Source: a virus
Length of the DNA stretch: 24,644 nucleotides
IMG/VR virus record: IMGVR_UViG_3300031705_000851
Span: 1-24,644 of that record
Reading direction: 5' to 3' (one strand)
The notes below the pieces were generated by a model that searched no databases, was not told where the DNA came from, and saw nothing but the letters and a program-made list of their open reading frames with translations. The position numbers were made by a program, and so were the translations under genes. Positions 1 through 24,644 of the stretch are shown one piece after another (position 1 is the first letter of the stretch; every line of letters starts with the position of its first letter).

Positions 1-1
1 T

Positions 2-340
2 ACTGACACAGCACTATTAGAATTTCAAGGTACATACGATAGAAGCATAAAATGTAATATGAAAGGTTTTGATGTTACATTATATAATATAGACACACAG
101 GACATTATTACACTAAATCATAAACACCTAGCAAAACCAGTTCCAATCATTCCAACACCATCAAAAGATATAAAAATTCAATTTGCATTATTCATGCCAA
201 AGACAATGTATCCAGGTACATGGAAACCTTCATTTACAGGCATGTACATATGTCAAATGGGTATATTCATGGATCAAAAGATGCAAGTCATCTCTCCAGA
301 ATCCTTTGTAGTTAAGCCAACCACAGAAGAATCTAAATAA
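2..340 (+). CDS. Hypothetical protein, 5' end outside the window
   Basis: The reading frame is open back to the first base of the window, so this is the C-terminal part (112 codons) of a longer gene. An internal ATG at 59 exists, but the residues before it (ALLEFQGTYDRSIKCN) read like ordinary coding sequence, so a start at 59 is less likely. The protein is mixed alpha/beta in composition with no obvious signal peptide, membrane segment or catalytic motif. I do not recognise the family. It ends just before a sigma70-type promoter, so it closes the upstream transcription unit. Confidence 0.7.
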   Translation, partial: TDTALLEFQGTYDRSIKCNMKGFDVTLYNIDTQDIITLNHKHLAKPVPIIPTPSKDIKIQFALFMPKTMYPGTWKPSFTGMYICQMGIFMDQKMQVISPESFVVKPTTEESK

Positions 341-343
341 CGG

Positions 344-372
344 TTGACAAAACCAAGAGTTCTTGTTATAAT
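344..372 (+). promoter_or_regulatory. Sigma70-type promoter with a dyad in the spacer
   Basis: There is a perfect TTGACA at 344-349 and a perfect TATAAT at 367-372 with a 17-base spacer. The spacer contains CAAGA-GT-TCTTG (354-365), a dyad of five-base arms. The same dyad type recurs in the promoters at 1924 and 3432, suggesting one shared regulator. It drives the small-gene run beginning at 404. Confidence 0.85.
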
Positions 373-403
373 ATACAACATATTAACTTCCTAACGGAGA
401 ACT

Positions 404-565
404 ATGAAAACCAAAAGACAATTAACTGCGATAAAAAAGCGTATACATAATCACTGGACTGTAAAAATACAAGCTATCTCTCCAAAATTATCCAAAGCTA
501 AAACAAAACTATTTGCAGATGTTGCTACTGATCAATGGATGGAGTTGATAACTGATGACAAATAG
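404..565 (+). CDS. Small basic hypothetical protein (53 aa)
   Basis: An ATG at 404 is preceded by GGAG (396-399), a good Shine-Dalgarno, about 30 bases downstream of the promoter at 344-372. The product is lysine-rich (starts MKTKRQLTAIKKRI) with a more acidic C-terminus (DQWMELITDDK). It has no membrane segment or recognised domain. Its last 11 bases overlap the next gene (ATG at 555), so the two are likely translationally coupled. Function unknown. Confidence 0.65.
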   Translation: MKTKRQLTAIKKRIHNHWTVKIQAISPKLSKAKTKLFADVATDQWMELITDDK

Positions 566-767
566 CACAGAAGAAGCGTTTACTCCAAAAGACACCTGCA
601 GTATTTGCGATAGTAAGTATGACGAAGATGCAGGTGGAATACAAGGACACTTTGGTATATTACCAGTTACGTTTTGTGAATGGTGTTACAGTAGTATCTA
701 CAGTATGGTTGAACAAGACATCAGAGATAATTTAGAACCAGAGCCTTGTGGGATGAGTCGCAAATGA
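555..767 (+). CDS. Small CxxC...CxxC zinc-ribbon-like protein (70 aa)
   Basis: The protein has two CxxC pairs, CSIC at about residues 15-18 and CEWC at about 41-44. That spacing fits a treble-clef or zinc-ribbon knuckle binding one zinc ion. The rest is acidic and short, so it could be a protein- or nucleic-acid-binding adaptor. The start overlaps the preceding gene and the stop overlaps the next start (ATGA at 764-767), placing it in the middle of a three-gene operon. No closer family is recognised, and zinc binding is inferred from the cysteine spacing only. Confidence 0.65.
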   Translation: MTNSTEEAFTPKDTCSICDSKYDEDAGGIQGHFGILPVTFCEWCYSSIYSMVEQDIRDNLEPEPCGMSRK

Positions 768-904
768 AATATATCACATTAGCATTAAGTACATTAGTGT
801 TATCGGGCTGTTTCTTATCAAGCAACTGGACGCAACGTTTACCTGCAGACGTTGACTATGAAGCAAGACACAAAGACACATTAGAACGCAGACACAATGG
901 TTAA
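764..904 (+). CDS. Small lipoprotein (46 aa)
   Basis: The N-terminus is a compact lipoprotein signal: MKY, a hydrophobic run of about 11 residues, then the lipobox LSGC with the lipidated cysteine at residue 16. The predicted mature peptide is only 31 residues, charged and helical-looking (about residues 31-46 are rich in R, H, E and K). This is the size and layout seen in phage outer-membrane spanins and immunity lipoproteins, but no lysis genes are visible nearby, so that role is only a suggestion. It is coupled to the upstream gene by an ATGA overlap. Its TAA stop lies inside the late-promoter box at 901-908. Confidence 0.65.
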   Translation: MKYITLALSTLVLSGCFLSSNWTQRLPADVDYEARHKDTLERRHNG

Positions 905-908
905 ATAC
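901..908 (+). promoter_or_regulatory. T4-type late promoter box, leaderless arrangement
   Basis: TTAAATAC is followed by exactly four bases and then the ATG at 913. With T4 late promoter geometry (TATAAATA at -13 to -6), +1 would be the A of the ATG. There is no Shine-Dalgarno before 913. The same box-N4-ATG layout occurs at 4264, 6985, 17350, 23065 and, on the reverse strand, 18645. Confidence 0.6.
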
Positions 909-912
909 AGCT

Positions 913-1905
913 ATGTTATACTCTCGCATAGAACAAATACAATTTGACCTAAATGTCACTTGTAATGCCTTCTGTCCAGGTTGTCATCGATATACGTTTG
1001 TTGACAACCAAATGTATCTCAACCCACATTTAAACTTTAACTCCAGTATAAGTATAGACATTATTGAACGTGTAATGCAAAACCCACGACTAAATGATGA
1101 TGTATGGATTGACATGGTAGGACTGGTCGGAGAGCCAGTTGCACACAAAGACTTCTTAGAAATTACTGATGTTATATACAAGTATAGACCTAATGCAAAT
1201 CTAAACGTACACACAAATGGTGGACTTAGATCTGTAGAATTCTTTACTGCACTTGGTGATAAAATAAAAAGACAAGGACCCGGAAGTTCAGTTACATTTA
1301 GTATTGATGGACTAAAAGATACAAATAACATATATCGTATAGGTGTTATTTGGGAAAAAATAATGGAAAATGCAAAAGCAATAGTTAGTACTGGCGCTAG
1401 TGTAACTTGGAAATGTATTGAGTTTCCATGGAATACACATCAGCAAAATGAAATAGAACAATCAGCTAAAGACATGGGCATGAATTTCCGTTGGGAACCT
1501 AATAGAGATAAAGGGTCTAAGCGTATGGAATTATACATGGACGCTATTAATAATAGGTTTCATAAAAAAACTCCAGCTCCTATGAATGTAAATCCCAATG
1601 CAGAAATTGGACAAGGATACGAGTTTGATTTCCCTGAAATTAAAGACCGTTGTTTTGATGAAAAAGCAATCTATATAAACTATGATGGTAGAGTATTGCC
1701 GTGTTGTATGTTTAATGCAGCCACAACAGATGAACAATACATGAAAGAAATAGACTCATTTATATATGGAACAAACAGCAAATGGAATGATTTGCATACA
1801 TATAGTTTAGAAGAAGTAATGAATAACAACTGGTGGCGAATGTTGTTTGATAGCTTAACTACAGCACCTTGTACAGTTTGTGTGCATTCTTGTGAAAAAA
1901 TATAA
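913..1905 (+). CDS. Radical SAM/SPASM-like protein, copy 1 (330 aa)
   Basis: The radical SAM cluster motif CNAFCPGC (C17, C21, C24; CxxxCxxC) binds the SAM-coordinated 4Fe-4S cluster. It is followed by GLVGEP (the glycine-rich strand after the cluster), the HTNGG segment and FSIDGL, as in radical SAM barrels. The C-terminal part has SPASM/twitch-like cysteines: C before a DxG segment, PCC (about 238-240 of the domain), and a terminal CxxCxxxC (C320, C323, C327), suggesting auxiliary Fe-S clusters. Such enzymes often modify peptides or RNA; the substrate cannot be deduced. It is closely related to the gene at 4276 and more distantly to that at 23078. It has a late box and no ribosome binding site. 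Confidence 0.85.
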   Translation: MLYSRIEQIQFDLNVTCNAFCPGCHRYTFVDNQMYLNPHLNFNSSISIDIIERVMQNPRLNDDVWIDMVGLVGEPVAHKDFLEITDVIYKYRPNANLNVHTNGGLRSVEFFTALGDKIKRQGPGSSVTFSIDGLKDTNNIYRIGVIWEKIMENAKAIVSTGASVTWKCIEFPWNTHQQNEIEQSAKDMGMNFRWEPNRDKGSKRMELYMDAINNRFHKKTPAPMNVNPNAEIGQGYEFDFPEIKDRCFDEKAIYINYDGRVLPCCMFNAATTDEQYMKEIDSFIYGTNSKWNDLHTYSLEEVMNNNWWRMLFDSLTTAPCTVCVHSCEKI

Positions 1906-1923
1906 AAAAGATGAAATAAAAGG

Positions 1924-1952
1924 TTGACAAGTAAGACGTCTTGCCGTATAAT
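1924..1952 (+). promoter_or_regulatory. Sigma70-type promoter with a perfect spacer palindrome
   Basis: TTGACA at 1924-1929 and TATAAT at 1947-1952 are both consensus with a 17-base spacer. The spacer holds AAGACGTCTT (1933-1942), a perfect ten-base palindrome matching the dyads at 355-364 and 3441-3450. Confidence 0.85.
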
Positions 1953-1983
1953 GTATACATAAGCTAAAAAACAGGAGTTGATT

Positions 1984-2316
1984 ATGCAAAACGAGATACA
2001 AACATTGGTTAAAACTATTAAAGCAGATTATGTTAGATGGTGTACACAAAATGGCACTAAACCCTTAACAGGTTATTTTGCAGAAACAGTTGCTAACTTT
2101 GATGAGAGTGTACAAATTAAAGAAGGCAAAAAGTACATTAAGATTATTACCAAAGATACTTTATGGGGCTTTATTATGAAAAATGATGATGCTAAATTTA
2201 AAAAAGGTGATATTCTTAAAGCAGCAAGTTTTAATGCACCTGCTCGTAACCAAGCTCGTGGAAACATATTTGAAAAATACAGTGTAGCGTGGACAGGCCC
2301 ACATTACTTAAAATAA
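1984..2316 (+). CDS. Conserved hypothetical phage protein (110 aa)
   Basis: The ATG at 1984 sits six bases after AGGAG (1973-1977), which favours it over the in-frame TTG at 1978. The protein is soluble and basic. The C-terminal half has a pattern (GFI near 60, KKGDILKAA, PARNQARGNI, WTGPHYL at the end) that resembles conserved uncharacterised proteins of T4-like phages of marine bacteria; this is recollection, not a search. No catalytic motif is evident. It is the first gene after the palindromic promoter and probably co-transcribed with the genes at 2326, 2465 and 3202. Confidence 0.7.
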   Translation: MQNEIQTLVKTIKADYVRWCTQNGTKPLTGYFAETVANFDESVQIKEGKKYIKIITKDTLWGFIMKNDDAKFKKGDILKAASFNAPARNQARGNIFEKYSVAWTGPHYLK

Positions 2317-2325
2317 GGAAAGATT

Positions 2326-2475
2326 ATGAGTAAAACAGGAAACTGGGTTTTGGGAATGCAAGAAGATGCGTATGATATTACTCTTGCAGAATTTATTAAA
2401 AAATACGGCGAAGGTCAATCACCTATTTGGCATAATGCACAAGAGGAAGATGAAGGGGTGCTAATTGACGAATAA
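2326..2475 (+). CDS. Small acidic hypothetical protein (49 aa)
   Basis: An ATG at 2326 follows the ribosome binding site AAGGAAAG just after the preceding stop. The product is acidic with a run of E and D near the C-terminus and no hydrophobic segment. The 3' end overlaps the presumed TTG start of the next gene by 11 bases, implying coupled translation. Its function is not recognised. It is too short for most gene callers, but the ribosome binding site and overlaps support it. Confidence 0.6.
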   Translation: MSKTGNWVLGMQEDAYDITLAEFIKKYGEGQSPIWHNAQEEDEGVLIDE

Positions 2476-3205
2476 AGCATATGTGTTTGATGTTGATGGA
2501 ACACTAACACCAAGTCGTGGAAAAATGGACTTTGAATTTAATAAGTTTTTCTACGACTTCTGTTTGCTCAATGATGTGTATCTTTGCACAGGAAGTGATT
2601 TTCCAAAAACTGTTGAGCAAGTAGGCAACATAATTTACAGTGCATCCAAGCGTGTATATAACTGTAGTGGAAATGATGCATATGAAGGGTTTGAAAATGT
2701 GTATCGTACAGAGTGGAATCTAGCAGATGAACCTTGGAAATATCTAGAAACTAAATTAGCTGAAAGTAACTTTCAACAAAAAGCAGGTGGACATTTTGAC
2801 GAACGTCCTGGTTTATTAAACTTCAGTATTGTTGGTAGAATGTGTACACAGCAACAACGTAAAGATTATGTCTTGTATGATACATATCATTTAGAGCGTG
2901 AGAATATAGCAAAAGAATTTAATGCTATGTTTGGCAAAGAACATAATATTATGGCAACTGTAGCAGGTGAAACAGGATTAGACATAACACAACAAGGATG
3001 CGGTAAAGCACAAATACTTAAAGATTTTACTGCATATGAAGAAATTATATTCTTTGGTGATAAAACAATGACTGGCGGTAACGACTATGATATTGCACAA
3101 GCATTAATAGGCAGTGGGCATACAGTATTTTCAGTAAAGGAATGGCAAGATACATATCGTATCTTAACACAAATTGGTCTTTACGAACATGAGATATTTC
3201 ATTGA
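2465..3205 (+). CDS. Phosphomannomutase-like HAD phosphatase (246 aa)
   Basis: The HAD motif I is DVDGTLT (nucleophile D9, acid/base D11), followed by PSR as in eukaryotic-type phosphomannomutases. The C-terminal motif FFGDKTMTGGNDYDI (about 202-216) is the PMM version of HAD motif IV, with GD and GGND binding Mg2+. A CSGN segment near 68 fits the cap region. The length matches the roughly 250-residue PMM family, which interconverts mannose-6-P and mannose-1-P. Activity could instead be a sugar-phosphate phosphatase. The best start is TTG at 2465, preceded by AGGGG; no nearby in-frame ATG would retain motif I. A role in making nucleotide sugars would fit the cytidylyltransferase at 13878 and the glycosyltransferase-like gene at 18689. 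Confidence 0.8.
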   Translation: MTNKAYVFDVDGTLTPSRGKMDFEFNKFFYDFCLLNDVYLCTGSDFPKTVEQVGNIIYSASKRVYNCSGNDAYEGFENVYRTEWNLADEPWKYLETKLAESNFQQKAGGHFDERPGLLNFSIVGRMCTQQQRKDYVLYDTYHLERENIAKEFNAMFGKEHNIMATVAGETGLDITQQGCGKAQILKDFTAYEEIIFFGDKTMTGGNDYDIAQALIGSGHTVFSVKEWQDTYRILTQIGLYEHEIFH

Positions 3206-3393
3206 GACCAATAAGAAAGGGTAAAGTTTGGACCTGGTTGCCAAGACGAGTAGACAGTGGAAAGTTAATCTTTTTCAATTATTACTATTATGAAGAATTC
3301 CTAAGAACAGCAGACCCAAGACAAAATTGGGTTCATAGATACGAATACACTAAGCGAGAATATTTCATAAAAATACTTATAGATAATAACTAA
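3202..3393 (+). CDS. Small aromatic-rich hypothetical protein (63 aa)
   Basis: The frame starts at a TTG that overlaps the preceding TGA stop (TTGA at 3202-3205) and ends just before a terminator, as expected for the last gene of an operon. The product is basic and unusually rich in aromatics, with FFNYYYYEEF around residues 24-33 and several W residues. It has no signal peptide or catalytic motif. Coupled translation from the HAD gene would explain the weak start. Unrecognised family. Confidence 0.6.
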   Translation: MRPIRKGKVWTWLPRRVDSGKLIFFNYYYYEEFLRTADPRQNWVHRYEYTKREYFIKILIDNN

Positions 3394-3417
3394 GCCCTTG
3401 CAATATAAGGGTTTTTT
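3392..3417 (+). terminator. Rho-independent terminator
   Basis: AAGCCCTT and AAGGGTTT form a stem of about eight pairs (one G-U) with loop GCAATAT, followed by a T run. It overlaps the stop codon of the gene ending at 3393 and closes the 1924-3393 unit. Confidence 0.85.
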
Positions 3418-3431
3418 ATTGACGAATTCGG

Positions 3432-3460
3432 TTGACAACCAAGACATCTTGTTGTATAAT
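3432..3460 (+). promoter_or_regulatory. Sigma70-type promoter with a dyad in the spacer
   Basis: TTGACA at 3432-3437 and TATAAT at 3455-3460 are separated by 17 bases. CAAGA-CA-TCTTG (3440-3451) is the third copy of the spacer dyad and has the same position relative to -35 as the one at 1933. Confidence 0.85.
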
Positions 3461-3491
3461 AGTAGCATAAGTTAACAAAAAGGATAACAAT

Positions 3492-3731
3492 ATGACAAAC
3501 GTATTTAAAACAGCATTTACTAAGTATGCAACATTAGCTGAAAACCAACTAGAAGATAACAATGTTAATTGGAATTTTGTTGATGCAGATCTTTGCATGG
3601 ATGGATGGGGTGATGCAAATATGTTAGGCAATAGTTACGTAGAGATGTTTGAGAAATGCGCAGATCAATTTGAATTGAATCAAGCAGCAGATCGGTTAGA
3701 CGTTTTAAAGAGTGATTATTTAGGTCAATAA
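3492..3731 (+). CDS. Small acidic hypothetical protein (79 aa)
   Basis: The ATG is preceded by AAAGGATAAC (AGGA as ribosome binding site) and lies about 30 bases downstream of the palindromic promoter. The protein is acidic and probably helical with a DADLCMDGWGDAN segment mid-protein. It has no hydrophobic segment. It shares a transcript with the HD-domain gene 12 bases downstream. The family is not recognised. Confidence 0.65.
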   Translation: MTNVFKTAFTKYATLAENQLEDNNVNWNFVDADLCMDGWGDANMLGNSYVEMFEKCADQFELNQAADRLDVLKSDYLGQ

Positions 3732-3743
3732 TTGGAGTAAGTT

Positions 3744-4253
3744 ATGTTAGTAACACAAGCACAAATGTTTGCAACAGCGGCACACGCCGCAATTGGACAA
3801 AAACGTAAATACAGTGGAGATGATTATATTGTTCATCCAGCTCGCGTAGCCAGTATTGTTACACAACATGGCGGAACAGATGAAATGGTTGCTGCTGCCT
3901 GGTTACATGATACTGTGGAAGATACAGATGTATCACCTGATCTTATCCTTGATATGTTTGGTGGGAAAGTTGCTGATATTGTCGAAGGACTTACTGATAT
4001 TAGTTTAGCAACAGACGGCAACCGAGCAAAGCGTAAATCAATCGATTGTATACACAGTGCAAATTCATCAACTGAATCACAATTTGTAAAGTGTGCTGAT
4101 ATTATTGATAACAGTTGGGATATTGCTGACAATGATAAGAGTTTTGCAAAGGTATACAAATCAGAAGTATTTGTTTTATTGCATGCAATGACTAAAGTAA
4201 AGCATACCGAGATTTGGGATCAAGCAATGCATAGCGTCGAGTTAATGCCTTAA
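3744..4253 (+). CDS. Small HD-domain (p)ppGpp hydrolase-like protein (169 aa)
   Basis: The order of motifs matches the hydrolase domain of RelA/SpoT and the small MESH1-type enzymes. These are HPARVA (H31), WLHDTVEDT (H55, D56, E59, D60), and a distal KCADIIDN (D119, N123). The size is close to single-domain MESH1 proteins, and no synthetase or regulatory domain is present. The expected reaction is removal of pyrophosphate from (p)ppGpp, using Mn2+ held by H31, H55, D56 and D119. In a phage this could blunt the host stringent response during infection, a role others have proposed for phage MazG; here that is inference. A good GGAG ribosome binding site precedes the ATG. Confidence 0.8.
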   Translation: MLVTQAQMFATAAHAAIGQKRKYSGDDYIVHPARVASIVTQHGGTDEMVAAAWLHDTVEDTDVSPDLILDMFGGKVADIVEGLTDISLATDGNRAKRKSIDCIHSANSSTESQFVKCADIIDNSWDIADNDKSFAKVYKSEVFVLLHAMTKVKHTEIWDQAMHSVELMP

Positions 4254-4263
4254 TTGGCATTAA

Positions 4264-4271
4264 CTAAATAC
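4264..4271 (+). promoter_or_regulatory. T4-type late promoter box, leaderless arrangement
   Basis: CTAAATAC is followed by four bases (acgt) and the ATG at 4276, with no Shine-Dalgarno. Predicted +1 is the A of the ATG. Confidence 0.6.
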
Positions 4272-4275
4272 ACGT

Positions 4276-5250
4276 ATGCTTTATAAAACAATTGATACTG
4301 TAGAGTTTGATCTAAATACAGTGTGCAATAGTTATTGTCCACCATGCCACAGATACACAGTGCAAGACGGTGAACTATTTCACAATCCTTACGTAAAACT
4401 TAATTCAAACTTAGACCTGTCTGTAATCGAACGTGTGTTTGAGAACAGTAGATTAACTGATGATTGTTTTGTTGATTTAGTAGGACTAGTAGGTGAACCA
4501 ATTGCACATCCAAACTTTATGGAAATTATAGATATTATTTATAAGCACAAACCTGATGCTGCAATTAATTTGCACACAAATGGTGGATTACGTACTGAGA
4601 AGTTTTTCTTTGATCTAGCTAAAAAGTTTAATAAGAATAGTTGGATTAAATTTTCATTAGACGGATTAGAAGATACAAATGGTATATATCGTATTGGTGT
4701 AGACTATAATAAAGTAGTTGCAAATATGCGAGCATTTATAGATGGTGGTGGCCGTGCAATTTGGAAGTTTATTACATTTGAATGGAATAAACATCAAGTA
4801 GAAGAAGCAGAAGCATTAGCCAAAGAATATGGTTGCTATAAATTTCAACAAGATTGGGATGTCAATGACCTAGATATAGATATATTCATGGCCGCAGCTC
4901 AGAAGAAAATTAATAAAAAAGTTGCATCAAAAGCAGCAGTTTTTATTGATGTACCAAGTAATAGATCAACCAAAATTAAAGATAAATGTTTTTCGTATAA
5001 AAAAATATATGTAAATGCACATGGATATGTTATTCCGTGTTGTATGTTTAATGGTGCATTTACATATGAATCAATGCGTGACAAAACACTTAACTTTATT
5101 AAAGAAGATAGAGAAGAAGATTGGAACAGTTTATATAACAATAGCTTAGAAACTATAATGAGCAATACATGGTGGCAAAAGTTAAAAGACAGTTTTGAAA
5201 CAAAACCATGTGATATCTGTGTAAGCTCGTGTGGTGTTAAATTAGATTGA
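4276..5250 (+). CDS. Radical SAM/SPASM-like protein, copy 2 (324 aa)
   Basis: It is a clear paralogue of the protein at 913. Both start MLY, share the cluster motif (here CNSYCPPCHRYT; C17, C21, C24), LVGLVGEP, LHTNGGLR, FSLDGLEDTNGIYRIGV and the C-terminal PCCMFN. The last cysteines are CDICVSSC (C312, C315, C319). Two different proteins of one tight subfamily suggest two related substrates or a pair working together. The substrate is unknown. Like copy 1 it has a late box four bases upstream and no ribosome binding site. It needs two or more Fe-S clusters per chain, which links it to iscS and iscU in this window. Confidence 0.85.
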   Translation: MLYKTIDTVEFDLNTVCNSYCPPCHRYTVQDGELFHNPYVKLNSNLDLSVIERVFENSRLTDDCFVDLVGLVGEPIAHPNFMEIIDIIYKHKPDAAINLHTNGGLRTEKFFFDLAKKFNKNSWIKFSLDGLEDTNGIYRIGVDYNKVVANMRAFIDGGGRAIWKFITFEWNKHQVEEAEALAKEYGCYKFQQDWDVNDLDIDIFMAAAQKKINKKVASKAAVFIDVPSNRSTKIKDKCFSYKKIYVNAHGYVIPCCMFNGAFTYESMRDKTLNFIKEDREEDWNSLYNNSLETIMSNTWWQKLKDSFETKPCDICVSSCGVKLD

Positions 5251-5275
5251 CTTATACCAATAATTAGTGTATTAT
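5247..5275 (+). promoter_or_regulatory. Sigma70-type promoter
   Basis: TTGACT (5247-5252), overlapping the stop of the radical SAM gene, is 17 bases from TATTAT (5270-5275). It lies upstream of the gene at 5304. It has no AAGA/TCTT dyad. Confidence 0.55.
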
Positions 5276-5303
5276 ATATTATAATAGATAAGAGGAATTA
5301 AAA

Positions 5304-5531
5304 ATGATTTTAGAACTACTTAGCACTCCGTTAACTTGGGGATTGGGAACATTTGTTATAGTATGTGCATGGCACAATTATAAGGTAGGAAGATTAGCAG
5401 GAATAGCAGAAGGTGTGGACGTAGCACTTACTATGCTTAGTAATGAAAAACTGATTGATCTAGAACACGGACAAGACGGTGAAATTATTATTCATGCCAT
5501 AGATGGCAGTGCAAAAAAGAAAACAAGGTAA
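5304..5531 (+). CDS. Small membrane-anchored hypothetical protein (75 aa)
   Basis: The N-terminal 25 residues include a hydrophobic span (about residues 8-23, LTWGLGTFVIVCAWHN), likely one transmembrane helix. A soluble, acidic tail and a lysine-rich C-terminus follow. The ribosome binding site AGAGGAA is well placed before the ATG. It ends immediately before the oxygenase gene. The family is not recognised. Confidence 0.65.
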   Translation: MILELLSTPLTWGLGTFVIVCAWHNYKVGRLAGIAEGVDVALTMLSNEKLIDLEHGQDGEIIIHAIDGSAKKKTR

Positions 5532-5532
5532 A

Positions 5533-6372
5533 ATGTATTATAAACGACAACTATTAGATATGCAAAAGCGAGCAGAGCTTGCATTAGAACAATCGCCAGC
5601 ACTAGCAACAACATTTGCAGATAGATTTCAAATGGCAGAAGATTTGTTTGCAAGGTTAGATAAACAAATGTTTATTGACTGCAATGATATTGATCCAACT
5701 GATCCATACAAAATTGAAACATGGAAAGACGAAAATGTTCCAGAAAAGAGTTTTGCACTAAAACATCAAGGTCCTGTATTTGGATTTGATATTGATACTA
5801 TGGTAGGGCCAGAGAGTTGGCATGATGAAACATCTGGAATGGATGATTATGTATTGCGTAGAAAATGTTATATATATGATTGGACAGCAGATAAACTAAA
5901 AGAAGACTTTCCAGAACTAACATATTTTACAAATTTACATAAAGAATTTGTTCCTGTATTGGATTATTATTATAACGAATGTTTTAACGATCAGTATATA
6001 GATGTTGAAAAAGTTTTACACAAACTTATGGTTATTGAATATTCGCATCCATCTGCAAATCAAGGCAATATTGTAGACCACAAGAAACACAATACAGAGC
6101 GGTTTGGTGATATACATTGTGATGAAACACTAGGTGGATTACATCTAGGAGAAAACGTAGTAGAGTTTTATATAGAAAACCATTTAACAAACGAACGTAA
6201 GAGTGTAGAAGGATTATCTAATAATAATACACTTTGGTTCTTTGGAGAATTTAGTGAACGTAGCGGGTGGCAACCAAGCATGCACGGCATGCAGCACAAC
6301 GCAGAAGACGATACCTGGAAAAGGTATAGTATAATTTTTGATTTACAAGCAAGATATAAAGGAGAAGAATAA
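5533..6372 (+). CDS. 2OG-Fe(II) oxygenase-like protein (279 aa)
   Basis: The C-terminal half carries the facial triad of 2-oxoglutarate/Fe(II) dioxygenases. H195xD197 is in IHCDETLGG, the distal histidine is H251 (or H255) in MHGMQHN, and R264 in KRYSIIFDL would bind 2OG. The N-terminal half is helical and specific to this protein. Such enzymes hydroxylate proteins, nucleobases or small molecules; the substrate is unknown. ATG 5533 with AAGG five bases upstream is preferred over the ATG at 5503, which would overlap the preceding gene by 29 bases. The stop overlaps the clpP start (TAATG), so it is co-translated with ClpP. Confidence 0.7.
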
Positions 6373-6962
6373 TGGCATTAGTACCAATGGTGGTCGAACA
6401 AACAGGCCGCGGAGAACGCAGTTACGATATTTACAGTAGACTATTAAAAGATCGTATTGTAATGTTAACTGGAGAAGTAAACGACATGACAGCAAATTTA
6501 GTTGTTGCACAAATGTTGTTCTTAGAATCACAGAATAGTTCAGACCCTATTAATTTTTACATTAACTCACCAGGCGGTGCAGTAACAGCAGGTCTTGGAA
6601 TATATGACACAATGCAATTTATTAAATCGCCAGTAAGTACAATTGTAATGGGACAAGCATGTAGCATGGGTTCATTCCTATCACAAGCAGGTGAAGCAGG
6701 ACAACGTCTTGTATTACCAAATTCACGTACAATGATTCACCAACCAAGTGGCGGTGCAGGTGGACAAGCAACTGATATGCAGATCCAAGTAAATGAGATT
6801 ATTAAAATTAAAAAGAACTTAACAGAGATCTATGTTAAACATAACAGTGTTGGCAAGACGTATGACGAACTTGTAGACGCAATGGAACGTGATAACTTTA
6901 TGTCTGCAGAAGAAGCAGTTGCGTTCGGATTAGCCGATAAAGTTATAGAAAGAAAAGCATAA
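6372..6962 (+). CDS. clpP: ATP-dependent Clp protease proteolytic subunit ClpP (196 aa)
   Basis: It is a full-length ClpP serine peptidase. The triad is S98 in GQACSMGS, H123 in MIHQPSGG and D174 in [14 protein letters not shown] (oxyanion region) and the C-terminal [13 protein letters not shown] are also conserved. There is no long propeptide. ClpP forms a double heptamer and needs an AAA+ partner; a matching ClpX is encoded at 10186 in this window. It starts on the stop of the oxygenase gene (TAATG). It may work in a phage-specific ClpXP or mix with host subunits. Family assignment is very secure. Confidence 0.97.
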
Positions 6963-6984
6963 CGTTAAGTTAGGTATATATTTG

Positions 6985-6993
6985 TATAAATAC
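6985..6993 (+). promoter_or_regulatory. T4-type late promoter, consensus box, leaderless arrangement
   Basis: TATAAATAC contains the exact T4 late consensus TATAAATA. Four bases (ttat) separate it from the ATG at 6998, so +1 would be the A of the start codon. There is no Shine-Dalgarno in the 35-base intergenic gap. Confidence 0.7.
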
Positions 6994-6997
6994 TTAT

Positions 6998-7693
6998 ATG
7001 AAAATATATGACATACTAGAATCACTAACAGAGGGTCCAAATGACCCTGCTATATTTAAAGCAATCTTTCTTGCGGGTGGCCCAGGCTCCGGCAAAAGTT
7101 ACGTAGCAAGTAAAATACTATCAGGACAAGGTCTTAGACCAGTTAATAGCGATGATGTATATGAATACTTAGCACAGAAGAAAGATATGGATATTGGTGA
7201 TCCAGAAGTAATTGCTAGCGTAGATGGTCAAGAAGTAAGACAACATGCTAAACATATCTCTGATAAAAGACAGAAACATTTGATAGATGGTCGTATTGGT
7301 TTAATTATTGATGGTACAGGAAAAGACGTAACAAAAGTAAAAGAGCAAAGTGAGGCATTACGAAAATTGGGATACGAAACAATGATGGTGTATGTAAACA
7401 CTAGTCTTGATGTTGCTCAAACACGTAATACACAAAGAAAAAGAAAACTACCTGCAGATTTAGTAACAAACATGTGGAACAAGTTACAAAACAACCTAAT
7501 GGGTTTCCAACAAATATTTGGTGCAAGTAACTTCCATGTAGTTGATAATAGTGGTGGATTAGAAGATCCTTCAAGAGCTGAAAATTTTGACAAAGTTTAT
7601 AAAAGTGTTAGAGCATTTATTGCTTCTCCAGTAAAAAGTAGAATAGCTACAAAATGGATAGAAGATCAGCATCAAAGTAAAAAGACCACTTAA
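6998..7693 (+). CDS. P-loop kinase / zeta-toxin-like ATPase (231 aa)
   Basis: A Walker A motif GGPGSGKS occupies residues 27-34, followed by NSDD near 50 (a typical kinase acidic motif), IIDGTGKD near 105, and a basic TRNTQRKRKL lid around 148. This arrangement is that of the AAA_33/zeta-toxin and polynucleotide-kinase-like small-molecule kinases. Members phosphorylate nucleic acid ends, nucleotides or UDP-sugars; this one cannot be assigned. No antitoxin-like neighbour is evident, so a toxin role is not supported. It is under a consensus late promoter with no leader. Confidence 0.75.
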   Translation: MKIYDILESLTEGPNDPAIFKAIFLAGGPGSGKSYVASKILSGQGLRPVNSDDVYEYLAQKKDMDIGDPEVIASVDGQEVRQHAKHISDKRQKHLIDGRIGLIIDGTGKDVTKVKEQSEALRKLGYETMMVYVNTSLDVAQTRNTQRKRKLPADLVTNMWNKLQNNLMGFQQIFGASNFHVVDNSGGLEDPSRAENFDKVYKSVRAFIASPVKSRIATKWIEDQHQSKKTT

Positions 7694-7709
7694 ATACCTC
7701 CAAAAAAGT

Positions 7710-7718
7710 GATAAATAC
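7710..7718 (+). promoter_or_regulatory. Candidate late promoter box upstream of the nuclease gene
   Basis: GATAAATAC lies 51 bases before the ATG at 7770, so a transcript from it would carry a leader of about 47 bases, unlike the leaderless set. A second TTAAATAC at 7690-7697 overlaps the kinase stop codon and may be chance. Confidence 0.4.
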
Positions 7719-7769
7719 ATAGTAACAGCGTCTTTGTTGGCGTTTATTAATTAAGGCATACGGATTAAC

Positions 7770-8117
7770 ATGTACACATATAAAGCAAAACTTATTCGTA
7801 TTGTCGATGGCGATACAATTGACGCAGAAATCGATCTTGGGTTTGATACCGTTGTTCGTAAGCGTATCAGATTGTATGGAATTAATACACCAGATACAAA
7901 AACTAAAGACTTAGATGAAAAGACTAAAGGTCTTGCTTCTAAGCAACGTCTTACTGAGTTACTAGATAATGAGTTTGTTGTAGAAACAATTCTAAACAAA
8001 CGAGGCAAATATGGTCGTGTGCTAGGCGTAGTTTATACTATATCAGCAAATGACAAACGATTGAATATTAACGAAACTTTAGTAAACGAAGGTCACGCTG
8101 TCAAGCATCTATTTTAA
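7770..8117 (+). CDS. Thermonuclease (staphylococcal-nuclease-like, 115 aa)
   Basis: It is a compact SNase/TNase domain: RIVDGDTIDAEI (Ca2+-binding Asp pair), KRIRLYGINTPD (catalytic Arg and the metal-site loop), a helical segment, KYGRVLGVV (second catalytic Arg) and a terminal LVNEGHAV. The usual TPE glutamate is replaced by TPD, so activity may be altered but is not ruled out. It has no signal peptide, so it would act in the cytoplasm, for example in host DNA or RNA breakdown. The length equals the minimal domain. Confidence 0.85.
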   Translation: MYTYKAKLIRIVDGDTIDAEIDLGFDTVVRKRIRLYGINTPDTKTKDLDEKTKGLASKQRLTELLDNEFVVETILNKRGKYGRVLGVVYTISANDKRLNINETLVNEGHAVKHLF

Positions 8118-8139
8118 ATAGATTGTAGGAGAAATTATT

Positions 8140-9426
8140 ATGAGATTATTTGGTATTTGGACAATTTTAGTAGCACTAGTAATTAGTGCAATTGCGGCAT
8201 GGTATAGTATTATAGGCCTGGTTGCAATATTTGCAGCGGCAGTAGTACCAGTTATTATTATGGGTACAGCATTAGAAATAGGCAAAATTACATCAGCGGT
8301 TTGGCTACACTTTAACTGGAAAACGCATAGATGGATGATCAAATGGTATTTAATATTTGCCGTATTATTGCTTATGTTTATTACAAGCATGGGTATTTTT
8401 GGATTCCTATCAAAAGCACACATTGAACAAAATGCACAAGCACTTGAAGGCGTTGCACAACTAGAACGTATTACAGTAGAAATAACACGTGCAGAAGGCG
8501 AGATAGAACGTGCAGAAGGTAAAATTGAAAAACTAGATACAGCAGATACAAGTGCAGATGATAGCATACAAGAAAAGATTGTAACAGCAGAATTAAGCAT
8601 ACAAACAGTATACGATAGATTAAAAGATGATGTTCAGTTTACAAAAGATTCACTAGACCAAGCAGCAGAACCATATCTAAAACAATCGGAACAAGCAGAT
8701 GCTACTATTGAGAAAATGAATACTTATGTAGAAGAAAACAACATAAGAGCATTACAAGGATTAGTTGGAGCAACACAGGATGGTCGTTTAGGCGCCCAGA
8801 CAGCAGCACTTGTTTCAGAATTCCGTGATAAAGTTGAACGAAACAGAATGATGGCATTGTTTCAACTACAAAAAATAAGAGAAAATAGCCAAAGAGAAAC
8901 TAAAGATCTAAGATCAGCGGCAGATAGAACAATAGCACAGACTAATAAACTTATTACTAGATTACGTGAACAGTTAGGTACAGCAACAGATAATGATGTT
9001 GAACCAGCAATACAATTGTTAAGAGTTAAAATTAAAGATTTTGAACTAAGTTTAGATACATTATTTGAAGAAAAATACGCAATAGAAGCCTCGGGTAGAG
9101 TACTTGAAGCAGAAGTAGGCCCTGTAAAATATATTGCAGAGCTAGTATACGGAGAAGATGCAAATAGAGATGCACTAGAAGATGCAGTTAGATGGGTAAT
9201 ACTTATACTTGTTATAGTGTTTGATCCTCTTGCAATTGTGCTAGTTATTTCAGGTATAGCTCTTATTGAAGAAAACCCAAGAAAAACGAGGACACGTAAT
9301 GAGCAACCACATACAGAAAATCCAAAAAAAGAGACCAAGTTGGTGGAAAAAATTATCAAGAAAACTTCAACCAAAGAAGATAGTCCAGCACCTAAAAAAA
9401 TCGTAGAGCCAAAAAAAAAGAACTAA
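8140..9426 (+). CDS. Membrane protein with long coiled coil (428 aa, zero-frame product)
   Basis: Two or three transmembrane helices occupy about residues 5-50 and 68-90. A charged, helical region of some 260 residues, typical of coiled coil, follows, and another hydrophobic segment of one or two helices lies at about 346-375. Within it, IRALQGLVGATQDGRLGAQT (about 205-224) resembles the start of a peptidoglycan-binding type 1 domain. The C-terminus is Lys/Pro-rich and ends at a slippery A-tract (9411-9419) two codons before the stop. A -1 shift would add the reading frame that ends at 9737. The ribosome binding site TAGGAG precedes the ATG. Function unknown; an inner-membrane or envelope-spanning role is possible. 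Confidence 0.75.
   Translation: MRLFGIWTILVALVISAIAAWYSIIGLVAIFAAAVVPVIIMGTALEIGKITSAVWLHFNWKTHRWMIKWYLIFAVLLLMFITSMGIFGFLSKAHIEQNAQALEGVAQLERITVEITRAEGEIERAEGKIEKLDTADTSADDSIQEKIVTAELSIQTVYDRLKDDVQFTKDSLDQAAEPYLKQSEQADATIEKMNTYVEENNIRALQGLVGATQDGRLGAQTAALVSEFRDKVERNRMMALFQLQKIRENSQRETKDLRSAADRTIAQTNKLITRLREQLGTATDNDVEPAIQLLRVKIKDFELSLDTLFEEKYAIEASGRVLEAEVGPVKYIAELVYGEDANRDALEDAVRWVILILVIVFDPLAIVLVISGIALIEENPRKTRTRNEQPHTENPKKETKLVEKIIKKTSTKEDSPAPKKIVEPKKKN
9414..9420 (+). other. Candidate -1 ribosomal frameshift site (A AAA AAG)
   Basis: The heptamer A-AAA-AAG is in exact zero-frame phase (codons AAA 9415-9417, AAG 9418-9420), the same slippery sequence as E. coli dnaX. It is followed by AAC and the TAA stop. 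The -1 frame is open from 9396 to 9737 and has no ATG start and no well-spaced ribosome binding site. No strong downstream stem-loop was found, only ACCT/AGGT pairing at about 9431-9455. Confidence 0.45.
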
Positions 9427-9455
9427 AGGGACCTGAATCAATTGAATTTCAAGGT

Positions 9456-9737
9456 GTGGTGTATGAACCTACACACTATGCATACGAACGTATTAAAGAA
9501 CAAATTGATCTTAACGTTCTGAATCGCAAAAGTTCAGCAAGACAAAAGATGGTAAATAATATTGTAGACAGATTAGAGATAACTGATCCTACAAGAGATA
9601 ACGATACTGACATTGTTAAAAAGCAGTTAGAAGTAATGTTTGAAGAAGACCAAGCAAAAGCAAACGAACTACTTAACGCAGATACTAATCATATACTTGA
9701 AGTATATAATAAAATAATCAAGGACGCAAAGAAATAG
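9456..9737 (+). CDS. Hypothetical helical protein, possibly the frameshift extension of the preceding gene
   Basis: From the GTG at 9456 this gives 93 residues. It is a soluble, charged, helical protein (VYEPTHYAYERIKEQI, then SSARQKM and KKQLEVMFEEDQ). The frame is open upstream to 9396 and its in-frame residues (LKGPESIEFQG) look like real protein, yet no ATG is available. The GTG has AAGG only one or two bases before it, too close to serve as a ribosome binding site. I therefore favour expression as a -1 frameshift fusion to the membrane protein ending at 9426, giving about 530 residues. Independent GTG initiation is the alternative. Confidence 0.6.
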   Translation: MVYEPTHYAYERIKEQIDLNVLNRKSSARQKMVNNIVDRLEITDPTRDNDTDIVKKQLEVMFEEDQAKANELLNADTNHILEVYNKIIKDAKK

Positions 9738-9740
9738 TTA

Positions 9741-10193
9741 ATGAAACCAAACGATAATAGCAGTTATACAGTAACAGCACCAGATTTATTCCTATCAGAA
9801 AATGGAGTAAACGTTTTAATAACAAGCACAGATATAGAACTAGTTAATGGAATCAAATTATTATTTGAAAAGTTTATCAGCACCAGTGTCATTTTTAATG
9901 TTCAGTTAACTCAATCAGACCCAGCAACTATGCCATGGATGTGGCACGTTAGTAGAACATGTGAATATATGGTAGTTGACCTTGATACATGTGCGTGGGA
10001 AGATATTATGGCTGCGTTATTAAAAACAAAAACACCTAACCATACTGTATTATTTTATACAGCAAAAGGAGTTAGGAGAGAAGCAATTAAGTTAATTAAT
10101 GCAACAAGCAGTTATATTACAATTACAAACTTAGAAGAATTAAACAAGTTCTTAGACATTGATACCAGGTACCCAGGCATGCCAGATGAGTAG
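9741..10193 (+). CDS. Hypothetical protein upstream of ClpX (150 aa)
   Basis: It starts three bases after the previous stop, with no clear ribosome binding site, and ends by overlapping the clpX start. The sequence alternates strands and helices. VLITSTDIELVNGIKLLFEKF near 25 and YMVVDLDTCAWEDIMAALLK near 73 look like a Rossmann- or receiver-like fold. The usual phospho-acceptor context is not convincing. Because it is translationally coupled to clpX it could be a partner or adaptor for the unfoldase, but nothing in the sequence proves this. Confidence 0.65.
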   Translation: MKPNDNSSYTVTAPDLFLSENGVNVLITSTDIELVNGIKLLFEKFISTSVIFNVQLTQSDPATMPWMWHVSRTCEYMVVDLDTCAWEDIMAALLKTKTPNHTVLFYTAKGVRREAIKLINATSSYITITNLEELNKFLDIDTRYPGMPDE

Positions 10194-11388
10194 TAATCCA
10201 TATTGCAATTTTTGCGGTAAAAACAAACATCAAACTAAAAAACTTTTAGCCGGAAATGATGGAACGCACATTTGTGATGGATGTGTTGATCTTTGTCATG
10301 ACATACTTATTAAAGAAAAAGCCAAAGCAACAGCACAACCAGAATCAGCAGCACGCCTTAAAGTACCTACACCGCTAGAATTACATGAACACTTAAATAG
10401 ATACGTAATAGGACAAACCACCGCTAAAAAGACGCTTAGTGTAGCTGTATACAACCATTACAAGCGTATTAAGAACACAACACAAGTAAAGCTACAAAAG
10501 AATAACGTGTTAATTGCAGGACCAACAGGAACAGGCAAAACACTAATTGCAGCCACATTGGCATCATATTTAGATGTTCCATTTGTAGTTACAGATGCAA
10601 CCACTATTACTGAAAGTGGATATGCAGGAGATGATTCAGAAGTACTAATAGATAAGCTATTACAAGCGGCCGACTATGATGTAGAAAAAGCACAATTAGG
10701 TATTATATACGTAGACGAAATTGATAAAAAAGCAAAGCGTAATGACATGGTAACATTAAGCCGTGATGTAAGTGGCGAAGGTGTACAACAGAGCTTGCTA
10801 AAATTGATGGAAGGTGTTACAATAACAGTACCGAACAAACATGGAAGCCAACCAGAGAAAGTAGATATTGATACAACTAATATTCTGTTTATAGTTGGCG
10901 GTGCGTTTATAGGGTTAGATGATATTGTAAAGCAGCGTATAGGAAAAGGCAAAATTGGCTTCAATGATGACCAAGCAAAAACAATAGATAATTGGGAAGA
11001 ACACTTACAAACCCCTGACTTAGTCAAGTATGGACTTATTCCAGAGTTTGTAGGAAGATTACCAAGTGTAAACGTTTTACACCAATTAACCAAGGAAGAA
11101 CTGATAAGAATACTAACAGAACCACAAGATTCAATAATAGATCAAATAAAAGTGCTTTTTTCACTTGACAAAATAGAAATAGAGTTTAATATAAAAGCAT
11201 TGGAAGAGATTGCATCTATTGCAATAGAACAAGACCTCGGAGCAAGAGGTTTAAGAAAGATACTGGATTCAGCACTTGTTGAAACACAATACCAGTTACC
11301 ACAACTAAGAGAGAGCGGGGTGTCAAAAATTATAATAACAGATAAAGTAATCACCGATGGTCACACACCATTAATGGTTAAAGGATAA
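10186..11388 (+). CDS. clpX: ATP-dependent Clp protease ATP-binding subunit ClpX (400 aa)
   Basis: It is a complete ClpX. The N-terminal zinc domain uses C7, C10, C30 and C33. Walker A is GPTGTGKT (112-119), Walker B is IIYVDE (173-178), and sensor 2 is GARGLR near the C-terminus. The IGF loop (257-259), which docks on ClpP, is intact, so it should pair with ClpP at 6372. Two substrate-gripping loops differ from E. coli: the pore loop GYVG is GYAG (145-148), and the RKH loop reads NKH. ATG 10186 overlaps the upstream gene and gives the canonical N-terminus. ClpX recognises ssrA tags ending LAA, as encoded by the tmRNA at 22767. Confidence 0.96.
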   Translation: MSSNPYCNFCGKNKHQTKKLLAGNDGTHICDGCVDLCHDILIKEKAKATAQPESAARLKVPTPLELHEHLNRYVIGQTTAKKTLSVAVYNHYKRIKNTTQVKLQKNNVLIAGPTGTGKTLIAATLASYLDVPFVVTDATTITESGYAGDDSEVLIDKLLQAADYDVEKAQLGIIYVDEIDKKAKRNDMVTLSRDVSGEGVQQSLLKLMEGVTITVPNKHGSQPEKVDIDTTNILFIVGGAFIGLDDIVKQRIGKGKIGFNDDQAKTIDNWEEHLQTPDLVKYGLIPEFVGRLPSVNVLHQLTKEELIRILTEPQDSIIDQIKVLFSLDKIEIEFNIKALEEIASIAIEQDLGARGLRKILDSALVETQYQLPQLRESGVSKIIITDKVITDGHTPLMVKG

Positions 11389-11389
11389 T

Positions 11390-11911
11390 ATGAAAAATTC
11401 ATCAAATAGTCCTCAAACCAGATTTCGTATTACAGCTAACGAAAAGATAAGAGCTACAGAAGTAAGAGTAATTGCACGTGATGAGGATAGTGTTGTAATG
11501 TCAACAGCTAGCGCATTACATTCAGCAAGGAATCAAGGATTGGATTTAATCCTTATTAATGAAAAAGCAGATCCACCATTATGTAGAATCGTAGAAATGA
11601 ATAAATATTTGTACGAACAGAAACAAAAAGAAAAAGCAGAGAAAAAACGCCAACGTGATAATCTAACTGATCAGAAAGAAATCCGTATGGGCTTAAACAT
11701 TGATCGCAATGATATGCAAACTAAAGCAAATCATGCTAAAAAGTTTATAGAACAAAAAGCAAAAGTCACGGTGACAATTGTTTTAAAAGGCCGAGAAAGA
11801 GGCAAACAGGACATGGCAAGGGACTTGTTGACTAGCTTTGCAGAAATGCTAGAAGTTGAGTATGATACGATAAATAGTCAAAACAACAGAGTCATAGGGC
11901 GTGTAAAGTAG
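11390..11911 (+). CDS. infC: Translation initiation factor IF-3 (173 aa)
   Basis: Both IF-3 domains are present. The N-terminal domain has RITANEKIRATEVRVI and the signature PPLCRIVEMNKYLYE near 62-76. A lysine-rich helical linker follows, then the C-terminal domain has KEIRMGLNID, AKKFIEQKAKVTVTIVLKGRE and a short end. IF-3 binds the 30S platform, prevents premature 50S joining and checks the start codon. The start is ATG with AAAGGATAA upstream, not the rare AUU used for autoregulation in many bacteria. It begins one base after the clpX stop and is followed by bS21. IF-3 also influences the use of leaderless mRNAs, which is relevant to the leaderless late genes predicted here. Confidence 0.95.
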   Translation: MKNSSNSPQTRFRITANEKIRATEVRVIARDEDSVVMSTASALHSARNQGLDLILINEKADPPLCRIVEMNKYLYEQKQKEKAEKKRQRDNLTDQKEIRMGLNIDRNDMQTKANHAKKFIEQKAKVTVTIVLKGRERGKQDMARDLLTSFAEMLEVEYDTINSQNNRVIGRVK

Positions 11912-11917
11912 GAACAA

Positions 11918-12190
11918 ATGGAAAAAAGAAAATATCCACCTAGAGATAGGAACAACGATAGAGATAACAAAAATAATGGACTGTCAGTTGAAGTCAGAAA
12001 CAACAACGTAGATCAGGCCATGAGAAAGTTAAAAAAGAAAATAATGAATGATGGAATGTTACAAGAGTTACGCGAACGCCAGCATTTTACAAGTAATACA
12101 GAAAAACGATTGAAGCGCCTGGCTGCGGCACGTGCTAGAGATCGTAAGCGTATGGCCAAGGATAAGATAGACAAAAAAAGGCTATACTAA
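11918..12190 (+). CDS. rpsU: Ribosomal protein bS21 (90 aa)
   Basis: The core SVEVRNNNVDQAMRKLKKK followed by RERQHFTSNTEKRLKR and the Lys/Arg-rich C-terminal tail ending RLY are the signatures of bS21. About 20 extra charged residues precede the core. bS21 lies on the 30S platform near the anti-Shine-Dalgarno region and affects mRNA selection. Phage-encoded bS21 is known from phages of marine bacteria and is thought to replace the host protein. The ribosome binding site AGGAA overlaps the infC stop, so the two are co-translated. The pairing with IF-3 points to deliberate retuning of initiation. Confidence 0.93.
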   Translation: MEKRKYPPRDRNNDRDNKNNGLSVEVRNNNVDQAMRKLKKKIMNDGMLQELRERQHFTSNTEKRLKRLAAARARDRKRMAKDKIDKKRLY

Positions 12191-12198
12191 AAGAATTT

Positions 12199-12242
12199 GT
12201 ATACATGTAGTATACGAATAGGCGAGACGCCGAAAGGGTCTC
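12199..12242 (+). promoter_or_regulatory. Leader of hsp20 with inverted repeat and GAAA hairpin
   Basis: GTATAC-N5-GTATAC (12199-12215) is an inverted repeat. Downstream, GAGAC/GTCTC plus CC/GG close a GAAA tetraloop with one bulged G (12224-12242). It could be an operator plus a stabilising 5' hairpin or a thermosensor for Hsp20; the hairpin does not cover the AAGGAG ribosome binding site at 12263-12268. No convincing -35/-10 pair was found. Confidence 0.45.
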
Positions 12243-12275
12243 ATTATAAACATCTTGCTTAAAAGGAGATAAAAG

Positions 12276-12701
12276 ATGAAAACATTAACAACACTTGATC
12301 TGCAGAAGATCGCACCATATGCAGTTGGATTTGACAGAATAATTTCTGACATGTTTCAATACGCAGATAATAACGTAGCAAGCACAGGCTACCCACCATA
12401 TAACATTCGCAAAGAAGGTGACAAGTTTCAAATTGAAATTGCACTAGCTGGTGTTACCAAAGAAGATTTAGAAATCAACTTAGAAGATGGACAGCTAACA
12501 ATCTCACATGACCCAGAGGAAACTCAAGTCGATGTAGAGTATTTGCACAGAGGTATTGCACAACGCAAGTTCAAGCGTACTTGGACACTTAGCGATGATG
12601 TAATTGTAAAAGGTGCTCAAATGGAAAACGGAATGCTTTATGTAGAATTAGAGCGTATTGTACCAGATGAGAAAAAACCACGTACAATTAAAATCGATTA
12701 A
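12276..12701 (+). CDS. Small heat-shock protein, Hsp20/IbpA type (141 aa)
   Basis: The alpha-crystallin domain is complete. PPYNIRKEGDKFQIEIALAG opens it, KEDLEINLEDGQLTI follows, then YLHRGIAQRKFKRTWTL and NGMLYVELERIVP. The C-terminal IxI-like TIKID anchors oligomers. The N-terminus (LQKIAPYAVGFDRI) is like IbpA. It is an ATP-independent holdase that keeps unfolded proteins soluble. sHSP genes are common in T4-like phages of cyanobacteria. The setting between IF-3/bS21 and ClpS, with ClpX and ClpP nearby, makes it part of a proteostasis cluster. A strong AAGGAG ribosome binding site is present. Confidence 0.93.
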   Translation: MKTLTTLDLQKIAPYAVGFDRIISDMFQYADNNVASTGYPPYNIRKEGDKFQIEIALAGVTKEDLEINLEDGQLTISHDPEETQVDVEYLHRGIAQRKFKRTWTLSDDVIVKGAQMENGMLYVELERIVPDEKKPRTIKID

Positions 12702-12705
12702 ATAC
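12698..12705 (+). promoter_or_regulatory. Candidate late promoter box upstream of clpS
   Basis: TTAAATAC overlaps the hsp20 stop codon. Predicted +1 is G12710, giving a leader of about 70 bases before clpS. The overlap with a stop codon means chance cannot be excluded. Confidence 0.35.
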
Positions 12706-12724
12706 TAATGTAAGCGTTAAAACG

Positions 12725-12749
12725 GTGTAGGGGAGTTCTTCCTCTACAC
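12725..12749 (+). terminator. Hairpin between hsp20 and clpS (weak terminator or leader stem)
   Basis: GTGTAGGGGAG pairs with TTCCTCTACAC over 11 positions including G-U pairs, with a three-base loop. Only TTT and an A/T mix follow, so it may be a partial terminator or mRNA-stabilising stem. Confidence 0.5.
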
Positions 12750-12780
12750 TTTAAACTAAATTAATTTCAAAAGGTAAAAC

Positions 12781-13083
12781 ATGTCATCAACATCAACAGC
12801 AGCAGTAGCAGAAAAACAAACGTTAGCATCACCTAACAAATATATGGTTATTTTTCTAAATGACAACGTAACACCTATGGAATATGTAATCCAAGTACTA
12901 TTAGCATTCTATGGTAAAACAACAGAAGAAGCAAATGATATTACAGTGGAAGTACATGAAAAGGGTCGATCTATAGCAGGCATGTATAGTTACGAAGTAG
13001 CTGAACAAAAATGTATTGAAACTGTTACAGACGCAAGAAAGCATAACTATCCACTTGATGTAGTTATGGAAGAAACTACCTAA
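12781..13083 (+). CDS. clpS: ClpS adaptor protein (100 aa)
   Basis: The ClpS fold is evident: YMVIFLNDNVTPMEYVIQVL (residues 21-40), VEVHEKG with H59, YEVAEQK and YPLDVVMEE at the end. The N-degron pocket residues N27, D28, M33 and H59 correspond to E. coli N34, D35, M40 and H66. The next Asp of the usual NDD is Asn here. ClpS delivers N-end-rule substrates to ClpA in bacteria. No ClpA is visible in this window, so it would use host ClpA or alter substrate choice. Its N-terminal tail (about 18 residues) is of a length that could still engage the unfoldase. Confidence 0.93.
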   Translation: MSSTSTAAVAEKQTLASPNKYMVIFLNDNVTPMEYVIQVLLAFYGKTTEEANDITVEVHEKGRSIAGMYSYEVAEQKCIETVTDARKHNYPLDVVMEETT

Positions 13084-13099
13084 ATTCTCAAAATTACTA

Positions 13100-13136
13100 T
13101 TGACAAAGTATATTTTTGTGTTATAATAGCTATAAC
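13100..13136 (+). promoter_or_regulatory. Sigma70-type promoter with inverted repeat at -10/+1
   Basis: TTGACA (13100-13105) and TATAAT (13122-13127) are 16 bases apart. GTTATA-ATAGC-TATAAC (13120-13136) is a perfect inverted repeat spanning the -10 and start region, a possible operator. It drives the cupin operon. Confidence 0.75.
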
Positions 13137-13154
13137 ATACAAGGTAATCTGGTT

Positions 13155-13487
13155 ATGAATAAAGTAAATATACAAAATATTGCAGGCAAAATAGCAAAGA
13201 AAGATGATCGTTACACAGTAACAGATAATACTGATCTTGCTAACTTAGTGCTTAGTAGTACATTATTAAAAGCTAATTGCTCTACGAATGGACATTTTCA
13301 CGTAGGACAAGAAGAAATATACTTCTTTGTAGACGGTTCTGGTAAGATGGAACTTGATGAAGAAATAATTCACTTTGTAGCAGGCGATATTGTGCAAATA
13401 CCAAATGGAGCATTTCATAAAGTAAGTGCAGGTCCACTTGGTGCATATTTTGTATGTGTATTTGATGGGAAACGATATGGTAGCTGA
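13155..13487 (+). CDS. Single-domain cupin (110 aa)
   Basis: The cupin metal motif is HFHVGQEE (H47, H49, E53/E54) and the second motif is GDIVQIPNGAFHKV with H88. Together they make a complete metal site on a small beta-barrel. Cupins of this size include sugar isomerases, dioxygenases and sensors. The reaction cannot be named, though a sugar-phosphate or nucleotide-sugar role would suit the neighbouring cytidylyltransferase. ATG 13155 gives a normal N-terminus; AAGG lies ten bases upstream, rather far. Its end overlaps the next gene by 11 bases. Confidence 0.8.
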   Translation: MNKVNIQNIAGKIAKKDDRYTVTDNTDLANLVLSSTLLKANCSTNGHFHVGQEEIYFFVDGSGKMELDEEIIHFVAGDIVQIPNGAFHKVSAGPLGAYFVCVFDGKRYGS

Positions 13488-13881
13488 TTTAGACCCCAAT
13501 GAAGTAATCGAAGACGCAAAAGAGAAATTTAAAGACAGTCAAATGACTAAAGCTGGCAAGCTAGCAATGGAGCTGAGTCATGAGAAAAGACGTCTAAAAA
13601 AAGAATTAGCAGAATTACAAACAGAAGTAGAAGACCTAACACCTACTACGCCAGTTGGTACAGTTGACTGGTATGTAAAATGGATAGCAATGGGTCTTGC
13701 AGTTGCTGGTGTATTCTTAATGAGTGCAGGCTTTGCATATTGGGGACAAGTTGCTTATATTGTCAGTAGTATTGGCTGGGTGTTTGTGGGAATGGCATGG
13801 GGCGATAGAGCTATTATGATTGGTAGTGCTATTACAGGAACAGCCGTAGCAATGAATTTTGTAGAGAGGTTAATGGTATGA
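13477..13881 (+). CDS. Membrane protein with N-terminal coiled coil (134 aa)
   Basis: Residues 1-55 are charged and helical (HEKRRLKKELAELQTEVEDL), likely a coiled coil facing the cytoplasm. Two or three hydrophobic segments follow (WIAMGLAVAGVFLMSAGFAYW, then VAYIVSSIGWVFVGMAW, then a glycine/alanine-rich stretch). ATG 13477 with GGGA six bases upstream is preferred; ATG 13465 is an alternative. It overlaps the cupin gene and its stop overlaps the next ATG, so it belongs to the cupin-to-GuaC operon. The family is not recognised. Confidence 0.7.
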   Translation: MVADLDPNEVIEDAKEKFKDSQMTKAGKLAMELSHEKRRLKKELAELQTEVEDLTPTTPVGTVDWYVKWIAMGLAVAGVFLMSAGFAYWGQVAYIVSSIGWVFVGMAWGDRAIMIGSAITGTAVAMNFVERLMV

Positions 13882-14300
13882 GAACAGGAATTACATTTAG
13901 TACATTTGATTTATTACATGCAGGACACATTGGTATGCTACGTGAAGCAAGAGCAAACTGTGATTATCTCATAGTAGGTTTGCAAAGCGATCCAACAATT
14001 GACAGACCCGATACAAAGAATAAACCAATACAAACTATGGTTGAACGTTATGCACAACTTAACGCAATCAAGTTTATAGACGAAATTGTACCATATCAAA
14101 CAGAAGAAGATTTAATTGATATTTTACAACTTTTTCAATTAGACATTAGATTTTTAGGCGAAGAATATAGAGAAGCAGACTTCTCTGGTAAAGACGTGTG
14201 TCGTAGCCGCGACATTGAAATATATTTTAACAAAAGAGATCATCGGTTCAGTACCAGTGGTCTAAGAAAACGAGTAGCAGAGCGGGGGAACACTAAATGA
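13878..14300 (+). CDS. Glycerol-3-phosphate cytidylyltransferase-like nucleotidyltransferase (140 aa)
   Basis: TFDLLHAGHIGML carries the HxGH motif (H14, H17) of the cytidylyltransferase family, and RFSTSGLRKR near residue 127 corresponds to the ISTTxLxxR nucleotide-binding motif. The length matches TagD-like enzymes. The expected reaction joins CTP with a phosphorylated alcohol or sugar to give a CDP-activated precursor and pyrophosphate. Related genes are common in T4-like phages of marine bacteria. The start overlaps the upstream stop (ATGA) and the stop overlaps the exonuclease start. The substrate is uncertain. Confidence 0.88.
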   Translation: MRTGITFSTFDLLHAGHIGMLREARANCDYLIVGLQSDPTIDRPDTKNKPIQTMVERYAQLNAIKFIDEIVPYQTEEDLIDILQLFQLDIRFLGEEYREADFSGKDVCRSRDIEIYFNKRDHRFSTSGLRKRVAERGNTK

Positions 14301-14836
14301 CAATACATGCAATGATCGATTTAGAAACATTAGCTACTACACCAGATTGTGTAGCACTAACTATTGGTGGTGTTAAATTTAATCCTAATGCAATATCAGA
14401 GCCGTATCAACCATTTTATCATAGATTTAATGTTGACGAGCAACTTAACAACGGCCGTGTAACATCTGAAAGCACACTGGAATGGTGGGGCAAACAATCA
14501 GAAGAAGTACGCAATGAAGCACTAGGTGACGAAAACCGTACTCCAGTGTTAGAAATACTACAAGCATTAAACAAATGGTGTGTAGGTGTTGATACTATTT
14601 GGTGTCAAGGACCTGCATTTGATATATGTATCTTAGAGAATCTATATCGACAATACAACCACCACATACCTTGGGCGTTTTGGAAGATACGTGACAGCAG
14701 AACACTGTTTGGTATCATGCCAAAGGATCCACGTAAAGAGATTAACTTTGCGGCACACAATGCATTAGAAGATGCTAAAGTTCAAGCATTATGTGTACAG
14801 CAAACATTACAAACATTAAAACTAGAGGTTCGGTAA
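14297..14836 (+). CDS. DEDD-family 3'-5' exonuclease, DexA/RNase T-like (179 aa)
   Basis: Exo I is MIDLET (D8, E10), Exo II lies in WCQGPAFDICILENLY, and Exo III is HNALEDAKVQA with the catalytic His and Asp. All four acidic residues expected for two-metal catalysis appear present. The spacing and the TLATTPDCVALTIG segment resemble T4 DexA and the Rv2179c-like exoribonucleases. It could trim DNA or RNA ends; T4 DexA is a DNA exonuclease. It is tightly overlapped on both sides (ATGA and TAATG), so it is co-translated with its neighbours. Confidence 0.85.
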   Translation: MTIHAMIDLETLATTPDCVALTIGGVKFNPNAISEPYQPFYHRFNVDEQLNNGRVTSESTLEWWGKQSEEVRNEALGDENRTPVLEILQALNKWCVGVDTIWCQGPAFDICILENLYRQYNHHIPWAFWKIRDSRTLFGIMPKDPRKEINFAAHNALEDAKVQALCVQQTLQTLKLEVR

Positions 14837-15075
14837 TGTTACATACTGTAGAAGCACTAATAAACAAAATAAACGTAATGCACACAAAAGCAATTTATTT
14901 ACATAGGCTTCGAAATCAGTTTTCAGAACATGCAGAACAAACATACGACCATATAGAATGTCAGGCTATTATAGACGATATACAAGCAATGGCACTGCTT
15001 ATTGCAAAAGACACACAGGGTACAGAGATCAAAACAGAGATGGAATATAAGAAATTTTTAAAGGATGACAAATGA
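14836..15075 (+). CDS. Small helical hypothetical protein (79 aa)
   Basis: ATG 14836 overlaps the exonuclease stop (TAATG) and is preceded by GAGG seven bases upstream. The product is helical and fairly charged with several His (HRLRNQFSEHAEQTYDHIE mid-protein) and no hydrophobic segment. The 3' end overlaps the guaC start by four bases. The family is not recognised, though similar small helical proteins are frequent next to exonucleases in T4-like phages. Confidence 0.65.
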   Translation: MLHTVEALINKINVMHTKAIYLHRLRNQFSEHAEQTYDHIECQAIIDDIQAMALLIAKDTQGTEIKTEMEYKKFLKDDK

Positions 15076-16235
15076 GAATAGATGAAGATGTAAAATTAGA
15101 CTACACTGATGTACTAATTAGGCCAAAGCGTAGCACATTGGGATCACGTAAAAGCGTCGATGTAACTCGATCTTTTAACTTTCGTAATTATGAAACACCT
15201 GTTGCAATAAAAGCACCACCTGGAATAGACCCAACTGATTATGTTGGTGTTCCGATTATAGCAAGTAACATGGATGGTGTTGGCACATTTGAAATGGCAG
15301 ACACACTAGCTAAACAACAAGTTATGACTTGTTTAGTTAAGACATACAGCGTAGAACATTTAGCCGCATACTTTGGTACAGATAGTGTAGAACGTAAAGA
15401 GTTTGTAGCAATGAGTATAGGCATTACAGATCGAGACGCAGACAAGTTTAGACAGGTATATGCACAAGTAAGCAAAGGAATGAAATACGTTTGTATTGAT
15501 GTAGCCAATGGCTATAGTGAACGGTTTGGTAATTTTGTAAGACTATTCAGAAAAGAACATCCACATTTAGTAATCATTGCAGGTAACGTAGTTACTGGAG
15601 AAATGACAGAGGAGTTAATCTTAAATGGCGCAGACATTGTTAAAGTTGGAATTGGACCAGGATCAGTGTGTACAACAAGAATTCAAACAGGAGTCGGGTT
15701 TCCGCAACTTAGTGCAGTTATTGAATGTGCAGATGCGGCGCATGGACTTGGTGGAATGGTTATCGCTGACGGGGGTTGTAATTGTCCTGGTGATGTGGCT
15801 AAGGCTTTCGCTGGTGGTGCCGACTTTGTAATGCTAGGTGGTATGCTTGCAGGACACAACGAGGGCGGTGGTGATGTTATTACTAAGCATTACGAAACAA
15901 ACGAACTTGTATACGAAATAGGCAGTCACTTGGATAAGCATACAAAGAAAATTGAAACAAAAGAGTTTGTAGCATTCTACGGAATGAGTTCAGATGCAGC
16001 AAATACAAAACACTTTGGTGGACTTAAAGATTATCGTAGTTCAGAAGGACGTGAAGTATTAGTTCCATATCGTGGAGCAGTAGAAAGCACGATTCAAAAC
16101 ATATTAGGTGGTATACGTAGTACATGTACGTATGCTGGTGCAAAACAACTTAAACATCTTGGGCGTTGCACAACATTCGTAAAGGTACACAACCAATTTA
16201 ATCGTGTATACGAAGGCACTACAACAAAAACATAA
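15072..16235 (+). CDS. guaC: GMP reductase (387 aa)
   Basis: It is a TIM-barrel enzyme of the IMPDH/GMPR family. The catalytic loop is GIGPGSVCTTR with C200, followed by GVGFPQLSAVIECADAAHG, IADGGC and the phosphate-binding GGADFVMLGGMLAGHNE. The loop sequence and lack of CBS domains favour GMP reductase over IMP dehydrogenase. GMPR converts GMP to IMP with NADPH, feeding guanine nucleotides back towards adenine. That suits replication of an AT-rich genome, though this is inference. It is about 40 residues longer than the E. coli enzyme, with extra sequence around residues 45-58 and 270-295. It ends the operon begun at 13155. Confidence 0.92.
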   Translation: MRIDEDVKLDYTDVLIRPKRSTLGSRKSVDVTRSFNFRNYETPVAIKAPPGIDPTDYVGVPIIASNMDGVGTFEMADTLAKQQVMTCLVKTYSVEHLAAYFGTDSVERKEFVAMSIGITDRDADKFRQVYAQVSKGMKYVCIDVANGYSERFGNFVRLFRKEHPHLVIIAGNVVTGEMTEELILNGADIVKVGIGPGSVCTTRIQTGVGFPQLSAVIECADAAHGLGGMVIADGGCNCPGDVAKAFAGGADFVMLGGMLAGHNEGGGDVITKHYETNELVYEIGSHLDKHTKKIETKEFVAFYGMSSDAANTKHFGGLKDYRSSEGREVLVPYRGAVESTIQNILGGIRSTCTYAGAKQLKHLGRCTTFVKVHNQFNRVYEGTTTKT

Positions 16236-16355
16236 GTTTAAAGCAGGTATGCGTGTAGTGCATATCGACTTTGCATAAATAGCTTTGGTTTATTGCAGTC
16301 ATATGTGATAAATAGAAGTGTAAGAAGATAGTACATTACAACGTTGTATTATTTA

Positions 16356-16518
16356 GAGCGACCTCGGCTCAGAAAAAAAGAGCGGCAGTTAGTGCCACGC
16401 TAACTGACTATGGGAAAGACCATGGCATAACCCATGCCTTACAAGCGACACACTTACCAGGTGTTGTGGTAGCAGCCAGGAGAGACTGGCAATAACGGAT
16501 GCTTTCCCAAAAACATCC
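16356..16518 (+). ncRNA. Candidate structured RNA (riboswitch-like leader or ncRNA)
   Basis: This 309-base gene-free stretch (16236-16544) folds densely. CAGTTAG/CTAACTG (16386-16406) is a seven-pair hairpin with loop TGCCACG. GGCAT/ATGCC is at 16424-16438, TACCA/TGGTA at 16455-16471 and GCCAG/CTGGC at 16475-16490. TGGGAAAG (16411-16418) pairs perfectly over eight bases with CTTTCCCA (16502-16509), which itself lies in the loop of GGATG/CATCC (16497-16518). CGACAC (16446-16451) can pair with GTGTTG in the third hairpin's loop. Two pseudoknots are therefore possible. GAGC (16356), GCTC (16367) and GAGC (16380) offer mutually exclusive pairings. I cannot match it to a known class. Upstream, 16236-16355 holds two TAAATA-G boxes (16276, 16310) and the palindrome ACAACGTTGT. 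Confidence 0.5.
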
Positions 16519-16544
16519 ACATATAATATAATTAGGAGAAGTCT

Positions 16545-16733
16545 ATGACTACCAATTTTTTTGGTGCATGGGCAGATCTCTTCAATGGCGCACGACTTAG
16601 TCGTACGAGATATGAGGCTGAACTGCTCACTTATGCAAAAACAGAATATTCACAAGACTGGCAATATGCTTATCAGCATATGCTAGACAACGATGGCCAT
16701 GGTCCACGCACAAAGCGAGGAGTAATGGTATGA
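16545..16733 (+). CDS. Small hypothetical protein (62 aa) downstream of the structured RNA
   Basis: The ATG follows the ribosome binding site TAGGAGAAG and is 26 bases after the last helix of the candidate RNA. The product (NFFGAWADLFNGARLSRTRYEAELLTYAK...) is soluble and aromatic-rich with a basic C-terminus. It is the first of four overlapping small genes ending in a DUF1127 gene. Some DUF1127 proteins carry similar short Tyr/Arg helices, but no direct match is claimed. Function unknown. Confidence 0.7.
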   Translation: MTTNFFGAWADLFNGARLSRTRYEAELLTYAKTEYSQDWQYAYQHMLDNDGHGPRTKRGVMV

Positions 16734-16906
16734 TTGAACAGTTAGTAAAACGTTATCAAAAAGCAATGCTAAGCCGAGAAGAGAAATGGCTAGCAAACTC
16801 AAGTGATCTAGTTGAGCTAGAAAGACGTCAAAGAGAATTACAACGTGGAAATGCACCTTGGCAAAACGCCCAGTTGACAAATCCCAATCTACGGGGGCAT
16901 GTATAA
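16730..16906 (+). CDS. Small basic helical protein (58 aa)
   Basis: It starts by ATGA overlap with the preceding gene and has AGGAGTAATGG just upstream as ribosome binding site. The product is a single charged helix-forming chain (KRYQKAMLSREEKWLANSSD, then ELERRQRELQRG) with a short tail. Such proteins can bind nucleic acid or protein partners, but nothing is diagnostic. Its stop overlaps the next ATG (TAATG at 16904-16908). Confidence 0.6.
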   Translation: MIEQLVKRYQKAMLSREEKWLANSSDLVELERRQRELQRGNAPWQNAQLTNPNLRGHV

Positions 16907-17097
16907 TGACTAGTACAGCACTATACCTAACAACTTGTAAAGTATGCGAAGTACTTAAACAAGTCATGCTAACAACATTAATGCTTATATGGGCTTTTGG
17001 TGAATCAGCCGGAAGAGCAAGAGCGGCCAGCGAATTAGCTAGACTTGGTTATCACAAAGAATCCAAGGTATTAATGTTACAAGGAAAAATAAAATGA
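16906..17097 (+). CDS. Small membrane or amphipathic protein with CxxC (63 aa)
   Basis: ATG 16906 overlaps the previous stop and gives MTSTALYLTTCKVCEVLKQV, in which CKVC is a CxxC pair. A hydrophobic stretch at about 20-32 (VMLTTLMLIWAF) is followed by a GRARAASELARLGY segment that resembles the Arg/Ala/Leu pattern of small DUF1127-like proteins. A TTG at 16858 would extend it upstream but would overlap the preceding gene. Function unknown. Confidence 0.6.
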   Translation: MTSTALYLTTCKVCEVLKQVMLTTLMLIWAFGESAGRARAASELARLGYHKESKVLMLQGKIK

Positions 17098-17267
17098 AAC
17101 TTATCAGAACACTAAAAAATATGATGGCTTCTAGCTATGATAGAAAAGCATCTCAACAGTTACACAGAATGACTGACAGAGAACTTGCTGACATTGGAAT
17201 ATGTCGTGGAGATATTACAAGGATATGTAGAACACAGGCTACTTTTGCGAGAAAATACCAAATGTAA
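17094..17267 (+). CDS. DUF1127 (YjiS-like) small protein (57 aa)
   Basis: The core LHRMTDRELADIGICRGDI (residues 24-42) is the DUF1127 signature (L..LsDrELaDIGlsRgdI). It is preceded by a basic helix and followed by an Arg-rich tail ending ARKYQM. DUF1127 proteins are abundant in alphaproteobacteria, where some act in RNA turnover and stress or nutrient responses by binding RNA or RNases. A copy in a phage was probably taken from such a host. It overlaps the previous gene (ATGA) and is followed by a strong terminator, so it closes the 16545-17267 operon. Confidence 0.85.
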   Translation: MKLIRTLKNMMASSYDRKASQQLHRMTDRELADIGICRGDITRICRTQATFARKYQM

Positions 17268-17293
17268 CAACCTATTGTTATCTTTACATTAAA

Positions 17294-17328
17294 AGTCGTA
17301 TACTGTTCCCTCGGTATGCGGCTTTTTT
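17294..17328 (+). terminator. Rho-independent terminator
   Basis: AGTCGTATAC pairs with GTATGCGGCT over ten positions (two or three G-U), loop of ten bases, then six T. It closes the small-gene operon. Confidence 0.85.
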
Positions 17329-17349
17329 ATTATGTACTATGTTAATCGA

Positions 17350-17357
17350 CTAAATAC
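17350..17357 (+). promoter_or_regulatory. T4-type late promoter box, leaderless arrangement
   Basis: CTAAATAC, four bases (tagt), then ATG at 17362. It supports 17362 rather than the in-frame ATG at 17332, which lies upstream of the box. Confidence 0.6.
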
Positions 17358-17361
17358 TAGT

Positions 17362-18342
17362 ATGAGCAAAATAAATCTAATACCAAACTTAATACAACAA
17401 CTAACTGCTACTATTCCACAGGAAGCAAAGTATGAGATTGTAAAAAAGTATGAGAAAGAAATGTTATTCAAGCGTATGATGTTATTTGCATACAATCCAT
17501 GGATAGATTTTAAACTACAACACTTTGTGCCTAAGCATCAAGGTAAAATGTTCGGTATGGGTATAACTAAATTTATGCATATGTTAGAAGAGATTGTAGC
17601 TAACCAATTAGATACCAAAGATGCAGAGTTTGGATTTAACATGGCATTTTTGCATATAGACACACTACAAGCACCTATTATGCTTGCACTAATTAATCAA
17701 ACACTTGGCGAACAACTAGGTATTACACCAGAAACAATAAATCGTGTCTGGCCTAATTCAATACATACATATCCATTACGTACAGCTATGGCGTCATCAC
17801 ACAAACAGTATGACAACTTTCCAGCTTCTGTACAAACATACAGTACAGGATTACGTGTAAATGTTATTATATATGATAACACAGTATCTTATAGACAAAA
17901 AGATGGCACTGTAATTGAAGGATGGGAACATTGGGACGAACAGTTTATTAATCTTGCACAAGGACAAAATACTGTATTTGATGGACATGCAGTTGCTACT
18001 AAAGACAATAAAATAGTAGAAACTGACAACGACAAAGTATTAGATGCCGAAGTAGAGGATATTAGATTTATATTTTGGGATGTAATACGATATGATGGAT
18101 TTGTTCAAGGAGAAGATACACGTATAGGATACAATTGGCGTTATAATGGACTAGAACATATGATGATGTTAGCGTATGCAAAAAACCAAGAACCGTGCTA
18201 TGATATTTTAAAAGCTGAAATGGTAGGGTCTAAAGAACAGTTGGAAGCAACTGTTAAGAATTATAGTAAAGCAGTTATAAAGTCATTGGATAATACTTGG
18301 TCTAACGGATCAACACTTAACGAGATTATTACTTCGCAATAA
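17362..18342 (+). CDS. Degenerate ATP-dependent DNA ligase (T4 gp30-like, 326 aa), predicted inactive
   Basis: The whole chain lines up with T4 DNA ligase: the helical N-terminal region, INRVWPNSI (T4 ANKVWPGLI), FPASVQTYSTGLR (T4 FPAFAQLKADGAR), VFDGHAVA (motif III), IRFIFWDVI (motif IIIa) and AVIKSLDNTWSNGS (around motif IV). The residues that make a ligase work are lost. The nucleotidyl lysine of motif I is Tyr (Y160) and its Asp is Thr (T162). The motif III Glu is His, the motif IV Glu is absent, and the motif V lysines read NEIIT. The OB-fold domain is missing (T4 ligase is 487 aa). The frame is intact, so it is probably a repurposed DNA-end or nick-binding protein. It is late-promoted and leaderless. 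Confidence 0.75.
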   Translation: MSKINLIPNLIQQLTATIPQEAKYEIVKKYEKEMLFKRMMLFAYNPWIDFKLQHFVPKHQGKMFGMGITKFMHMLEEIVANQLDTKDAEFGFNMAFLHIDTLQAPIMLALINQTLGEQLGITPETINRVWPNSIHTYPLRTAMASSHKQYDNFPASVQTYSTGLRVNVIIYDNTVSYRQKDGTVIEGWEHWDEQFINLAQGQNTVFDGHAVATKDNKIVETDNDKVLDAEVEDIRFIFWDVIRYDGFVQGEDTRIGYNWRYNGLEHMMMLAYAKNQEPCYDILKAEMVGSKEQLEATVKNYSKAVIKSLDNTWSNGSTLNEIITSQ

Positions 18343-18640
18343 CAATTTTTTCTAATCTATGTAAATGAATACGTGTGTTTCTAATATATCGCCATACTTT
18401 ACCACGCCCATTATCCACTTCGAATATAGACTCAGTAATACCAATACTAATGATAGTTGCTTTTTCCTGATCCAAGAATACAACGTCACCTGGTTCAAAC
18501 CCTGGTTTCATTTTCCAACGTATACTTGCTACTAAATCAGTAACTAGCTCTTTTAACATTAACGCAAATATACCAGACAATAGTAATGCCAATACTGGCA
18601 CTATGTAGGTAGTTAAACTTTCTTCTAATTGATTTTCCAT
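18329..18640 (-). CDS. Small MscS-like membrane protein (103 aa), only reverse-strand gene
   Basis: One transmembrane helix at about residues 12-32 is followed by a soluble domain. KPGFEPGDVVFLDQEKATII, then SIGITESIFEV and KVWRYIRNTRI match the beta domain of MscS channels (F.pGD.V......V..Ig......wryipN). It lacks the pore-lining helix and C-terminal cage, so it is unlikely to be a channel alone. The start is ATG at 18640-18638 because a GTAAATAC box precedes it by four bases. In-frame upstream ATGs would place the box inside the gene. It converges with and overlaps the ligase-like gene by 14 bases. Confidence 0.75.
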   Translation of the reverse strand: MENQLEESLTTYIVPVLALLLSGIFALMLKELVTDLVASIRWKMKPGFEPGDVVFLDQEKATIISIGITESIFEVDNGRGKVWRYIRNTRIHLHRLEKIVIAK

Positions 18641-18644
18641 ACTT

Positions 18645-18652
18645 GTATTTAC
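18645..18652 (-). promoter_or_regulatory. Reverse-strand T4-type late promoter box, leaderless arrangement
   Basis: On the reverse strand this reads GTAAATAC, then aagt, then ATG. It sits back to back with a forward ATAAATAT box (18654-18661), which could serve the gene at 18689. Confidence 0.6.
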
Positions 18653-18688
18653 CATAAATATGTATGTAGTTAACAAAAAGGCAAATAA

Positions 18689-19492
18689 ATGAAAATAGCA
18701 CTTTGTATTTCCGGAGAGACCAGAGAATATAATCAATACCTAGGTCCGACTAGCTTTATAAATTATCTTAGAAGCAAAGGAGCAGAAGTAGACATATACG
18801 GACACACGTGGAAACATTGTGGTGTACCCGATGAATCAGACACAATTAAATTCAAAGAACTGGTAATAGAAGATCAGAAAGTAATAGACGATTGGGTAGA
18901 TTTAAATCCAATGAAAAATGGGTGGGACACAGAAAAAGAACCTCATGTATCATCTGATGAATGGTTCAGAGAAGTGTATCATAACACCAGAGTAAAAATT
19001 GGACAACACATTGGTGGGTTTAATTGTTTACGTATGCCAGATCCAGATGAATACGATATAGTTATTAGATGGAGATGGGACCTAGGATTAATGGGATCAG
19101 ATGACTTGCAACATCGCCAGGGCAATGGTCTTTTTCTTATTCCCGAACATGAACAATATTTGTTAGATACAATATTCTATCCAAAGTTAGAATGGGCAAG
19201 CACTAGACAACAGCCATTTGCATTAACCTCAAGTGAAAGTTATTTGGCACAATATGGACCATGTTTAGAAGATACTCATTATGTTTTTAATAAACAAGCA
19301 ATGAGATGCATTCACAAACTTGATTTGCACTTTCAAATTGTAAAAATATGGGAAGGTGGTAAAATAGGGTACCACACATTATGGAATAAGTTATTAGCAG
19401 ACAAGGGTGGAATTAAAATAGGAACACATCTTCCTAATGTAATTAAATTCTATAAATCAACGAAACACGATAATGACTCAATATATAAATAA
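18689..19492 (+). CDS. Glycosyltransferase-like protein (267 aa)
   Basis: The N-terminus MKIALCISGETREY and VDIYGHTWKHC, together with DIVIRWRWDLGL near 128-139, match a family of viral and bacterial proteins annotated as putative glycosyltransferases (kIalcisGqpR ... Hw ... viRtRfDl). The R-x-R-x-D segment may hold the metal or sugar-nucleotide site. No signal peptide. A good AAAAAGG ribosome binding site precedes the ATG. It overlaps the downstream 2OG oxygenase by 20 bases, suggesting that both act on one product, such as a modified glycan, capsid or DNA base. The assignment is by motif recollection. Confidence 0.6.
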   Translation: MKIALCISGETREYNQYLGPTSFINYLRSKGAEVDIYGHTWKHCGVPDESDTIKFKELVIEDQKVIDDWVDLNPMKNGWDTEKEPHVSSDEWFREVYHNTRVKIGQHIGGFNCLRMPDPDEYDIVIRWRWDLGLMGSDDLQHRQGNGLFLIPEHEQYLLDTIFYPKLEWASTRQQPFALTSSESYLAQYGPCLEDTHYVFNKQAMRCIHKLDLHFQIVKIWEGGKIGYHTLWNKLLADKGGIKIGTHLPNVIKFYKSTKHDNDSIYK

Positions 19493-20285
19493 CTGCAAAA
19501 AATATAAACAAGATATTATAGACAGGTTTGAACCTGCATATGTTATGGAAAAGTTCTTTGCAGTTAATGAAGTACAGATGCTTATGGACTATCAATTCCA
19601 AAATGCAAAACGTGTAAAAGCAAGAAGCAGCAGTTGTAACATACAAAGTGTTGTTAGCATGCAACGTATGTTTAGAGATAATCCTTGGTTAACAGATAAA
19701 TTTACAGAAGCGTTAGGTGAATTTGATGATAACTCTCAAACTGGTAATTATTATATTACAATACAACATCACGATGCACATGTAGATTTAATTAGTGAAG
19801 AAGAATATATAAACGACCAAGATCAATGTTTAGATGATCCAACACATAAATCAGTAACCAATACTATTATACCATGGAAAAGCGTAGTGTTTCCATTATT
19901 CTTATCATACGAAGCAGAGTGTTATACAACATACATGCATCAACGAAGAATAGGATATGCAGCTACATTTGACAGAGAATCATTAACTGATCAAGCAGAT
20001 AGCAGTTACAAACTGTTTAGAGAATATGATGGATTCTTAGATGTAAATGGAAATCCATTACCAAGTACAAATGACAGTCCAGGTTGGACAGAAGAAAAGT
20101 ATCCATTAATCAGTAAAGAAAACTTTAGTGGATTTAGTGAAGAAGCAATATTTAAGCAAGTAACAGGCGATGTTATGGTGTTTGATGCATGCCAAGTTCA
20201 TGCTAGTTGTCAGCCAGCAGGAACAAACACACACTGGATGAAAAATGGAATGAACATCCAGTTTTATAAAACAGTAGATAAATAA
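19473..20285 (+). CDS. 2OG-Fe(II) oxygenase-like protein, second type (270 aa)
   Basis: The likely Fe(II) ligands are H103 and D105 in HHDAHVDL and H243 in GDVMVFDACQVHASC. The usual 2OG-binding Arg region reads KNGMNIQFYK, with a Lys in place. The layout is like phytanoyl-CoA-dioxygenase/prolyl-hydroxylase-type proteins of phages. It differs from the oxygenase at 5533. ATG 19473 overlaps the glycosyltransferase-like gene. An internal ATG at 19545, after a TATAAATA at 19484-19491, would drop the well-formed DRFEPAYVMEKFF start, so 19473 is kept. The substrate is unknown. Confidence 0.72.
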   Translation: MTQYINNCKKYKQDIIDRFEPAYVMEKFFAVNEVQMLMDYQFQNAKRVKARSSSCNIQSVVSMQRMFRDNPWLTDKFTEALGEFDDNSQTGNYYITIQHHDAHVDLISEEEYINDQDQCLDDPTHKSVTNTIIPWKSVVFPLFLSYEAECYTTYMHQRRIGYAATFDRESLTDQADSSYKLFREYDGFLDVNGNPLPSTNDSPGWTEEKYPLISKENFSGFSEEAIFKQVTGDVMVFDACQVHASCQPAGTNTHWMKNGMNIQFYKTVDK

Positions 20286-20342
20286 AGTTAGTAAACAATA
20301 ATGTTTATGACAGTAAACCAATATCTTAATAGGAGAACTAAA

Positions 20343-20681
20343 ATGTACCACACAGAATCAATGATTACAATGATGGAAGACATGCAACGTCAAGCTGCAG
20401 AAATGGAAAGAAATGTTAAAGACATGATGGAAATGGAAGGCAGATCTTGGGGTATTGAACTTGATAAAAGAAAAAATGCACGTGAACTAATGCACATGTT
20501 AACAGAGCACCAAGCAACTGCAGAACCAGTTGCAATGACATGGGCTTATGTTGAAGAAGTTGCTGAAACTAATCATGCACCTACTGAATGGGATAATTCA
20601 ATGCACTCACCATGGGAAGGCGCAACTGGCGAAATGCTAACTGAAGCTGACTTATGGCATGATGACCACCAAGAAGGTTAA
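20343..20681 (+). CDS. Acidic Met-rich hypothetical protein (112 aa)
   Basis: ATG 20343 follows TAGGAGAAC. The first 45 residues are extremely Met/Glu-rich and helical (MITMMEDMQRQAAEMERN, then VKDMMEMEGRSW). The second half is acidic with several W and H residues (HDDHQEG at the end). No domain is recognised. It stands alone between the oxygenase and a strong terminator. Confidence 0.65.
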   Translation: MYHTESMITMMEDMQRQAAEMERNVKDMMEMEGRSWGIELDKRKNARELMHMLTEHQATAEPVAMTWAYVEEVAETNHAPTEWDNSMHSPWEGATGEMLTEADLWHDDHQEG

Positions 20682-20695
20682 TTAATACGTAGTCT

Positions 20696-20723
20696 AAAAA
20701 GGTGTTGTAATGACACCTTTTTT
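20696..20723 (+). terminator. Strong rho-independent terminator, possibly bidirectional
   Basis: AAAAAGGTGT and ACACCTTTTT pair perfectly over ten bases around loop TGTAATG, and are followed by further T. The A run on the left gives a T run on the other strand. Confidence 0.92.
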
Positions 20724-20743
20724 AACCTCAGAAGGAAACTGAA

Positions 20744-20956
20744 ATGACTAGAATAAATGACTTAAATGATTCAGAGTTACAATTAATGGAAAGCCTGTTA
20801 GGTAAAGAATTTGCAAAAGAATCTGAGCTATTAAAAACATGGCAGACTACACATAGTTACTCGAGTCCATCTACAAAATCAAATCAAATATATAACTGTA
20901 TAAACGCAGTAAGAAGTCAAAGACAGGCTAATAGACTAAAATCAGAAAAATGGTAA
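20744..20956 (+). CDS. Small hypothetical protein (70 aa)
   Basis: AGAAGGAAA is a good ribosome binding site before the ATG. The product is soluble and mostly helical with a basic C-terminus (NAVRSQRQANRLKSEKW). It lies directly after a strong terminator, and the promoter for it is not clear. No recognised domain. Confidence 0.65.
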   Translation: MTRINDLNDSELQLMESLLGKEFAKESELLKTWQTTHSYSSPSTKSNQIYNCINAVRSQRQANRLKSEKW

Positions 20957-20985
20957 GCTAACCATACGTTTGTTGATTGCTGAAG

Positions 20986-21028
20986 GTAAATACAAGTGGT
21001 TGCAATATACCACAACATGTAGTATAAT
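20986..21028 (+). promoter_or_regulatory. Tandem late and sigma70-type promoters for iscS-iscU
   Basis: GTAAATAC (20986-20993) is a late-type box with predicted +1 at G20998. TTGCAA (21000-21005), 17 bases, TATAAT (21023-21028) is a sigma70-type promoter. IscSU could thus be made both before and during the late phase. Confidence 0.65.
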
Positions 21029-21067
21029 ATAACACTAAACATTCACACTTTCGGATCAATTATTACT

Positions 21068-22282
21068 ATGACAGCTCCAACATATATGGATTATTCAGCA
21101 ACAACACCGGTAGACCACCGAGTTGCTAAAAAAATGGCAGAATGCCTAACAACAGAAGGCACATTTGGAAATGCAGCTTCACGCTCTCATTATTATGGGT
21201 GGCAAGCCGAAGCGGCAGTAGACAAAGCACGTAAACAAGTTGCAGATTTAGTAGGAGCAGATCCTAAAGAAATAGTATGGACATCTGGCGCCACTGAATC
21301 AAACAATTTAGCAATTAAAGGTATTGCACACTTTTACCAAAAGCAAGGTAAACATATCATCACACTAAAGACAGAACACAAAGCAGTATTAGACACTTGC
21401 CGTCAGCTAGAACGTGAAGGATTTGAAGTTACTTATATGAATCCATTACCAAGTGGACTGTTGGACATAGAAGAGTTCAAATCTATTTTAAGAGAAGATA
21501 CAATTCTAGCGTCATTTATGCACGTTAATAATGAAATTGGTGTTATACAAGACTTACATACAATTGGTGATATTTGCAGAGCAAACAAAACATTCTTTCA
21601 TGTAGATGCAGCACAGTCAGTTGGTAAACTCCCAATTAACTTAACAGAACTTCCAGTTGATTTAATGAGTTTCTCAGCACACAAGATTTATGGTCCAAAA
21701 GGCATGGGTGCATTGTATGTATCACGTAAGCCAAGAGTTAGGCTTGAAGCACAAATGCATGGTGGTGGACACGAACGTGGAATGCGTTCAGGCACATTAG
21801 CTACACATCAAATTGTTGGAATAGGCGAATCATTTGCAATAGCACAAGAAATGATGGCAGAAGAAGAAGTTAGAACACGTAATCTTAGAGATAGGTTATA
21901 TGCTGGCTTTTCGGACATGGAAGAAGTAAAAGTAAATGGCGATATGGAACAACGTATTGGCAATAACTTAAATATCAGTTTTAATCACGTTGAAGGTGAA
22001 TCATTAATGATGGCAATAAATGGTATTGCAGTATCATCTGGTTCAGCATGTACATCAGCAAGTTTAGAACCGTCTTACGTTCTTAGAGCATTAGGATTGC
22101 CAGATGAATTATCGGCCAGCTCTATTCGTTTCAGTGTAGGACGCTTTACAACTGAAGAAGATGTAGATAACGCAATTGTACTCGTTAGAGAAAAAGTAGA
22201 AAAGTTAAGAGAACTATCGCCACTATGGGATATGTACAAAGATGGAATTGATTTAAACACAGTAGTATGGGCTGCTCATTAA
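21068..22282 (+). CDS. iscS: Cysteine desulfurase IscS (404 aa)
   Basis: It is full length with the same numbering as E. coli IscS. The PLP lysine is K206 in [12 protein letters not shown], and catalytic C328 is in the mobile loop [18 protein letters not shown]104 and D180 are also in place. The end ([21 protein letters not shown]) matches the IscU-binding tail. It takes sulfur from cysteine and passes it as persulfide to the scaffold IscU, encoded 30 bases downstream, or to tRNA thiolation enzymes. IscR, HscA/B, ferredoxin and IscA are absent, so host partners would be needed. A dual promoter lies upstream; the ribosome binding site is weak. Confidence 0.96.
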
Positions 22283-22312
22283 GAGTAGTCTTAAATAAGC
22301 TAGGAGAAAATT

Positions 22313-22723
22313 ATGGCATATTCAGAAAAAGTAATGGATCATTATGAGAACCCACGTAATGTAGGTAAGTTTGATCCTAAAGAAAGTAATATTGGAACAG
22401 GAATGGTAGGAGCTCCTGCTTGTGGTGACGTAATGAGATTACAAATCCAAGTAGAAGATGGTATTATTACTGATGCTAAATTTAAAACATATGGTTGCGG
22501 TAGTGCAATTGCAAGTAGCAGTTTACTAACCACAATGGTAAAAGGTATGAATTTAGAAGAAGCTGGTGCAATCCAAAACATGGACCTTGCAGAAGAACTT
22601 GCATTGCCTCCAGTTAAGATTCACTGTAGTGTGTTAGCCGAAGATGCAATTAAATCTGCTATTGCAGATTATCAAGGCAAAAACCCAGTACCAGAAGGCG
22701 CCAATTATTTCGAAATTAAATAA
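22313..22723 (+). CDS. iscU: Fe-S cluster scaffold protein IscU (136 aa)
   Basis: All cluster ligands are present: C37 and D39 in APACGDVM, C62 in YGCGSA, and H104/C105 in KIHCSVL. The LPPVK motif (98-102) that HscA recognises is intact, so it should use the host chaperone. The C-terminal extension is slightly longer than E. coli IscU. It assembles 2Fe-2S and 4Fe-4S clusters from IscS sulfur. TAGGAG precedes the ATG. It shares a transcript with iscS, and the tmRNA promoter begins just after its stop. Confidence 0.96.
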   Translation: MAYSEKVMDHYENPRNVGKFDPKESNIGTGMVGAPACGDVMRLQIQVEDGIITDAKFKTYGCGSAIASSSLLTTMVKGMNLEEAGAIQNMDLAEELALPPVKIHCSVLAEDAIKSAIADYQGKNPVPEGANYFEIK

Positions 22724-22730
22724 ATAAAGG

Positions 22731-22761
22731 TTGACAATTTATACACTCTCATGTATAAATA
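22731..22761 (+). promoter_or_regulatory. Overlapping sigma70 and T4-late promoters for the tmRNA
   Basis: TTGACA (22731-22736) is 17 bases from TATAAA (22754-22759), and the same bases extend to TATAAATA (22754-22761), the exact late consensus. Both predict +1 at about G22767. TTATACA-N6-TGTATAA (22739-22758) is an inverted repeat covering the spacer and -10. Confidence 0.75.
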
Positions 22762-22766
22762 ACATT

Positions 22767-23032
22767 GTAACGTTGAAACAAGCTAAACGACGAGCTGGAC
22801 CTGGGGGCAGTACCCAGCAGCTCCACCATAAACACATTGCACAGTTAGTGTGCTTATGATGGGGCTGAACAAGGATCGACAGGCGGATTAATAGGCGAGT
22901 GGAGTTACCCGGATCTAAGCACGGTTATCGCGAAGAAACTTTATAATTGCAAATGACAATTATGCGCCAGAAATGGCCTTAGCAGCTTAGACTGCTAGTG
23001 AGGTAGCTATACCTTATTACCCAAACTAGTAG
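22767..23032 (+). ncRNA. ssrA: Permuted two-piece tmRNA, alphaproteobacterial type
   Basis: The acceptor piece comes first and ends CAGCTCCACCA at about 22827, with a T-arm CTGGG/CCCAG. The coding piece begins at 22861 with GGGGCTGA. GGGGCTG pairs with CAGCTCC over seven positions, including the G3-U70 wobble read by alanyl-tRNA synthetase. GGATCGAC follows as in other tmRNAs. The tag frame (22949-22990) reads ANDNYAPEMALAA-stop, starting GCA AAT GAC. The stop lies in the loop of TAGCAG/CTGCTA (helix 5). The spacer 22828-22860 would be excised. The tag ends LAA, a ClpX degron. The exact processed ends are estimates. Confidence 0.95.
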
Positions 23033-23059
23033 AAAGGGTGTCTTAGGGCACCCTTTTTT
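23033..23059 (+). terminator. Rho-independent terminator of the tmRNA
   Basis: AAAGGGTGTC pairs with GGCACCCTTT (one G-U) around TTAG, followed by a T run. Confidence 0.9.
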
Positions 23060-23064
23060 GTGAT

Positions 23065-23073
23065 TATAAATAC
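23065..23073 (+). promoter_or_regulatory. T4-type late promoter, consensus box, leaderless arrangement
   Basis: TATAAATAC, four bases (taac), then ATG at 23078. It sets the start of the third radical SAM gene at 23078 rather than at an upstream in-frame alternative start at 23060. Confidence 0.7.
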
Positions 23074-23077
23074 TAAC

Positions 23078-24121
23078 ATGATCTACTCAAAGAATCCTAA
23101 AATACTACAACTAGAATTAAGCAGTATGTGTAATGCATTATGCCTAGGATGTCAGCGAGTTGATCCAAATACATTTAATAGTGTACTACCCAGTATTCCA
23201 AAGAAAGAAATAATCGCAGTAGACATAATACGTAAATTAATTAATAGTCCTAGAATGTCTGGAATAGAAGAAGTAGAATTTTGTGGAACTATTGATGAAC
23301 CACTAATGCATCCAAACTTTATGGAAATCATAGATGTTATATATGAAGCAAATCCACTTATAGAAATAAAAATACATACAAATGCAAGTCTACGTACACC
23401 GCAGTTTTGGAAAGACTTAGCACACAAGCTATCTAAGTTTAAAGGACATAAAGTATTATTTGGTATAGATGGACTAGTTGACACACATGTTATATACAGA
23501 CAGCAAACAGACTTTGATCTTATTATTAGAAACGCAATACATTTTATAGGTGCAGGCGGTAAAGCACAATGGCAGTATATTATATTTCCATGGAACAAAC
23601 ATCAAGTAAATGAAGCACGTGATATGAGTAAACAAATTGGCTTTGCAGAATTTAAAACTCGTAATGACAGAAGTGGAGTAAGCGAAGATGGATTAAACGA
23701 AATCCGAAAAATACAACAAAATGGGGGAAAGTCTAAACTAGGCATTAATGCTAACAAATTCAATGGTTACAAAATTAGTTGTATGAACAAGGAAGATGAT
23801 ATGTTTCATGTTTCGTACGATAGTAGATTATGGCCATGTTGTTATTTTGGAAATGTGCAATACATGGGACCTACGTTGTATGATGAATTTAAAAAAAGAA
23901 TATTTGGGGTGTATGGAGAAGATTTTAATTTGCTCACTAAGCACACAGTAGAAGAAATATTAGATTCAGAGTTATATAAAAATGATTTAGTAGAGTCTTG
24001 GAATAATCCAATCGGGTGTGGTAGCAAAGATAAAGTAAATCGGTGTGCAATGTCATGTAGTGTAAAAGCACTTGAAACAAGACCAATTGCAACAGCTCAC
24101 GAAGTTACAAAAAACTTTTAA
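23078..24121 (+). CDS. Radical SAM/SPASM-like protein, copy 3 (347 aa)
   Basis: The cluster motif is CNALCLGC (C18, C22, C25). It shares with copies 1 and 2 the layout IDEPLMHPNFMEIIDVIY, IHTNASLRT, FGIDGLVDTHVIYR and IFPWNKHQVNEA. The C-terminal cysteines are C in KISCMNKED, WPCCYF, and CGSKDKVNRCAMSC. It is more diverged: LHTNGG becomes IHTNAS and the last cysteine group is spread wider. This implies a different substrate within the same fold. Its neighbours are the tmRNA and tRNA-Glu. It has no ribosome binding site and is predicted leaderless from the late box. Confidence 0.85.
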   Translation: MIYSKNPKILQLELSSMCNALCLGCQRVDPNTFNSVLPSIPKKEIIAVDIIRKLINSPRMSGIEEVEFCGTIDEPLMHPNFMEIIDVIYEANPLIEIKIHTNASLRTPQFWKDLAHKLSKFKGHKVLFGIDGLVDTHVIYRQQTDFDLIIRNAIHFIGAGGKAQWQYIIFPWNKHQVNEARDMSKQIGFAEFKTRNDRSGVSEDGLNEIRKIQQNGGKSKLGINANKFNGYKISCMNKEDDMFHVSYDSRLWPCCYFGNVQYMGPTLYDEFKKRIFGVYGEDFNLLTKHTVEEILDSELYKNDLVESWNNPIGCGSKDKVNRCAMSCSVKALETRPIATAHEVTKNF

Positions 24122-24128
24122 AAAACAC

Positions 24129-24157
24129 TTGACAAGTTGTGTAATATAATGTATAGT
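24129..24157 (+). promoter_or_regulatory. Sigma70-type promoter for tRNA-Glu
   Basis: TTGACA (24129-24134) and TATAGT (24152-24157) have a 17-base spacer. A TATAAT at 24145-24150 is closer to consensus but only ten bases away. Confidence 0.65.
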
Positions 24158-24173
24158 AGTTATATAAATTAAT

Positions 24174-24248
24174 GCACCCTTCGTCTATCGGTTAGGACAC
24201 ACGGTTTTCATCCGTGCAAGAGGAGTTCAATTCTCCTAGGGTGTACCA
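24174..24248 (+). tRNA. tRNA-Glu (anticodon TTC)
   Basis: The acceptor GCACCCT pairs with AGGGTGT (one G-U at the end), and the anticodon stem CACGG/CCGTG encloses TTTTCAT, anticodon TTC. The T-arm is GGAG/CTCC with loop TTCAATT, and CCA is encoded. It reads GAA/GAG, both frequent in this AT-rich window. Confidence 0.93.
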
Positions 24249-24270
24249 ATTTAAAGAGATAAATAAAAAC

Positions 24271-24327
24271 ATGTTAAGACAAATACAACAAAAATTATAT
24301 TGGTGCCTTTATAGGGGTATGTCTTGA
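24271..24327 (+). CDS. Possible 18-residue leaderless microprotein between tRNAs
   Basis: GATAAATAA (24258-24266), four bases, then an ATG fits the late-box geometry, though A replaces the usual C. The peptide is MLRQIQQKLYWCLYRGMS, amphipathic and basic, and is followed 28 bases later by a strong terminator. There is no ribosome binding site. It may be a chance frame in a tRNA spacer. Confidence 0.3.
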   Translation: MLRQIQQKLYWCLYRGMS

Positions 24328-24355
24328 TATGACTTTTTAAAAAGTTATTTAAGCA

Positions 24356-24390
24356 AGCCCTGTAGTAGAAATGTTACAGGGCTTTTTTTT
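24356..24390 (+). terminator. Rho-independent terminator between the tRNA genes
   Basis: AGCCCTGTA pairs perfectly with TACAGGGCT (nine pairs) around a ten-base loop, followed by eight T. It would separate tRNA-Glu from tRNA-Trp. Confidence 0.92.
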
Positions 24391-24399
24391 GAAGTTTAT

Positions 24400-24474
24400 A
24401 GGGGTGTAGTGTTAATGGTAACACGTTGGATTCCAAATCCAAAATTAGCGGTTCGAATCCGTTCACCTTTGCCA
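24400..24474 (+). tRNA. tRNA-Trp (anticodon CCA)
   Basis: The acceptor AGGGGTG pairs with CACCTTT (two G-U), and the anticodon stem TTGGA/TCCAA encloses TTCCAAA, anticodon CCA. The T-loop TTCGAAT closes on AGCGG/CCGTT, the discriminator is G as in bacterial tRNA-Trp, and CCA is encoded. It starts ten bases after a terminator with no clear promoter of its own. Confidence 0.9.
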
Positions 24475-24481
24475 ATACAGG

Positions 24482-24509
24482 TTGACAAAACAGCTATAAG
24501 TGCTATAAT
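24482..24509 (+). promoter_or_regulatory. Sigma70-type promoter
   Basis: TTGACA (24482-24487) and TATAAT (24504-24509) are 16 bases apart. A direct repeat GCTATAA (24493, 24502) overlaps the -10. It drives the gene at 24529. Confidence 0.75.
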
Positions 24510-24528
24510 ACATAGTATACAGGAGAAT

Positions 24529-24644
24529 ATGAAATTGGCAGGATTAGAAAAACATCATTGGTTACATGGCATAGATGAATACTTAACACGTATTAATCAT
24601 TTGCACAGTGATCAATACAAAATAATCCAAAAGGCAATTCAATA
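24529..24644 (+). CDS. Hypothetical protein, 3' end outside the window
   Basis: The ATG follows CAGGAG and a sigma70-type promoter. The visible 38 codons (MKLAGLEKHHWLHGIDEYL, then TRINHLHSDQYKIIQKAIQ) are helical, soluble and His-rich. The gene runs off the window, so function cannot be judged. Confidence 0.65.
   Translation, partial: MKLAGLEKHHWLHGIDEYLTRINHLHSDQYKIIQKAIQ

Follow-up and report, generated by a model that had tools for sequence, protein, structure and literature searches.

We found that the genes for initiation factor IF-3 (infC) and ribosomal protein bS21 (rpsU) adjoin one another in a genome fragment of a marine phage, and that this tightly spaced unit is conserved among related phages with the self-limiting start codon of bacterial infC replaced by an ordinary one. 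While phage IF-3 and phage bS21 are known separately, and are known together in some huge phages, neither the conserved adjoining pair nor its start-codon difference turned up in the literature searched. Taken together, the pair and its start codon lead to a testable mechanism, namely an initiation-factor supply freed from feedback.

An adjoining infC-rpsU pair in a viral genome fragment

The stretch of DNA analyzed here (the window) is a 24,644-base virus fragment deposited in IMG/VR as IMGVR_UViG_3300031705_000851. It was originally predicted to carry IF-3 and bS21 side by side, and this was borne out by profile searches in which both products scored over curated cut-offs. The infC product (173 aa) reached 81.7 bits against Pfam IF3_N (cut-off 26.9), 67.9 bits against IF3_C (cut-off 34.8) and 123.6 bits against TIGR00168 (cut-off 60), with PHROG matches as well. 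The rpsU product (90 aa) reached 50.2 bits against Ribosomal_S21 (cut-off 27) and 49.2 bits against TIGR00030 (cut-off 28.95), and was matched by solved bS21 chains, from E 6.5e-7. The local gene order is clpX-infC-rpsU-hsp20-clpS, with a gap of 1 nt between the clpX stop codon and the infC ATG and of 6 nt between the infC stop codon and the rpsU start. Shine-Dalgarno (SD)-like sequences precede both genes of the pair (Table 1). From the gene spacing we infer that infC and rpsU are co-translated.

Table 1. Coordinates of the main features of the window.
Feature	Position	Strand	Basis or remark
TAAATA-N5-ATG, radical SAM gene	902..915, ATG 913	+	sequence
TAAATA-N5-ATG, radical SAM gene	4265..4278, ATG 4276	+	sequence
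clpP, ClpX partner protease	6372..6962	+	PF00574 256 bits
TAAATA-N5-ATG, zeta-toxin-like kinase gene	6987..7000, ATG 6998	+	sequence
clpX alternative start	TTG at 10159		upstream of the clpX start given below
clpX	10186..11388	+	first of the clpX-infC-rpsU run; NF003745 503 bits, cut-off 359
SD-like AAAGGA of infC	11380..11385	+	sequence; inside clpX 3' end
infC, IF-3, ATG start	11390..11911	+	Pfam, NCBIfam, PHROG, fold, start-codon comparison
SD-like AGGA of rpsU	11910..11913	+	sequence; overlaps infC stop codon
rpsU, bS21	11918..12190	+	profiles; N-terminal extension of ~22 residues
hsp20 structured leader, ROSE-thermometer-like	12191..12275	+	z -4.1; covariation; Rfam
hsp20, small heat-shock protein	12276..12701	+	PF00011 64.7 bits; synteny
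clpS, adaptor	12781..13083	+	PF02617 89.1 bits; synteny
TAAATA-N5-ATG	17351..17364, ATG 17362	+	sequence
TAAATA-N5-ATG	18638..18651, ATG at 18640	-	sequence
TAAATA-N5-ATG, third radical SAM gene	23067..23080, ATG 23078	+	sequence

The window bS21 carries an N-terminal extension, whereas the bS21 of the likely host starts at the core MPAIKV. Such extensions have been reported for the bS21 of huge phages (PMC7162821). The phage translation-redirection model of the same article asks for an extended N-terminus, which the window bS21 has, and for a phage genome, as which the window is identified by its IMG/VR record, its viral relatives and a cultured phage.

The adjacency is not the host order. 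IscS and IscU adjoin one another in the window (21068-22723), and IscS is up to 85% identical to marine gammaproteobacterial IscS, with Candidatus Thioglobus and SUP05 records among its best 80 matches, which points to a likely Thioglobaceae-like host. Twelve gammaproteobacterial genomes selected by their IscS yielded IF-3 in 12/12 and bS21 in 11/12, and the two genes lay on different contigs in all 11 genomes with both. Next to the isc genes, the window also encodes a tmRNA of permuted alphaproteobacterial type (22727-23059; LAA-ending tag ANDNYAPEMALAA), which was found by Rfam, with none listed by ARAGORN, although IscS suggests a gammaproteobacterial host. The same mismatch between tmRNA and host has been described in Melnitz, a phage of OM43 (PMC9004378).

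Conservation of the pair among related phages

Complete infC and rpsU genes at spacings of -8 to +10 nt were present in 34 viral records, always in the order infC then rpsU. These records were collected from IMG/VR scans with both proteins and with alignments of them, from profile searches of fetched DNA and from named phages. They comprise 19 distinct records at 95% and 8 at 70% IF-3 identity, and include the window and Vibrio phage 2.275.O. A 35th record (L110), whose IF-3 is cut by the contig end, was left out, while the window and L002, which are nearly the same virus, are both counted. The pair was found in 13 of the 19 distinct contigs from two IF-3 scans and in 25 of the 80 loci kept from the bS21 scan (out of 306 confirmed); because the scans were seeded by pair-bearing sequences, these fractions describe relatives and not all phages. 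Duplicate fetches of one contig were counted once in both the 19-contig and the 34-record figures. The six IF-3 contigs without an adjoining bS21 were L007, L094, L102, L103, L104 and L105, and in L102 a bS21 gene lies ~2.1 kb from IF-3.

The infC-rpsU junction varies by lineage (-8, -4, 0 and +2 to +10 nt), so the tight order of the two genes has outlasted sequence change. The pair is embedded in a larger block with the conserved order clpP-zeta kinase-SNase-clpX-infC-rpsU-hsp20-clpS-GMP reductase. In most relatives clpX lies 5' of infC, but it is missing from this slot in L095-L101; L115, L122 and L124 have the block without infC, and L007 and L094 have it without rpsU (in L120 the upstream sequence was too short to judge). 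Since infC, rpsU and clpX are each missing somewhere, the unit is not obligate. Pairwise dN/dS values were 0.13-0.32 for IF-3 (10 pairs), 0.13-0.31 for bS21 (10 pairs) and 0.09-0.15 for ClpX (6 pairs), and both infC and rpsU are under purifying selection. Distances between IF-3 sequences correlated with those between bS21 sequences (r 0.90, 171 pairs of 19 records), a value uncorrected for shared ancestry that we do not take as proof of joint function.

Searches of a phage collection with the window bS21 gave no match at E 1e-5, whereas the HTVC008M bS21 matched 35 records at E 0.01. A DNA-level search with the block returned 32 phage records, and annotations among the 20 listed included clpP, clpX and head maturation protease. 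In the literature searched, with limited search terms, we found no report of an adjoining infC-rpsU pair in phages.

Several known phages share parts of this arrangement. The bS21 of pelagiphage HTVC008M (PMC6375957) and of the phages in PMC9723584 belongs to the same family and likewise comes from marine or aquatic phages, but the HTVC008M genome is without IF-3, whereas the window bS21 follows directly after infC. Jumbo phages RaK2, CBB, GAP32, XbC2, Atu_ph07 and Phosso encode members of the IF-3 family like the window, and the four jumbo-phage IF-3s that were aligned are 32-39% identical to the window protein. In RaK2, Atu_ph07, Phosso and XbC2 the IF-3 gene adjoins genes for Clp or other ATP-dependent proteases; for XbC2, the record annotates the gene after IF-3 as ATP-dependent Clp protease and our scan labelled it ClpS-like. 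Unlike the window, the genomes of RaK2 and XbC2 lack bS21, and in Atu_ph07 and Phosso bS21 is not the next gene to IF-3. In Sinorhizobium phage AP-J-162, clpX adjoins IF-3 as it does in the window, but S21 (gp532) is not a neighbor of IF-3 (gp547); the presence of IF-3, S21 and L7/L12 in this one genome has been proposed to serve translation redirection (PMC11242549). The cultured jumbo Vibrio phage 2.275.O (MG592671) carries IF-3, then bS21 after a 10 nt gap, then a ClpS-like gene.

Phage infC begins with an ordinary start codon

Bacterial infC encodes a two-domain IF-3 like the phage gene, but it lies apart from rpsU and differs in its start codon. When SD-spaced starts were picked for proteobacterial infC, all 42 were AUU, AUC or AUA (AUU 24, AUC 12, AUA 6), with two of the 42 rows also having an in-frame ATG or TTG candidate. 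Starts of infC in the likely hosts are AUU. By comparison, no start of this kind was assigned in any of 34 phage rows, and the window gene starts with ATG. A script found 19 ATG, 4 GTG and 2 TTG starts among the phage rows, and the nine rows without a script-found SD were listed with ATG, or with TTG in L132 and L133. These 34 rows differ from the 34 pair records in that they include L007 and L094, which are without bS21, and omit L002 and L246. We found no report of this difference between phage and bacterial infC in the same limited literature search.

Autoregulation of IF3 works through its own AUU or AUC start, and a change from AUU to AUG abolished autocontrol in work cited by the same source (PMC5472188). 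Furthermore, AUG, GUG and UUG escape discrimination by IF3 (PMC4611024). Given the ordinary start of the phage gene and this known biology, phage infC should lack the feedback, and host infC should be repressed as IF-3 rises.

Structure, residues and ancestry of the phage IF-3

In the predicted model of the window IF-3 (mean pLDDT 79, pTM 0.43), a helix links the N-domain to the C-domain, and the model aligned with 30S-bound IF-3 (5lmn_X) at Z 14.4 over 160 residues with an rmsd of 4.8. Several residues of the IF-3 C-domain have specific roles. Using E. coli numbering anchored on an alignment with solved IF-3 chains, we found K110, D106, G132 and R133 kept in 24/24 IF-3 rows of the clade. Other positions diverged: R99 was present in 2/24 clade rows versus 41/42 bacterial ones, H137 in 0/24 versus 42/42, R131 in 12/24 versus 42/42 and R147 in 5/24 versus 31/42. 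The phage IF-3s, which are not nearest to the likely-host IF-3 and in most or all rows lack R99 and H137, which are near-invariant in bacteria, may therefore act in a non-standard way, and a relaxed phage IF-3 that tolerates leaderless messages may be compatible with the same absences. However, the solved IF-3 u86575 (chain 5me0_Y/1tif in the alignment), which we take to be that of Geobacillus, carries S99 and K131, and a loss of proof-reading is therefore not proven by these changes. The 13 other-phage rows of the residue comparison do not include L250 (CAKLQH020000014.1), which is filed as Acinetobacter phage MD-2021a, carries thrS, infC, rpmI, rplT and other bacterial genes and resembles a bacterial contig.

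The IF-3 tree placed all 42 bacterial rows to the same side of a branch (94/94). The phage rows were old and deep, with 19 clade rows grouping with 5 RaK2-like and Vibrio-phage rows (98/92). The tree has long branches and two flagged joins, and its finer placement was not used. Recent capture of infC from a host was rejected, as the bacterial rows stand apart (94/94) and no phage row fell among ten Thioglobaceae-like IF-3s. The five distinct rows from L095-L101 lie across a branch from the 19 other clade rows, which, long branches considered, tentatively suggests that another IF-3 came to occupy this slot in these phages. As clpX is missing there as well, an in-place replacement of infC is possible.

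Possible functions of the pair

The reading we prefer, to which we assign a probability a little short of even, is that the pair would act as a feedback-free supply of initiation factors by which host 30S subunits are kept on phage messages. It starts from gene identity, adjacency, conservation, purifying selection and the start-codon difference, all of which are observed. The last two genes of the clpX-infC-rpsU run would share one message and supply IF-3 and bS21 jointly, their translation being SD-led and probably coupled. Made from an ordinary NUG start, phage IF-3 would not throttle its own synthesis as the bacterial gene does, and it would keep rising as AUU-started host infC is repressed. 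With newly made IF-3 and bS21, the limited pool of 30S subunits would then stay free and complete and would go on initiating on phage messages, which are mostly SD-led. The phage proteins would be expected to bind host 30S, and the gain would go to phage mRNAs generally and not to leaderless ones. A redirection of translation by phage IF-3 and S21 has already been proposed in print (PMC7162821; PMC11242549), and a phage bS21 can be incorporated into ribosomes of E. coli (PMC6375957). The divergence of the phage IF-3s and the loss of single genes from the block count against our reading. In vitro, E. coli ribosomes with HTVC008M bS21 showed ~5% activity (PMC6375957), which would fit impairment as well as help.

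A role in ribosome upkeep strikes us as unlikely. Here IF-3 would serve chiefly in post-termination subunit splitting and rescue, and bS21 would repair 30S subunits from which it has been lost. The permuted tmRNA, clpX, clpP and clpS all lie within the same 24.6 kb, infC sits directly behind clpX, and a ribosome rescue role has been proposed for phage IF3 (PMC7824862). However, it is by neighborhood alone that IF-3 is tied to rescue, and L095-L101 retain infC-rpsU in a slot without clpX.

We give little credence to host shut-off, by which surplus phage IF-3 would repress AUU-started host infC and phage bS21 would impair the translation of host messages. The AUU starts of likely-host infC and the ~5% activity measured with phage bS21 agree with such a role, but that measurement used a mismatched host (PMC6375957). 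Moreover, SD leaders are common to host infC and most phage genes, so the selectivity of shut-off would need another determinant.

Leaderless-type genes and the pair

The original prediction went further and proposed that the pair could retune host ribosomes towards leaderless late genes in the window. Genes with leaderless-type starts do exist and are conserved. Counting TAAATA followed within 14 nt by an ATG that opens an ORF of at least 60 aa, we found six cases in the window, all at a gap of exactly 5 and none at other gaps from 0 to 14. In 21 related loci, near-duplicates included, there were 37 cases at gap 5 versus 13 at all other gaps from 0 to 14. This spacing would place the transcript start near the AUG. 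The TAAATA box is similar to the late promoter of T4 (TATAAAT according to PMC9004378), and the genes behind it look like T4-like late genes that are putatively leaderless. Out of 39 starts picked in the window, 22 had SD-like leaders, 5 were leaderless-type and 12 were neither; infC and rpsU are both SD-led. Three related radical SAM/SPASM-like proteins (913-1905, 4276-5250 and 23078-24121; the first identified by a profile test, the other two by similarity) all have leaderless-type starts. A zeta-toxin-like P-loop kinase (6998-7693) also has one, and it is conserved across many relatives.

The link between these genes and the pair was not borne out. In the form considered here, a relaxed-fidelity phage IF-3 would, for example, displace host IF-3 and stop rejecting 5'-terminal AUGs, an account that we now find quite improbable. 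The conserved excess of gap-5 starts (37 versus 13) agrees with it, as do IF-3 C-domains without R99 in 22/24, H137 in 24/24 and R131 in 12/24 rows, but the presumed Geobacillus IF-3 also has S99 and K131, and such changes alone need not relax IF-3. P-SSM2, S-PM2 and T4, which are without both genes, have few such starts (0, 1 and 1 by the ORF-start count, in 40-50 kb each), which also speaks for the account.

The natural absences of infC or rpsU allow a direct comparison, in which the leaderless hypothesis as stated gets a clear negative. The whole genome of HTVC008M, without IF-3, has 12 TAAATA-N5-ATG starts and no more than 3 at each of the other gaps from 0 to 25. L115, L122 and L124, also without IF-3, have 9 leaderless-type starts versus 1 (L122 and L124 being near copies), and L007 and L094, without bS21 in contigs of 46-48 kb, have 3. 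Conversely, Vibrio phage 2.275.O has the pair and, unlike the window, shows no enrichment of TAAATA-N5-ATG, with counts of 3/3/3 at gaps 5/6/4. Overall, the pair and leaderless-type starts do not co-occur consistently, a comparison that covers the TAAATA-N5-ATG motif only and includes several fragments whose missing gene could lie elsewhere. On this distribution, retuning towards leaderless genes was dropped as the main explanation. Without filtering, whole records gave gap 5/6/4 counts of 14/5/2 in HTVC008M, 6/7/0 in P-SSM2, 5/3/1 in S-PM2 and 10/2/0 in T4. Leaderless-type starts are numerous in the bS21-bearing HTVC008M, including at structural genes (L209, L251 and L252), but with so few genomes compared we do not claim a link with bS21.

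Published directions of effect also run against retuning. IF3 is listed as an inhibitor of leaderless translation, which is lowered by raised infC expression, and its effect in vitro is dual; infC mutants with relaxed start-codon choice boost leaderless expression (PMC9031893), which speaks in favor of a relaxed phage factor. Kasugamycin-induced 61S ribosomes, which are without bS1, uS2 and bS21, translate leaderless mRNAs selectively (PMC4929434), so that selectivity there comes with loss of bS21 and not with its supply. Unless the phage proteins behave unusually, added IF-3 and bS21 should thus shift initiation towards SD-led messages.

The clpX-infC-rpsU run might also be an exchange cassette, in which ClpXP/ClpS would strip host bS21 or IF-3 and phage versions (a feedback-free IF-3 with altered C-domain and an N-extended bS21) would replace them. 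We rate this as very improbable, and L095-L101, which have the pair in a slot without clpX, count against it. If it were true, 30S subunits of infected cells would have start-site preferences of their own. PMC9976891 speculates about a protease, encoded by bS21 phages, that would target the bS21 of the host, and the run would be a concrete candidate for such a system. Finally, that infC and rpsU are two useful genes without joint function, kept adjoining by a block that is conserved from clpP to GMP reductase and from which single genes drop out, has in our estimate only a slim chance of being correct, given that the infC-rpsU-clpS-like order recurs outside the clade in Vibrio phage 2.275.O and that a different IF-3 lineage fills the same slot in L095-L101.

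Further features of the window

The leader between rpsU and hsp20 contains a GCC-GAAA-GGG hairpin and a ATCTTGCTTAA element before the SD. Compensatory changes were seen at 8 of 13 predicted pairs in 10 sequences, and the best Rfam match was ROSE_3 (RF02523), a heat-shock thermometer, at 25.3 bits, under the gathering score of 43. The leader is conserved in the window, L003-L007, L110-L112, L117-L121, L123 and L125-L133. A similar RNA element lies 5' of a phage gene in L166-L169 that, named from its sequence start, is presumably dnaK. Both leaders are possible phage RNA thermometers; a limited literature search found no report of phage thermometers of this kind.

The window also encodes a stand-alone HD domain (3744-4253) that is like the hydrolase part of RelA/SpoT. 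It scored 57.7 bits against PF13328 and below the cut-off of TIGR00691, and its product is a possible phage ppGpp hydrolase.

Follow-up and report, generated by a model that had tools for sequence, protein, structure and literature searches.

The 24,644-nt stretch of viral DNA analyzed here (the window; IMG/VR record IMGVR_UViG_3300031705_000851) carries a structured RNA that, judged by comparison with its homologues, is a member of a real, uncatalogued family with a well-supported fold; it is very likely to be a new and genuine regulatory RNA. Its conserved, covarying structure and fixed distance 5' of homologous genes make a cis-regulatory leader the most likely function. To our knowledge, marine phages have yielded few regulatory RNAs so far. 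None was reported when pelagimyophages were scanned with a riboswitch tool (PMC7029224). A widespread, covarying, single-copy leader before DUF1127-type genes would offer a direct way to ask when and why such host-like small proteins are made by phages; among their bacterial relatives, CcaF1 binds RNA and others bind the phosphate kinase PhoR.

Extent and folding of the RNA

The RNA lies in a 309-nt gap (16236-16544) bounded by an IMP dehydrogenase/GMP reductase-like gene (15072-16235) on its 5' side and by a 62-aa open reading frame (ORF) that begins at 16545. A preliminary description had given the coordinates of the whole gap, with the hairpins in about 160 bases of it; the gap is indeed non-coding, but these coordinates were generous, as only about 165 nt are conserved. 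In the first four homologous viral contigs, which were reached via ORF 1, the edges of the RNA are sharp at about 16355 and 16518, and the flanks diverge (Table 1). Genes similar to the IMP dehydrogenase/GMP reductase-like one also precede the RNA in L011 and L034.

Pairing exceeds that of shuffled sequence. On the plus strand, positions 16350-16520 reach -54.8 kcal/mol, compared with -39.0 ± 3.5 kcal/mol in shuffles (z = -4.58, with none of 200 shuffles equaling it), and the entire gap gives a z-score of -4.56. Five to seven hairpins are predicted in the gap, in keeping with the earlier count of at least five. Because shuffled sequences fold as well as several of the homologues do (z from +0.6 to -2.0), the z-score alone is insufficient, and comparative evidence carries the case. 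Homologues of this kind are what chance folding would produce, and an A-run after the hairpins scores as terminator-like on the minus strand; even so, we consider it highly improbable that the structure is a chance fold or a minus-strand terminator, as the plus-strand structure has compensatory changes, the minus strand folds with a z-score of only -1.04, and the adjoining annotated genes are on the plus strand.

Table 1. Features of the leader RNA and the genes behind it, in window coordinates
Feature	Position	Strand	Remarks
T4-late-like promoter element GATAAATA, probable transcript start	16307-16314	+	Inferred from motif
Conserved structured leader RNA	16355-16518	+	Fold z -4.6; sharp conservation edges; about 70 homologous contigs
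5' H-type pseudoknot	16356-16382	+	Compensatory changes in both stems
Pseudoknot stem S1, GAGC with GCTC	16356-16359 with 16367-16370	+	G-C to A-U
Pseudoknot stem S2, CTC with GAG	16363-16365 with 16380-16382	+	C-G to U-A
Pseudoknot A-rich linker	16371-16379	+	
Hairpin CAGTTAG/CTAACTG, window group only	16386-16406	+	Absent from L011, L014, L018, L034, L050, L079, L141
Hairpin B, ATGG - loop GAAAGA - CCAT	16410-16423	+	Arm permutation, p = 0.0009
Long-range complement, 5' half, TGGGAAAG	16411-16418	+	Exact complement of 16502-16509
Hairpin C, GGCAT - AACCC - ATGCC	16424-16438	+	99% of cells paired
Linker TTACAAG (some ATACAAG)	16439-16445	+	Conserved
Hairpin D, CGACAC (16446-16451) with GTGTTG (16461-16466)	16446-16466	+	Arm permutation
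Hairpin E, GCCAG - loop GAGAGA - CTGGC	16475-16490	+	99% paired; permutation p = 0.04
Hairpin F, GGATG - CTTTCCCAAAAA - CATCC	16497-16518	+	Directly 5' of ribosome-binding site
Long-range complement, 3' half, CTTTCCCA	16502-16509	+	In F loop
Shine-Dalgarno (SD) AGGAGA of ORF 1	16534-16539	+	
ORF 1, 62 aa	16545-16733	+	Family with AKTEYxxDWxYAY
ORF 2, 58 aa, DUF3563	16730-16906	+	PF12086, E = 6e-7
ORF 3, 79 aa by ORF listing	16858-17097	+	Family GRARAAxELxRQGYxxEAKxLM
ORF 4, 57 aa, DUF1127	17094-17267	+	PF06568, E = 1e-8
Terminator-like hairpin closing the transcription unit, after the DUF1127 gene	17291-17326	+	15-bp stem and T-run

Homologues in uncultured phages

About 70 other IMG/VR contigs, all from uncultured phages, carry the RNA. 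Members beyond the first four were collected with DNA patterns taken from the RNA, which brought in much shorter and strongly diverged forms, and the distinct sequences comprise 41 cores and L141. As the patterns were derived from the TTACAAG linker and from hairpins B, C, and E, the constancy of those stretches, including an invariant TACAAG in the alignment, is partly by construction; the patterns covered little of helices D and F or of the 5' pseudoknot. A covariance-model search returned one match each in 72 of 73 sources, the exception being a cultured phage, and each of 12 contigs searched whole (two exceeding 200 kb, up to 205 kb) held exactly one copy. Whole modules can be missing: hairpin B from L111-L115, the 5' pseudoknot from the L119-type group, and hairpin D from L013-type members.

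A BLAST search with the RNA against 50,697 phage records found nothing beyond short chance matches. Among 84,980 species genomes of bacteria and archaea, one exact pattern, which would miss more divergent host copies, matched twice, and both matches were judged by their sequence to be chance. Within the family, the F hairpins (CATGCT AACCANAA AGCATC) look swapped between L103 and L128 on one side and L084 and L120, whose B hairpins differ, on the other, which suggests recombination inside the RNA.

Covariation of the helices

The preliminary description had proposed looking for covariation among homologues, and compensatory changes were found in helices B, C, D, and E and in the 5' pseudoknot. 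By comparison of members, helices B to E covary: in a sequence-only alignment of 30 members, 10 of their pairs had changed on both sides, and 89% of cells were paired, versus 81% after shuffling and no more than 46% after sliding. Ten diverged members, aligned separately, gave a concordant result. Hairpin D varies in both sequence and length. With arms read by hand, the 14 distinct arm pairs of its inner 5 bp were paired at 69 of 70 positions with their own partners and at 41.2 when permuted, and none of 20,000 permutations did as well. Hairpin B, with 11 distinct stem pairs, gave 39 of 44 against 32.4 (p = 0.0009), and together these permutations refute chance folding. Hairpin C shows an A-U to G-C change in three sequences, and the stem of hairpin E occurs in homologues as CCAG/CTGG, CCGG/CCGG, GCGG/CCGC, and CAGG/CCTG. 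All members have a hairpin at the position of F, elsewhere with stems such as TGCT/AGCA, GTGA/TCAC, or GTAA/TTAC, and CC is always present in its loop. The loops of B and E resemble each other, and that of B reads GANAGA in every member that has the hairpin. In L084 (6980-7092), hairpin D has the loop AAAAGA between GG and CC, which makes three loops of the B/E type in that RNA.

Two pseudoknots had been suspected, and the RNA does contain one with compensatory changes. At the 5' end, an H-type pseudoknot pairs loop CTC(A) with tail (T)GAG to form S2, of which the window group retains just 3 bp, and the first stem of the pseudoknot changes from GAGC/GCTC to AAGC/GCTT in relatives; the compensatory changes in this module represent few independent events. 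Strong independent support for the fold as a whole comes from L141, which was found last, was not used to build the model, and scores 96 bits. This sequence keeps A to F with new base pairs, namely CACC/GGTG in S2, CTAG/CTAG in B, CCAGG/CCTGG in E, and a new D.

A pseudoknot built on the eight-base pairing between the loops of hairpins B and F is not clearly supported. In the window group, TGGGAAAG and CTTTCCCA are perfect complements; other members keep part of this pairing, and a homologous AGGAAAG/CTTTCCT pairing appears in the minimum-free-energy folds of L119 and L141. Covariation is lacking, however: own partners matched at 6.35 of 8 positions and partners swapped between types at 6.30 (p = 0.41), which leaves this long-range helix compatible with the sequences but unproven. 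The idea of a switch among three GAGC/GCTC segments is not supported. The alternative GCTC:GAGC pairing lacks compensatory changes and is weakened or broken in relatives (broken in 5 of 18 sequences), while the first stem shifts to AAGC/GCTT.

Downstream genes, promoter, and distance to the start codon

As the preliminary description stated, ORF reading and Pfam place the RNA ahead of a four-gene operon that ends in DUF1127. ORF 1 is without a Pfam or PHROG match, and ORF 3 may truly start at 16906. At all loci with readable downstream genes, the RNA leads a related set of tiny ORFs, the order of which varies; where the L111-L115 loci are readable, a DUF1127-like ORF comes first. In L079, L112, and L115, the mini-operon is followed on its 3' side by a gene for a 144-aa secreted protein, a putative blue-copper protein that looks pseudoazurin-like by eye.

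The 3' end of the RNA lies 26 nt from the first tiny ORF in the window. In 40 of 41 distinct cores, its distance from the start codon is 21 to 33 nt, the exception being L021 (10 nt), which has a deletion. No terminator was found between the RNA and ORF 1. This fixed distance, together with the missing terminator, fits a leader that acts in cis on translation or mRNA stability. It also bears on the possibility that a small RNA is released from the leader to act in trans, for example as a sponge via purine-rich GGA loops. The loops of B and E are purine-rich and contain GGA, as such a sponge would need, but the missing terminator 3' of F, the short and fixed distance to the start codon, and the occurrence of a single copy always at the mini-operon make this very unlikely.

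A T4-late-like promoter probably starts the transcript. The ATAAATA octamer is found 5' of the RNA in 40 of 41 distinct cores, and ATAAATANNNGTG occurs once in the window against 0.21 expected, with TATAAATA no commoner there than chance. One unlikely alternative draws on this motif, on the 5'-side pseudoknot, and on the stable hairpin near the SD: the RNA might sense nothing and simply protect an abundant late mRNA at its 5' end while attracting ribosomes. Sequence conservation of the loops and linkers exceeds what a plain barrier would need.

A tblastn search found the ORF-3 family in no cultured phages other than the Melnitz methylophages, which have a related three-gene operon and the TATAAATA motif. 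Despite this operon and promoter motif, no match to the leader RNA was found in them; the operon can therefore do without the RNA.

Comparison with known RNA classes

No Rfam family matches the RNA. At the gathering threshold, Rfam 15 gave only tmRNA and tRNA matches in the window and ten homologous loci, all elsewhere in the sequences, and permissive scans of three members (E up to 5-10) gave only chance-level matches. Likenesses to the cobalamin-riboswitch B12 box and to signal recognition particle (SRP) RNA had already been doubted, and neither the Rfam cobalamin model nor the SRP models produced a match.

Among known classes, the preQ1-I riboswitch shares its architecture with the 5' end of this RNA: both are H-type pseudoknots of a 5' leader in which the third loop is A-rich. 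The sequence differs, however, the pseudoknot here is just the 5' module of a larger RNA, and preQ1-I was rejected for want of an Rfam match and because the tail is (T)GAG or TGAAG instead of CUA, where the class needs an ACUA tail. Downstream-peptide riboswitches precede short ORFs. Like the glnA glutamine riboswitches, they are RNA leaders of marine bacteria and phages, but neither class matched by covariance model at E up to 5-10 in the three members scanned. Protein-bound hairpins such as boxB of the phage lambda N system are, like those described here, short, purine-loop hairpins of a phage leader; boxB has a pentaloop, unlike the GANAGA hexaloop.

A Sinorhizobium meliloti DUF1127 gene is likewise regulated by a 5' leader RNA, which acts via a translated upstream ORF and Rho-dependent termination (PMC12218461). 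That upstream ORF has no shared counterpart in the phage leaders sampled: in a sample of every third leader, the short frames differ and mostly lack an SD. As indels between members are also not multiples of three, an attenuator of the S. meliloti kind was rejected.

A new riboswitch is the main rival to feedback by a protein, although we think it rather unlikely. In such a scheme, a metabolite bound by the pseudoknot, the TTACAAG linker, and the loops would shift structure near the ribosome-binding site. This would suit a compact multihelix 5' leader with conserved linkers and a preQ1-I-like pseudoknot, and riboswitches do occur in related marine phages, such as the glutamine (glnA type) riboswitch reported in Melnitz (PMC9004378). 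Set against it are the lack of any Rfam riboswitch match at E up to 5-10, downstream genes without a metabolic function that would hint at a ligand, and the absence of modules A, B, and D from some members, which is unusual for an aptamer.

Possible mode of action

We give about even chances to the proposal that these RNAs form a new family of phage cis-acting leaders that set the translation or stability of a DUF1127-type mini-operon, perhaps via a protein on the GANAGA loops. According to this proposal, the T4-late-like promoter would start an mRNA of about 1 kb, with the RNA within its first 220 nt or so. Comparison with homologues shows that the leader begins with the H-type pseudoknot and continues as a tandem series of hairpins (B, C, D, E, and F), the last of which ends about 25 nt before the start codon of ORF 1. 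A binder on the conserved loops, above all those of GANAGA type in B and E, could then change the openness of the ribosome-binding site via F and neighboring pairings, and thus translation or stability of the mini-operon.

Translation is favored over attenuation because the element is close to the SD. One point against a translational switch is that no conserved pairing hides the SD: in the window, 5 bp could form between UUUCC in the loop of F and GGAGA in the SD, but only 2 to 3 bp are possible in L103, L128, and L013, and this pairing was rejected as a conserved feature.

The most straightforward binder would be an RNA-binding protein, as suggested by the likeness of the B and E loops (and of D in L084). 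The lack of hairpin B in L111-L115 and the Melnitz operon without a match to the RNA count against the proposal as a whole. One guess is that the binder is one of the operon's own small proteins, which would give feedback control. CcaF1, an alphaproteobacterial DUF1127 protein, binds mRNAs and sRNAs (PMC10253847), and it is this, with the similar loops, that makes feedback by an operon protein the simplest guess. In Agrobacterium, however, small DUF1127 proteins work via the kinase PhoR (PMC12501420), so it cannot be assumed that the phage proteins bind RNA.

A bolder version, which we hold only tentatively, is that the RNA is a phage-confined class that senses a ligand or protein, with a separate pseudoknot module and GANAGA hairpins, and that it times the DUF1127-type mini-operon late in infection. 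If true, such a sensing RNA would link host takeover to a cellular signal.

Phages and hosts

The phages are probably marine, judging by their kinship with Melnitz. Of the 11 sequences searched over their full length at Rfam gathering thresholds, 3 (the window, L013, and L034) contain an alphaproteobacterial permuted tmRNA, which hints at alphaproteobacterial hosts; in the window, it is a permuted two-piece gene at 22727-23059. Permuted two-piece tmRNA genes are known in marine phages, and that of Melnitz has been argued to be acquired (PMC9004378). Because phage tmRNAs can be acquired, the tmRNA does not settle the host. The main evidence for kinship with T4 is the promoter motif and the single contig, of 10 tested, in which the T4-like major capsid family was found.

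Elsewhere, the window encodes three radical-SAM-like proteins (913-1902, 4276-5247, and 23060-24118) and a 404-aa protein matching PHROG 12787 (21068-22279), for which two of the best phage-record matches are annotated as cysteine desulfurase.

Follow-up and report, generated by a model that had tools for sequence, protein, structure and literature searches.

A permuted two-piece tmRNA gene with a phage-type tag in a Clp-rich jumbo-phage lineage

In this paper we looked at a permuted two-piece tmRNA gene in a 24.6-kb IMG/VR virus fragment, which was analyzed over its whole length (the window). The best explanation is that it is probably a functional phage ssrA gene. This reading is built on what can be read from the DNA itself, namely the RNA architecture and its covariation, the tag, the predicted promoter and terminator, the Clp gene set and the loss of the RKH loop in ClpX. 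Phage two-piece tmRNAs are a kind already known, from Melnitz and from Sinorhizobium jumbo phages; new here are the essentially phage-only tag family, the variant 3′ end, and the loss of the RKH loop and of the pore-1 valine in the window ClpX. The features are as follows.

6372–6962, + strand: ClpP (PF00574, E 2.5e-76; alignment to solved ClpP)
10186–11388, + strand: ClpX, with zinc finger, Walker A and IGF loop, without RKH loop, pore-1 GYAG
12781–13083, + strand: ClpS-like adaptor (PF02617, E 1.6e-25; under the NCBIfam equivalog cut-offs)
21068–22282, + strand: IscS, upstream neighbour of the tmRNA
22313–22723, + strand: IscU, directly upstream of the tmRNA
22731–22761, + strand: putative promoter, TTGACA (22731–22736), 17 nt, TATAAATA (22754–22761); sequence match
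22767–23032, + strand: permuted tmRNA gene (RF04321 and RF01849 covariance-model matches)
22767–22828, + strand: acceptor piece (RF04321 match from 22767; stems kept across 68 sequences)
22829–22860, + strand: spacer (intervening segment) of 32 nt, closed by UAAACACA/UGUGCUUA
22861–23032, + strand: coding piece (Rfam match and sequence parsing; predicted 3′ end)
22949–22990, + strand: tag reading frame from GCA to UAG, ANDNYAPEMALAA plus TAG stop (sequence parsing)
22992–23032, + strand: variant 3′ domain, CUGCUAGU/ACUAGUAG stem plus AGGUA-GCUA-UACCU hairpin (sequence and fold)
23036–23059, + strand: predicted intrinsic terminator GGGTGTC-TTAG-GGCACCC-T6 (sequence and fold)

An earlier note on this DNA had described a permuted two-piece tmRNA with the acceptor piece first and had proposed a covariance-model search. 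This search was run and it confirms the description: the full RF04321 model matches 22767–22990 on the + strand (104 bits, E 1.3e-19) and RF01849 (alpha_tmRNA) matches 22727–23059 on the same strand (94 bits, E 1.1e-24), both above the Rfam gathering scores of 47 and 50. Most cellular tmRNAs reach 115–166 bits with RF04321, compared with the 104 bits of the window tmRNA. ARAGORN called only a tRNA-Glu and a tRNA-Trp in the window and no tmRNA, so standard annotation could overlook such a gene. Sequence and covariance models place the acceptor piece 5′ of the coding piece, with the intervening segment between them. The acceptor piece is composed of the P2 5′ strand GUAAC (22767–22771), the T-arm CUGGG/CCCAG, the acceptor 3′ strand CAGCUCC and an ACCA end, with the CCA encoded in the DNA (22828). 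The coding piece holds the acceptor 5′ strand GGGGCUG, a D-like segment, the P2 3′ strand, the tag ORF and the 3′ stem-hairpin. The window sequence breaks some P2 pairs of the Rfam models. The 32-nt spacer contains no ORF and would be excised from the transcript.

The RNA is well conserved among phages. In a set of 68 distinct phage tmRNAs, all T-stem cells are paired (340/340; shuffled mean 0.73) and so are 475 of the 476 acceptor-stem cells (shuffled 0.88), while the P2 fits in 30 sequences give 171/180 paired cells (shuffled 0.86, maximum 0.91). The stem pairs interchange among C-G, T-A, G-C and A-T. Judged from these counts, the pairing in the acceptor stem, T-stem and P2 is kept by compensatory changes and is not due to chance. 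The G3-U70 pair, which had been described as kept, is indeed present in the window stem GGGGCUG/CAGCUCC and in all 68 phage sequences.

The gene also appears to have its own transcription signals. TTGACA-N17-TATAAATA has a single match in the whole window, directly upstream of the tmRNA, where 0.01 are expected, and TTGACN-N15-19-TATNAN is found at the equivalent position in 64/68 distinct phage tmRNAs. Transcription may start near 22766–22767, which is the 5′ end of the acceptor piece. In 48 cellular tmRNAs this position is occupied by a leader hairpin and the promoter site is absent there, so their own promoters may simply sit further upstream. The possibility that TATAAATA is a phage late-promoter signal was rejected, as its frequency in the window is not above chance. 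At the other end, an 8-bp outer stem (22992–22999 with 23025–23032) encloses an inner hairpin. The usual alpha-type 3′ pseudoknot with CUGGCAACAGAA is absent from the window, and the stem-hairpin and the terminator stand in its place; since the core model RF04321 omits the 3′ terminal region (PMC11915505), we regard the pseudoknot as a feature that varies within the family. The same 3′ class was found in a sister phage (L169) and at L122, L151 and L177, with a terminator after each, and RNAalifold on five sequences supported the inner hairpin and the terminator in all of them and the outer stem more weakly. A tmRNA 3′ end at 23032 fits the end of this stem, just before the terminator hairpin proper (23036–23053), which is followed by T6. 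This terminator was absent from the output of a pattern scan.

The tag frame opens with an Ala resume codon and closes with a hydrophobic Ala-Ala degron; ANDNYAPEMALAA ends in LAA. A stop is found at codon 14 in 72/72 distinct phage contexts (TAA 40, TAG 28, TGA 4), and this stop after codon 13 lay outside the search pattern. Several tag residues were forced by the pattern, and thus the tags found by the covariance model alone serve as the independent set. Most tags in that set read AN[DNA]N[YRK]xP[EA]MA[LIM]AA, and the deviating ones are AEDNFAIAA, ANNDVYEYKLAA and ANNNDYxxAQxxLAA. In 84,980 species genomes, a degenerate pattern of the P-x-M-A-[LIM]-A-A family has matches on only two contigs, each of which looks like a phage, and a slightly broader pattern matched at least 119 stretches in IMG/VR. 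PxMA is absent from all 48 sampled alphaproteobacterial cell tags. By these searches the family appears to be essentially phage-only. The features that mark these contigs as phage-like are an IscU-tmRNA-SNase-bS21 order, and ribonucleotide reductase and glutaredoxin genes. One (L114, PBPT01000016.1, 335 kb) lies in a Neomarinimicrobiota MAG bin and the other (L115, PALK01000009.1) in a Rickettsiales bin, probably by misbinning. Naming a cellular host by the tag was therefore abandoned, as these were the only MAG contigs that matched.

One alternative is that the gene is a passenger: an ssrA gene that was picked up from a host, for example as the relic of an attachment site, and that serves no function. 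It is true that tmRNA genes are common integration sites and that an origin by gene exchange was proposed for a Melnitz-like case (PMC9004378). However, compensatory stem changes, tag frame, promoter and terminator are conserved over dozens of divergent phages and no integrase was found in the window, and we regard a functionless relic as extremely improbable.

The phage nature of the window was supported by its relatives. The record comes from IMG/VR, and structural genes are absent within the window. Relatives of its ClpX are encoded at 62 IMG/VR loci, with a common order of ClpP, a Zeta-like kinase, SNase, a 428-aa membrane protein, ClpX, IF3, bS21, Hsp20 and ClpS. One relative (G033, 204.8 kb), with the ClpX block and the tmRNA, has genes for the large subunit of a terminase (E 6e-133) and for a tail sheath protein (E 3e-196), and a Gp23-type capsid is encoded in three others (G024, G026 and G039). 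Based on these genes, this marine phage is assigned to a contractile-tailed jumbo-phage lineage, of which the window is a fragment, and the earlier view of a phage rather than a host chromosome holds. A permuted tmRNA was found above the cut-off in 30/50 records with a ClpX relative, and in 24 of the 35 in which the sequence runs on for 12 kb or more downstream of ClpX; the ClpX-tmRNA distance is 8–15 kb in many records. The statement that tmRNA genes are uncommon in phages is thus right overall, with 402 of 18,146 phage genomes (PMC9004378), but not for this lineage, where they are usual. Permuted tmRNAs with very long spacers were not found in the four records inspected for them (G025, G026, G028 and G041), and among the records without the permuted form no standard tmRNA scored above the cut-off, the matches resembling tRNAs.

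Several other genes of this region may be mentioned. The IscU-tmRNA adjacency is repeated in several relatives. Next to the window ClpX, IF3 and bS21 (11390–11911 and 11918–12190) are further translation parts in the same block. There are three related radical-SAM proteins (913–1905, 4276–5250 and 23060–24121), one of them with a SPASM match; the gene at 23060–24121 begins right after the tmRNA terminator. A small HD-domain protein at 3744–4253 resembles the hydrolase part of RelA/SpoT.

Another group of observations regards the tmRNA spacers of related phages. In 9/12 distinct spacers of at least 130 nt, a forward ORF spans most of the spacer (the loci are L088/L089, L145, L136, L151, L087, L115, L128, L091–L093 and L117). 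The L088 and L145 spacers have a common 77-aa membrane-like protein (dN 0.07, dS 1.14) and their tmRNA parts differ, and a 62-aa protein (dN 0.04, dS 0.16) is encoded in both the L136 and the L151 spacer. The 77-aa protein has no INPHARED match, and in the literature searched small protein genes within tmRNA spacers were not found described. In the L075 spacer, the acceptor end and the coding-piece start are partially duplicated in tandem, with an altered acceptor stem and T-loop.

The permuted form had also been taken to point to the host class. In a quick tree (116 tips, about 165 columns, midpoint root), 64 phage tmRNAs, including that of Melnitz, group together and apart from 45 cellular ones, with support of 0.71 and 0.67. 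This is suggestive, though not strong, of a phage group separate from the alphaproteobacterial tmRNAs. Since the phage tmRNAs, Melnitz included, appear to cluster apart from the 48 alphaproteobacterial ones, and since the methylotroph host of Melnitz is outside Alphaproteobacteria (PMC9004378), an inference of host class from the permuted form is unsafe and the claim is not supported in that form. Like the window, the alphaproteobacterial two-piece tmRNA (RF01849) has this gene order, a T-loop of the GGCAGUA type and an ANDN tag start; unlike in the window, its T-arm is preceded by a leader hairpin and GGCGAUAAACG, the 3′ pseudoknot is kept and none of 48 tags shows PxMA.

Among 133 distinct phage tmRNAs, 53 are of the two-piece form (PMC9004378). 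Melnitz (a Methylophilales phage, EXVC039M-044M) resembles the window in its permuted ssrA with an alpha-like RNA of the same phage cluster, but it is a 142-kb T4-like phage with a 142-nt spacer, the tag ANDNYVPVDYALAA and a glutamine riboswitch linked to ssrA. ClpX and ClpP are unmentioned in the text of that paper (PMC9004378), and ClpA was searched for in Melnitz and not found. The Sinorhizobium jumbo phage AP-J-162 has a tmRNA plus six Clp ORFs, with ClpX near IF-3 (PMC11242549), and Phosso (PV764938), like the window lineage, has a permuted tmRNA, ClpX, ClpP, ClpS and ClpA. Differences from the window are a tmRNA that lies away from ClpX, an RNA placed outside the main phage cluster and, in Phosso, a 410-nt spacer and the tag ANDNVSTKVALAA. 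Agrobacterium phage Atu_ph07 and Pseudomonas phage PA5oct share ClpX, ClpP, ClpS, ClpA and Hsp20 with the window lineage, and PA5oct also has bS21 beside ClpX, but a permuted tmRNA was searched for in both and not found. As judged by its genes, the window Clp block is related to those of Atu_ph07, Phosso and PA5oct. The tmRNA genes of the Bxz1-group mycobacteriophages are of the standard one-piece form, and that of mycobacteriophage DS6A has little beyond the tRNA-like domain. Like the window, these phages (the Bxz1 group and the decoy-like DS6A, listed in PMC4131195) encode an ssrA; the full tag in the window indicates that its RNA is not a decoy made of a tRNA-like domain only. A literature search of incomplete coverage found no link of phage tmRNA with phage ClpA, ClpX or ClpS and no description of RKH loss.

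The earlier note had placed ClpX and ClpP in the same segment, and both are present together with ClpS. In the window ClpP, the Ser-His-Asp triad residues align in the GQACSMG, MIHQP and ERD segments, and the protein is thus predicted to have the residues of an active ClpP. In a sister phage (G003, ClpX 89% identical) a ClpA-type unfoldase (TIGR02639, E 9e-227, under the curated cut-off) is encoded 11 kb past the tmRNA. Full-length ClpA-type matches were found in 19/61 records, several of them near-duplicates, and 17 of these 19 carry the permuted tmRNA. Any ClpA that the window phage itself may encode would be out of view, as the fragment ends. No SmpB was found in the tmRNA-bearing records, which are fragments, and the lineage's own SmpB, which a complete trans-translation system would include, is missing from them; such scarcity fits the use of host SmpB. 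SmpB was found in 2/50 records (G047 and G048), which have a distant ClpX and no permuted tmRNA above the cut-off. The set of the lineage thus appears to be ClpA, ClpX, ClpP, ClpS and tmRNA without SmpB, and the co-occurrence of the ClpX, ClpA, ClpS and tmRNA genes is not constant across records.

A further question is which protease reads the tag. The note implied that the LAA-ending tag is recognised by the neighbouring ClpX, and in the strongest form of this idea the adjacent phage ClpX is a dedicated reader, an own tag for an own ClpXP. The tag does end in LAA, ClpX and the tmRNA are 8–15 kb apart in many records, and the window ClpX, which aligns over its full length to the solved E. coli ClpX, has Walker A, IGF and the GYxG tyrosine. 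Yet in E. coli ClpX the ssrA tag is read by Y153, V154, T199, V202, R228 and H230 (PMC7652416), and the window ClpX has GYAG for GYVG in pore-1, LSRDV for ITRDV in pore-2 and VPNKHGSQPEK in the RKH region, which is three residues shorter and has no RKH. Its whole clade lacks R228 and H230, with V154 changed to A and T199 to S, and the RKH-less state is constant throughout it; this clade retains the zinc finger and the IGF loop. Human ClpX differs at two of the tag-reading residues (T199 and H230) and becomes able to degrade ssrA substrates only once it is given E. coli loops (PMC7652416). The RKH-type loop and GYVG are retained in the ClpX of other phages, for example L050, L052–L056 and L059–L063, and in that of a Rickettsiales MAG (L270). 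The same PxMA tag is found in L267–L269, phages with an RKH-containing ClpX, and a contig (G051:C57, taken as the 335-kb PBPT01000016.1) has the tag ANDNYAPEMAMAA and ClpA, and no ClpX was found there. An orthogonal tag-ClpX pairing, plausible from the RKH-less clade, was rejected, as phages with an RKH-containing ClpX have this tag too; tag and local ClpX thus do not go together. A dedicated phage ClpX is therefore doubtful and we consider it very unlikely; the tag is more likely to be read by host ClpXP or by ClpAP than by the window ClpX.

Another hypothesis is that the phage RNA acts as a competitor, which displaces the host tmRNA from SmpB and ribosomes and adds a phage-suited tag (for example one degraded by a phage-encoded ClpAP, or bound poorly by a host adaptor), so that host proteins are recycled for amino acids. 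This would fit a tag family that is essentially confined to phages and exceeds most host tags in length, and a lineage that has no SmpB yet has ClpA, ClpP, ClpS and ClpX; for Melnitz, it was suggested that host proteins are tagged selectively (PMC9004378). Still, there is no sign that the phage tag is handled differently from host tags, it is independent of the phage ClpX type and it occurs on a phage contig without ClpX, so that we hold hijacking of this kind to be unlikely. A wider scheme, a phage-specific tag-and-destroy branch, can also be suggested, in which the tmRNA would take over host SmpB, a phage-only degron would mark stalled products, and ClpA-ClpP (with ClpS) and a retuned ClpX without ssrA recognition would split the substrates; we offer it as a speculation that is rather improbable.

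A functional phage ssrA gene is supported by the two Rfam models, the compensatory pairing, the conserved tag frame, the promoter in 64/68 and the terminator, by the tmRNA being kept near the Clp block (24/35 records with enough flank), and by ClpA in 19/61 records, 17 with the permuted tmRNA. Against it we count the lower RF04321 score, the broken P2 pairs, the replaced pseudoknot, a window without structural genes, and Clp and tmRNA genes that are not always together. Expression, processing, charging, tagging, the acting protease and the benefit for the phage are inferred, and may be as follows. Transcription of the permuted tmRNA would be driven by a promoter of the phage and begin at the acceptor piece or close to it, and host tRNA-processing enzymes would remove the spacer to leave two paired pieces. 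Host AlaRS would charge the RNA via G3-U70, and host SmpB and EF-Tu would bring it to stalled ribosomes, where it would add ANDNYAPEMALAA to the stalled product and release the ribosome. In late infection, with mRNAs and host transcripts broken, the shared ribosome pool may thereby remain usable, and truncated products would be destroyed. The tag would probably be read by host ClpXP and/or ClpAP with phage ClpP available, phage ClpA being known from the sister phage, and the phage ClpX is probably retuned toward other substrates.

These results suggest that phage tmRNAs of the permuted type form a separate lineage, and that their conserved tag is hardly used by bacteria. They accompany much Clp machinery without SmpB, and in the window clade ClpX lacks the known ssrA-reading loop. 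A permuted tmRNA is an unsafe predictor of the host class of a phage, and caution is needed when it is used in this way. With such a system at hand, a possible redirection of ribosome rescue by phages becomes testable.
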